A stretch of 64,000 nucleotides of DNA, from assembly GCA_949317995.1 (NCBI GenBank), contig OX439044.1, positions 24,314,733 through 24,378,732 on the forward strand, given 5' to 3'. This DNA comes from Acholoe squamosa (Eukaryota > Annelida > Polychaeta > Phyllodocida > Polynoidae). Below the pieces are notes generated by a model that ran no database searches, was not told the origin of the DNA, and saw nothing but the letters and a program-made list of their open reading frames with translations. Shown here piece after piece: positions 1 through 64,000 of this stretch (the first letter of the stretch is position 1; the number at the start of each line of letters is the position of its first letter). The position numbers and the translations under genes were made by a program.

Positions 1-301
1 TGTAAATTTATAATTAAAGAATACATACATGTAACATAAATTTCATATCTTCAGTCGGACAGAGACAAGTAGATACTCGCAGACTTGTTTGCACCCCCGT
101 TATGCAAATGTTCAGATATAAATGATTTACTTTATAATGATTTTTTTCTACAGTAATTATAATCAGTCACGAGAGGAAGACGTGTGTTGATCGTTCATGA
201 TAACAGTTTTACACTATCTGAGACTACCCTGGTTATCTCAAAGCATGTCAGTTTGCTTCATTCATTCATACATGTGTATTTATACTGATTGGGAGTGAAT
301 G
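1..301. other. Intergenic or intronic, nothing recognised
   Basis: AT-rich sequence. No splice-bounded coding exon, repeat boundary or RNA gene was seen. Confidence 0.4.
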
Positions 302-791
302 TACCATATCGTCGCCTTAGTGCAAGAAGGTTGTATCTGCATTTATCAAGTTTTGCAGGAGAGGCATAAGAAGTGTTCTGCTCACTATAGCATAAAGGAG
401 AAACAGCAATGTTTCACTGAGGCTGGTAAGCACATATCGTCGACAGAGCTTCAGTACTTTCATAGTAACGTAATCTCCCGCGTATAAGGCGCGTCTAATA
501 CATGAATCAAAAGCCTACTGCACCATATAGAGCTTTCCAAAAGAGGGGGTGGGTCTTATAGGCGGGGTACTTTTACTATAGAAAAGTACTCAACCCTCAA
601 AAATCAAGCCCCAGGTGCCCCTTATAGTATTCCCCTGAACTCAGGGTGCGCCTTATACGTGAGGTGCGCCTTATACGCGGGAGATTACGGTAGCTAGAAA
701 AGGGTCAATAGATGTTAAAACAAAAGAAAACTCATTTTTGCCAAAATGTCAGTTACAACCTTCTTGCACTTAGGCGACGATAATATGATGG
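302..791. mobile_element. Foldback/MITE-like element with about 34-bp inverted ends
   Basis: The left end (302-335, core CGCCTTAGTGCAAGAAGG) is repeated in inverted orientation at 755-791 (core CCTTCTTGCACTTAGG). No coding potential beyond a short chance ORF. A second MITE (468-690) sits inside it, so this one is older. The superfamily is not clear and no target duplication was recognised. Confidence 0.6.
468..690. mobile_element. Nested TA-flanked MITE, GTAATCTCCCGCG family
   Basis: Inverted ends CGTAATCTCCCGCGTATAAG and its complement, with TA directly outside both ends (466-467 and 691-692), as expected for Tc1/mariner-type non-autonomous elements. The inside is about 180 bp rich in the motif CTTATA and holds no coding sequence. 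The same family recurs at 7061-7283, 52787-53003 and 55492-55724, with older relics elsewhere. Confidence 0.75.
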
Positions 792-1564
792 TTTAAACTA
801 TTACTGATGAATATCTCCTTGTTCACGATGTCAATCTGTATATAGTGGTCTGAAGTATCTAGTAATAAGACTTTCTTCACATGTCCCATGTGTATAATAA
901 TGGGTAAAGTGCCCATTGTGTTTTATCATAAATCATCCTAATGTCACGCTTAATATTCATCATTTATGTAGTGATGTCACCAATGTATGACATCCCTATA
1001 CTCCATGTTTCCATTCTTGGACACATTTTACAAAGTCCGGCCAATACTGTTAGAAGTAAACCCATTCTGTTCATGGCGGACCAATGTACTTCCATCGATA
1101 CCCTGGTACTATTCTAATATATGTACGTTCTGTGCTGTAAACCCTCTGTGTAAAAGGTATATCCTGATTCTGCCATTAGCATACCAGTGGTTTAAGCTTG
1201 CACTAGTCCCAACTTTATGATTATCTGTCATTCTTTGTAATTGGATATTAATCTACAGATGCCAAATTTTCCCTAACTCTTTTGTTGTTAAGAAAGGACA
1301 CACTAGCCCAAGCCAGTGGCAAATTCTAGAGCTGTTGGTCAATGCTTACTCAGTTAAGAATCACCAAACAGCGTTAAAGTATAAAAAACGTGTTTAAGCT
1401 TAAACAGAGCCATAAAGCCCTACATGTTGAACAATAGGTTTTATATGTAGCATGTGCTTTAATTTGACCCATAAATAATTGTTATGTGTAAAGGGTAAAG
1501 TAGAAATAGCTAGGACATGTCTCACACCCTCATTGTGTGCACCTATTAGGCCACCATGATACAT
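792..1564. other. No feature recognised
   Basis: AT-rich stretch without a recognised exon, repeat end or RNA gene. Confidence 0.4.
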
Positions 1565-1811
1565 GTACCAGCATATAAGGCGCACCTCCAACTTTTGCAG
1601 ACACTCGATGGCCCAGTAGGGGTCTATCCACATGCCTTAAGCTAAAGACAAACAGCGCATTTCCCGATGCACGGTCCTATGCGTCAGGAAACGCTTGATA
1701 GGGGTTTTATATGATGCCCTCCCCAGTACATTGGCATGGAAACGGCCTTCCGCGTACATGCGACGCACTATGTCTGTTTTCCGCATTATACGTGAGGTAT
1801 CACAGTAGTAG
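1565..1811. mobile_element. Degraded copy of the GTAATCTCCCGCG MITE family
   Basis: The left part has CATATAAGGCGCACC and the right part ATTATACGTGAGGTATCAC followed by AGTA. Both match the ends and subterminal motif of the intact copies at 468-690 and 7061-7283, but with several mismatches, so this is an older copy. Confidence 0.45.
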
Positions 1812-3311
1812 AAAGAAAAATAGATTTCATCAAATCCTATTGCCATGTACTATTTTCAAATGCAGTATTGGATTAAATGTAGCTTTAAAATACTTCATAC
1901 ATCACCCCTTCAATTAACAAATTTTAGTTCATGTAATCCATATTCACATTCAAAATGTATTTCAGTCTCCAGTTGCTTAATGAATCTGGTTGCGAAATTT
2001 AAAGATGAACATACCCATCCTCATACATCAGACACTAATTCTAAACGTGAAGCTGGGTGGCTGTTGCTTGTGTTTGATAATAGTGCGATATAAGACTGTT
2101 AACAATGAGACTAATAATTGTGACTGTTTTTAGCTTTTTCCGGAATTTAGGAGCAAATAAATTAGCCTATAACCGTTATATCTATAATATATACCTGGTA
2201 AATATCATTTCTCGATTAAAAAAAAAATGCCTATATCACTAATGAAATACAAACATGAAACCATGAGACAATGATACCTGTATGCTTATACTGTGGCATG
2301 TTGTTGTTTGTCCTGTTTATATATTGTGTCCACTGAGGACGACTGTTTTCTCTAATTGATTTTTGTGAGAGTACCGAGTGAGTCACAACCAAGTGTCATG
2401 TTATGTTATTGTACCGCAAGACAATACATGGGGGAGGGGGGGGGTGCTCAAAAAATGTTATGTCAGTAAAGTGTAAAAAGGAGATAGTACGATATATTAG
2501 CATGGTATGGTTCACTATTCCTTGACCAATGTTTGCCCTTGAGGAAACCCAAAGCGGTATACATAGGCCTAGTGTCATTCTATGTACCTGTCTCTTCCTT
2601 TCACAAATTGAATATATCTAAGCATTTCAGCTGTACAATATGTAGACTGCGTACCTAAAAAGAAAAGAAGAGATTGAAGGCCAAGAGTCAAGGTTGCCGA
2701 TTTTCGTCAATGGGAAGAGCTATAATTGTCCTTGTATGGTTGTTGACTTGCTGAGAAATAAAGTTATTTTATTGAATGAACTCCTTTTGTCTTAATTGAA
2801 TCGTATATTATATTCCAGGTATCTGATAATATATATCTCTTCAATTAGTGATTACATTTTTAATGAAATTTATATCTGAACGCTTGATGTGGAGTCTGGG
2901 GAGTAACCTTTGCACAGCTGATTTAAAATTTGCCCAGGTAGCCGTGAGGCGCTATCAGTTGGAATGTGGGGAAGATCAGCCGAACACATCTAGATCTTTA
3001 AAGATTTTCTTTTGTAGCATTCCTGGGAAAACACGACAATGAGAGCATTTTCTATTGACAATTCAATTTCTCGAGGTTCACAAGAATCTCTCCATAGTGA
3101 CAGTTTCCAACAATTGAAGGGACAGAGTCCGACAATCAAAAGGACTACCAGTTTAGACAGATTAAAGTAAATTTCCCTGTTGATCATAATCATTAATTAT
3201 TAATTGCTCCTTACAAAATGAAACAAATGGAAGTCCATGTGGCTATGAAGTGAGGAAGTGATTTATTTTCGATGTTTCACCGTGTCAATTCCCCAAATAT
3301 AAACGTAACCT
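1812..3311. other. No gene recognised
   Basis: About 1.5 kb of AT-rich sequence with a poly-G run near 2431-2445. No exon with convincing splice sites or protein similarity was recognised on either strand. Confidence 0.4.
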
Positions 3312-3755
3312 ACTACCGTAATCATTCTAATAAGCACACATGCTCTAATAAGCGCGCGGGTCTCCCCAACCCATTTTTAAAAGGGGTCTGTTCTCCCTTT
3401 TCTGTCCTCTCTTATCCTCTGACCTTCATTCTCATTCGGGCTTCCCTAGCCCACTTAAAAGGGTCTATATCTCCTCTTTCCTATTCCCTCGGGATGTGTG
3501 TGGTGCACATATGCGCGGGCACTGAGACATCCCATTGTGAAATGTGTAGTTTAGTAGTTCTCGCCATGAATATGACCTTAGCTGTCAAAATGGCGTTAAA
3601 CATCTATTACTCAGTCACTCTAATAAGCGCACCCCTCTCCCTTTTGGGCCCCACTCTGATGTAAAATCGGTCAAATGATGTGTAAAAACCAACATCTTTA
3701 GGTCAAAAACAACAATTTTAGGCCTTTGGGTGTGCACGTATTATAATTAATGGTC
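3312..3755. mobile_element. Possible old MITE with AATAAGCGCAC repeats
   Basis: The motif AATAAGC(A/G)C is repeated near 3331, 3349 and 3621, and the outer ends are weakly inverted (ACCGTAATCATTCTAATAAG against the complement of ACGTATTATAATTAATGG). The 130-aa ORF across it has no domain and is probably chance. Confidence 0.3.
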
Positions 3756-4127
3756 CTTAACCCTTAGGTGCCCAAGCGCGCTTAAATGCGCGGTTTTGGT
3801 CTTAAATGCATCTATATTGAATGAAATTTCCATCCATGTACTTCTACTGGTCAAATCTGCAAAGTTAGACCCTCCTAAGAAAGCTCATGACTTCACAATT
3901 AAGATACAACCATCCATTTGGCTCTATCCCCTTTATATCAGGCACGGGAAGTCAGAAACTGAAAGTCAGCTGTCATTTTATGTGGTTCATTAAAGGGTAA
4001 CCCTCTAGGGAGCTAGAGGCTGACATGGTACCAAAATGATGGTGGATCATACACACATAGTTTCCCATACTCCCATTAGATCTTACAACAACAGTTCATA
4101 TCCATAAAGAGAAGTCATATTTGTTAC
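3756..4127. other. No feature recognised
   Basis: No supported exon, repeat boundary or RNA gene. Confidence 0.4.
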
Positions 4128-4130
4128 TAA

Positions 4131-5781
4131 GGGAGCGTTCATTATTTATGGCAGGGGGGGGACGACAATCTGTCAGAATGAATATGTCAGAAAAAACTGA
4201 CCCCCCCCTTCGGAATGGGTTGAAAAAAAATGACCCCCCCTTTCGGAATGGGTTGAAAAAAAATGACCCCCCCCTTAGGAATGGGTTGAAAAAAAATGAC
4301 CCCCCCCCCCTCAGAATAAATTGAAAGAAAATGACTCCCATCAGAGGCTACATCAGGTCCATTCATTATACAAGGTGATATTAGCAGCTTTAGAACCATT
4401 TCAGTTATGTGTCATCTTTTGAGCAGTCAAATTGTGAATACACTGCTGTTGATTGATTTAGCTCTAGCAATTTGAAGGCTAGCATGGATAAGACGTACCT
4501 GCGTGCGCATTTTTTTAGCTGGTTTCTGTGAATTTGTGACCGATCTTTGAGCAGGTACCCATATTGTTTTTTCCCGTGCTAGCCCCCCTTTAAGGGCCGG
4601 CTAGCATGGGCTACTACTGATGCAGCTAAAATAGGTATGTCTTAGTAAAATATTCCATGTGACCTACTCCTGACCAATGGAAAAATTGTTCTGATTGAGG
4701 GACTTGGTTCTGGTTTCTTTTTCAAAAACTTTATATACGGTACAGAAATAAACTTTTGTAGCTTGTCTTTCTCTTTAGATTTCATTGTAATCTTAGTTTT
4801 TATATCAATTTGAAGGGTGTTATAGACATAATTCTTGTCAGGGTTGATTTCATCAATGGGTGAAAACAAGAGTTAAATCTGGAAAGATCTGATTGCGAGT
4901 TGCGGTGATTTTAGCATGTAACATTTTTTACTACTGACAACTTTGTTGGTGCCCTGTTCACTCTCGTGAGGTGTATGGTGTAGCACCACAAAGTGTTGTT
5001 TGTGGTGTACCATACCCTTCCCAGTACCCCTTTAAAGGAAAGTACTTATTTTTATGATGACATCTTTTGAAACAATCAGCAGGGCGAGCAAAAGAACAAG
5101 GAACATTGTGTCACAAATTGGGCCAAATACTTCAATCTTAAGAGCTGAACAGTGTTACACCCCAGGGAAAACTGTATACATACATATACCATAGTGGTAG
5201 TGACTGGCCTCATCCATGTTTTAAAGGGGGCTTATCATGTCAAATTTTAATATGGGTACCTGCCAAAAGATCTTTCACAAATCTGTAGGAACCAGCGGAA
5301 AAATTCCGATGCCCCGATTGGTCAAGGAGTGGTCATGTGAGTTGGTAACACAGGTACAGGTACATCTTATCCGTGCTAACCGCCCTTTGACACACAAAGG
5401 AGTAAGACTCTGATCATATAACATAATCAAAAGTATATGAATTATAGGTAGCTGGTAACAAAATGTTGGGCAGAATTATATCTAGAATTATTACTGAAAA
5501 CCAAATAGTTAAAATTCGCGACGCGTCGCGAAAATTTTTGTTCCTTTGTCATAAAATTTGCATCACATTGGTAAATACTCCCCAAGAGGAAATTACCTGG
5601 CCCTCGGGAATGGGTTAAAAAAAAATGACCCCCCCTCTAAGAATAGGTTGAAAAAAAGCGACCCCCCCTCTAAGAATAGGTTGAAAATAAATGACCCCCC
5701 CCCTTTGAATACCTCCAAAAAAAATGACCCCCCCCCCTTCATTTGGTCATCCCCCCCCTGCCATAAATAATGAACGCTCCC
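4131..5781. mobile_element. TAA-flanked TIR element with poly-C arrays (Harbinger-like MITE)
   Basis: The ends are exact inverted repeats of about 28 bp starting GGGAGCGTTCATTATTTATG, with TAA outside both ends (4128-4130 and 5782-5784). A 3-bp TWA duplication is typical of PIF/Harbinger. Just inside each end is an array of units of the form GGTTGAAAAAAAATGACCCC (about 4190-4325 and 5605-5750). The roughly 1.2-kb centre has no recognised coding sequence. A shorter relative lies at 24745-25069. Confidence 0.75.
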
Positions 5782-5784
5782 TAA

Positions 5785-7058
5785 CACATTTTGTTTCCCA
5801 AGTTGCAGTGCACATGCAAGCAGGATCAGCTCTGACAGTTCTATAAGGTCTCAGTATTGCAGGGATTATGGCTATATAATTATATAGCACAAGAGAGACT
5901 AAAATACTATAAAATGACAACAAATGGAATGTTTTGGTAACTATGGTTACCACACCTGAGCAGAAGTATTATGACCTTAACTAAAAGTCTTCCCTGCATT
6001 ATGAGTATTGAGAAAATGTAACACAGAGCCCATATCAAAGGAGAATATCAAAATAACACATGACCTTATCAACAAAGTGATACAATTGTGAAATAACATA
6101 AAATCCTCAAATAATTCTGGGCATGAAAGGGTTAAGGTTTTAAGCATTTAACAATTAATTTTCTGCACATGTGCACTTATTAGAATGAATACGTCTACAC
6201 ATTTGAAATGCCTTATAGATTATCTGCTGCAATACCTTGCGTATTTAAAGTGTGGTTTATATGCCGTTGGAAGGATAGAGCCCTGGTAAACCTTATAGAA
6301 GCAGCAAAAGGGGTGCACTATATAGGTAGGGCATAACAAAAAGTTGTGTTTCCATTCACCCGACCGACTCTAGCAAAACAGGGCAAACAAATTCAAGAAT
6401 TTATCTTTTTTTTTCTTCATATTTTAAAGAAATTTTCATTACTTTTCATTTACATTTTTTTCATCAATTCTTCCCCTCATTCACAGTTGTCTTTTTTCCG
6501 TCATGAGGTGTGCCTAACACGTGGGATGCACCTTATACGCTAATCCAAGGTGTTATGTAACCATCAAATAATGAAGGATCGTGAACTCTCACTTCCTGCT
6601 TCATACACTTTTTCTCTTCCATCCTTGGCCCTTGCCTACCTTGCTTCCCATGGCCTGTTCATAGAGGTGTTGTGAGAGGTCGGCTAACTGGTGCTACTTT
6701 GGGGCCACCTAGTGGTTGATGCAGAAATATCACGAAAGTGTCCGTTTGGACAGGGATCAGCTGTCTTACTCAAGTACAGTGGTTACTTTACTCATACCCT
6801 TTGTCCCTAACAACAGGAGAGCACTGACAAACCTTAGTGATGGCTTTATACCCCCCCCCCCAAGAAATACTGACAATGATTTATGAATTTGGCCCTACCC
6901 GAGATATCAGAAGTATTTTCAAAAGACCAAAAAAAAAATCCTTTTAAAGAGATCTTCTGTTTTTTTCTAAAGGAGAGCAATGCCCTTTATACATTTCCCG
7001 AATATTTTTCTCTTGCACCACTGCTTAACCATCAGACAGTCGAGCCATAGAATAAAGC
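5785..7058. other. Non-coding stretch with a partial repeat
   Basis: Mostly unassigned. Positions about 6338-6500 resemble the MITE at 33712-34070 (shared GTTGTGTTTCCA, CCCGACCGAC and AGCAAAACAGGG), and GTGGGATGCACCTTATACGC near 6521 resembles the GTAATCTCCCGCG family. Both look like relics. No gene seen. Confidence 0.4.
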
Positions 7059-7060
7059 TA

Positions 7061-7283
7061 CCGTAATCTCCCGCGTATAAGATGCGTCCTCTACGCCAAA
7101 CAAAATGCTGGGGATGTACTGAAATTGGGGGGTGCGTCTTATACGAGGGGTAATTTTACTATAGAAATGTACTGAATTTACAAAATTGGTACCTAAGAGG
7201 TGCGTCTTTTACGCGAAAATGCATGTGCTAAGTTTGGGGTGCGTCTTATACGCGCAGCGCGTCTTCTACGCGGGAGATTACAG
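7061..7283. mobile_element. TA-flanked MITE, GTAATCTCCCGCG family
   Basis: The ends CCGTAATCTCCCGCGTATAA and CGCGGGAGATTACAG are inverted, with TA at 7059-7060 and 7284-7285. The size (223 bp) and subterminal motif match 468-690 and 55492-55724. Non-autonomous; mobilised in trans by an unknown Tc1/mariner-like transposase (inference). Confidence 0.8.
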
Positions 7284-7285
7284 TA

Positions 7286-8220
7286 ATTGTTATTCTTATA
7301 CATGTATGTTACAGAAATGAGAAATCTACGTGTATGTATTTCTAAGGCATGGATTTACTGATAATTATAACTGTCACAATAACTAATCTACACTGTTGAT
7401 AATGTCGGGTAATGTGGGGTCACCACGGCCCGGTGACTACTAACCAGTTACCTCCATCTTTGCCTGCCCATCTTCATTTTTGTCCACCAATAACAATTGA
7501 TGCAACAAATTGTAAAAGGATTTACACATGCAACAATATAAAGAACTTTCTCATTATCAAATAAAAGTGAGCTTCCAAACAAGTCGTTGCCTTTTTATAT
7601 GATTGTAATAAGCGTATGATTTAATCATATATACTTCTGATATTGATATGGTGTCTGCTAATTCAGTGGGTTGTTCTGCACTATGTATTGATATGACAAT
7701 GTAAACGTAGGCTAGTATTTATGCATTTACAGTTGACACTTCAGAAATACGTACTGATAAGCTTGATGATCTGTCTCCCCAATCATCCACACCTCCCAAC
7801 CCCCCCCCCTCCTCCTTTCCCCCTGTACCACAAATGCCTTTCCCTCCTATCACTTATATACTCTTTTTGTTGTCGATAATGGTTAATATGATTGATACCA
7901 TTCTCGAGTCACATTAATACTGCCATTTCAGAGTCAATCTTCTGAAATTCCATGCTATCATTTTTATAGATTATGTCAGTTTGAATGTTTTTCTTTTCTC
8001 TTTTGATCATAGGGGTTATTGAAGAAAACCTATCTTGGCTTAGGCCTAATGATAAATGCTTAGTAAAGTAAAAAGTGTGCAGAAGGATATCACATAGAAA
8101 ATAAAGCAATTCAAGAAAGAAAGATAAATTAAATTTAATGTGTTTAGACCAAGACACTTTCACTCTCTCTAAAATTATAGTAATAATTGTGAGATCGATT
8201 GACTGATTTAATATACTAAG
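7286..8220. other. No gene recognised
   Basis: AT-rich with a pyrimidine-rich run around 7780-7830. No exon or element boundary was seen. Confidence 0.4.
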
Positions 8221-8780
8221 CTAATAGATGATGGATATCGGGGCCCTAGGGCTGTACATGCTGTATATACCCGAGCCCCCGAGGAGGCACTTCAAATTTT
8301 TTGATACGGGTGTGTGGCTGAACCCAGGACAACCCATACCCTTGCTAGGGCACTCATTCGCGGGTTTTTTCTTCAAAAGCATACCCTTGCTAGGGCACTT
8401 TTGACTCAATAATCCTAGATTTATTTCAAAATGTCTTAAATTTACACTGATTGGGGAGAAGATTGAATTTGGTTCATCCTATTTTCATGAAAACTGCTGA
8501 TCTTCATGAAAATTTTTAAATTTCCTGCGTAAATTGGGGTATTTTGGTGAAAGTTGACCCTTGCTAGGGACAATTGTGGCTGAAACAGGAGGCTTGGTAG
8601 GGACATATGTGGATGAAACAGGAGGCTTGCTAGGGACTTTTTCTTGAAAAAGTACCCTTGCCAGCCGCACATATGTGTATACCTTACGTAGAGAGTGCCC
8701 CCCCGGGCCCGAGCCGTGCAGCGGCGAGGGTATATACAGCATGTTCAGCCCGTGGGCCCCCGATATTCATCACCTAATAG
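8221..8780. mobile_element. TIR element with internal TTGCTAGGG repeats
   Basis: Inverted ends of about 48 bp: left 8221-8270 starts CTAATAGATGATGGATATCG, right 8733-8780 is its near complement, and both run into ATGCTGTATATACCC. Inside, the word ACCCTTGCTAGGG or a variant recurs at least six times (about 8337, 8385, 8552, 8590, 8620, 8650), giving repetitive short reading frames that I do not regard as genes. No target duplication was identified; the family is unknown. Confidence 0.6.
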
Positions 8781-8904
8781 GTTTATACCACCATTTCCTC
8801 CATTTTGTATTAATTTCTTACCTGATATCCAAAGATTATAGCCACGAGAAGACATTTTGTAAAACCAAGCGATACGGCCCGGGTCACCGCTCTGCGCGAA
8901 GCCA

Positions 8905-9395
8905 TTGTTTTTGTTCCTTGCCGGGAGAGGTACCGCCGTGTTTACACACACATTTCGTATCAAATCCAATCATGACAAGTCTTCAAAATAAAACATACAT
9001 ATTCTTAGACATTCTAGATGATCCCTCCATACGTATTATGTCCAATATATTCAAAATAAAGGAGAATCCATTGATTTTTCCATCGTAAGCGAGTCGCGGT
9101 CCGGCAATTCCCACCCGCCTCCTTGTCCGGCGAAAGTGTGTCAGTGGCCCAGATGTAGATATAGGTCAACTGCTCGTCGTACAAGGAAGACGCCGAAAAT
9201 TTCAGACCGTTTTGGAAAATCAATGGATTCTTATTTATATCGAAGAAAATGGAGAAAATTAGCACGCATTCCACGTCTATGGTTCAAATACTTCTTGGGA
9301 CTTTGATATTATAACATGTCATGGTTGGATTCCATACGAAAAGTGAGTGTGAAAATGCGGTACCTCTCCGGTCAAGGTCTTATTTATTTTCGCAT
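8905..9395. mobile_element. Degenerate long foldback element
   Basis: The left arm (about 8905-9105) and right arm (about 9195-9395) are imperfect inverted copies: GAGAGGTACCGC near 8924 pairs with GCGGTACCTCTCCGG near 9357, and GAATCCATTGATTTT near 9064 pairs with AAAATCAATGGATTC near 9216. The ORFs across it follow the repeat structure and are not considered genes. Confidence 0.5.
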
Positions 9396-9413
9396 TGGAT
9401 TTCATCACCGTTC

Positions 9414-9500
9414 AGTGTGGCGCTATGGCTAAGGCCTTCGCCTACCACCACTGCAGCCGGGGTTCAATTCTCATACGAGTTGGGACGATTTTTCACAATG
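9414..9500 (+). repeat. tRNA-derived SINE head (not a functional tRNA)
   Basis: An A-box-like TGGCTAAGGC near 9427 is followed about 35 bp later by a B-box-like GGTTCAATTCTC near 9462, the spacing of an internal RNA polymerase III promoter. The sequence does not fold into a complete acceptor stem, so a SINE head is more likely than a tRNA gene. Confidence 0.45.
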
Positions 9501-9856
9501 GAAAATGGCTAGACTGACTTTGTATGTCCGCCAAACATTTCCCAAAATATTCTAAGTCCAACTTGACCCCGAAAAAGTATATACCAAAAATTTCAAAAAT
9601 GCACATGTGTGGTATATGCAGAATAATGCACGGTTAAACTGCATATAAACCCACCGGAAGTCCCGAAATCGTGGTATAAACATACATACAACTGCCCCTT
9701 TGGGCTGATCGTGATGCCTGTAAATGCCTTTAAATGGCAGAAATGGGATAGTGGTAACTAAAAGATTAATTCAAAACGATACCTGATAAGATTTAACTAA
9801 TGACAGAATCACAACCAAATTGAGTTCACCGTGTTCTCTCTCTTTGATTGCCTGAA

Positions 9857-10117
9857 AAAGTAATCAATGATGAGGGATTTTGTTTATTACTTATGATTAG
9901 TCAAATGGTGAAAAAGTGCTCCCCCACGTCGTCGTCAAACTGATGAACAAAACTCACCAGTACTGATGAAATTTCTAGCTATCGGGTTTTCAGTGTATAA
10001 ATTTCATCAGTACTGGTGAGTTTTGTTCATCAGTTTGACGACGACGTGGGGGAGCACTTTTTCACCATTTGACTAATCATAAGTAATAAACAAAACCCCT
10101 CATCATTGATTACTTTT
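9857..10117. repeat. Near-perfect 261-bp palindrome
   Basis: The two arms of about 110-115 bp (from AAAAGTAATCAATGATGAGG on the left to its complement on the right) are almost identical and are separated by about 25-30 bp around 9980-10000. It encodes nothing. Probably a foldback MITE. Such a structure would extrude a hairpin and may be unstable in cloning. Confidence 0.75.
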
Positions 10118-10131
10118 GATAGCTACAGACC

Positions 10132-10856
10132 ATATGATCTGTCATGTTGTGAAGAATCAAATTGATCTTCAGTAATTTGATATCATAGAAATCCTCTTAT
10201 GAGGATGACCAGTGTCAGTTTCAGGAGAGAGTACTGATCTCCCTTTGACTAATTGGTCTCCCTTTGACTAACTGGTCCCAGGGGTAGCCTATACTAGTCT
10301 GGGAAGGGCTCATGCAAGAAAAGAAATCTAGATATGATCATGTCTGTGAACCCTATATACAGTTCCACCAACAGTGACTGTGTCTGGTGATGCAGTTAAC
10401 AATCGATTTCACCAAGTGGGCCGCACCTCAGGTGGCGAGTACCACAGATAAGGGCTGATGTTAGCAGATTGGTATGTGCCAATGTCGTCTGCTCTGCCTT
10501 TGTGTTTGCTGCCAATCGATGGGGCATTCCGGAGGTAATTTATTCACTATATTGACTTGTAAAGTTACAAAGCTGTTGTTCGGCATTTGGTAATAGAGAT
10601 AACTTCTATACTACTGAAAATAAAAAGAAGGCATAGGGTTCACAGACATGATCATATCTAGATTTCTTTTCTTGCATGAGCCCTTCCCAGACTAGTATAG
10701 GCTACCCCTGGGACCAGTTAGTCAAAGGGAGACCAATAAGTCAAAGGGAGATCAGTACTCTCTCCTGAAACTGACACTGGTCATAAGAGGATTTCTATGA
10801 TATCAAATTACTGAAGATCAATTTGATTCTTCACAACATGGAAATGACAGATCATG
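10132..10856. mobile_element. 725-bp element with very long (about 225 bp) inverted repeats
   Basis: The arms, about 10132-10366 and 10630-10856, are inverted and near-identical over more than 200 bp (GAAGAATCAAATTGATCTTC on the left, its complement near 10810 on the right), ending ATGATCTGTCAT at both extremities. The roughly 260-bp spacer has no recognised coding sequence. The high arm identity argues for a young element. It directly follows the palindrome at 9857-10117. Confidence 0.75.
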
Positions 10857-12430
10857 AGTAGTATATACAGGTAAACTCAGGCTTGCTCCCCTTCTTGGTT
10901 ATCATCCCCTTGCTGATTCATGATGAGGTGAGCTCCTCAAAGTTGCTGCTGCTGCTGCCGACGTGTGCTGGACACTGAGTGAGTTCACAAGTGGGCCGTG
11001 TGAGAGTGCACCCCCTGCACCCAGGTTTTACCCCGTTCCCCTATTCTCCACCCCAGAGAGGGGAGGGGCTGTAGTTGGGTTGTGCCACTTATTTAAACTC
11101 CATCAGCAAGTTGATGTCCCTTACTCCCTGCTTCCCCCTTTACTCACCCTACCCTATTTTACCTACCTACCTACTTTAGCCTAGTTTACTTTAAAACTTA
11201 GTTAGGTCCTTTTTCCCCAGTATGTATTACCCCCACTTAAACTGACCACCGAGTTGCCACTGTAAGCATTAATGGTGCAAGGTTCACTCCCTGCTCAGCT
11301 GATCATGACTCCTGCTTCACTACCTCTTAGCTTATCCACTTCTCACAAAAGAGAAACAGAGGTTTTTATTTCAGACATAAGGGGTGGTGTAGAACAAGGT
11401 AAGCTGTTTCAACTGTGGCAGCATTGTCCTGAACATCATCCTTCAGATGCATTTATTCCTCCCAATTTAAATTTTAGAGTGTTTCCTTCAAAACAACACT
11501 GCACCTTTTGTCCATCCATAAAAAAAACTGATCACAAAAAGTAAAAATTGGCAACATGTTGAAAACTAGTAGTTTACACCCCACCCTGTTACATTTTACC
11601 AGCTGTTCATGACCATCTGTGCTACATGCTCCAAAAGATCAAAAGACAGCAGCACACCCAATGGTACCTGTGTTCCAGGATCAAAGCTAGTCATCGGATT
11701 TAACCCCCCTCCTACCTTTAGTCCTACTCAATCATAACATTTTATCACCACAACCTTTTTTGTAATGTTAAGTCTATGGCGCCCACTGCATATTTTGCCC
11801 CTATGTTAACTCTAAGGCGACCCCTCACTATATGTCAACTTTATAGCGTCGGTTCCGTACTGCATGCTATGGTTATGGTAAGGCTATTTTAAAAACGTTC
11901 TCCATTAGCATGTTGAAAATCAGCACAACTAGGAACACGGTATAAACACCCAAAAGTGTGACACAGAACTGATATATACACACCACAATGTCTCATATAG
12001 GACCCAACAATCAAGTGGAAATTTCCAAAATTCCAAATTGATACACACACCTTTAACCTAGGTATTCTTTCTACAAAATGAAAGAAATTTACCTAAATTT
12101 CTACTTTTTACACACAAGATTTTCCTTCTTTCAGCAGAAATGCTACAATATTATTAATAATTAATTTTACAAATTTACCTAAATCTTACAGAATTTCCAC
12201 TTTTTACACACAAGATTTCACTTTGAAACATGGTTTTAACCTATGTTTTCTTTTCACAAAACAAAAGTAATGCAACATTCTATGGAAATGTTATAAAATT
12301 TCTATAAAATTTTCACAAATTTACCAAAATGTTATGGAAATTTCACAAAAAATGACACTTTTACACACAAGATTTCGCTGTGTGCAACTCATAGCACCAG
12401 ACTGAAGGACACAGCCCTGGTTCCCAACGT
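10857..12430. other. No gene recognised; short dispersed repeats
   Basis: No CTLD or other exon was recognised. The word TTTTACACACAAGATTTC or a close variant occurs three times (12105, 12200, 12358) at about 95 and 158 bp spacing. Pyrimidine-rich 10990-11230 and the following short ORFs show no domain. Part of this may be the untranslated end of the DIRS-like element that follows (inference). Confidence 0.35.
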
Positions 12431-12479
12431 TTAACACACTTAAAAGGGTACTAGAAAAGGCTAATGCTCCCAGTCAACA

Positions 12480-13350
12480 ACACTGACGGAGCATGTAACA
12501 TCATGTTAGCCTCCATAGGGAAATCCACTAAATCGGCCTACAAAAAAAAAAAGCAGCTGAGAAATGGACCAATTACGCGGAAGAAAATGACATTGATTTG
12601 ATAAAACCATCCCTAAAACAATGTATTGACTTCATAGTACATGTGTTCGATACAAATTTGGGATATAGTACCCTCAATACCACACGGTCTTTCTTGGCAT
12701 GTTTTATCCGGCTGGAAGGCATGCCACTAGGGGAACACCCAGAAATTTCTAGGTTCCTTAAAGGGGTAAGAGTAGAAAGACCCCCGGGAGAAGCATATGA
12801 GACCATTTAGGATCCTATGCAGGTATTAAACCACATGACCAACTGGGGTTGGATAGCAGACTTGACGCTGGATAAACTGACCAGGAGGACCATGATATTG
12901 TTCTTATTGGCAACAGGCCAGAGACTACAAGGACTCTATGCTTTGCTTAGAAAAGATATCACCTTTGGGGATAATACTGTGTGCATTAAGTATTCTCAAA
13001 AACTGAAATCAAACAATCCTAAGACAAACCCTCTCATTCTCAGGTTTTATAAATTTGAGGATGAGAGACTGTGTGTCTATGCACACCTACACATGAACAA
13101 AGATGAAACATAGTCAGTATATCCTCAGGTATTTGGTACCATCAAACAAATGGTAAAAAGGTCAATGAAACCACCTCCTGGTTGGTAAGGCTTACCCTTA
13201 CAGAGGCAGGCATTGACTCTGACTTTGGTCCCTATAGCTCGAGACATGCAGCAAAAAGTGCTGCAGCCAGACACAACGTCCCTATTAATGATATCATGGA
13301 GTAGAGAACACACCTTCGCCAGGTTCTATAACAGACCCCTGGCGGAGGAC
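12480..13350 (+). pseudogene. Tyrosine recombinase part of the DIRS-like fossil
   Basis: Fragments resemble the DIRS tyrosine recombinase: an N-terminal arm-like region, a central LLATGQRLQ segment like the family's conserved TGQR(C/A) box, and a C-terminal TFARFYNRPL segment like the region around the catalytic tyrosine. In this family the enzyme integrates the circular DNA intermediate instead of a DDE integrase. The copy is broken. Confidence 0.7.
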
Positions 13351-13609
13351 AGATTGCCCCAAGTCACAAATTTCATACCCACCATGGTAGATGAACACTT
13401 GTTAAAAGAAACAGGGAAGCTGTGGTACAGAGGGATGACACCTTCAGGTCCCTGCAGTGATGCTTACAGTTTGCAGCCAGACCTTTAGTCAATGCACTGG
13501 ACCACCTGGGCAGCAGCGAAACAGTTAATCCCAAACAACTGGTCACAAGCATGTCTGATTCTTTGAAGCCAAGTCCTCATGGAAAACCAATGACATCAGG
13601 CGCAATAAT

Positions 13610-14023
13610 GTGTATTCAGGCTTAAAGGGTGTGGGGCTAGAGGTAGCACAGAAACCAGAAAACCACAAAAGCTTTAAATATCTGCTCGGAGAAGATGCCA
13701 GAGAGCAGATTGTGGTTAGACAGAAAGAGGAAGAAGCCCTACGCGATGTTGTGGCTGCCCCCAGGTCATGGAACCGCCGCCAGGGAAACTACAGGGGCGG
13801 CCAGGCCAGCAGCCACCACAACAAGAGTGGTTCCAGCCACAAACACACAGCAGGTCATCCCAACTACAATCAGGACCGCAGCTGCCACCAGGGGGTGCCG
13901 AACCGCCAGCAGGACTACCGGTCCAGCAGCAACACCTCCAGGGGTGGCAAGTGGGGCAAGCAGTCCAAACAGAACCCCTACAAAGGTGGCAACAAATCCA
14001 ACAACAAAGATAACAACAAATAA
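13610..14023 (+). pseudogene. Gag-like basic region of the DIRS-like fossil
   Basis: The reading frame ends in a tail very rich in Gly, Asn, Ser, Arg and Lys (GGKWGKQSKQNPYKGG), the composition seen at the end of DIRS gag-like proteins. It lies directly before the reverse transcriptase. No zinc knuckle is visible. Identification rests on position and composition. Confidence 0.5.
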
Positions 14024-14189
14024 ATGTAAGTCTTTCATTGTGAATACACCTGATACAGCCAAGCTAACCGAAACACCTGAAAAGAATCCCATAAAAAAAC
14101 AGGCCTTTTCAGCAGGTGGTTTGGGTAGGCAGGCTAACAAATGGCATACATTCACCAAAGACAGATGGGTGCTGGTTATGGTGAAGGGC

Positions 14190-14970
14190 TTGACCATAGA
14201 TCTACACACTATCCCAGTACAGTCAGAGATCCCTGACTCAGCATCTATTAACCCAGTTACAGATGCTCAGTTGGATACACAAATACAGGATATGTTGAGT
14301 AAAGGCATCATAGAGCCTGCAGAACATAATGCGAGGGCATTTGTTTCACACATGTTTTTAAGACCTAAAACAGATGGCACTTTCAGACCTATTTTGAACC
14401 TCTCAGAACTAAAAGAGTTCACAGTCTACAAACCCTTCAAAATGGATCATCTCGTGTCTGTCATGCATAATTTGCCTCAACACTCCTCTATGAGTTCTGT
14501 AGATATTACATCAGCCTACTTCACCCTACCCATTAAGGAAAGGGACAGGGATTTCTTGCAATTCCAGTTCCATTGTAAACGGTATAGGTATACATGCCTA
14601 CCAAATGGATACTCACCAGTGCCAAGACTGTTTACACATATCATGAAGGCACTGCTTTCACATCTGAGAGTACATTACAGCGTAAATTTGGTATTTTACA
14701 TTGATGACACACTTATTTTTGGAACAATCTGTAAAAGACACTCTCAGAATCCTACAAGAAGCAGGCTTCACAATTAACTTCAGAAAATCAGTCTTGACCC
14801 TGGCACAGTCCATTGAATACCTGGGTTTCACCATTGATTCAACCACACTGACATTACACATACCACCTAAGAAAGTGACAATATTGATGGCAATGGCACT
14901 TGACATCCTGAAAGTCAGGAGGCTGTCAATCAGACAGTTCGCAGCAGTCATAGGAAAACTGGCAGCCACT
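14190..14970 (+). pseudogene. Reverse transcriptase part of the DIRS-like fossil
   Basis: DIRS/gypsy-type RT motifs are visible in order: QDMLSKGIIEPAE, a KTDGTFRPILNL segment, SSVDITSAYFTLPI with the first catalytic Asp, and FYIDDTLIF with the YIDD active-site box, followed by an IEYLGFTIDS segment. The match is with DIRS-type RT, not LINE RT. The copy is broken and ends where a MITE begins at 14978. Confidence 0.75.
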
Positions 14971-14977
14971 GAACCTG

Positions 14978-15280
14978 CACTGTAAAAACAGTGTTTAGGG
15001 TTTGAACACCAGTGTTTAAGACTTAAACACTTGTTTAAACACTTATTTGTCCCACTTTTCTAAACGCTTCTTTAGTGCTAAACGCGTTCAATTTTAAACG
15101 TGTTTAACTACAAAGTGTTTAACCAAGTGTTTAAATGCTAAACACTTAAACACTTCAGTGTTTAGATGTTTAAGTACAAGTGTGCAAAAGCTAAACACCT
15201 AAACACTTCAAGTGTTTAGGTGTTTAAATGCGGGTGTTGAGAAAATTTGGTGTGTATCTTTAAACACCTTTTTTGCAGTG
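14978..15280. mobile_element. 303-bp MITE with CACTGYAAAAA ends inside the DIRS fossil
   Basis: The left end CACTGTAAAAACAGTGTTTA is mirrored by the complement of the right end TAAACACCTTTTTTGCAGTG. The interior is built from many copies of GTGTTTA and TTAAACAC in both orientations. No coding sequence. It interrupts the retroelement between its RT and RNase H regions. The superfamily is undetermined (hAT- or CACTA-like ends are possible). Confidence 0.65.
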
Positions 15281-15568
15281 TGGAAATGACAGGGCCAAGG
15301 TCCATACCAAACTATGGGTGTGGACCACTAAAATCGACATGGCGACATGGGCTACTTAAGGCTTAATGACATGGGACATGAACAATTTCTTAAAATTGAC
15401 AGGGTGACATGATCATTTCTTAAAATTGACATGGGGACATTTTTTAAAATCGACATGTGACATGGGGGACCCCCCATCCACACCCCCCAAACTCCTCCAG
15501 AGAGTTAGATATTGGGCCCTCACAAAGTCATTAGATAACTATGATGTAACAATGTACCTAAATGATTG

Positions 15569-15928
15569 TGTAGGCTTGTGGAGCGATTTATATGGTTTAA
15601 GCTCCCTATTCGAGAGGGCAGGTCAGTCAGTGCGATTACCACCGGTAGGACTAGAGGTTGCTTCGATCTCTGGCCACTATGGGGTGGTGGCAGCACTGGT
15701 CGTCGCTGCTCCAGTCCCTACCTGGGACCGCGTAGGGAGTTCCTGAAGTCGGCTTCTGGCTACGACCAGAGCAACACCTGCTGAGCATCAAGCTATCCTT
15801 ATAGCATTACTTCGAACTCATGTGACTCCTGAATAAATATGTGCTGGTTGCACTAACCCGAGCTAACTTGCCAGGTTTTACCATATCTCGAACTCAACCG
15901 AAGTTAAATAAGAACTCGAACCATTACA
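15569..15928 (+). mobile_element. Solo LTR (360 bp) inside the DIRS fossil
   Basis: The insert begins TGTAGGC and ends TTACA, the TG/CA termini of LTR elements, and is flanked on both sides by the 4-bp direct repeat ATTG (15565-15568 and 15929-15932). An AATAAA lies near its 3' part (about 15833), as expected for the R region. No internal region remains, so it is a solo LTR left by recombination. It is younger than the DIRS copy. The family (4-bp duplication: BEL/Pao or Ty3-like) is not resolved. Confidence 0.55.
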
Positions 15929-16182
15929 ATTGCATCAAACAGTGGCTGTCACATCTCCCTATTGCCTCAGTGCTTTATGCAGAAATTCGCCCACAGGTGT
16001 CAATCTACACAAACTCTTCTAAAACAGGGTGGGGTTGCTATTGGCAACAAGATGATTTTAAGTTACAAGAACTGCATATTAATATTCTTGAATTGAAGGC
16101 AGTTCTCATGGCTCTGAAGAAACTTCAACGTCGAGTGAAGGGGCAACGTGTAAATTTGTTCATCAACAAGACAACAGCCCTA

Positions 16183-16298
16183 CCCAGTCAACAAAAAATG
16201 TTATTTAATGTGAAAAAAAACGTTTTTAACATTTTAAAACGTTTGACTATGATAAAGAGCCATAGGGAAATGTTCTAAAATGTTTTTTGTTGACTGGG
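16183..16298. mobile_element. 116-bp TA-flanked MITE
   Basis: Inverted ends CCCAGTCAACAAAAAA and TTTTTTGTTGACTGGG, with TA at 16181-16182 and 16299-16300. The interior is rich in AACGTTTTT. It interrupts the RNase H region of the DIRS-like fossil. Related AACGTTTT-rich sequence surrounds the Harbinger element at 35846-41830 and occurs at 43205-43315. Confidence 0.7.
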
Positions 16299-16522
16299 TA
16301 TGCTGTATCAGAAAAGGTGGTTCTCTGGGTTCCATACCATGTGATGAGGTCACACAGTGCATATACACTTATGCATGGAAACACAGAATCAGATGGCGGC
16401 GCAGGGTTGAGCGGTTGAAAATTGGACTGTAGAATTTCTACAAATTTACTAGGATATACACATAGGGACGTTGTCAAACTTGACATACTACTTCATAAAA
16501 GTTCCAACCAGATTTATACTGA

Positions 16523-17889
16523 ATGTCAAATGCTAAAGACAAGCTTCAAACTAGGAGGAGAGGAAAAGAAATTGAAATGCTCTCACCGGAAGCCACTTTG
16601 AAGGATGTCATCGCTGCCGTCAACTCTATTGACAGGAGAGTCAAAACAGTGGAGGAACTTCAACTTGAGATGAAAACTAGTCTCGATGGGTTCAAGGATT
16701 CTATGGATACCTTAAATAAGACCTCTACAACCATTAACACTACCTTGGATGGACTAACAACTAGGCTAACTTCCACAGAAGGAACATTAAATTCTGTATC
16801 CACCACTGTCAAAGAGACTGGAGACGCCATGACGGCACACACACAAAATATCCAAGCGCAAACAGACCTGCTATTAAAGCATGCACAGAGATTTGAGAAA
16901 ATAGATGAAGACATCAAGAGGAAAATTGTCGTGGTAAAAGGCCTAGAGGAATCCGACAATGAAAACTGGAAAAGATTAACCAACTGTTCAGGGATGTGCA
17001 CGCGGATTTTGGCATCGAAAGTGTTCAAAGTTGTAGTCGCGCAGGAACACCCGTCACACGAAACCAAGATGGCGGCGCCCACGATGTAAATAAGAAGACC
17101 TATCGACCGATTAAAATTGTGTTCAACAATGTATACACCAAAGCGAAACTGATGAAACTCCTCAAAAACTTAAAAGGCAAGTTTCTATATAAGCATGTAT
17201 CTATTGGGGATGAACTTGGAGAAATGGAGCAAAGGGAATTCAATGATTTCCGTGCCATGCACTATCTGGCGAAACGACAGGGGTACAACACTCAGTTGAG
17301 ACAGCGTAGAATTATTATAGATAAGAAGCCCTTCGAGCACAGTCAACTTCACCAGCTACCATACCAAGACCTGAACATGCAAAAAGCCAATGAAGCCGAA
17401 ACACCAGATGGTCTAATGTTCAAATCACACCACCATAAACTGTCTAATCTTTTCCATTGCCAAAAATCATACAGAGGAGTGGAATACAACAGCTCAGAAC
17501 AGGCTTATCAAGTGTCCAAGGCCCAAGCTTGTGGTCAGAACAACCTAGTACTATCCTTAAAGAAGCTAGAAGACCCGGTACAAATAATGTATGAAGCAAG
17601 GAAAATCAGACCTACAGCAGAATGGAACAAGATGGCTGCCGCGGTCATGCAAGAGATCAACGAGCAGAAATTTTCCATACCATATATGAGGGACTATCTA
17701 ATCTCTACTGGAGACAAAAACTTGTATGAGGCCAGCTTCAACCCTATATGGGGGGTGAAAATGCACTTCGGGCAAGCAAACCAATGTACGACTGGAAATG
17801 TTAAGGGTGAGAACCTGATGGGACAAATTCTTCAAAAAATTCGTGTGCAACTTACCAGAGTACATGGAAATCCGGATGAAAATCAATAA
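16523..17889 (+). CDS. LINE ORF1 protein: coiled coil + RRM-like + NADAR (one frameshift)
   Basis: The N-terminal part (16523 to about 16975) is a Leu/Thr-rich heptad region typical of LINE ORF1 trimerisation coils, running into KIVVVKGLEESDNENWK, the start of an L1-type RRM. The protein continues in another frame (ORF 16996-17889, 297 aa), so one single-base frameshift lies around 16965-16985. Residues 1-115 of that frame finish the RRM (RPIKIVFNN) and a C-terminal domain like L1 ORF1p. Residues about 142-287 (17419-17856) form a NADAR domain with the family blocks KLSNLF (148-153), NSSEQAYQVSKA (165-176), ISTGD (236-240), NLYEAS (242-247), NPIWGV (249-254) and a closing GENLMGQIL. NADAR proteins include YbiA-type N-glycosidases and ADP-ribosyl-guanine hydrolases. 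ORF1p normally coats LINE RNA; a catalytic role here is inference. Confidence 0.8.
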
Positions 17890-18153
17890 ATATCTTCTTG
17901 TACATTATATAGCTTAGTTCCTAATCGATATAATGCCATAGTCCTTGAAATTTAACTGCCGACTCATACATCGAACACCATGGGTAGCCAGAAGAGCTGT
18001 AAGCCCGTGGAGGGGGGGGTATGTATATTTTTATAACGCATGGTTTACAATGACCTGGATTGATGTAGCATGCACTAGTAGAATGATCATATATGTATAC
18101 ATTGTGCAGCATGTCGACTATATCGAGTTTAAATGTAATTACCAGATACAAAT

Positions 18154-20985
18154 ATGTCTTTAAAAAATAAATTCAGGAAAGGTTTCTCAATAATACATAT
18201 GAATGCCAGGAGTGTGAGAAATAAATTTACAAAAATCAAAGAGGAGCTGAATAACAATTTCATAGATATTATATTATTTTCTGAGACCTGGTTGAATGAA
18301 ATGGATTGTAGTAATTTATATAGCTTCCCAAGGTATAATCTCTTTCATCAAGACCGTATCAGTATATATAGAGGAGGAGGACTTTGTGCATATGTCGATG
18401 AAAGTCTATCATGTTCAGTAGATAGATTCAAAGCCTTAAACAGGACTAATGAAAATATAGAAGTTCAATGGTTACTATCAGCTAAAGGTGCAAATAAAAA
18501 ATGTATTGTATGTAATATCTATAGACCACCTTCGGGAAACCTTATGGAATTCTGTAATACCATGCGAGCACTACTATTACAAATAGACAACTTGGACAGA
18601 TATGATATTTTTATCCTTGGGGATTTCAATGTAAATGTACTAACTAATACCCCAGATAAGCAGCTACTTATAGAAACCTTTGATCATTTTAACTTAGTAC
18701 AACTTGTTAACAAGGTCACAACCACATCAGGTACCAACACGTGTATAGACTTGATTTTCTCAAATTGTGATACCATTACCTCCAGTGGTCCATTGAACAT
18801 ACACCTGTCTGACCACCTACCGGTACATATCTTAAAAGCCCAAATACACACAAAGAAAAATTTTAGAACCTTTCTTGGAAGATCATATAATAAACTTAAT
18901 ATGGAAATATTTTATTTAGACTTAGAAAATTGTAATTGGGACTATTTTAACGAATCAAATGACCCAAATGTTTGCTGGTCTATACTAGAAAACATGATAA
19001 AAAGAATGTTAGATCTGCAATGTCCGGTAAAAAGTTTCAAGGTGGTAGACAAACCTAGCCCATGGATGTCTAATGAGCTGTTTGAAAAGATAAACGACAA
19101 AAATGCATTATTAAATTTAGCCAGGAAAAATTTGGATATCATATTGTGGCATAGAGCTAGAGAGAGTCGAAACCAGGTTAATAGAGACATTGAATTGGCT
19201 AAGGAAACATATTATTCCAACCTATCTGAGGTATTTAAGAAAGATTCTAAGAAATTTTGGAGTACTATTAAGGATATCTTACCTTCTAATAAATCTAATA
19301 GCAAGTCAATCATGTTAACTGACGAAAACGGCCATGTAATTTCAATTAATGATACTTCCACTTATATAAATAATTTTTTCGCAGAAATTGGTCCTAGGCT
19401 GGCGGAACAACATCAAACCATATTTAATTTTAAGGGTACGAGATGTGAAGTGGATATGCCCGAGATGAACTTTACAGATGAGGAAATTATGAAATGCTTA
19501 TCTGACATAGACATATCTAAGTCATCTGCTATTGACTATTTATCTACTGATATATTCAAAAAAACTATGTTAAAGTTCCCTCAAAAATTTATAAAAATCA
19601 TTAATTTGGTTACGATTACTGGCCAAATCCCTGATAGTTGGAAAATTGCTACGGTGACTCCTCTCCCCAAAGGAGGGGACCCATCCAATGTCTCTAACCT
19701 TAGACCGATAAGTGTTCTACCGGTACCGGGAAAAATCCTAGAAAGACTCATACATAACAAACTGAGTGAACATTTAGAAAGATTTGATATTTTAACGAAA
19801 AACCAAGGTGGATACCAAAAATGTAAATCTACACTAGACTCTATCTCAGTATTAGTTGATGATGTATTAAAAAATAGAAATGAAGGTAATATAACAATGG
19901 CTGCCTTTATTGATATAAAAAAAGCATTTGATTCTGTTAATCATTTAATATTATTAAAGAAATTAGAACAATACGGAGTCAGAAATAGAAATCTAACCTT
20001 AATAGAGAATTATTTATCAAGGAGACAGCAATGTGCTATAGCCAACCATATACGTTCTGATAAAGCAAGTCTAACATGTGGCGTACCACAGGGCTCAATT
20101 TTGGGTCCTTTGTTCTTCTTATTGTATATTAATGATTGCATTTCTGACAATGATGTACACAAAACTTTGTTATACGCAGATGACTCTGTACTGTATGTAT
20201 CCGGAAAAAACTTAGACGCTTTAACTAATCAGTTGACTATTGCACTTAATTCCTTCTCTCTCTGGTCTTCAGCCAACAAACTTACAATGAATGAAACCAA
20301 GACGAAAATAATGACCTTTGCTTCAGCAGTTAAATTGAAGAAAATACAAAAACCTAAGATTGTCCTTAATGGTAAAACTTTAATGAATGTTCAATCATAC
20401 AAATACTTAGGGGTCACCCTTGACCAAGAAATGAATTTTAATATGTATATGAGAAATGTTATCAAGAGTGTTCGGTTCAAATCATTAATTTTGTATAAAA
20501 CAAGAAAATATTTATCAACTGCAGCAAGAATAAGAATGTACAAAATGCATATAATACCAATTATTGATTACTGTGATATTTTATACAATGGAGCTAATGC
20601 TGATTTGTTACAAGTACTGCAAAGATTGCAAAATAAGTGTTTAAAAACCTGTCTAGATGTGCATGTACTGACCCCAACAGATTTTGTACATAGAGAAACA
20701 ATGAGTCCGAAACTTGAAGCTAGAAGACTACATCATATAAAAATGCTGGCTTATAAAAGATCCACTAAGGAAGAATATATTAAACCCACTGTTAGAATGA
20801 CAAGATTTTCAAGTGCTCCTGTATTAAATTATATGAAAATTAACTGCACAGCTTACTCAAAATCTCCTGAATGTCTATGTGCCCAAACGTGGAATAATTT
20901 AGAGACAGATATTAGAAATACTAGGGACAAGGATAAATTTAAAGCTTTATCAAAGAAATGTATGATGCAATCTATTGACATCTAA
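18154..20985 (+). CDS. LINE ORF2: endonuclease-reverse transcriptase (intact, 943 aa)
   Basis: The N-terminal apurinic-type endonuclease (about residues 10-230) shows HMNARSVRNKF, FSETWL, NIYRPP, LGDFNVN and SDHLPV, so the catalytic Asn, Glu, Asp and His are present. The reverse transcriptase (about 480-760) shows NLRPISVLPVPGKILERL, FIDIKKAFDSVNH, CGVPQGSILGPLFFLLYIND and the active-site YADDSVLY, then YKYLGVTLD. The C-terminal part (about 760-943) is the Arg/Lys-rich region ending in a TWNNLETDIRNTR segment typical of Jockey/CR1-group LINEs. No RNase H. The frame is uninterrupted over 2.8 kb, which argues for recent insertion. It starts 264 bp after ORF1; the start chosen is the first ATG, just before the endonuclease. 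Confidence 0.92.
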   Translation: MSLKNKFRKGFSIIHMNARSVRNKFTKIKEELNNNFIDIILFSETWLNEMDCSNLYSFPRYNLFHQDRISIYRGGGLCAYVDESLSCSVDRFKALNRTNENIEVQWLLSAKGANKKCIVCNIYRPPSGNLMEFCNTMRALLLQIDNLDRYDIFILGDFNVNVLTNTPDKQLLIETFDHFNLVQLVNKVTTTSGTNTCIDLIFSNCDTITSSGPLNIHLSDHLPVHILKAQIHTKKNFRTFLGRSYNKLNMEIFYLDLENCNWDYFNESNDPNVCWSILENMIKRMLDLQCPVKSFKVVDKPSPWMSNELFEKINDKNALLNLARKNLDIILWHRARESRNQVNRDIELAKETYYSNLSEVFKKDSKKFWSTIKDILPSNKSNSKSIMLTDENGHVISINDTSTYINNFFAEIGPRLAEQHQTIFNFKGTRCEVDMPEMNFTDEEIMKCLSDIDISKSSAIDYLSTDIFKKTMLKFPQKFIKIINLVTITGQIPDSWKIATVTPLPKGGDPSNVSNLRPISVLPVPGKILERLIHNKLSEHLERFDILTKNQGGYQKCKSTLDSISVLVDDVLKNRNEGNITMAAFIDIKKAFDSVNHLILLKKLEQYGVRNRNLTLIENYLSRRQQCAIANHIRSDKASLTCGVPQGSILGPLFFLLYINDCISDNDVHKTLLYADDSVLYVSGKNLDALTNQLTIALNSFSLWSSANKLTMNETKTKIMTFASAVKLKKIQKPKIVLNGKTLMNVQSYKYLGVTLDQEMNFNMYMRNVIKSVRFKSLILYKTRKYLSTAARIRMYKMHIIPIIDYCDILYNGANADLLQVLQRLQNKCLKTCLDVHVLTPTDFVHRETMSPKLEARRLHHIKMLAYKRSTKEEYIKPTVRMTRFSSAPVLNYMKINCTAYSKSPECLCAQTWNNLETDIRNTRDKDKFKALSKKCMMQSIDI

Positions 20986-21605
20986 AATATAATGTAAAAT
21001 AATTACACATATTGTCAAACCTACTTTTTAAGTGCCATAACAACGATCTATTTAAAGACCAATGATGACTGTCTACGTCGACTTGTCAATGCTAGCATAT
21101 TGGATAGTATCTGCGCATGCTGTATAAAATGAAACCATTCTTACGACTAGGGGGGGGGGCATTAATTACTATTTTGTACTTAAAGTAGATAGAAAGTGCC
21201 CCAAATTGTTCAAAATAATTGTTATTATACCGTATAATTGTATGAATATCTGTAATGATTTAAGTGGTCAGATCATAACAACATTTTCGAAATGACGATC
21301 TGGTCATGAACTGTTTGGTCATGTTATTATCAAAAAAGAATTACCTGGTAAAATAGGTAATCGTGTAACATATCAAAGAATGTGCTTAGGCAAGCTTATA
21401 TAGGCGTTATATTTCTAATACATAACGACAAAATACACTTGCATGTCTATGATTACATGATGTATGTACCACTAGACCAAATAAAGTTTAAAAATTTGTT
21501 CAAAAAAACCTTCAAGTTGTCCTACTGCCCTACTAAACTCAATGTGGAAGCAGACAGGACATCAAGAGCCTAATTACGGGGCTAATTATATGCATTATTT
21601 TTTAG

Positions 21606-21720
21606 GATTGTGAAGTGATGGTTTATAGACATCCACCCATGGGACATACAGGAACATGGAACAGCGCCAATAGTGAGAAATGTAAAGTAAGGAGGAGCTA
21701 TGTCTGCCAGGCATTCAAAG
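21606..21720 (+). pseudogene. CTLD A, C-terminal half exon
   Basis: The acceptor TTTTTTAG precedes DCEVMVYRHPPMG, and the exon ends SYVCQAFK with a GTAAGA donor. The Cys-x-Val-Met start, the Trp and the Cys near the end fit the second half of a CTLD. It lies only about 30 bp after the last recognisable DIRS sequence, so the retroelement is in the preceding intron. Confidence 0.6.
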
Positions 21721-22393
21721 GTAAGACCTGTATACATATATAATGTTGATTTGGAGTTTGTCTACCCCTCAAAGTTAGGCTTTATATGCGACATCAGTGT
21801 TTATTTCACCAGTAGATGTCAATCCACATACCTCTCCATATGAGAGGTGTCCATGTTCTGAATATGTCTATCATACTATCAGTCTACTTTTACAAGAGAT
21901 CTTTTCCAAAGTGAGATATCACACAATACATCCAGCTCTACAGGTGTCTGCTGATGTGTTATTGGATGATATTGATTAAGCTACAAATGAGTACATGTCC
22001 TGGCGTATATATAACATATCATCTCATTGTATAGTAAGACCCCCTGGTGGCAGAAATTAAGTACTCAAAAAGATGACCTTAGTTGATGACCTAAAGTCAT
22101 CTGCAGTGATGACTTTTTTTTTTATTGGCCAGGGCTTTCTGTGCAAGATTTGCTGAAAAAATAGGGGGTGCGCCCCTCCTTATAGGCCACGCCCCCTCCT
22201 TTTCCAGATCCTGGATCCGCCACTGGGCAATAGCCCAGGTTTTCCACATCCTTACCAAAGACAGTTGTAATATGTCATGACTGCATGGGGCTGATGTAGT
22301 TTAACAGATTTGAATGGTATAAATAATGACTGTACCGACACTTATTATTCATTGTTATTCATTCCTGTAAACCATCACCCTGCTAATTTACAG

Positions 22394-22911
22394 CCTACAG
22401 AACGGAAATCCCTATTGCAATCTATACATTATTATATATGTTACCAGCTAAATCGTGGTCAGAGGCCAACAAGACCTGTCACCAGGATTGGTCCAATCTG
22501 GTATCAGTACACAATGATGCAGAGAACGCCTTTCTGTTCATCCTGCGAACCCAACTCAAACCTGGCCAGGACGTGTGGACAGGACTATATGATGCTCAGG
22601 TGAGGACAGTGAAACAAAGGGCTTATTAAAGGCAGCTTAGGTATATATACGAGTGATGCGATTATGCATTATGCATTCTTTCATCTATATATGTATGATT
22701 ATTGGTATACTAAATTTTCGTTGCTTTCCTTTTTGACAGGAAGATGGCATTTACCATTGGTCTGACGGACGGTATGTCATGTACACACATTGGGCTAAAG
22801 ACCAGCCAAAAAGAGAGGAAGGTGGAGGATGTGTGACTATGGCTGATGGTGAAATGTGGTATGATAGAACCTGTGCAACTCCAAAAGCGTTCTTCTGTGA
22901 GACAACCAGAG
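22394..22911 (+). pseudogene. CTLD B, two exons
   Basis: Exon B1 (22394-22599) encodes KSWSEANKTCHQDWSNLVSV and ends VWTGLYDAQ, the alpha-helix and WIGL region of a CTLD. The phase-0 intron (GTGAGG...ACAG) is followed by B2 (22740-22911), EDGIYHWSDG to WYDRTCATPKAFFCE. The long-loop segment THWAKDQPKREEGGGC lacks the EPN and QPD triplets of classic mannose/galactose binders, so sugar binding is uncertain. The first dozen codons of B1 are in a different frame from the rest. Confidence 0.7.
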
Positions 22912-24150
22912 GTAAGTTAAGTATAAGTGAAATCTTCACCCTGATTGTATACTATGGAGGTTGTTCGTTATGTGATGGAAACCATCATCTCTGGCACCAT
23001 GCATTTAAGAGGTTTAATGTTTATAAACCATTTAGTTGTAAAACCATGAATCCTTCATCTATGAGTCAATAAAAGCTATTGTGGTAGAACTCATACTTGT
23101 ACCATGTATCTGTAAAGACTCCCCACTTAAATAATGTTTGGATAAAAATGTCTTTTTTTTCGAAAATGTTTATATGCTTTCAATGCTTTTTCAATATTTC
23201 TACACACGTTGATTAGTTACGACTTTTGTTATAAAGATCACATTCGTTTTCTCTCTATATATAAAAAAAAATCGTTTTTTTTTTTTACATAGTTTGGGGA
23301 AGGTTGCCCAATTTGGACACCCTAAGAACCATGCTCTATCTCATAATTTAATGCACTGCCTGGTACATATACATGATTGTTTCAGACTGGAATTTTTGGA
23401 TATGTTACAGTGGCAATCCAGGATTTGGAAAAGGATGGGGCGCGGCCCCGAAGGAGGCACCCTCTCTTTTTTTCCAAATTTTGAGGTCTTATACATGTTT
23501 ACAAAAGGAAATAAATTCTTAAATACAGACAAAAAGGAGGAGGCGTGTGCCCCCGCGTCCCCCGCCAAGTTCTGCCATTGCAATGTTAGGGGTTTGTTAT
23601 GTCATCATTTAGGTGTGTTTCATTTCCGGGTCAACTTTTAGAAAAGAAATTGTTGGCCTTGGAGTACTGATTGTATGAATTGAAGGTTTTCTTAAATTGG
23701 ACACTGCGTGGTCTCAAAATTGGACCAGTGACGGTTCCTAATTTGGGACCTTTCAAGGTTGTGCTTTAGGGTACCCTCAAAATTGATGTCGTGAAAGAAA
23801 AATATGTTCAACTTTGAGTGGTGTGGCGTGTCAATTAATGTCAGTCAGAAATGAGAGATCTCATTCTTTTATCAAGTCTGCTAGAGGTGGGAAGAAAATT
23901 GCTGGTCTAATAAAACAGCAGTTGCCTGAATTGGACCAAATTCTCAAATAAAATGGTGCAGAAATAGACTCCATAGAAAAAAACCCATCTGTATTGGCTA
24001 TCTCATATAGCCAATATAGATTAAATATTTGATTATCTATGAGTGCTAACGTAAGGTTACAATAAGCACTTAATTTTTTTCAAAAGTGAGAGGTCCAATG
24101 AAGAGGATGGATTTTATATTTGCTTTAATCCCTTAATTCTCACACTGCAG

Positions 24151-25220
24151 CACCACCAGTGACTACGCCTATATCCAAATATCCCTGGAAAGTGGTCTAA
24201 CCAGAAGGACTGGGTCGGATGGGGCGACTACTGCTATAGCTTTGTGGGTGGTGACCTAGGGGATTGGTTTGCAGTTCAGGATATTAAAATGCAGAAAGAA
24301 GCATGAGTATGCTCAGTTGGTGTCCATTCATGATGAAGTGGAGAATGATATCATCTATAAAAACATGCTGCCAATTGCACCATATAGTGATGTATGGATA
24401 GGGCTCTATCGCACCCAAAGTGCTAAGCATTATACCTAATTCAGTGAATAAGTGGGTCCCTCATTTTGGTGTAGAAATACTTGGTATAGAAATATTTGGT
24501 ATGGAATAATATATCCATTAGATATGGTCATGAGATATCTTTAGACACCTACGGGCCGATTCCATTAGAGTGCTAGATTGCGATTAAGAAGCTGAGCTAA
24601 TTGAAAATAAAAGTCAATTGATACAACGGCTTTCAATGCAGTACTATGTAGATGTGACATCTAGGATTACCCTAACGTTTTCACTGCACTCTGTAAATAA
24701 CATTTATCAGAATATGTAGATGGAGAGTTCAAGTGGGAACCTTAGGGAGTGATCATTTTTTAACAACAGGGGGGGGGGGCTGGTGGGTTTGAGGGGGGGT
24801 CGGAATTTTTTCAACCCCTTGACCAGGGGGATCAGAATTTTTTCAACCCCTCTGATGGGGGGGGGGTAAAAGAAATTCCACCTGTTTTCAGTGGAAAACC
24901 CCGCACATTATAGGTTAAAAGGGCATGTTCATGTGCGATTTTCGTCCCTTATGGTGGGTCAAAAAAAAAATTAACCCCTCAAGAGGGGGGGGGGGTCGGA
25001 ATTATTTTTGCGCGCCCGCACGCAAACCCACCAGCCCCCCTCCCTGTTGTTAAAAGAATTATCACTCCCTTACTACAATACCAGCACTGGAGGCCAGGTT
25101 CACCCAGACCAGCTGATGGTGTAAACCATTGCGTTCAGATGTCCATGAGAACCTACCCTGAGATGTGGGAAGATGTCAAATGTACTGGATATATGGGCTA
25201 CCTTTGTAAAACAAGGAAAA
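24151..25220 (+). pseudogene. CTLD C, two exons, frameshifted and MITE-interrupted
   Basis: C1 (24151 to about 24421) starts after a CTGCAG acceptor with a Thr/Pro linker (PPVTTPIS), then DWVGWGDYCYSFVGGD, and in another frame CRKKHEYAQLVSIHDEVEND and VWIGLYRTQ: two frame changes in one exon. C2 begins at 24711 (YVDGEFKWEP), is cut by a 325-bp MITE (24745-25069, TTA on both sides), then continues YQHWRPGSPRPADGVNHC to YMGYLCKTRK with a GTATGG donor at 25221. This domain cannot be translated as it stands. Confidence 0.7.
24745..25069. mobile_element. 325-bp TTA-flanked MITE inside a CTLD exon
   Basis: The inverted ends begin GGGAGTGATCATTTTTTAAC and end in its near complement, with TTA immediately outside (24742-24744 and 25070-25072). 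Long G and C runs lie just inside each end, as in the larger element at 4131-5781 (GGGAGCGTTCAT ends, TAA duplication). Both look like one Harbinger-type non-autonomous group. Here the insertion is in coding sequence. Confidence 0.8.
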
Positions 25221-25905
25221 GTATGGCTAATGTATTACTGTTCATTATAGATACACATGTTCACTAAAGAACACTCTCTGAATCAATAACACAATTATAT
25301 TCGTGATGGAGTACTAGACAAATTTCATCAGAACCTGATAGTCTTCTTTTTTATATCACGGGATGAATCAGAGTGCAATGTATTACAATGGGTCCATTTT
25401 CTCCATTTTTTAAAAGAAAATAAACTCATGCAACAAACACAAATGTAGAACAATGCTGTTCAAAATACTCCACACTCATAACCTATTATCCATTTTTCTA
25501 GGACCTCTACCTACCGTGCACCCCACCTAATCTCCCTGGTAATGCCCTGGAGACCTTTGGGTGCCTCACGGTAGCCACTGTTACCTTCTGGAACCAGATT
25601 CCTTTATTTCATGGGATGCGGCGCAGAAGGAATGCGCACGATATGGTGGAGAGGATGCCATGTTAGCGTCCATTGGTGAAGAGCATGGAACCGACTTCAT
25701 CTATACAAAGCCATGTATAAGGTCAGTGACATGCCAAGGAAGAGGGACTACTGGTGGGAAGAAGGAAGGTGTAGGTAAGGTCACATTTTGAAGAAGAAAT
25801 AAAACGTACGTTGCATATATGGTCAAACCTAATATGCATGTAATAAGTCTATTCAAGCAGATGCCAAAAGTATATATGGTTAACTTAAGGGCTGTAACCC
25901 CCCCC

Positions 25906-25910
<5 letters not shown>

Positions 25911-25973
<63 letters not shown>
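25911..25973. repeat. (CT)n microsatellite
   Basis: About 31 uninterrupted CT units. Confidence 0.95.
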
Positions 25974-25976
<3 letters not shown>

Positions 25977-26130
25977 GCCCTTCATCCATTGATTGCTGTT
26001 TGCTAGGGCTATTTTCCAAGATTTATGATGGGTAATTTACAGAATTGGAAGCCTCATATCCTGCACGTCTCGTCCCAATAACACCCCATATATAAAGGGG
26101 TTATACATGTATATGCAGTGCCACTTTTGA

Positions 26131-26210
26131 TATATGTGGATCAACACGGTAAAAGGTACACCCACGAGGGGGTGCACGGGCGTACCTTTTACCGTGTTGA
26201 TCCACATATA
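26131..26210. repeat. Perfect 29-bp hairpin
   Basis: The arm TATGTGGATCAACACGGTAA at 26133 is exactly inverted at the right end (26182-26210), with a 22-bp loop (26160-26181). It is followed by (AT)n after a few bases. Probably a small foldback insertion. Confidence 0.8.
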
Positions 26211-26221
26211 TTTATTTTTGG

Positions 26222-26223
<2 letters not shown>

Positions 26224-26278
<55 letters not shown>
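26224..26278. repeat. (AT)n microsatellite
   Basis: About 27 AT units beside the hairpin. The Tyr-Ile ORF read through it is an artefact. Confidence 0.95.
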
Positions 26279-26280
<2 letters not shown>

Positions 26281-27262
26281 ATTTTATGCGACCCAGACGG
26301 TAGATAATATATATATAGGGCTTAGCATATGTCGAGATATGACAAGTTAATCTCTGCTACGATATACCTAATATATTGCACATTATGTATTGGTGAATAA
26401 ATGTGAGTAATTTAGACGGATAAGACAATTACTTATAAATATGGACTTAATAGCCAAATCCCTGTGTTTCCCTAACCCTCTACACATAGCATTCTTACCG
26501 TGATATTCATAACGGATTGAGATAAGATTTTGTTTTCTAATTCTACATTGATATGTATGTTTTGTAAATAGTCCCTAAAATGTATATGGTTTTTAATATT
26601 TGCTAATAAATTCTCTGTATTAACAGACTCGGATTACCATTGGGTTGATGGACAGCCCTTCTCTTATAACGGTTGGTCTGTAGGATACCCAGGCAGTGAT
26701 CCTAATGGCATAATAAACTGTATGGTTACGGATATTGCCACTGGGACATGGATGAACAAGGTATGTGACAACATCTATGGCTATGTCTGTAAAGTAAAGA
26801 AACAAGTTGAAGCACCCACTAGATACAACTCCCACAGTGACTACAGGATCAGATGCCACCTCCCCACCAGTACAGCCTTCCAATGGTGGCACCAGTATGT
26901 AATATTGTTGTAAAGTAAGAGGTCTGCCTATCATATCCCATACCAGGGATCTAGGATTAGATACAATAAAATCAAATATGTAACACAATACCTCACCTAT
27001 AAGGTGCTGTGTAGGCCTATACTTAAAACTAACCATAAATGTGCCCCATAGGACTCTCCCAAAACCTGGGTGCGTCTTAGGCGGGGAAAATTGCATTAAA
27101 ATTGTTTGCGCTTTGAGATGATCATAATTGTCAAAAACATTAAGGGATAATTTTCCTACAGTGGCAATATATATATGTCAAAAACAACTTTATATATACT
27201 TAAAACAACTTTAAGACAGAAAAGGCGTCCTGTGCTCAATGTTTCGGCCACATGTATTTCAG

Positions 27263-27375
27263 TGGCTGCAATCATCCTAGGAATTACCCTGGCCATTGTT
27301 CTCATAGCGGACATATCAGTTTGTTACCTTCGCTCTGAGAAGGCACTAAAGACTATCATCGAGTTTGAGTTTTAA
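27263..27375 (+). CDS. Terminal exon of the CTLD receptor: transmembrane helix and short tail
   Basis: The acceptor TGTATTTCAG precedes a hydrophobic segment AAIILGITLAIVLIADISV, then CYLRSEKALKTIIEFEF and a stop. One membrane span with a 14-residue basic/acidic cytoplasmic tail makes this a type I protein. The stop is followed immediately by the 3' end of an opposite-strand LINE, which may supply part of the 3' UTR. Confidence 0.65.
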
Positions 27376-28690
27376 CAAGTTTATTGGCAGAAATCATACA
27401 TGTACGTTTTTCAGATCGGCCAAAACACGGCAACAGGAAAGAAATAGTGTAGCGCTCAATCAGGTTGTACAAAGTTACATCAGGCAGGCATCATTTAGGG
27501 TGTAGATCATTACGATATTACTAAAGACATAACTAAAGCCTCTTAGGGGCTGTATGTATCACCATGATTTGCACTAGTCGATTATCCGCAGGCAGCATGT
27601 ATATCACATCTTTCAAAAATAATTGCGTAGTCTATCAAGTGACCGTTATACACCAAATACATTCAGATTTTGTTCATGAATTCTTTCTTACTGCCTATCT
27701 GCTGAGTATTTGCATCCAATTTGTCCCAAAGGACACACCCCCTGTACAGTGGTGACTTATCATACGTCAAACACCTGGATCTGGATACCTTTAACTGTTT
27801 TTTAACATTGCCGCGCAAGTTCCTGGCAGGGAGTTTGACACAGTTTGGATCACAAGAAACATCATACATCATAGATAATAAGTTCTTATCACGTCTAACC
27901 TTTAGCATTTTCATGTAAGTTCTAACATGGAGATCGTATATAGATATATCTCGAGTATTAAAGATTCGAAGACATAACCGTAGGCAATGATTCTGCATAA
28001 GTTGTAAGCGGCCAACACTGGATTTAGGACCACTTTCATGTAGAAAACTTGCATGTTCCAGCACAGGTAGAACCATTTGTTTGTATAAGGTCAGACACAG
28101 CTTATTATCGACAAATTTCCTTAACTGTCTTAATTGGTACATCTTGTGGCGGAAACTAGATATTATCTTTTCGTTGTTTCTCCGAAAATTAAGACCACGA
28201 TCAATGATAACACCAAGGTAATTGAATTCATCAACCACTTCAAGGCGCTTACCATCCAGTTCAGCACTCATTATACTCAAATTGTGTCTGGCATTAAGTA
28301 AATCACTTGCACACCATAACAACTTTGTTTTTTCATTATTGATAGTAAGCTTGAACAATTTACACCATTTACTGATACTATCCAGATCAGACTGTAATTT
28401 CCTTAGTACATGATTGGGGTCGGTATCATTGACATAAATAGCGAGATCATCGGCGTACAAACAGAATTTGCAGGATTTTATAACCGATACTATACTATCA
28501 ATATATATTATAAATAATAACGGACCTAACACGGACCCTTGCGGGACGCCACACGTTACAGCCTCTTCAGCAGATACACGCCCATTGGCAGTAGCATATT
28601 GCTTTCTGTCCTTAAGATAAGAATTAAACCAAGATACACACTGTACAGATAAATGCAAATTCCTAAGCCTTCCTATAGGAGGAGGGAGTG
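27376..28690 (-). mobile_element. 5'-truncated LINE, reverse transcriptase C-terminal half
   Basis: The minus-strand ORF 27663-28658 (331 aa) begins in the RT palm: CGVPQGSVLGPLLFIIYIDS, YADDLAIYVND and FNYLGVIID, followed by a C-terminal region ending YRGCVLWDKLD. The 3' UTR runs down to about 27376 and contains CCAATAAAC. It differs clearly from the ORF2 at 18154-20985, so it is another LINE family. The 5' part (endonuclease, start of RT) is missing, the usual result of incomplete reverse transcription. The frame kept is open, so the copy is not ancient. Confidence 0.85.
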
Positions 28691-30269
28691 GTCGACATCG
28701 GTTTCAACAATCCACTGGCATCAAACTCATCTCAATCTGCAAATCGTATAATATATTGTGGCTGATCAATACATTGATTCAACCAGCCGACATATTGATT
28801 TGGCACCAAAGGGATGCTCATGGTCATTCAGTGAGGTGCGCATCTCAGGGTATACGGGTGTATCATGGAGAACCCATCCCACACTGTAAAAAAGAAAAGC
28901 TACATGAGCAATGACGTTGTGGTTTTTTTTTTGGGTAACCTTGGGTCAATTTTTCTATGTTATCATCTATGAGATTCCTCATAACAGTCCTTTACTATAC
29001 TATTTTTTTTGGGGGGAAATTGGAAATTAACCTGCTTCACTGCATGACAAGCACTGGTATGAGAATTCACCCTGTCAGACTGCGGCAAGCTTTTAACAGC
29101 AGATTGCTTCTATTTTTGGAAAACAGTGGTAGTTACTGTCAGTACGAATCCTATGACCCAACAGGGGGTTCTACTATACTGACTACAGTGGTCTTTATAG
29201 CCCATTTACAATTGGGGCTGAGAGCACACTGTACACTACTGTTTTCAGGCAGGCGGCGGGCCAAGCACTTGCGCGCCCTTTATATCACACGTCATATATG
29301 CGGCCGCGCCGGGGTGTGTGTGTCAGTCTGAGAGCTGCCAGCACAGGAGTCACTTCACCCAGACAGGCCAGAGTGGCCAGTGTTGTTTAATGATGAGTCT
29401 ATGGAGGTCACCCCCTTTTCCCAGTTATATTTCTCCTATTAAACCTGGAGCACTTTTGAGCACTCTTACTGATTTGAATGCATAATGTCTTGCACTATCG
29501 ATATGTAGAAATAATTTTAAAAGAGACTCTCACATTAATGTGTAAAATCAATTTTGATTTGGCTAATTATCAAATTTTGGGCAGCCAACTGTCAACTGAC
29601 ATCCTCATCTATATTGAACTATCTTCATACTGACAGGTATAAAACACATATCAGACATACACAGACAATGGTGGCTAACATGACTACAATCATCTGTTCT
29701 TTGGATTACCCTTTACTTGTCTGTATTAGGCTTAAGAAATGCAAACTCTGAAGTGTCTGTTACCGCATGGGCGCCGTGTTTACGGCCATCCCTCCCCACT
29801 CACCCTACAGAGGGCGTACTGCTTGCTGCGTCGTCTGGTTTTCAGGGATGCCCGTAGATTCAACAGCCATTTTTTAGAGTGTATACCTTGAAACCCCTGC
29901 ACGTATTGGTAAACTGGCACATGTTGTACATCTTTAGGGACAGGAAATATCTTAATTTTTGCTTTTAAAGTGTTTTGCTCTAACTGCATTTCATCTATTC
30001 ATTGTCTATGTCAAGTATAATTTATATGGAAATGTTTGGATTTTTTTTTTGTATTAAATGAAAAAAGAATGACAACCAAGTGCCTGGGAATATGAATAGT
30101 TGGCTTCCTATCCAGGCTCCCCAGTTATCATCATTGTCTATTTTTCTTATCATCCTCATTTTGCTACGATCTTTTTGCGATTTATTTTGTCCACGTGCCT
30201 CAGAGTGCCCATAGCAGTTCTGGCATTTTCTTTGTGAATTATACGTGTCCCTTTTCTAAAATGGCCAGA
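28691..30269. other. No gene recognised
   Basis: Several short ORFs (including one of 124 aa at 28957-29331) have no domain and no splice context. CpG-richer sequence near 29255-29320. I see no supported feature. Confidence 0.35.
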
Positions 30270-30279
30270 ACAGTAAGAG

Positions 30280-30850
30280 TAAGAAGAATTTTATTGGCTT
30301 AACAGTCATACATAAAGGATGCTCTTCAAGTTAGCCAAACAGCGAACAAAATACAAATAAGGAAGTTGGCAATGATCATTCAGCACATGTAACAAATATA
30401 CCTATGATCAAAACAATATCATTACACATAAAAGTTCTTAAACAAGAATGGTGATCTCATCGACACGGTTCAGGAATTTCTCCTTACATTCAAGCCTCTG
30501 GACCTCAACTTAGAGGTTATCCCATTATTTGATACCAAAGTATAGTGGACTCTTATCAAACAAAACGCAGTAATTCTATTGACTTTAAGCTTCATATTGA
30601 CATTCACTCTCAACATATGTACAGGTACAATGACATTGTCAGTATAACAACTGTAGTCATATATTAGTCCAAGAAGGGATTTATTACATCTCTTTTGTAG
30701 CGTTTAATAAGAGGTCAATGTATGTAGGTCGTCTCGAAAGATATCACGAGGGTCATGTATACTGGACATATATAGCCGCATACGTCTATAGACAGATATT
30801 CGTGAACATGTATTAAAGAATGCCCATAGTATGAATATATAACACATTTT
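30280..30850 (-). mobile_element. Relic of a LINE 3' end
   Basis: Read on the minus strand, the segment has LINE C-terminal features (LQKRCNKSLLGLIYDYSC, then VNVNMKLKVNRITAFCL) with stops in all frames and ends near 30283 in GCCAATAAAATTC, a LINE-like poly(A)-signal tail. Much older than the LINE at 27376-28690. Confidence 0.4.
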
Positions 30851-31093
30851 GTTCCTGGCAGCAGCACAAATTATCCTTGTGAATACTTCATACTCTGTGG
30901 AAAAAATCGGGACACATTTAGGGCCGGTTATTATGGCGGGTTGTCATGAAATAATACCAGACTATCGTGCAATTGCTCAGATGCCAAATGGAGTCCTGAC
31001 CCATCTCCCTATGTCACCAACCGGAGTTTGTCAGGCCTAATAGAGGGCAGAAGATTGACTACCATAACTATGGGTGGAGTTGGTATGTATATA

Positions 31094-31991
31094 CAGTAAA
31101 ACTTCGTTATAAAGAGCTCTGATATAAGGAGACCTTGCTTATAAGGAGCACATTTTCCTAGCAGAAATCTTTCTCTATACATTTCTATAGTAATAAAACC
31201 CCCTTAGAACGAGGGAATTTTTCTATAAACTCTGATATAAGGAGGAAATTTGAGCAGGCCCTGGCCTCCCTTAGATGTTTACTGAGGTACACAGGGGCAG
31301 GGAGATGTCCTGTCAAAGGCCCTGGCCTCCCTTACATGTTCACAGTGGTACATAGGGGTAGGGAGTGGGGGGGGAGATGTCCTGTCACAGGCCCTGGCCT
31401 CCCTTACATGTTCACAGTGGTACATAGGGGTAGGGAGTGGGGGGGGGGGAGATGTCCTGTCACAGGCCCTGGCCTCCCTTACATGTTCACAGTGGTACAT
31501 AGGGGTAGGGAGTGGGGGGGGGGAGATGTCCTGTCACAGGCCCTGGCCTCCCTTACATGTTCACAGTGGCACATAGGAGTAGGGAGTGGGGGGGGGGAGA
31601 TGTCCTGTCACATGCCCTAGCCTCCCTGTATTTTCTTTGTTTAAACAAGTGAGATGTTCTGGGGACAGAATGAGGACCAATAATGTTCTGATGACTCCCC
31701 CCACCATACACCTTTAGTGCCCCTTATAGCATTTATAAGTAAAAGTTGGGGGTATCTTTTATGCAGAGATATTATACTATAAAAGAGTACTAAAGTGCCC
31801 AAAATCTAGCCTGATGTACACCCTATAGCTCTCACTCAAGTAGAGAGTGCATCTTACATGTGGGGTGTGCCTTTTATACAAAGTATTCCAGTATATCTCA
31901 CTAAGTAGGCTGGCCTTGCTTATAAGGAGACCTTGCTTATAAGGAGCAAAGTCCTCATTTCTGGGGTCCTCCTTATAACGAAGTTTTACTG
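31094..31991. mobile_element. Pogo/Tigger-like TA-flanked MITE with an internal minisatellite
   Basis: Ends CAGTAAAACTTCGTTATAA and the exact complement TTATAACGAAGTTTTACTG, with TA at 31092-31093 and 31992-31993. Subterminal GCTTATAAGGAGCA repeats occur on both sides. The CAGT-AAAC-TCGTTATAA end is typical of pogo-group Tc1/mariner elements. The interior (898 bp total) holds a 74-bp tandem array and no transposase. Confidence 0.8.
31259..31630. repeat. Tandem array, about 74-bp unit, five copies
   Basis: Units begin CCCTGGCCTCCCTTACATG at 31320, 31392, 31467 and 31541, with diverged edge copies at 31259 and 31615. Each contains GTTCACAGTGGTACATAGG and a variable G run, which explains the 72-75 bp spacing. 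The ORFs on both strands are repeat translations. Confidence 0.9.
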
Positions 31992-32352
31992 TACATGAAA
32001 GTGCCATCAACCCTTCTCTTTTTTCAGTCGTCAGTGTTTGAATAAAACATACTCGGGTATTTAAGGAGTGGTCAATTACTCATGAGAATGGGAGGGTGGA
32101 TTTATGTGTCAGCACACTAAACTCTTTTTGCTTCCTCATCCTGGAGCCGCCCCTGACAAACGTGTGGATTTTTCTTTTATGAAAAGTGGTGATTTCTTTT
32201 TTATTCTGCCAGATCTATTCCCACCCAACAGCTAAAACTGACTGCTCCCTTAAACCAGATCAGTGGATGCAACATGTTCTGGCACAACGTGATATATTCT
32301 GTCTACTGATCGGTTTCCATGCAGTTGAACAGACAGCTCCAATAGAGCGAAC

Positions 32353-35300
32353 ATGGCGTGTCTATTGACCAGCTTTTTCTTGGCTATCTGCCTGATTGGA
32401 TCCCTACAGGCCAGTAAGTATCTAATTACTTTGGAGATATACTGCATTATCTTGACAAATTTATAAGAATTGTGTGAGAATTTAGCTTGAATTCCCTTCA
32501 TATAAGTGATTTTAAAAACGGAGCAACAATTTTGTTATATATGCATAATGCATATACAATAATTTATTTCAATACTTTTCTTTTCTACACATAGCAAATA
32601 TTCCTACATAATATTTTCTTACCACAAACCAGAGGATTTTCCTTGATACTGTTTTAGGAAAAAAATATTAAAACTAATTTCCTGCCTACACCCAGGCTAT
32701 TGGGTCTAATAACATTTCGACCAAGCTTGTAAACGAATCAGGCTAATTAAGCCTGCCTCATGTTAGATGTCCTGAAGGCTTTTAAACGAGAATGTACATG
32801 TATAGCATATGTCAAGTCCAGGGGCGGCGGAACCGGGGAGGGGGCGGCCAGGGGGCTCCAACATTTTGGGGGACTTTAAGGGCTGCATCCACTGCAATGG
32901 GTGGACCATCCGTCTCCCTTCATCCGTATTTTTCTCCATAGAAATCAATGATAAATGAAATGGACGAAACCGACGGATGGTCCATCCGTCGGCAGTGGAC
33001 GCACCCCTTAAGGTCCTGGTGAAACCCTGTTTTTATATTGGAATTTTTATATTGTCAGATAGGCCTACTGTGGGCTGAAAATACACAATTTCACTTCTTC
33101 CCCCCCCCCAACTTTGAATATATTCCGCCGCCCCTGTCAAGTTGTGCTTTGGAGACTAGAAGGGCAGCATCGGCCAGCAGCTACCAATACATGTACCAGG
33201 TACACACAATGAAACAGTTGTCGGTTAGGGTACACCATTGATTAAGGTGGATAGTTCCATTTACGTCCACCAACTCTTCGCCATATGGCCCGATATTGTT
33301 AATTTTCCAATAATGCAAAGAAAATATTGGATTCCTCGCCATGGTTTAAACCTACTTGACTAATAAGTCAGAATAGCCAATCTGGTCACAAATAAAAAAA
33401 ACGCTTTACAAAAAAAAAAAAAAAAAAAAAAAATTGGTTCTTTACCTTCTGTGATATGTCTTCATGAGGACTAATTGATTGCACATAGTGCTAGTCACAT
33501 ATCTTATTTTGCTTTATTTTGGATACTTTGATAATTGTCTAATTTCCATACCATGAACGGCATTTAACTAATATATTCTGTTTTAAAGGCAGCTAGATTG
33601 GCAATCTCTTGGTATTGAAAAGTCCACCATACCCCTGTACCCTCACGGTGGTACCCTTACATTCCCTACCTGTGTTCATATAAAGACGTATATTGCGACT
33701 CCACTGAGGCAAAAAAAAAAAGTTGTGTTTCCAGTAACCCGACCGACCCTAGCAAAACAGGGCTAAAAACGTTTTGTCATTTATATTAGGAATTTTTCTT
33801 AATTTTTAGAAAGTTTTCATACTTTTTTGAGGATATTTATTTTTTTTGTCCATTTTCCCTTTCACATTCTTACCCTCGTTCACAGTTGTCAACTTTTCCC
33901 ATCATTATTTTGTAATGAAATCAAAGAATTTGATACATCCATTGATATGTGCTCTAACATTTCCTATCTACATAATATGTAAAACAATTCTTTTTTTAAA
34001 TCCGACCTACCGACCCTACCTTTTCAAGTCATGTTACTGGAAACAAACAATTGTTTTGCCTTACTGAGGTAGTAATAAATGGAGCGTTAATACGACCATG
34101 AATTTATCCTGGCCTGTACAATGTCTATTTCACAGGCTACCTCTTCAGACGAGATGACCTTCCGTTCAGAGGAGGTTACTTCCATAGACGAGAGGAGTAG
34201 GTGGTCATGGTTTCTCTCTAGAAAGTTTCTAAAGATATTTATGGAATGCGCTTTATCCGACGTTGCCCAGGGTCGAACTCATTGAGAAAAAAAGAGAAAG
34301 CATTTTCATGCAGTTGCACGGTCATACCGTTGCTTCTCTGCGATCTTGAATGACGTTTCTGCCTTTTTGTCTAATCACTGATTTTCACTGAAAATCTTTT
34401 AGTAAAAGCCCTACTTTCTTTTATTGACATATTCCTTCCTAAGCCAAACCCTTCCTACCCCCATTAACAGGACCCACTGTGACCCTCTGGAAAACCTAAT
34501 TGACGAGCTTGTGAAATCTCCAGGCATTCAGGTATACTTGGACATAGCTAGAGCTATGGAGCCTAATCAACCAGTCCCTAAGACAACAGATGAGTTGTTC
34601 AACCTTCTCAAGGCAAAATCTGGGTTAGACCTGCGGACCCATCCTGTTCGCCATACAATAGCGTGCGCATTGTATAGTGAGTATATTTATATGATTATGG
34701 TATTTGCGGACTGTTAAGATAATGTAGCTGTGTGGGCAAGTCTAATAAAGTTTCAAGATAATGTAGCCCAATTGGCAGAGAAATGTTTTCTTATTTTAAT
34801 CCGAATTTTAGTGGCTTTAACCTGCTTATAGCAAATAAGTATATATATGTACATATTATAACCCCACCCTCTTTCTAATATTGCTTTTCCCCTTTGTCAC
34901 AGCTATCAAGAGTATCGATGACATTGCCAATTTGATAGGCGCACCAGTAGACAGCGTAGAAAGGTACTACCAGATGGCCATGAATGGATTCAAAATGGCC
35001 ATGGGCGATATTGATAGTCTCGCCACATTAGTCGATGTCTTCAAGCAGTACAATACATGGATGGTCAACACCGGCTTTCCAACAATGCCACTCAAAGGGA
35101 ATTTTACTTTTGATGACATTCGGAACCAAATGCAGGCGTGGCAGGAGGCCATCAGGAAAACAAAGATGAGCCATTTTGCAATGGTTAAGATTTTGAATGC
35201 TGGAATCAGTCCACTCAAGTTTTCACCGGATTTCACAGCTGGAGTTCTTACCATGGGTAGGCTTTGTATCTCTTATAAATCTCAAATGAGAGGGCAGTTT

Positions 35301-38300
35301 TCGATGTGGTCATAAGGGCCAAAACCCATTACCCGATTATGCTACAATCCACACCTCTATCGGCTGATTTTTTAATGTAATTGGCCGATTTAGCACTTAT
35401 ATGTTTCTAGAACAGACATTTTCCGAAGAATATACCCCGATTCCAGGGCTGATGGTGCATATACCAATTTTACGTGGCATTCTAATCCCCATGCCGATTT
35501 TCACACATCAAGCCTGTTAGATATTTCAGGTAGGTTTGTATGAACCCGATTGTGTCATACAATGAAATAGATCTAGCCAGGTTAGCAAAGAGCATAAATA
35601 TTTATCTGATATTTATTGTCTGGCACATTTGTAGTATAATTTCATCATAGAACCCCTTTATCTGCCATCAAATTTTGATGCACCCGATTTTGACAGGATC
35701 TATACCCGATTCATCTGATTGGCCAGCTTTACAAACGGCTAATGGGTTTAGGCCCTAAGTTTGTAGTTATAGTTTGATTGAAAGCATGTTGGCAATGCGT
35801 TATTCTATTGTTGTTAAGAGATTTTTACCTACAAAATATTGAACATAACCAGTCCCTCTTGGCAAAGAACGTATTTCTAACGTTTTCAAACGTTTTCGTT
35901 GGGTTTGGTTGAAATCGTTATGGGGGTATTCCACCAAAACCGGCAGAATTGTCGGCCCGATAGTGGGTTTTTGCTATCGGCGACGGTCGTCGGGCGCCTG
36001 TCGGGCCGACAATTTTGTCGGCCCGATAGTCAAATTTTATCGGGGACAGTGAAATCGGGTCTCAAAATCACCAAAAAATTCACTCTTCCACCGAGGACAA
36101 AATTGTCGGATTGTCATCGCCGACAGTCATCGCGGATGGTTCCACCCTCTTCCACCAGAGGCCTCTTCATCGGCGATGACCTAGTATCAACCATATGACC
36201 TACATACTGAGCAAATCCAAGATGGAGCCCACAGATATGCTCGTGGTCGCTCACGCCACTTTAATGCTCATGAAACTGGATGAGGAAGATGCTGACATAC
36301 TTCAGGGCAAGAAGAGGAAGCACAAGTACCACGTGGCTCCATACTTGAAGGACCGGACAGACAATCTGCAGCGAAACACCTTCACTAAACTGCACAGGGA
36401 CCTACTGGAAGTAAGTACTACTCTGTCTTCTTTGTTTACTTGGGGGGGTAGGTGTCAAGGGGTACCGGTCTGTGGCTTCATGTTCCTCTGACAGGAGTAG
36501 AGCTCTATGGGGTGGTGGTATTTTCACTTATTTTAAAGAGATCAAGAGGAGAAGAGCAGCTCGTGGTCATAAAAAAACAGATGTGAGTCCTTATTTGTCC
36601 AAGATAAAATTTATCAGAGATAAAAATATTATAAAATAATTTCAGATGGACGAGGTGAATGAGTTTCGCCACACTCTGAGGATGGGCCCTGGAGAATACA
36701 AAGAGCTCCTGAGCAAGGTCTACCCCCTGATATACAGGCGTGACACAAACTTCAGAGAGTCTATTAAGCCAGAGGAACGCCTAGACATAACCCTACGGTA
36801 TTTGGCTTTAGGTGAGCTTTTGTTTTATTTTCTATAAAATTTATGATATATAAAAAGTATCCCGTGAAATTTACAAAGGTAGAATATCAATGATAAAATG
36901 TGTGTTTTAAATATAGCGTATTTTTTATTGGGATTTCAACTATCTGAGACACCTGACTTAATTTCCTTTTTATTTTGTAGGAGACAGCAGTCAAACTCTA
37001 CACCACAGTCATTTAGTGGGGGGGTCAACAGTCTACCCTATAAAAAGAGACACCTGCATTGCCCTGACTGCCGTTCTTAAAGATTTCTTGAAGGTTTGTT
37101 TCTTTGTTTTCTTTTCTATTTATCAAGTGTTTCAAATATAAAATCTTGGATTTCACCTAGCCGAAGGTCTTGTCTGGTACAAAAAAATCTGGGATATATA
37201 CAAGAAACATATATTAAATAATTTACATCAATTATTATATGCTTTCCTTTCCTCCCTCCAGGTCCCACAAACCGAAGCGGAATGGAAGGAAATCGCAGAT
37301 GGATTTTGGAAGGAGTGGCAAGTCCCTCACATGATCGGGGCAGTGGACGGGAAGCACATTCGTATTCGCCAACCCCGGAAGAGTGGAACCACCTTCTACA
37401 ATTACAAGAAGTATTTTAGTGTAGTGTTAATGGCTGTCGTAGACGCCTACTACCGGTTCATATATGTAGACATAGGGTCAGAAGGCAAGGCAGGTGATTC
37501 CCGCATATGGAAGGAAGGGCCCCTCTACGCTGACCTTAATGACCCAACGAACCCTCTCAACATACCACCAGCGTCTAAGATAAATGGCATGCGGGACTTG
37601 CTACCTTACTTCATGGTAGGGGATGATGCGTTCTCACTAGCAACCAATCTTATGAAGCCGTATGCGGTAAAAGACCAGGGAGATGAGCAGATAGTGTACA
37701 ACTACAGAGTATCTCGTGGCCGTCTCATGTCTGAGAATGCTTTCGGAATTTTTGCTACCAGATTCCGCCTCTTCCTGCGTACACAGGACATGGAACCGAA
37801 GGGAGTTAAAATGGTAACCATGGCAGCAGTTTCCCTGCACAACTTCCTTCGCACTCGAGCACCATCAGAGTACATCCCAGCAGGATCCGTCGACTATGAA
37901 GGGCCAGAGCTCGAGGTCCATCCTGGACAGTGGCGGGATGAAGATCATGGCCTGGATGGCCTTGACAGGTCTCATCATGGGAGGAACATGCCTCAGAGTG
38001 CGAAAGCCATGCGGGAAAGCCTGTGCCGCTGGTTCAACTCCAGGCACGGTAAGGTACCATGGCAAGACAAGTACATGCGCAAAAGGCGGATGGAGGCTGT
38101 AGCAGAAGTTGAGGAAGAGGAGGATGACTAATAATCTCTGACAAAAAATGTCCAAGATAATTTTATTGGGGACAAACAAATCTGGGAAGAGGACTTTTGG
38201 GTTTATGAGCGACATGTATTGTTTCTGTTATATATATATGGAGATTATAAATGTTTTCAAAGTCATTGAAGGGAAGAATTAATTATAAAAGTAGAAACCT

Positions 38301-41300
38301 CTTTTTATTGAACACACAACAGTGGATGAACTTTTAACTTTTATGATCTCTTTCAGACGAAGCAACTTTTAACTTGATATAAAACCATGTAGTAAACTAG
38401 AAATAAAGTCGTCTAGTCTGTTTCCATGATAACCAGAAGGCTTTTTACTTCTCCTTGAAATAAAAAAAAATATTTTCCTTTTCCATGAGGTAATCGCCTA
38501 CTACAAGAAAGTACAAAGCAGGATTATACAAGCCTTGTCTTCAGTCCTTGATAGATAATAACAGCGACAGCAACAACAATAGCAACAACAAATATTATCA
38601 TACACTTCCCTCAATCTCTGCGATCCTGAAAATTTGTTGTCGGATATTGTTTTTTTATGCACTAGAACAGAACATATAGCAATCCTCAAGTTTTTTGAGT
38701 CAAGTGCACTAACAGTAAGAATATTGGTTGAGATCATCGCTCGGATCCTATATAAAAAATGTCTGGGATATATAACTTTTAACTACAAATCTGGGATAAT
38801 TCGTCGCGAGCAAAACAGTTTTTTATGTCTTTTATGGGACCCAGTCCCCATTCACAGCGTCTAAAGCCAAGCTGTGCACGTGTAGCTTAAACTTTTCTCG
38901 TACTCTCTGGTTCATTCTCTGACACTGGAACAAGATCATCTTACTCCAGTGGGAGTCCTCCGTCTCAGGTTCTGCCATAGGAGGAGGTGGAGGGGGCTGA
39001 GCATGGCGTGCTGCAGCAAGCTGGGTCAGCTCTACCACAGAGTTGGTGCACTTCTCAAAATATTGCTCTCGATTTTCAAGGACCTCGGCGACAGTCTTGT
39101 TTTTTTTCTCTCGGAGATGCTGAGGCTCCTTGTTCCTGAAATATTCATTGGAAACCTCCTCATTATTCGCATAGAATTTATCTTTGTCAGCCAGGTAATC
39201 TGTCCTGTATGTCCTCCTACCGTCAGAGGAGGAGGGTCGCTGTACCGTCGAACTGCCTGTGCTGCCAGCCCTTCTGAGGGGGGGTTTAGTGGTAGCCTCA
39301 GGAGTTGGCTTTTTGGAAGAGCTTTTACCTGAACCTTTGCCCTTGCCAGAAGAGGGGGGGGGGTCTTAGATTTACCAATGTTCTGTTTGTTGGGAGAACT
39401 ACGCGTCCTGGATGAAACAGCTTCTTCTTCGTATTCATCTGGGATTACATGAGCTTCCTCCAACCCTCCTTCATCAGGCTCCAAGTTTTCCTCCTCACTA
39501 CGGCCCTTGTCCTGGTCCTCGTTGTCGACCTCCTGTTCTGGTGATTCCTCCTCTACCTGGGTTTGCTTGAAAAAACAAGAAAGGGGGAAAAGTAAATGAG
39601 CAGAGAAGATAGCCTGGTAGTCTATTAATCAGGGTAATAGCAAGCAAAAATTATCCAAGATGCATTACTTTATAATTGTCGTTGATTGATTAATTGATCA
39701 AGGTAGCAGGCAAATAGATAATCAAATTTTATATTGGGGTATTTTGTTTGTGATTATTTTATTTGGGATTTCTTTTTTGGGGATTATTTTATTTCAGATA
39801 ATTTTTTGTTGGGGATTATTTTATTTGGGATTTTTAATCCATTGCGAGCATCATTGGCCTTAAAAATCAAGAAAGGGGAGAACTTACCTTCCTGTAGTTA
39901 GTTATGCTTGCTTCCTTCTTGCAATACGGATCCAAGAAGAAGCAAAGCCGCTTTATTAACTCTTTCTTGTATGGGAGCTTCCCGTCTGCTGCAGAAGAGC
40001 CCGACTTGACCTTGCCTGAGACTATTTTTTGATAGTCTGTCCTCAGCGAATTCATCCTTGTGTTCACAAAGAAGGCTGAAAAAAATAGAATTTTTTTTTA
40101 TTTTCATAGTAATTCAGATTTGTTTTAAACACAAGAGCAAGTAGAAATGAAAGAAAGCTGTTTTAATAATCAGAATTATTTCTCTCTTTTTTATCTTGGA
40201 TTTTTTCTGTTGTCTAGGACGATTTGAAATATGTGGGTCTAGGATAAAATATATTTTCTTGAAAATCTTGAATAAATTACCTGGTATCCCTAAGTCGTCG
40301 CCAATTTTTCCTAAGGCGGCCCACCTTGCTGTCGGGTCCTTATACAGCTTGTGATTTTTGTCATACAGGTATGGAACAGCCTCCCATAGCTCACACAACC
40401 TTTCCAACACCGCATTGTCTTTGAAGTACTGTCGGCCACTTCCAGGGGCATCTGGTCTGGACTTTAACTGACCTATAGTTTTTTTAGGAGTAACCTGGCT
40501 CTTTTTAACCTCACTAACAGTCTTCTTAGGAGTGACCTTGGTGACCTTGGCCTCCTCCTGGTTTCTTTTAGTCATGTCAAAGTTTGTGGGGGCTACAGGT
40601 CTTTTCTTTTTGGGTGGCTTTATGGTAGGGAGGGGATCGTCTTCTTCTTCTTCTTCGTCTTCATTGTCCACAGAAAATTCCTGTGAATCATAATCGGGGT
40701 CCATACACCAGGGATCATCCTCGTCGTGATCAATAATGATTTCTGTACCTGCAGAGGTAGGGGGGCTCTTAAAAGACTTGGCAGGACGAGGACTGCCTTC
40801 TTCCTCTTCATCTTCATTGTTTTCATCGTAATCGGGGATGAGTTTTCTCTTGGTCAGGCGGCTGCCACCCATACCTAGCCGTGAGTAGGGACCTTTGGAG
40901 TCAGAATAGCCTCCCCTGGAACGGGAGGAAGGTGTGCAACTTAGGTCTTGGGGCTCATCATTGTCGTCGTCTTCATTGTACTCCTCCACTGCTCCAGATT
41001 TACTACCGGTAGTACGGTCGAGAAGACGTCGAGCAGATTCTTCATCTTCCTTTGTTATTTCAAGCCTAGGCCTACCTCTTGCCGTGAAACGTGTTCCCTG
41101 TCCCTTCCTCGAGGTATCCTCAGGCTGTTGGCCCTCATTCCCCTCGTCATTTGTTGTATTTACTGGTTTTTTTTGCGTCTTGCACTTAGTTGCACGCCGT
41201 GGAGCCATCTTGGATGTTTTCCTCTAGTACGGCCGAAGTGTAGGTCACGTGATTTCCATGTGATCGGCGACGCGTACGCCCCCCTACCGCCTTCCCCGGA

Positions 41301-42264
41301 AACTAAAATTGCCGGGCCGACAAAAAATAGAAACGATTCCTGGCCGATTTTTTCTGTCTGAACAGAAAAAATCGGGTCCAAAGTGAAACCGTCAGCGATC
41401 ATTCCCGATGCGTTCCCGACGTGATTCCGATGGTCTCCGATTTTTTTCACGACCTCTTCCACTGGACCCGATTCTTGGCCGATGATACCCGATTTCCACC
41501 CGATAAGGGTCCGATTATCTCCGATTCTCTATTTCTATCGCCGATGCATCGGAAATGCATCGGAGATTGACTATCGGCCAAGAATCGGTTTCGGTGGAAT
41601 ACCCCCATTAGTGAAAAACGGGTTTCTTCGTAAAAAAAATCGTTTAAAAAACACTTTTTAATGTAATAAAAACGTTTTGTACTTTTTTTTTTTCAAGGTT
41701 TGTAAAAACGTTTTTAACACGTGTTAGTACATGTTTTAACATGTTTTTACGTTTAAGATAAACGTTTGACAAACTCAGGAACCTAATAAAACGTTAAAAA
41801 ACGTTCTTATACCAAGTAGGACCTTCCCTAACCCCTAAAAGAGTGTCACCAAATAGTACATTGGCAGTGGGGCAGACATAACAGACGTCCTTCTTTCTGG
41901 TGTACCCTACATGTCTGCCAACTGAGTAAGAACTTTTTGGATGTATCCTGGCACAAATGTAAATTCTATTTAGGCCCTAGTCTGTTTTTTTTTTATGAAT
42001 CGCCCTCCAATGTAAAGGAGGTAAATCCTGTGATATCAAAAATTCCTCATTAAAATAAAGAGGCAATGGTCTTTCCTCTCTTCAGATCGTATGTCCACAC
42101 GTAAAGCCAGTGAGATGCTGTGTATCGATGAACAGAAGTACCGCTTAGTACAGAAAATTGTCACACAAAAGAACATCGAAGGCCTAAATCACCTGGCAGG
42201 AACTTTTTTCAAGATCATCCAAGAATTCGACAAGATGGGATTATTCAATCTTAAGAGAGAGTGA
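32353..42264 (+). CDS. Secreted 286-aa protein of unknown family, five exons
   Basis: Exons 32353-32413, 34136-34196, 34471-34676, 34903-35256 and 42086-42264 join in phase with consensus sites (donors GTAAGTAT, GTAGGT, GTGAGT, GTAGGC; acceptors CACAG, AACAG, CACAG, TTCAG) to give 286 residues. The start ATG lies in GCGAACATGG. Residues 1-20 are a signal peptide (core LTSFFLAICLIGSL). A short Arg-rich stretch follows (RRDDLPFRGGYFHRREE), then a mostly alpha-helical body with ENLIDELVKSPGIQVYLDIA, SIDDIANLIGAPVDSVERYY and a C-terminal IIQEFDKMGLFNL. Only three Cys are seen (HCDP, IACAL, MLCID). No transmembrane segment. I do not recognise the family; it could be a secreted hormone, venom-like or matrix protein. 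The frame is clean, so it is probably functional. AATAAA follows at 42428. Confidence 0.75.
32816..33138. mobile_element. Nested pair of small foldback elements
   Basis: The outer ends CAGGGGCGGCGGAA (32819) and TTCCGCCGCCCCTG (33124) are inverted. Inside lies a second element, about 32873-33012, with inverted ends CTTTAAGGGCTGCATCCACT and the near complement GCAGTGGACGCACCCCTTAA, meeting at GACGGATGGTCCATCCGTC. No coding sequence. Confidence 0.6.
33712..34070. mobile_element. MITE with CTGAGGCAAAA ends
   Basis: The ends ACTGAGGCAAAA and TTTTGCCTTACTGAGG differ slightly. Inverted subterminal blocks TTTCCAGTAACCCGACCGAC and its partner (CGACCTACCGACCC, GTTACTGGAAAC) leave little doubt. Located in intron 1 of the 286-aa protein gene. 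A partial relative lies at about 6338-6500. Confidence 0.6.
35316..35755. mobile_element. 440-bp TAA-flanked MITE in intron 4
   Basis: Ends GGGCCAAAACCCATTA and TAATGGGTTTAGGCCC are inverted (one mismatch), with TAA at 35313-35315 and 35756-35758. The interior has several ACCCGATT and GGCCGATT words. A 3-bp TWA duplication and G-rich end suggest a Harbinger-type non-autonomous element. Confidence 0.75.
36222..38131 (+). CDS. Harbinger transposase (HARBI1-like DDE nuclease), four exons
   Basis: Exons 36222-36410, 36646-36811, 36981-37093 and 37262-38131 join in phase to about 445 aa, with a possible upstream start at 36195. Exon 2-3 encode the helical region (RHTLRMGPGEYKELLSKVYP and TLRYLALGDSSQTLHHSHLV) typical of HARBI1 N-termini. 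The catalytic triad is visible: Asp in IGAVDGKHIRIRQP, Asp in MVGDDAF and Glu in LMSENAFGIFATRF. The C-terminus is acidic (EVEEEEDD). The enzyme cuts and pastes the element and, in characterised relatives, needs the Myb/MADF-type partner to enter the nucleus and bind ends. All exons are open, so it could be active. Confidence 0.9.
38832..41208 (-). CDS. Harbinger partner protein with MADF-like domain, three exons
   Basis: Exons on the minus strand: 40281-41208, 39888-40075 and about 38832-39565. The start MAPRRATKCKTQKK is followed by an acidic, Ser/Lys-rich disordered region (EEEEEDD and PPKKKRP, a likely nuclear localisation signal), then a MADF/Myb-SANT-like domain split by intron 1 (LCELWEAVPYLYDKNHK, WAALGKIGDDLGIP, NTRMNSLRTDYQK). 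The third exon carries a Pro/Ser-rich stretch and a helical tail (EVLENREQYFEKCTNSVVEL) ending NGDWVP. A 10-base C run at about 39354-39363 puts the two halves of exon 3 out of frame by one; this may be a real slip or a homopolymer error. Its expected role is recognising transposon ends and importing the nuclease. Confidence 0.75.
41831..42085 (+). other. End of intron 4 of the 286-aa gene
   Basis: Unremarkable intron sequence ending in a polypyrimidine tract (CTTTCCTCTCTTCAG) before exon 5. Confidence 0.6.
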
Positions 42265-42427
42265 ATTTTCCATGTGAGAAGACCAATGGAAAGGTATTGC
42301 TATCATGACTCACTTAACATACATGTAGTTATCGGGGTGTACATGTAACATACACACAGATCTATTTCTATTACATTTTGTTGTACTTGGTAATAATTGA
42401 TTGTTGTAGAGCAAAAGAGATTGAGAC

Positions 42428-42433
42428 AATAAA
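42428..42433 (+). terminator. Poly(A) signal of the 286-aa secreted protein gene
   Basis: AATAAA 164 bp after the stop codon, the first canonical signal on this strand after the gene. Confidence 0.6.
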
Positions 42434-42991
42434 CAATGCATTCAACTTGTTATCTTACAAAGTTTATAGCATGTTATTACCATTGCCAAGATGACGAACA
42501 AATGAAGAAAGATTAATCAAAGGAAAATTATCGAAGATATTGTTCTGTGGGCAGGTGGGCACTGACCACAGCCAACATCGCCTAGAGTTCCTAATTCCAT
42601 CATAAGGCCAACAGTGGAACAGGATAAAAGTGTAATAAATACACTGTAAGACCATATGAGTTCAGCCAAACTATGAAGGACAATTTGGAGTAGACTGGTG
42701 CTTTAAAGGTTTGAGCGGGAAAAGTCTATATCGTGAGATGTTTCTGTAAGTAGTTTTGGACTACATCCGATAATATGTACTTATGATTGTTTTATGCATT
42801 TCGTCAAGACAGTGTACATAAGAAATACATTGCCTTATTGCAGTTGAGAAATGACTTTTAGGCCCCCGAATGTGAATCCTATTTAAACCTTTATAGATAA
42901 CTCAGTTCTCATATCTATAATTGTATAGATGAACACTGTGAAAGAATAATTGAGAGAACTACCATAAGACTTATGAGGGGAAGAGCAAGTC

Positions 42992-42997
42992 TTTATT
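42992..42997 (-). terminator. Poly(A) signal of the cysteine-rich protein gene
   Basis: TTTATT on + (AATAAA on -), about 640 bp beyond the stop codon at 43640. Together with 42428 it leaves about 550 bp between two convergent transcripts. Confidence 0.5.
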
Positions 42998-43204
42998 GTA
43001 AAATTCAGCACAATATCCATGTTGTAGCAGAAATATCATGTTGACTGATTTCACAATACACGAATGCCCGCGATGAGATCGTTGGGTGATAACCATCCTT
43101 GCCCTGTGTAGACTGTTTGCGGAAGGAACACCATCGACTGATCTGACAAAGAGGATAGACATAGTGCATTTCAATTTCAGTCTGACATTAGATTCTTTTG
43201 TCCT

Positions 43205-43315
43205 AGACGGTTCATAGAGCCACTACGTTTAAAAGTATAAAAGTTTAAAACAAACATTAGTAGAACATAAAAGTTAAAACGACGTTTTTAACGTCAGGAC
43301 AACGTTTTTTGTCCT
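43205..43315. repeat. AACGTTTTT-rich fragment
   Basis: GTTAAAACGACGTTTTTAAC and ACAACGTTTTTTGTCC resemble the MITE at 16183-16298. No clear ends. Lies in the 3' UTR of the cysteine-rich gene. Confidence 0.3.
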
Positions 43316-43639
43316 TCTGTCACTCATAATCTATCACGGACTTAAACACGGAATGCATCAACTGGTGATTTCCTGGATTCCAAATAGCATGGAAATTCAT
43401 GTTTTGAGTAAAGCCTATGAATAAGCTTTGGGATTTGATGCCCATAAGTGACACTTAAAAAGAGAGAGAAAACGTACGGTTGGTGGAGTGCCGCATAAAA
43501 GTGTATCAAGAAATATATCAGGTAAAATGATCTGTACCTAATAAGTCTTATGACTTTTGAAGTCATAGCAACACTATAATTACAACCTAACTAATGCACA
43601 TGATTTTGAATGTAAAGCTTACCGTTGTTTAGGGTTAGT

Positions 43640-44511
43640 TTAGAGTCCGTACTCGTGGGAGCGGTCAGGGACAAACTTCCATGGCTTAGCCTCAGGGTTG
43701 GTTTTGGTCAGCTGGCAGTTGAGGTTGACAGTCTGGCACCTATGGAAAGATGAAACGAGGTACCTGTGATATAATACTTAATTGCAACTAGTTCACCCAT
43801 ATAATATGATTACCGTGAGGCTTACTGCTTAGAATATACACCTCCACAGGCCCTAGTATCCATGGACCTCAGTCCTGGTTTGTACGTTAACCAAGCAGAA
43901 GTCCAACAGTTACAGTTGACATAAGGATGATAGTGTTCAAGAGTTAAATGTCCTTAAGACATGTCTGATAATGATATTTAAGATGGTTTATGCAATGCAC
44001 ACATACACTTCTCTTTGAATCTAACAATCCAGGGGCGTAGGAAAAGGGGGGACAGGGGGGGCCTGGGCCCCCCCAATCATGAAGGAGGTGGGGCCTGAGT
44101 ATGTCTGCCCCCCCCCAATATTTTCCAAGAACTCATAAACCAGGGGCGTAGGAAAAGGGGGGGGGGGGCAGGAGGGCCTGGGCCCCCCAATCATGAAGGA
44201 GGTGGGGCCTGAGTATGCCTGGGCCCCCCCCCAATATTTTCCAAGAACTCATAAACACAATGGAAAAGAAGCTAAAACTTTACATCTCAAATTAGATTAT
44301 TATGGTGATGTCATAGGGAGAATGGGGGTCTGAGCCTAAAGTCAGATCCAAAATTTACCAAAAATCACTTTTCTATATGAATTCTAAATATGCATATATA
44401 GATGCCATCACGCGTCAGCCTACAATTCAAGGTAGTCGCGATGGTGCCCTTGCCGGGCCCCCCCCCAATGAAGATTTGCTTCCTACGTCTCTGCAATCCC
44501 AGTGCCATCGA

Positions 44512-44597
<86 letters not shown>

Positions 44598-46688
44598 AAA
44601 CGTCAAGAAAAAGAGCTCTGAATACTTTTTTTAAACTTTAAACTTGCCCTTTTCACTTTTATTCTAATTTCTACGTAAAACTACATGTTTCTTTGCCAAG
44701 TGGGTACAGCCGTGTTCTCTTTTTTTTTCAACGTTAAGAAATTCCAGTCCTAAGTATTCAGGTTAACTTACATGTTGTCAAAGGTCATGATACGCTTGTC
44801 CTGTTGGGCTTTGTAGGTAGGTGTCTTTCCTTCGCCTGCATCACAGTTGTAGGTCTGACACTCACACTCAGCATCTCCCTCAGCATTGATGACACACTTG
44901 TTGAAAGCAGGGCACACCTTCTTCTTGCACTTGTCTGAAAAGTAGCATGTTTTAAATCTTGAATGAAGGGATCTGGGTGTATTCCGTATAGCACTATTGA
45001 CAACTTGCTAGTTTTAGAACTTTTATATAGGTACTAAAATATACCGATGCATATACTTTGCATATTGAAGCTAACAAAATGAAGTGGTAGGGCACAAAAC
45101 AAGCTGATGGTGAATCCAAATATTCATGCAAAGCATAATTATCCTGAGAAAGGTTCTCATTTCCATATACTTCTTACAGTTCGTCTAAAAATAGATACCG
45201 GAGCCAGGTGGCTGTTGCTAAACCATTGGAAGTCACATCTGTTGGAGGTGTACTTCCAAAAACGGAAGGCACTCATCTTTGGTAGTCTCTTCTCTATTGC
45301 ATTACCAAATGGCACTTCCCAACAGAAGTGGTCCAGAAGTGGTCCAGAAGTGGTTACTAACAACCCCTCAACTGGAAGTTGCTTCCTACACTCTGTCGCA
45401 TAAGTATATAGTTGTGGGCAGTCTGGGAGGCACTCAGGTGTGACCACTTTTTGCAACACAGTTTGATATGTGGGAAAGTGACTACTTCTGAACTACAGTG
45501 TTGGAAGTGATACTGAGTGGTTAAGTAGAGGAGGGAAGTGGGAAGTGAGGTACCTACCCTGGAAAGCAACCACTCAATCTTTTCGCAACAGCCTCCAGGC
45601 AGCGCTACACTTGGCGCTACCCAGATCGTACTTCGACCGCGGGGGAGAGGGAGGGGGCGGACTTCACATAGGGATATCACATATGTGTGCCTGTATCAAT
45701 GGTGCATTTTGACCTAATCTTTCCCAGACAAGGCTTCACTTTAAATTGCCCCTAGGCAAGGGTCTACTTAAAAAACCTAAGCGAGGGTCCTTTCTGAACA
45801 AACTCTTTTCAAATCACAATCTTTCAAAGAATTTGCAATTTTTCAAAGATTTTCCTAAACTTTTGCCATCCTATAGAAATTTCCCGTAGTCTGTTGCCAA
45901 AAACACTGAAACTCTTCGAAATCTCCCTAATCAATGGTAACGATTTGGACGATCCCCATCCATAAATCCCTGCCAATAAAACGTTTCAAGAGTGTCCATT
46001 TGGAACTTCAATCGGTCGTTTTTTTTGAATGGCAGGCCATTATTTGTAAAGTTAAAAGTTACAACATAGTAGACCTATCATATCTAGATATCATATTTGA
46101 GCGCGCAAACTTCAGCTTACCAGTGCAGACTCCCATCTTCCTGTTGACCATCTGGGTGATGTCCTTGGGGGCACCGCAGTAAGTTCCCTTGCCACAGTGG
46201 CCATCAGTATCACAGACGTCACCCATTTTCTGTAAAACCCCGAAGGAAAATATCTTATCAGCTCTTGTAGTTTTAAACGTCTAGATTGATATGATTATCC
46301 TCTAATTTGGTAAGCCATTCATTTTCATAACCCAAGATCATTAAAACCAGTTTATATTCAAGAAAGCCTGTTGTGTTATGAGTGGGTGTGTGCCTATTTA
46401 AAGAATTGCATTTATACATTATGACATATGAAGAAGAAAGCGCAATATCTACTCCTATTTCCCGTCATAGGCCAAATTGCATATCGATATGATAAAGAAG
46501 GGACACTATACCCTGCCACAGGTGCATGCGCATGTGGAGTTTCCGTTCTGGATGGTGGAGAGGTCTCCGGGGCTGACGTTAGGCTTGGGACAGTTGCACA
46601 CGTCCCTAGGGCACTCCTCCAGGACGAGGTTAGCTGTCACGACAGCCATGGTCACAGCCACGGCTATCAGCCTCAGCATCATGGTCAT
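43640..46688 (-). CDS. Secreted 182-aa cysteine-rich protein (IGFBP-N/follistatin-like), four coding exons
   Basis: Minus-strand exons 46512-46688, 46121-46229, 44772-44934 and 43640-43739 join in phase with good splice sites. A signal peptide (MLRLIAVAVTMAVVTAN) precedes a Cys-rich part: EECPRDVCNCPKP, CACTCGR, GDVCDTDGHCGKGTYCG ending GVCT (exon 2), then KCKKKVCPAFNKCVINAEGD with ECECQTYNCD (exon 3), and a tail CQTVNLNCQL to SHEYGL. The spacing resembles an IGFBP N-terminal domain followed by a follistatin/EGF-like module, as in small invertebrate IGF-binding-like proteins; the fit is partial. Likely extracellular. The frame is clean. Other possibilities are a protease-inhibitor-like or defence peptide precursor. 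Confidence 0.75.
44033..44253. repeat. Tandem duplication, about 110-bp unit
   Basis: Two copies of a unit starting AGGGGCGTAGGAAAAGGGGG and ending CCAAGAACTCATAAAC (44033-44143 and 44142-44253), differing mainly in G/C run length. Lies in intron 3 of the cysteine-rich gene. Confidence 0.85.
44516..44597. repeat. (AT)n followed by (GT)n microsatellite
   Basis: About 30 AT units then about 11 GT units. ORFs through it are artefacts. Confidence 0.95.
45199..45605. mobile_element. Possible MITE with GCTGTTGC-containing ends
   Basis: The left block AGGTGGCTGTTGCTAAACC (45206) and right block CTTTTCGCAACAGCCTCC (45577) are inverted with mismatches. Inside, GTGGTCCAGAA is directly repeated and GAAGTG recurs. 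In intron 2 of the cysteine-rich gene. The ORFs of about 100 aa here have no domain. Confidence 0.4.
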
Positions 46689-46700
46689 ATCTTTATCTAA

Positions 46701-48019
46701 GGAGGAGAATAATCTTTGTGAGGCCTGTACAGTAGTACACTATCACCTTTGATTTACAAACAGAAAGGGATGAGGGGGGGGGGAGAGGGGAGAAGTGATC
46801 ATTTACTGAAAGATGTGAGGAATCATTTACATGTTAACAATAGTTTCCATTCGGGGAAAAAAAAAACCTTTTTGAAGTCCGAATCGTATTCATAAGTTAT
46901 TTAAAACGTAGTTTAGAAATAATAAAAAACAACATGTTTCCCCACTGTCTATTGAAAGGACATTTTTCTAACGTTCTATAATTTAAAAACAACAACAAAT
47001 AAACAACAAAACGGTTTTATTTCTAGGTTAAAAAAACTACGCAATTTACAAAACACAAATATATATGTTTATTCCCTGATGGGGTTATGCAAGATTCTCA
47101 ATATCGATTTTCTGTTTCAAGTTCTATGTAACTTCCCCTGTTAGAGTCTACTCAACCATTTCGGCAACACATGCTACATGTACTTTTTCACACGAATCCA
47201 ATGGACAGGAAATCTTTTGTTTTCAGTGAACAATAGACAACATATCATGGATATAAATGATTGACAGAGGATTCTTCAAGTAGGTTCGAGTATGCACACA
47301 TTTTAAGACATCTGCCAATTATTCCGGGATAGATATTGAATAGCCTAAACATTCGTATAGTCACAGGGGAAAATAAAGAAATTGTACATTTGTCTTTTGG
47401 TGTTTTTTTTTTCAATTTCGAAATTTTTAAACCGGGTATTACCAGAAACATCCCTCTGTACCTTTTTGACATAATACGTGATAAGCTCCACATTTTCAGT
47501 ATGAACTACTTGTATTTGGACATGAGGCATGTTGATTCTGTCCATTTTGGTGTAAATATTATCAACAAGGCATGATGAATTCTTCCTTGCACATCGGTTC
47601 TTAATGTGATCGTGATTGGATTTAGAGTAGTTTAGCACATAAAGATGATATCCCAATCTTCATGTCTAGATCTAAGAAGCTAGATTAACAGTACACACGT
47701 AGCCTTCCCTTCAAATCAGAAATGATAATTTCAGAGGTTATCGTTTTAAACCAAAGATCATGAACATACTGAAGCCGCAATGCTCATGCATTGTACTATA
47801 TATATACGACTCATTTTGCAATGTAGATCGCAAAAAAAATATTTTGTCCCTGTAATAACTTCTTGAGGCCACTGCTAAAACCTTTAAGGAGAGTGTATAA
47901 ACCTAATTAACTTACGCGCCACTTACCAGAAGGGTCTGAGATATCAGTGTACCCTACTTGTTTCCCATCATTGTAACCACAATCTGACTTGTTTTAAAAC
48001 TGATTTAGAAATCACTTAC
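46701..48019 (-). other. 5' intron of the cysteine-rich gene
   Basis: AT-rich, with a poly-G/A purine tract near 46770-46795. No other gene seen. Confidence 0.4.
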
Positions 48020-48235
48020 CTGTTTTAGCTTAGGTCAGTCTGAGGTATGGAGGTTTCTGCAGCAGCGTAGGAGAGACTAGGCGTGATGTAGATGCACTGA
48101 CCAAATGATGGAGGAGTACAGACAGGTGCAGCGTATGTAGGCAGTGGGTGCTCATCCAACAGGTGTCCCTGCTGACGTAGCATATTGACCATGCAGCCAC
48201 GGACCGCCACGTTTTAAGACTCCTGACCGCTACCT
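48020..48235 (-). other. 5' untranslated exon of the cysteine-rich gene
   Basis: On the minus strand the segment ends CTAAAACAG followed by the strong donor GTAAGTGA at 48019, and a matching acceptor (CTCCTTAG) lies at about 46700, eleven bases before the start codon of the cysteine-rich gene. The upstream limit is a guess. A second possible donor (CTTCTG then GTAAGTGG, near 47926) could mark an alternative UTR exon. Confidence 0.4.
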
Positions 48236-49591
48236 ATTGATCAATTATTGACTTATTGCTGTCCATCCAGTGGCCTCTGACCCAGTACAGGCAACGGGGA
48301 ACTCAACCGAATGATAGAAAAGTTTATTCCTTTCCAAAAAGTTGAACCACCGAAAGTTTGAACCAGGTATATTTCATAGATCTACTATATCATTTTTGAA
48401 ATCTATCAAACTTTTTATATTCATTGAAACGAATGGCATGGATGCCATATAAGACGGTCAGGCATGGATCACTCCCTCTCAAGGACTAGTATTGCCAGAC
48501 CCACCTTTAGAAATAGGCAATGTTTGACAATGGAGCGAGGCCCTAGCTATGCCAAACTTTTCAGTCTTGTTCAAATTTTGACCCAGGTGCGTCTTAATAT
48601 AGGTCTGGAATGAACCCATGCATAGTGCGCTTTTCAACTATAGAGCGCAACGTAGTCATTTACTTTAACTGAAGTTGTGTCCTATATGCAGAGGGTGATG
48701 TCTATACGTGTTGTGGCTTAGTTTCTACCATTGAGGAAGAATTTTGGACCCGGGGCTCTATCAGTCTATGTCACTTGGCCCCCTCCCCTCCACATAAGCA
48801 GCAAGGTTGAAACTAGTAAGTGTACGGGTCTGTCCCGACAGTGTACATTCCTGTGCATGCCCGGCTAGCAAAACTGTGGTCTGCATGCTGGTGGGCAATT
48901 AAAAAATACTTGCGGAAGTAACTAATAACAAATTCAGGGGGGTGAAATACCAAAACCCATTTAGGCTGAAGTGCACTGAACAGCTTTGTAAAGATTTGTT
49001 AATAACATCTTTACATTACGTAAAAGTTATTCAAATGGTCAATTAGTAACAATTTAACACTTGATCTTGATTTGGTTAGGTGTCATAGGTTATTTCATGT
49101 GAAATAACCTACGTCGGGGGGAACAAGGCTATCTTTTATATGCATTTCAAATTGAAATGACCCTTTAGGGACGGCAAAACATTGAAATAAGTCTATTTCG
49201 CAAAGAAACAAAGTTTATGGGTCGCAACCCTGAAGGCAACATACCATGCCTAGTTAAAATAACGTTTAAGAATGATGTTCTTTACAGTGGTAGTTATTGT
49301 ATGGGAAGTAAGGTGTAGCATAAGAGTTAGAAAATCTTGTACTTTTATCAGATTGTTTATTATGAAATCTTACAGAAATGTATCACATGTCAGTAATTGT
49401 TAAGCAAACACATTGCAGCTCGTACATGAGCCATCTAGAATCATTGCTACGTTCTATTGCTGTTATTAAGAATCTCTTATGACCCAGTACTTTTTTCCCA
49501 ATGGAAACTAGACAGTAAGTACATTTAAAATTTTAATGCCATTTGTAAATTGGTTTTATGTCAATATGCGACACATGGAAATTGGAAATAG

Positions 49592-49665
<74 letters not shown>

Positions 49666-51483
49666 CTTTACAGCTCAATAGTTTTGCTAATATGTGACAA
49701 CTCTGTATCGAGGCTCTGTATACATCGATCTGACAGAGCTGGGGCAAAATGCAGCTGTATTTAGGATATTTTGTGCAGCCTAGTGACCCCATTGTGGTAT
49801 GACAGACATATGAAGAGAGTACATTATAAGCATACTGGTAACACCATTCTTTGGTATATATACATATATAATACATCTGGAGTTTGCTATCAACGTCCAT
49901 TCAGATCACAGATGTCGCTGGAAGTGAAAGACAACTAGTTCCTCTATAAAATCCCAAGTTTGATTTCAGCAGTCAGTTTAATAAAGGTGTAATTAGCTCT
50001 ATACAATGTGCAAAATTACCCACATGTCACTTGTGGACAGAGAGCCATGGACGGTTGGTGTGGCATTTGAAAGAAGTATAAAAAAGAGCATTAGTATGAA
50101 AGGGTTCTACATAAAACATCAGGTTTATTCTAATGACAATCTTTTTCTTTCGAATCGACAAGACACAACCTTCACAATATCGAGTGAGCAATAAATAAAG
50201 ATACGACAAGTTACTACTGAGGACAGTATGAATACATAAAAATAGAACGTCTACAGTGAAATCATTTCCAGTGCAGTGTGGTCATATCACAAAAATTATT
50301 CTTAAGAACAAGGACTACCGGTAGTCACTTACATAACATATTCTAATGCTACAAGGCTACTTACAATAAAAAGTAAAATAATCGTTGTTGATGCCATCCT
50401 CGCATCAAAAAGACCATACTTTATTGCATATAAAATTTTACTTCGTTTATTCAATGAATAAAATGTATTATCACAATCATAGCCATATCACAACCATGTA
50501 TCACATGCCACAAAAGTGGCCGCTCAATAAAATATAATAATAAGCATCCACACCATAAGGTTGTGGGTTTGTTTGTTCTTTCTTTTTTTCTAGATTCTGG
50601 CATAATAAAACAAAGAGTAATCCGGGAGTCACTTTCTCAGTTATAAGCTGTGATGATAGGATTACAAACTTTATTCCATTTAATATTGATATAACTAAGA
50701 AATCCACCATAGGATACCTACTAACAGGTTATCATTGGCCAGTACTTAATGCTCAGACTTAATGCTTATATAGGATGACCTCACAGGACATGGATGATAA
50801 CAAATGGTAACAATCATGATATATGTACAATGCGCTCATGGTTTGTAAACCTTCAGCTGTCCAACACCAAACTGTGTACGAGCCACAGCAAATAAGTCAT
50901 GCCTCATGTCGAAAGATGGAATTACGTGTATTAATGTTCCTTCCTACCGTGCGAAAGTGGTGACCAGTAGTGTGTGTTAGGTTCCTTCAAACAAGCCACA
51001 TAAAGTTCAGAGCGGAGAGCTATAACATAGAGTTTAATCTATTTACATTCAGAGAGGTTATAACATCACTTTCTTTCAACTCTACTAAACTGATTGATAT
51101 GCACGAGATTCCATTAGTAATTTTATCCATAAAACATACATCATTGCAATGGAAAGACAGAATCATGTCGTGATTGGTCATCTTGAAGTGCTGTAGATAT
51201 CGACATTCAATTTTCGCTTTTTGACTTCCCTTCTTGCAAAGTTCTTGGTATTGCATTAATCTCAGTAGCCGCTGCAACTCTACTTAGTCCCATTTATCAA
51301 TGTCCAACAAAGATGCCATATGGTCATTTGTGGGGCACGGTAATCTTTGCCGTCGATATATAAAATGTGAATACTGTGCACTGCCTACACAAGTGACAAG
51401 ATTGAATGTTCGTCCTGATGCACTGCGGTGTTTGTGGCCCACCTTCCTCAGTACTGCTGTTAGTTATAGGAGATGTGCACCCA
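48236..51483. other. Intergenic between two minus-strand genes
   Basis: Contains a decayed GTAATCTCCCGCG-type relic near 48590-48670 (GGTGCGTCTTAATATAGG), the (AT)n tract at 49593-49661, and TTTATT words near 50420 and 50670 that could be poly(A) signals of the lamin-tail gene. No convincing exon. Confidence 0.4.
49593..49661. repeat. (AT)n microsatellite
   Basis: About 34 AT units; the Tyr-Ile ORFs on both strands are artefacts. Confidence 0.95.
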
Positions 51484-51642
51484 TCACCAGGCAGAGAAGA
51501 GGGGTGGGCGGGGCATGGGTGGCAGGAAGTCCTCGTGGTGCTGACTGGCTATCTGGTCCAGTCCGGCAGCAAACCGGTCCCGCGGCTTCTGGAAGGAGCT
51601 GGGAGGCCGACTGGTGGTCGTCTCACCGGGTACGGACACCTC
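51484..51642 (-). CDS. Candidate distal terminal exon of the LMNTD1-type gene
   Basis: After the acceptor TATTCACTTCAG, 53 codons stay open with strong codon-like composition: EVSVPGETTTSRPPSSFQKP, then FAAGLDQIASQHHEDFLPPM, ending PLFSAW and a stop. It is in phase 0, so it could follow the 55357-55457 exon directly, or the 53672-53782 exon if a GT donor at 53677 (TTTTCT then GTATAG) is used. It could also belong to an unseen minus-strand gene. No CaaX. Confidence 0.5.
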   Translation of the reverse strand, partial: EVSVPGETTTSRPPSSFQKPRDRFAAGLDQIASQHHEDFLPPMPRPPLFSAW

Positions 51643-54600
51643 CTGAAGTGAATAGAACAAGGAGGCTGTACTACATAGAAACTACTGCGTATACAGGGCA
51701 TGATACATCAATGTAATGCTGTTCAGTAGACTCATTGGTGCATCATGGCGACTAAAAATCACGGCATCAATAGATATGCGGCCCTTAAAGGCTGAAAATA
51801 TCAACTGTTTCGGCCTATGGATGTGTGCTCAGAGCTGAGGTACTTATGAAAGAAATGATAACTATGGCTTTCCCAATCAGACATACTGCCCGTTTTAAAG
51901 GATTATTCTATGGAATAAGGAGAAAATGACATTAATTGCTTAAATTTTTGGTATTTCACAAATATTGATATGGATCTACATTGTTCAATAGCATCAACAA
52001 ATTCCCTCTATATATTCAGGGAATGAGTATTCAGGTAGATAATAATTTATTTTGACTAGGGATGCAGGAAAGCTAAAGAGTAGTCTTACGCTTAATAGTA
52101 AAAGACTGATCACTTTGTTGAAATAATTTTATCTAGATTACCCAGAACAGGAATGAACCTTAATACATGAATAAAGAGGGAGTGTCTTCATCAGAAACAA
52201 GAAGTGTATACTAGTTTGTCTTTCAGTATGCCACTAGAAACATTTGTGCTAATGGTGTCAAAAGTGAAAATTGTAAATATCTGATAAGCTACGGTAAGTA
52301 GATTTGACAAAACCATCTTTGATATTAAAAAAAAAAGGTTTATTCTATAGAAATATGATTTAATCAATATATTGGTCCAGATATCCTCTCCTGAATCAAG
52401 AGTCAAAATTCAAGATTTATCTATATATGAAAACTGCTAAAACACATTGCAAGCGTTATATTGCAAAAAGGCAAGCACATATTTACACAAAATTAAATGT
52501 CTTGATAAAAATTGGCACACCAAAATGCTCATGACACACCGTTTCTAGACAGTATCATCCAATTTCGTCAACTATCAAAAAGTAAAGGTCAGCAAATTTA
52601 TTTGCATTTGACGGAAGATGTGCTTAAGAGTTAATCTTAACTCCTATTATTGTTCTTTTTTTTTTGTTTTATCTTTCTGTTTTTGTCACAAGGAAAGGAA
52701 TGAAGTGATCCGACAGCTTGATATTTCTTGTTTCATATTTTAACGTCTTTCTTACTTTAATTCCTTACGTCCGATCCTGGATCATATCATAGTATCTCGC
52801 GCATAATGCACATAATGGACAAGGCTGGACCCCTGGTTCTCCTTATATGGTGTTCCCATACTCAGGGTGCGCCTTATAGGGTTTCATACTATGCAGCAGT
52901 ACTAAACTGGCCAAAAGATCACCCCAGGGGCGGCTTTTAGGTCTGGTATGAACTCAGGGCGTGCCTTATACATGTGTTGCACCTTATACGCAAGGTACTA
53001 TGGTAATAGATAAACTGAGTAATTACAGTTCAAATTGTGCAATTTGTGCCATTAACTAATAATAGCTTCCCTGCCCAGCCAGTGCATGCTGTAAACAATA
53101 TGGCTAACTTACACTCCTGGAAAGTTGTGAACACAACAACTGGTGACCTGTATCTTAGATATATCTATGAATAATCCTAAAATAAGATTCACGATTTGAT
53201 TTATTAAAATCGTTCTCTGACATTCATTTGCTTTTGTAGCATGCATAGAAGTGCTGATAGTCTTTTGAGATGATAGGATCCATATGTGATCTGTTGCTAG
53301 GATTCAAGCTTTACAAGGGATGACATACGCACCTCACTGGTCATAGGGCACTAATATAGCACGAAAACGCACCACCTTCCAACCAAATACATGTAACATT
53401 CTATAGCAGGGATTAGATAAGTTAAAAAGTGTTACAACACCAATGCGACCCAGAAAGATTACATAATTTACAATACATAGGACGACAGTTATGTGAATTC
53501 TGTATTAATAAACAACAGCATTGGGCCAACCACCACAGTAAAAGTAAAGTAGAATTGGGAAAAGGTATGGGTCGGAGGTTGGGGATTGGGACCAGGGTGA
53601 TGATAATAGAAGAGAAGTAGAGCCAGAGGGTTGTTAGGGGTGATTTAAAAACTGAACTAAAAGAGACAGACCTATACAGAAAACTTGACGAGAGATGTGG
53701 ACCGAGCGTCCAGGGCGCGTGCATAGTCTTGTTGTTTGGGACCCAAGAAGGGAGAGGGTTGGCCGTAACGGATTTGCCCCGACTGTAAAAACAACAAAAA
53801 CACAGTGACGGTGAGAACGGTAACGTCACAGCAACCACCCAAAAGGTACCAAACACTCCATGTACGCACCGACTTCAGGCGCATTCTCCAATACTTTAAA
53901 CTTTAAGAAACTTAATGCCTGATAAGTACTGGCAGCAAACAGTGCTGTACTGTTACATCGCACTGACCTGATGTCATTGATACACAATCAAAGAGTCAGT
54001 ATGGTGCACCAATGCAGCCCGCAAACTACCCACTAGCACTTTTATTCTTTTACCTATCTGTTTTGTGCATTATGATAACGAATGTACGTGCAACATGAGC
54101 CTGAGGCATAAGTCAGCCGCCAAAGGGTTACATCTTTACACTACTGGGGTCACCAACCACAGTGTATTATCTTTCTCTTATGGGTGGACGTTGTAGGATA
54201 ACATTAGGTATTATACATTGAGACAATGGCCCCAGTTATGAATAGGACGCATTTGTTCAGACGACATGAATGCCAATAATATTCACAGAATTTCTTTGCA
54301 GACTGTCCGCAAAATTCAGACTACTAGTATAGCTATTCCCAATGAACGGCCTTGCTATTTTAGCAATGCTCAGAATCAATATCTGAATGATTGAGGTGGC
54401 ACACATATCTATTACATGCACACGTATATTGAGTCATTTCTGAAGGACTTTTTCACAAACCCCACCCATAGCAAGACTACAAAACTAAGAGGACTGGGTA
54501 AATATTTATGGATATGCAAGAGTCGATGCGTTGGGAGTGAACACTTGTTTAGTAATTCAGTATTGTTATTGCACATTATATGTATATATGTTCAGTGTCT

Positions 54601-57600
54601 CACTGACACGATTCTAATCCTGACCACCCAAGTCTGAACTCAGCGACGCCCCTAACGACGAACAAAAGCAACAAATCAGGGTAGGCTCACAACTGTGCAC
54701 AGATGCCACTCCCTTGTTTCTCAAAAATCAGTAAATCTTATGTTTCAGGTCGAGTACTGGAGAAAAGTAACAGGTTATAGAAATTTCCACAAAAAAATGC
54801 AAGGAAAGGCGGCATCTTTGCATCAAAATGAGTTTGTTTTTCTCTTTTTTTTTTCTTTTTTTTTAAATCTCATTTTACATACGTTTCTGATGAATATCAA
54901 TCAATTTACAAAGTATTACCGAGTGAGATATATTCATATTTCACTGCTCAATGTTATCTATGTAATGAGTATTCTTGTTCTTCATTTGTGTATATAGAAA
55001 ATTACCCTTCTCTTAAAATCTGTGAAGCAAGTTCAACTAAGTTCTGAACACCAATCAATTTTTGCCTAATTTCTTAAAAACAAACAAACAAAAAACAGCT
55101 ATTAAATAATATATAACTCTTTATACTCATGGAATAATGATAGAGCAAAGTACACAATTAAACGGTGTGTCATGCATTTTATCACTTTTCGAGTGGGAAA
55201 TGAAGTATCAAATCTAACCCATTTTTAATCCATATGTTTCTACATGTGAACAGATAAAAAAACAAACTGTGATGAAACATAGAAGCTATGAAACTGGGTT
55301 TGTTCTACTGAGGATTGGTTCAAGATCTTCCTAAATCGGAGGTTGTGCACACATACCTTCTTGTTGGCAATGTTACCACTACCCTTAATAGTTCCACTGT
55401 AGTTCTTCAGGGCTGCACTGCCCATCCTCTGTCCTGCCGCTCCAGCATACGGAGCACCTGAAATCAGATCACCATACCTCATTATCACATACCGTAATCT
55501 CCCGCGTAGAAGACGCGTTGCGCGTATAAGACGCACCCCAAACTCAGCACATGCATTTTCGCGTATAAGACGCACATTTTAATGCTGATATTTGTAAGAT
55601 AAGTACATTTCTATAGTAAAAGTACCCCTCGTATAAGACGCACCCGCAACTTGGGAGAAAGCTATAAGACGCCCCAGCATTTTGTTTGGCCTAGAGGATG
55701 CGTCTTATACGCCGGAGATTACAGTAGTTTAGACTATGAATTCATGGATCACACTTTATATAGTCTAATGACAATGGTCTTATGATACAATATATATCAG
55801 CTGCCCCCTTATAATGATAATTAATATGAAACACTATACGGCACATGGCTACTGTATTATTGACCAATGGGAAGCATCCCTGGCATTTACTGCGGAGACG
55901 GGGGCTGAAGGTGTTAGTCATAGTGCAGTCGGGGTCTAATGGCGGCCTCCATAGCCTAATGTGCTAATGCCCTATAGTCTTGGTGAATACAAGAAGCAAA
56001 GACATAACGTATATTTCTGATTGGACATTCGATCAGCTATGTTGTAGAATACACATAACATATATGATAGTTCTGCTTACCTGGGACAGGGTCTGGCTTG
56101 TTGGTCTGTGACCGGCTCTGGCGGTTCATGCTGCTGTTATCATTGCCGTAGGTAAGGGAGCGCGGCTGGGCTGAGTTGGGATGGCTGCTTGAGGGAGGGT
56201 TATTGCCGTGAGGGTGTTTCTGTGCACTTAGGGACGGTGGCTGTTCCTTTTCCCTCCTAAGGTACACAGGCTCAGCCCGGGGACCATTAACATCCAGGTT
56301 CAATTCGCTCAACTCCTCTTGGGTCTTCATATTGACTGTAAGTAGGTAATCAGAAGGACGCCTTAAGTTTAATATGTATCCCTAATATTCTCCTGCTGTG
56401 GTAACTCCTCTTGTGTGGTGACTAATACTACAAAGGATGACCTCCTCGTTTGGTTTCTTATAAACCCTCTACTATTCCTATGAGGCGCACTGAACCTTGT
56501 CCAATTGTATATTGCTTGTCCACTGTGGGTATTGCCAACAGGCCAAAGCCAATTCCTTGGGTTGCTTTATCACCAATGTTAAGCCTCAGCCTATGCCAGT
56601 AGTCAAAGCAAAGTAGGACAAATCTTGGCAATAAAACCTCACCACCAATAAAATATCCTTTTAGAAATAAATCCGAGTAAAAGAACACACCAGCTCTTGT
56701 TGAACCAATAAGGTTTAAATCCAATAAGGGAACCAATTTCAAGAGGGAATCTCCACAAATTAGAGGAACCAATAGAGCCTCTCACTACCAAGCAGTAGTT
56801 TCACAATGACTAGAGGTAGTGCCGCCTATACACACTTGGGCTTGTATTATCACCCTGAATAGTTTCCAGGTGGGAGGCGGCCAGCAATGAGTATATGGTA
56901 GTGAGATATGAGTGAGTTAAAGTAGCGGGTGGGTGGCTTGAGGCCTGCAGGGACTCATACCTGGTTGTTTTCTTACTTAGCTGGGGCTACCTTTAGACCA
57001 AATAGACCACAGCTACCTACATTGATCCTGTTATGCATGGCCTATGGTCGCCATGGTGGCCACTCCCTAGTTCAGCCGCGTCCCACAGGAGGTCGCTGCC
57101 ACATACAGGCACTTCTCAAACACAATATTAACTAAGTACTTAATGGTGTGGACCACAAAGCTGCATCTAGCTCTGAGTGTGGACATTATACGGAAGGAGA
57201 CTCCTTCAACTGAATACAGACTGTTTTGCCACTGTTTATGCCACAGCTCAGAGAAAATCTAGATAGAAAAGGCAGTGCCTAATAATTGCTTGTTTGGGAG
57301 CTGTTCACACATGTATTGACAAAGAAGTCTTTGTAAAGAACAGCTGTACATTACCTATGATAAGTTAATAAACCTCCACTTAAAGGGGATATGTATGGGA
57401 CTACTACCAGTACTTCAATTCTTTATCATTTAATACCACCGATATGCTACACTAATGGACCCGCCTAAAGGACCTCTCCAGACCTTCCAACGTTCACTTA
57501 GGTGAGCTAAATGCATACGATACCAAAGATATTTTCATCGTATTATGCAATGCTTCATAGATATATGGGTGCTTTTTACTTTATAGTTTAATACGACTGA

Positions 57601-58658
57601 TCTGCACGACCAGGCACGGTAGTACTGGAGTAGTATACTTAATCCCATTATCTAACATTTAATCCACAAGAATGGAGTCCCAGGATTGAGTCTACTCTTG
57701 CACTACCTTTGGAGTCACCAAATATAAATGTCTGTTACGCAATTTCTGAATCATATAGTTTACCACTACGGATGGTACTACATAATCTAAATACATGTTG
57801 TATGACATGAAAGTATTGTGACTACCCCGCTAACTGCCATGGATCCGTCATGGGCGACCTCACAAATTTAGCATTACACAATTGCGAATCGCTAGTTATT
57901 TCTTATCTTGTCATAGGTGTGGCTATAATTCTTACCTCTGTAACCTTATAGGGTTTAGTTGTTGATCAAGAGGGACTGCCTTGTGTATCTACTACTAACG
58001 GTAGCAGGCTCCACTATTATAATAAGTCTCACATGTGGTGTTAGCGTCTTAAAGCAAATTTAAACCTCATAGGCACGCTTTCACACCCTCTCCATCATGG
58101 CGCTTTATCGTGTCGCATATTGGTGTTGCTAACATAGCACTCTTTAGAGTATAGTGATTTTGATATATTTAGTCATTGGAGTGTGCCATTCTAAATCATT
58201 GTGTTGAATCAATGTGGTTTTGGTTTGTGTTGATAATAGATCAATTCTAGTGCATCTTTCGCGCTGGATCTTGAAGTATCTAGTCCCCTCCCTTCTCGGT
58301 ATGTCACATTTTTTCAAGAGGATTTTGTCTAAAATGGTACATATTGGGGTTGGGTGTAATCTACTTTTTATTTTCTATAATTCGGTCATGAAATAATTCT
58401 ACTTACGTGTGTTGTCTTTGGTCATATTTAAAGACAGCTGGTCAAAGGCGTCTCTGCTGAACCGGTGGGCGGCAGTGGTCCATGCAACAGCCTGAAAAAA
58501 AGACAGATATGCATCCACTAAATTAAAACCCCAAAATTTGGCAAGTACAGTGAAAAGGGAAGTAGATACACAGCTACCACTCCTTGGTCAACAAAAAAGC
58601 AGGAAATCAACTAATTTTGGCTTTAATGGTTTCTGCAGAGATGATTTTACTGATAAAT

Positions 58659-58693
<35 letters not shown>

Positions 58694-60495
58694 TAGGAAG
58701 TAAATCTCACCTGTCCACTTGGTTTGCACAGGATGGTAGTACACTCTGGACCTGTGCCCCACTTGGTCTGCTCCTTGAAGACAAAGTCTGTGGGTGGTTG
58801 GTGGTTCATGGGGTCGTTACTGCCTGACCAGATGGTGACAGTGTTGCCTGCAGGGAACCTGAGGCGGGGCGGGAACCTGTATACCGCCACAGGCTGTCCA
58901 CCCACGTTCTGCTGTAGGAGGAAGTTTCCAAACTCCTCATCCTGTGGGTGTGAGAGGAGACAAGAGTAGGTTAGCATGTGGACTGGTAGAAGAGCAGCTT
59001 TTTTTTTTTTTTTTTTTTTTTTTTGCCCCCCCCCCCCTCAGAATCGGCATATTGGCTATCATAGTTATCAATCATCACACATCAAGCTATCTTCACATAA
59101 GGCTCAGTGGTATCTTGAAATTTGTAAGATGGATAAAATAAGCAATATACATGTACATATGCAAAGACATGGAACCTCAAACCTTTGTTGTAGCGGTATT
59201 TATTAAGCGGACAAATTTCCCTTCTGGATGGACTTCTAAGATACGAATAGGCCCAGTGGCACTGAAAAGATGAACAACTTTTTTTAAGTACAATCTTATT
59301 CATTGAATATCGAGTCTGATATTCAGTGCACAGTTTATTCTATTCAATTCAACAGTCATTTCTGAAGACAGTGTCACCAGTTCTTTTTGACATTGAAGAA
59401 ACAATTGTCAATCGATTATCTTAACATCAAGCGCAACCATAAAAAGTAGATAAAGGAATCCTCATTGGGATCATCATACGATAAATATCATAATCCAATA
59501 ACTTCACATTAAGGGCATTTGTGATTCCCACCAGCCTTCTTATATCCATGGTCGGATAGGAGAACAGATAAGATCGATTTATCATTGAGCCATGCCTGCT
59601 TCCGTTCGGCATAATAAGGAGGGTACAGACTACAGTATTACAGTTTAGGCCACACCAAAAAAATAAGTTGGTCTACGGATTTTGGTTTTGAAAAAATGGT
59701 GCGAGTGAGCGATTTTTTTTTTTTTTTTTAAGATTCTTTTGGCGTCCAATGGATTCCTTGCTGGGAAATTCAGGCGGGCGAACAAATTTTTTTTTTCTTC
59801 AAATTTTGCCAAACATCACAAAGAGAAAACTCGTTGAAACTGAAGCGAGCGAAATCCGTAGACAAGATTTTTTTTCAAAGAAAAAAAAATATTGTATTTC
59901 CGAAAATGTGGAGAGGGCGATCCGTAGACCAACTTATTTTTTTTGTGTGGCCTTACCGTTATGCACTACAATGTTATATTGTTTAAAGCCTAAATTTGTT
60001 AAAATGGGGTGTGGGAGAACACATGAGCTACATATACTATGAAAAATTTCGGGTACTCCATCGTATGAATTATGCGTGATATGGACATGTCAATACAAAG
60101 CAGTTAATTATTCATTATTCTCCTCTACATGACTAGAAGAAAAAGGCTATCCACTAGAGTAAAATGCCATAGTTGTCGCACGACTTGCATCGTCATTGTC
60201 AAGTCTATAGCTACACTAGAAATCCTACCGATGAGTATCTAACTAAACTCTACAACAAAATTTAATAATAGTCTACTCTACCAATAGGGTATGGGATCAA
60301 GGGGTATCAACATTTTAATATTTTAGTAGTAGGTCGGGGGAATGACAGAGTACAATACAAGCAAGGATACATGATCGACATACGGAAGAATGAGAGCTAG
60401 GTAGAAGGTGGTGTGGGTTTAGGATATAGGCCCAGAGATGCCACTCACTGGTCAACAAAAGCTTAAGAAGTAATATGCAAGATGTTGATTAATTT

Positions 60496-60526
<31 letters not shown>

Positions 60527-63500
60527 GCAAAACTTTAATCTAAGGTGGCATGTTTTAAAAAGGAAAGTCAAGAGAAAAAAAAAAACAGAATCAAGGAATT
60601 CCTACAAAATTGAGTAAAGTGGCATCTCTGTATAAGCACACTTACCCAATGGGCGTTGAAGGTAAAGTTTCACTTTGTGCGCTTGAGTAGCTTGTAAAGT
60701 AAACATTCCAGGGTAGATTTATATACATATGTTAGTGGGAGGTGAAGTATTACTAAAGCCAGTTATTTGAGGCAATCAAATTCAGACAGCAATCACTGCA
60801 TGCACAAACATCATTGCTGTTTTACTAATAGACAAATAATGCTTAAGGGGAGTCTATCAATTGCACCTAATTTAATCACCCAGAAAGGAGAAACGGATAA
60901 TTTTGATCAAATACATTTAACATGGCACAGTAATATTACAATTATTTGTGTTTTCTTTCCCTGAATACAATTGAAAACGCCATCTTTGGTGGAATGCTTA
61001 TATATCGTAGATATAAAAAAAGGAAGAGTCAGGTGGAAATCATTTGTCAGTGCCATGTGGTCGATTCCTGTAAAGAGCTACTATCACTCCAAACTGTGTG
61101 GGGGCATGAACTTATGAATATAGCATCAATTGTTAATGGTGGGAATGATTATCACCACACTGTAGTAGCATAGCCCTGTCAGGTACACTGAATGGTCACA
61201 ACATATACATAAAGCAGTAAATACCCACATGTATGGGTGGTATAAATATGGCTCTTACCTACTGCTCGATGTGTTATAGTCATGTGTAACAGAGCTTGGG
61301 GGCCGGTCTACGGGTGCTTCGCGTCCCGGCTCTGGGTTTCCAGGCCTCTCAAAAGGAGAAGTACCAGAAGTGTCTGAGGCAACAAAGGCTTGACGGGACC
61401 TAATTACATCACGTTTTAAGTCATTGAACATTTGGTCGTAATAGTTCTTTCCTTGTCCATGACTTGACGGGATCAAGTTCAATTTGGGGGTACAGGCTGG
61501 GGACGAAAAGTAAATTGGAAAGAACAGATTACAACGGAAATCCATGACAATCATTTGAGCATTTTTGATCATGTGCATAATTATACAATATATTTAAGCA
61601 ACAATGAAGACCTAACGACTGAGCTGAAAATGCAGGGACCGCATTTCAGTCCCAGGTTTCAGGATTCGATAGAATTACCCGAGTGCTTGATGTCTAAGGC
61701 ACCCCCCCCCCCAATTAGAAATATTCCCCTGAAATATTGGTAGTTCGTAAGCTTATATCTTTTTAATTTTGCGAAGGAAACAATTGTAAAATGTCTTGTT
61801 TTGTAAAAATGCATGTAAAGGTGGCACTAACAATTGGTTGTTGAGAGGAGAAGTAAAGCCATAGTTTATGCCTAACATACCTGGGGCAGACCGTGCTCTG
61901 ACGGGGCCGAGTGGCTGAGTGCCTAAGGGATTGGTGGGTGGCCTGCGGCCTGTGGAGGTGGGGTTGGGAATGTTCACACCAGCTGCATAGGCGGACGATG
62001 TGAGAGGGGCAGTCACTGTTACACCAGCTGTAATAGGGTGTAGTGGCCGACTTCCCTCACTGGACACCTCCGGTAGGTTCCTTAATCTGAGGTAACAAAT
62101 GAGAGAAATCCATGAACGTATTGAAGGACATGATAATACATTGCGAATACCCAAGGGCTGATTGAAACGGAGAGTGAAGAAGACTTTAAGTCTCAACAAA
62201 GCCAGGCAGCACTGGGGTGCCTGGGGAGCGAATGCCAATAAAGTTAAAAATAGAGTTAAAAAATAGAGTTAAAAAGGATGTCTGGTGCCATCGTATTATC
62301 GCTATTTCCGTATACTACTCACAGAGTAGAGGGCTGTGGTGTAGTCTCAATTGGAATGATATATGCTTTGAATGCAGAATGTATGATCTTTTCCACCTAA
62401 CAGAATTGACTTAGAGAACTCCTTTTACATTGCCAGTGACTCTGTGACTAAATGTACAGCCAGGGGGAGCAGCAGTGCAATCGTTCAATGTCGCCATGAA
62501 CCTGTTATAAACCACCAGGTGGAGTCAGAGTGAATGAGCCTAGAAAAAGTGAAGGCTGACGGCCAGAATTCTAGTAAATGCAAATCCCTACATAGCACAC
62601 AACTTTAAATCTGCCGCTCATGTGTACTTCAATGTATAATAAGTGAAAGGGTTTTAGGATTTTTTTTTTTTAAATCCCTACATCCCTGTCCCACTGCAAG
62701 ATATTATATGCGCCCGAGTGTACATCCAACATATCCTTTTAGATTTTTTTCTGCTTACATAATTCCGATCATATTAATACTGATTTTTTTCTGGCTACCT
62801 TCGTTCTTCCTCTTCTAGCAGGACTCGGAGTGCCTCTACTTCAGACTTGAGTGGCACCTGAGCATCTCTTGCAGCATTTAGCTCCCGCAGCTTAAGGATG
62901 AGCATGTCACTCAGGTCCTGGAGCTTGGTCTCTAGACCGGTGATGTGTGCACGTGCATGGTTCCTCTCACTATACAGAATGTCCTCCAGGGACCTCTTCT
63001 GGTGATCCAGAGACCCTACCTGAAAACGATATGTAAGAAATCAGGATAATCAAGACGGATTCATAAAAGTATCGATCTGAATTGAGGTGCATAGTGGCTT
63101 CTTTTTTTCATGGATCTGAGGAACGATTCCCTTCACCCTGAGCCCACCCCCCAGGAGCTGCTTCTTGACTGTCAGTCTGTTTTAGATATTAGACTGTATT
63201 TAATATCTGGCTCATATCTTCGTGTATTTCTTTTTTTCCATTACTGGTTTTGTCCTACTCTGAGGGAAGTCCTCCCATTATTCTACTCTATGAACATACA
63301 AGTAATTTACACAAGTTTTACCTGGCCCTCTAGCTTTCTGATTTGTGCCAACATCTCACCAGCTTCACTAGTAAGCTGAACATTTTTACTTGTGAGATCT
63401 TCAATCTTTCTAGCATCTTCATCACTCCTGGCCTTCATAGCTGTAACCGTCCGCGTGAACAACTTCAAAGAGGAAAACATTTCATATTTGCAATGGATTT

Positions 63501-63818
63501 CAATAATTTCGCATGGAAGTCTAAAGATTCATATTACAAATTGAGATTCTGCAAACTCCTTGCTGGGAGTGGAAAGAAAGATAAGTGAAGGAAGAGTACC
63601 CTTCAAATTCAGACTTAAAAATGGTGTTGTTCACCCACATAACTTACCTCTTCTGACTCCTCCCGGAACATTGTCATTTCATGATTAGCGGTGTTTCTTA
63701 CACGGGAGACCAAGTCCTCTAAGAGATTGTCAGGTCGCGTTAGATCGCGCACCCGCTGCTCCAGGGCAATGATGTTGTCTTGTGCTACAGAGAGCCTATT
63801 GTTTAAGTCAAGGGCCTC
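51484..63818 (-). CDS. LMNTD1: LMNTD1-type protein: coiled-coil rod plus lamin tail domain (5' end outside window)
   Basis: Minus-strand exons in phase: 63648-63818, 63322-63462, 62799-63019 (coiled coil, closing EALRVLLEEEERR like the intermediate-filament helix-end motif), 61881-62086 and 61259-61496 (Pro/Ser/Thr linker), 59183-59261 and 58711-58941 (lamin tail domain: GPIRILEVHPEGKFVRLIN, AVYRFPPRLRFPAGNTVTIW, HQPPTDFVFKEQTKWGTG), 58407-58491, 56081-56335, 55357-55457, then a terminal exon at 53672-53782 or 51484-51642. CTTILCKPSGQAVAWTTA directly after the tail domain and VYLRREKEQPP further on match vertebrate LMNTD1 rather than lamins proper. About 612 aa lie in the window. LMNTD1 is a poorly characterised lamin relative; this copy keeps a rod, so it may assemble into or with filaments (inference). 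No CaaX box at either end. All exons are open. Confidence 0.85.
51643..53671 (-). other. Intron or 3' flank in the LMNTD1-type gene
   Basis: Contains the MITE at 52787-53003 and otherwise AT-rich sequence with no other exon recognised. Confidence 0.5.
52787..53003. mobile_element. Diverged TA-flanked MITE, GTAATCTCCCGCG family
   Basis: Ends TCATAGTATCTCGCGCATAA and the complement of TTATACGCAAGGTACTATGG, with TA at 52785-52786 and 53004-53005. The interior has GGTGCGCCTTATAGGG as in the other copies. More diverged than 7061-7283. Confidence 0.6.
53672..53782 (-). CDS. Candidate proximal terminal exon of the LMNTD1-type gene
   Basis: The acceptor GTTTTTACAG precedes SGQIRYGQPSPFLGPKQQDY, ARALDARSTSLVKFSV and a stop. 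Phase 0, matching the donor of 55357-55457. A GT inside the last codons may allow read-on to the exon at 51484-51642. Confidence 0.55.
   Translation of the reverse strand, partial: SGQIRYGQPSPFLGPKQQDYARALDARSTSLVKFSV
53783..55356 (-). other. Intron of the LMNTD1-type gene
   Basis: AT-rich, with T-rich runs near 54845-54870. No element boundary and no CaaX-encoding exon was found on the minus strand. Confidence 0.5.
55492..55724. mobile_element. TA-flanked MITE, GTAATCTCCCGCG family
   Basis: Ends CCGTAATCTCCCGCGTAGAA and GCCGGAGATTACAG with TA at 55490-55491 and 55725-55726. Contains ACGCGTTGCGCGTATAAGAC near the left end, shared inverted with 7061-7283. In an intron of the LMNTD1-type gene. 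Confidence 0.8.
56336..58406 (-). other. Intron of the LMNTD1-type gene
   Basis: About 2 kb without a recognised repeat boundary or exon. Short ORFs have no domain. Confidence 0.5.
58661..58690. repeat. Poly(A) run
   Basis: About 30 A next to the lamin-tail exon, with T-rich counterparts at 58999-59024 and 60499-60526. No retroposed unit was recognised before them. Confidence 0.8.
59262..61258 (-). other. Intron of the LMNTD1-type gene
   Basis: Holds the MITE at 59648-59952 and a poly(T) run at 60499-60526. No exon recognised. Confidence 0.5.
59648..59952. mobile_element. 305-bp TTA-flanked MITE with GGCCACAC ends
   Basis: Inverted ends of about 36 bp (GGCCACACCAAAAAAATAAG, then TTGGTCTACGGAT, mirrored on the right), with TTA at 59645-59647 and 59953-59955. 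Inner T-rich and A-rich blocks. The TWA duplication suggests a Harbinger-type non-autonomous element. Confidence 0.85.
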
Positions 63819-64000
63819 CTGTTGAAATACCAGACGAGAAGAATAGTACAAATGTACAAAGCATGGTCTGGTTATATTTGTCTTATGGTTAACTTTGAAG
63901 ACAGAGGCAAATGAATCATATGGTAAGGATACACCGACCAGGTATTTTTTAAGGAGAGAGGCAGAAAATCTACACGTATATATAAATTAGATTAAAGAGA
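63819..64000 (-). other. Intron of the LMNTD1-type gene running off the window
   Basis: Sequence upstream of the first visible exon; its acceptor (GTATTTCAACAG) is at 63819. The start codon and first rod exons lie outside. Confidence 0.6.

What the first reader, a model, noticed from the sequence alone, without database searches (positions are those of the whole stretch)
17419..17856. NADAR domain fused to the ORF1 protein of a LINE
ORF1 of the LINE at about 16385-21375 has, after an L1-like coiled coil, RRM and C-terminal domain, a full NADAR domain: KLSNLF, NSSEQAYQVSKA, ISTGD, NLYEAS and NPIWGV are all present. Known NADAR proteins are N-glycosidases (YbiA type) or remove ADP-ribose from guanine in DNA or RNA. 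A retrotransposon RNA-binding protein carrying such an enzyme could counter host ADP-ribosylation of its nucleic acid or act on nucleotides (inference). I am not aware of a described LINE clade defined by this, but cannot search. It may also explain lineage-specific NADAR genes in invertebrate annotations.
Basis: partly seen in the sequence, partly recalled or inferred. Interest (0 to 1): 0.87.

Follow-up and report, generated by a model that had tools for sequence, protein, structure and literature searches.

The report
ADP-ribose-removing enzyme inside jumping genes
A jumping gene (LINE) in this animal genome makes an RNA-binding protein with a built-in NADAR domain, an enzyme type that can take ADP-ribose off guanine; the same fusion recurs in several quite different LINE families of this genome, hinting that these jumping genes need to undo a host modification.

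The parts
16391..21508 (+). LINE element (family A), full length apart from a small ORF1 frameshift
   Evidence: 12 of 29 family copies start their similarity at 16391 and 5 more at 16384-16388; 3 of 3 copies end at 21503-21508
16523..17089 (+). ORF1, 5' part (coiled coil and start of RRM), ATG at 16523; frame lost near 16966
   Evidence: intact copy L003 residues 1-156 align to 16499-16966 and residues 158-464 to 16966-17886
16963..17889 (+). ORF1, 3' part: rest of RRM, C-terminal domain, NADAR, stop
   Evidence: top PDB hits of the family RRM-CTD profile are LINE-1 ORF1p
17437..17853 (+). NADAR domain. Catalytic residue equivalents: Glu 17497-17499, Lys 17518-17520, Glu 17728-17730; also Trp 17623-17625 and Trp 17749-17751
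18139..20985 (+). ORF2 (948 aa open frame): AP-type endonuclease and reverse transcriptase
   Evidence: PF14529 39.7 bits, PF00078 121 bits; best database protein 72% identical over the RT region searched, 63% over ORF2
20986..21508 (+). 3' UTR of the LINE
   Evidence: last part matches three other copies at 80-81% up to 21503-21508

Best explanation
SHOWN: the window holds a member of a recently active LINE family whose ORF1 protein is coiled coil, L1-type RRM (weakly supported), C-terminal domain, then a complete YbiA-subfamily NADAR domain. The NADAR is a standing part of ORF1 kept by purifying selection, and the same module, with the same junction, is used by LINEs with quite different reverse transcriptases in this genome. 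INFERRED: an ancient ORF1 gained NADAR once (or very few times), and the RRM-CTD-NADAR module was inherited and swapped between LINE clades. INFERRED: the RRM/CTD holds the LINE RNA in the RNP, and the tethered NADAR hydrolyses ADP-ribose from guanine in LINE RNA, nascent cDNA or target DNA that host ADP-ribosyltransferases have modified, so that reverse transcription is not blocked.
Against: No activity or substrate data. Residues that hold the pyrophosphate vary among LINE families (R79-equivalent Arg in 30/60, K75-equivalent Lys in 26/60, W133-equivalent Trp in 44/60), so the ligand may not be plain ADP-ribose. The Lys-to-Arg state seen in family C kept activity in vitro in a bacterial NADAR but did not rescue cells from DarT1. 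E. coli YbiA acts on riboflavin intermediates (recounted in PMC11543638). I did not look for a guanine ADP-ribosyltransferase in this genome, and the organism is not identified. RRM-CTD homology of C with A and with F is not seen directly (hhalign 0.9% and 2.6%); C links only through B and E. Single origin is allowed but weakly supported: bootstrap 58 for the LINE against non-LINE split, and the AU test rejects none of three trees.
Confidence: 0.5

Rival explanations
1. NADAR acts on small molecules or RNA ends (free ADP-ribose derivatives, NAD-derived caps, nucleotide intermediates), helping RNA processing or removing host signals rather than cleaning guanine in nucleic acid.
For: E. coli YbiA cleaves riboflavin intermediates (recounted in PMC11543638). 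PMC9503650 proposes that viral NADARs might prefer soluble ADP-ribose derivatives or by-products of RNA processing, though elsewhere it favours macromolecular targets for those of animal RNA viruses (passages). The Ectocarpus paper suggests RNA processing (PMC12477816 passage). Phosphate-contact residues differ among families.
Against: Physical fusion to an RNA-binding type module in five families points to a nucleic-acid-tethered substrate; all NADARs tested in PMC11125620 were active on ADP-ribosyl-guanine DNA (passages).
Confidence: 0.27
2. NADAR is a reader, not an eraser: it binds ADP-ribose marks (for example at PARP-marked DNA breaks) to guide target-site choice or RNP localisation.
For: The ligand fold is conserved while several pyrophosphate contacts vary; PARP-marked nicks as LINE targets are recalled knowledge, not checked.
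Against: The glutamates that flank the distal ribose are among the most conserved positions, 60/60 and 58/60; a pure reader would not need both.
Confidence: 0.13
3. Packaging or structural remnant: the domain persists only as a folded C-terminal extension of ORF1p without ADP-ribose chemistry.
For: None specific; ORF1 domains of LINEs are often shuffled (PMC4120745 abstract).
Against: Catalytic residues are kept across families whose NADARs are about 20-30% identical; omega of NADAR equals that of RRM-CTD.
Confidence: 0.06
4. Chance: a host NADAR gene fragment lies beside or inside one LINE copy.
For: Two standalone NADAR genes exist in this genome (L031, L032).
Against: Same fusion in at least 150 listed places; 93 of 150 ORF2 starts have a listed NADAR a median 285 bp upstream; host genes fall with bacterial and viral NADARs, away from LINE NADARs.
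Confidence: 0.01

Closest known systems
NADAR in ORF1 of 'Tx1' LINEs of Pacific oyster and in Gypsy Pol of Ectocarpus (PMC12477816, Genome Biol 2025; passages seen)
   Same: A LINE ORF1 protein carrying a YbiA-family NADAR; family C here has an L1/Tx1-type ORF2
   Different: The window element has an L2/CR1-like ORF2; here six families of three ORF2 types, shared junction, catalytic residue table, selection and fold are shown; the passage on LINEs is one sentence plus a supplementary figure not seen
Type II (L1-type) ORF1 of L2 and CR1 lineage LINEs (Metcalfe & Casane 2014, PMC4120745; abstract and passages seen)
   Same: Coiled coil, RRM, CTD in an element with L2/CR1-like ORF2; reticulate ORF1 exchange between lineages
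   Different: No NADAR in the abstract or the passages I saw; here each ORF1 C-terminus aligned in families A, B, C, E and F adds NADAR after the CTD
DarT1-NADAR antitoxins and P. nicotianae NADAR (PMC11543638; section 12 and part 1 of section 13 read)
   Different: Fused to a retrotransposon ORF1 protein, no toxin partner seen in the element; Glu (YbiA type) not Asp (DarT1-linked type); several phosphate contacts changed
NADAR domains in polyproteins of animal RNA viruses (PMC9503650; passages seen)
   Same: Selfish RNA-copying elements of invertebrates that carry NADAR next to replication proteins
   Different: A different kind of element (LINE) and a different partner domain; no sequence comparison with those viruses was made here

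Membership tests
NADAR / YbiA superfamily | Pfam PF08719 above its gathering score | tested here: met
   77.7 bits vs 35.1; one member each of families A, B, C, D, E, F and of A3: 72.7-97.7 bits
NADAR / YbiA superfamily | YbiA-like fold | tested here: met
NADAR / YbiA superfamily | Catalytic residues E43, K50, E125 (P. nicotianae numbering) | tested here: met
   All three present in the window copy; in 60 LINE NADARs 58, 56 (+4 Arg) and 60
DarT1-linked (BC4488) NADAR | Asp in place of the last catalytic Glu | tested here: not met
   Glu in 60 of 60
NADAR / YbiA superfamily | Hydrolysis of guanine-linked ADP-ribose | not testable with these tools
   needs biochemistry
LINE (non-LTR retrotransposon) | AP endonuclease plus reverse transcriptase in ORF2 | tested here: met
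   PF14529 and PF00078
LINE (non-LTR retrotransposon) | Dispersed copies with variable 5' truncation | tested here: met
LINE (non-LTR retrotransposon) | Target-site duplication | tested here: inconclusive
   best shared word at the two ends 7 bp
L2/CR1 (Jockey superfamily) LINE | RT groups with named L2/CR1 elements | not testable with these tools
   no Repbase references held; the label rests on domain set, length, RT identity 32-39% among A, B, E, F and recalled motifs
Tx1/L1 LINE (window element) | RT closest to L1 ORF2p | tested here: inconclusive
   window ORF2 (all 948 aa) 57 bits to L1 ORF2p against 49 to R2; family C, a 311-aa RT piece alone, 138-141 bits to L1 against 40 to R2; no Tx1 reference was held
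Type II (L1-type) ORF1 | RRM plus CTD homologous to L1 ORF1p | tested here: inconclusive
   top four PDB hits are LINE-1 ORF1p, E 0.0064-0.041, mostly RRM region; Pfam PF02994 not hit in 13 of 13

The most novel reading that the evidence does not exclude
LINEs of this animal are in an arms race over nucleic-acid ADP-ribosylation: an ORF1-tethered guanine de-ADP-ribosylase, gained anciently and traded between LINE clades, lets them reverse-transcribe through host-installed ADP-ribosyl-guanine, implying an undescribed host defence that ADP-ribosylates retroelement RNA or cDNA.
Probability: 0.3. Interest if true: 0.9.

Novelty: new variant of a known kind. Interest (0 to 1): 0.66.

Why it matters
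If the LINE NADAR is active, a retrotransposon would carry its own eraser of nucleic-acid ADP-ribosylation, and one would expect a host enzyme that ADP-ribosylates guanine in retroelement nucleic acid. What animal NADARs do is open (PMC11125620 discussion passage); this gives a direct assay, retrotransposition with and without the catalytic glutamate. It also shows how hundreds, perhaps thousands (3224 first-look candidates of which only 150 were scored), of LINE copies could be mis-annotated as host NADAR genes.

Tried and rejected
Rejected: chance host fragment. Checked and rejected: that the nine ORF2 copies without upstream NADAR carry another ORF1. Their 1.7 kb upstream pieces hold no open frame longer than 108 aa (that one is the NADAR tail of L075), and match no ORF1 or NADAR read except the tails in L071 and L075. 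L073 and L074 are 99.4% identical throughout, one duplicated stretch, so these are eight independent loci. Not favoured: derivation from today's host NADAR genes L031/L032, which group with a Bacillus plasmid NADAR (support 96) and other viral and bacterial NADARs. Not decided: one capture or several. The LINE against non-LINE split has bootstrap 58, and the AU test rejects none of three trees (unconstrained 0.54, LINE NADARs together 0.56, all but D together 0.36). D (NADAR in mid-protein, no RRM seen) could be separate.

Led nowhere: both searches of the 5.8-billion-protein set with ORF1 pieces gave no hit. ORF1 and ORF2 scans of viral contigs found no LINE. Pattern scans with the 16-member LINE NADAR alignment could not be made. 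The family B NADAR finds ordinary phage NADARs at 31.9-35.9% in the 15 rows listed, of 613 records. Organism: egg lysin PF01303 and molluscan haemocyanin PF14830 gave nothing, but neither rang in any control genome, so this is uninformative; the Gibbula magus assembly was excluded by its longest scaffold (117.5 Mb in PMC10394393, against 127.1 Mb here). Of the unassigned ORFs of families B and F, three gave no Pfam hit and the one searched gave no convincing PDB hit (best E 0.011 over 45 residues).

Biases to know: the 18 copies used for omega came from the 30 best by protein score of the NADAR region and were kept because ORF1 was open, which lowers omega; RRM-CTD was only slightly part of that ranking and gives the same value. 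Omega for B (0.049 and 0.025) is from saturated synonymous sites. The AlphaFold2 alignment was made of NADARs, which favours that fold. Of the ORF2 hits without a listed NADAR, 12 of 57 were read; both lists are capped at 150.

Counting notes: the 26 copies with 463/464-aa frames (23 of family A, 3 of A2) and the 4 copies with both ORFs open were read by eye from the tables. The 60 NADARs are 30 A, 1 A2, 3 A3, 13 B, 3 C, 3 D, 2 E, 5 F; L035 (B, three stops) was left out. The tree keeps 47 sequences after near-duplicates and surplus copies were dropped; all families are in it. In one search, 10 pairs were compared; 9 are 96.7-99.9% identical over the best piece, and one B pair (L054, L059) is 75.9%.

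Papers: PMC12477816 passages; PMC9503650 passages; PMC11125620 passages; PMC11543638 passages, outline, section 12 and part 1 of section 13; PMC4120745 abstract and passages; PMC11209040 passages; PMC10394393 passages. Claim 'not in print': searches 'NADAR' + 'retrotransposon' (104 papers hold both, only 20 listed, most seem to be the author name Nadar; not opened except PMC12477816), 'NADAR domain' (15 papers), NADAR/LINE/ORF1/transposable (1 paper), YbiA + retrotransposon (the same paper), DUF1768 + transpos (2 papers that look unrelated in the listing). Only open-licence PubMed Central is held.

Full report

The element. ORF2 (18139-20985, 948 aa) has AP-type endonuclease and reverse transcriptase domains. 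Its nearest database protein is 72% identical over the RT region searched and 63% over ORF2. Of 29 other copies compared, 12 start their similarity exactly at window 16391, 5 more at 16384-16388, 6 later or in pieces, and 6 show no match there. Three of three copies end at 21503-21508. No target-site duplication beyond a shared 7-mer was found. The window copy's ORF1 is frameshifted: the intact 464-aa ORF1 of another copy maps to two frames that change at 16966.

Copies. The NADAR query matches at least 150 listed places, on each of contigs C1 to C18 of a 1.48 Gb genome (tallied; 2917 first-look candidates, 150 scored). I read 26 of them as 463/464-aa frames without a stop in the match. Four also have an ORF2 frame of 954 aa or more directly downstream (read by eye). 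Among 150 hits of the ORF2 start, 93 have a listed NADAR upstream, at a median gap of 285 bp. Twelve of the other 57 were read. In nine the similarity begins inside the NADAR (two) or after it (seven), and their 1.7 kb upstream holds no other open frame of more than 103 aa; two of the nine are one duplicated stretch. Three are a diverged subfamily (A3) with RRM-CTD-NADAR. None has an ORF1 without NADAR.

Not one family but many. A PF08719 search of the same genome gave 3224 first-look candidates. The best 150 were scored and all 150 pass the cut-off. The two strongest (183.8 and 169.3 bits) are standalone YbiA-like genes. I compared 60 LINE NADARs, which fall into A (window family, with A2 and A3), B, C, D, E and F. 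A, B, C, E and F have an RRM/CTD region directly before NADAR (two of the five F members were aligned). D has NADAR in the middle of a 729-aa frame, followed by an unassigned C-terminal region. Of ten pairs of copies compared within A3, B, C, D and F, nine are 96.7-99.9% identical over the best piece and one B pair is 75.9%, so several families look recently active.

ORF2 types. RT identity is 32-39% among A, B, E and F. The RTs of C and D are only 19-26% identical to these. The RT piece of C scores 138-141 bits with human L1 ORF2p against 40 with R2, and its endonuclease hits PF03372 best. The ORF2 part of D scores 92 bits with L1 against 72 with R2. The window element scores 57 against 49. 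B (L044) reaches only 36 bits with R2 and lists no L1. Thus A, B, E and F are called L2/CR1-like (from recalled motifs and domain set; no reference elements were held), C is L1/Tx1-type, and D is a third type.

A shared module. In an alignment of A, B, C, E and F the CTD ends in a leucine-proline (in some isoleucine- or methionine-proline) motif followed at the same place by NADAR; F has an insert there. Profile comparison of the RRM-CTD alone, NADAR left out, gives A-B 98.6%, A-E 97.3, A-F 75.6, B-C 96.4, B-E 99.0, B-F 97.2, C-E 92.2 and E-F 84.8. A-C (0.9) and C-F (2.6) are not seen. Five control pairs of RRM-CTD against NADAR are all about 1% or below. A profile of this region has the four LINE-1 ORF1p structures as its best PDB hits (E 0.0064 to 0.041), while Pfam names no such family in 13 of 13. 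Five of the six families thus carry one homologous ORF1 module with ORF2s of two types, which fits the reticulate ORF1 evolution described for Jockey-superfamily LINEs (PMC4120745). In a 47-sequence NADAR tree the unrooted ML topology keeps all LINE NADARs apart from the host, phage and bacterial ones, but support for that split is 58. None of the three trees tested is rejected (AU 0.54, 0.56, 0.36), so one origin is allowed, not shown.

Catalysis and selection. Using P. nicotianae numbering (PMC11543638), 60 LINE NADARs have E125 in 60, E43 in 58 (two family A copies have Lys), K50 in 56 with Arg in 4, and W89 in 60. Pyrophosphate contacts vary: R79 in 30, K75 in 26, W133 in 44. In the published work Asp in place of E125 marks the DarT1-linked subfamily, which is not the case here; K-to-R kept activity in vitro but did not rescue cells from DarT1. 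Over 18 copies with open ORF1 omega is 0.111 for NADAR, 0.113 for RRM-CTD and 0.217 for the coiled coil; over A+A2+A3 it is 0.083 for NADAR and 0.087 for RRM-CTD. Pairwise dN/dS over family A gives 0.086, 0.073 and 0.149. The copies were picked among the best-scoring ones with open frames, which biases these values down.

How it most likely works. Shown: a domain with the NADAR fold (predicted) and its reaction-centre residues is fused to the LINE ORF1 protein and kept by selection. Known elsewhere: NADARs hydrolyse ADP-ribose from guanine N2 in DNA, and guanine-N2 DNA ADP-ribosyltransferase activity exists in six edible clams. Inferred: ORF1p NADAR clears ADP-ribosyl-guanine from LINE RNA, cDNA or target DNA. 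The rivals are small-molecule or RNA-end processing, and ADP-ribose reading. Variation of the phosphate contacts leaves the exact ligand open.

Novelty. A 2025 paper on Ectocarpus TEs reports NADAR in Gypsy Pol and, from a Repbase query, in ORF1 of several oyster Tx1 LINE families (PMC12477816 passage). NADAR in a LINE ORF1 is therefore known in a sentence. I found no other such paper in five searches (of only 20 of 104 were listed). The parts that appear new are the non-Tx1 LINEs, the number of families in one genome, the shared junction, the conserved triad with varied phosphate contacts, and the evidence of purifying selection. The organism is not identified.

Noticed in passing
L036:2440-3237, L041:286-1017, L066:563-1282: LINE families B and F carry one or two extra ORFs of about 240-270 aa between ORF1 and ORF2, with a GGFNDL-like motif in B (looks SGNH/GDSL-like by eye); no Pfam hit for the three, and no convincing PDB hit for the one searched.
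   Followed up: partly
L039 (reverse strand, 729-aa frame at 895-3081): Family D LINE ORF1 has NADAR in the middle and a C-terminal region that looks SGNH-like by eye; Pfam shows only NADAR; its ORF2 is of another type.
   Followed up: partly
L031:1486-2151 (-), L032:1336-2076 (-): Two standalone YbiA-type NADAR genes, each one open frame, that group with a Bacillus plasmid NADAR (support 96) and viral NADARs; possibly gained from bacteria or viruses.
   Followed up: partly
window 13559-16278 and 21503-21600: The LINE seems inserted near a DIRS-like RT element; the 3' flank reads LNVEADRTSRA, like a DIRS RT/RNase H end (recalled motif).
   Followed up: no
window 27678-28622 (-): A second LINE RT fragment, 31% identical to the window ORF2 by tblastn and 41% to family E over 169 columns; no ORF1 or NADAR of the families read matches elsewhere in the window.
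   Followed up: partly
window 31255-31627: Tandem array of roughly 73 bp units, 92-96% alike.
   Followed up: no
window 22387-23072: Reading frames that look like C-type lectin exons (by eye).
   Followed up: no
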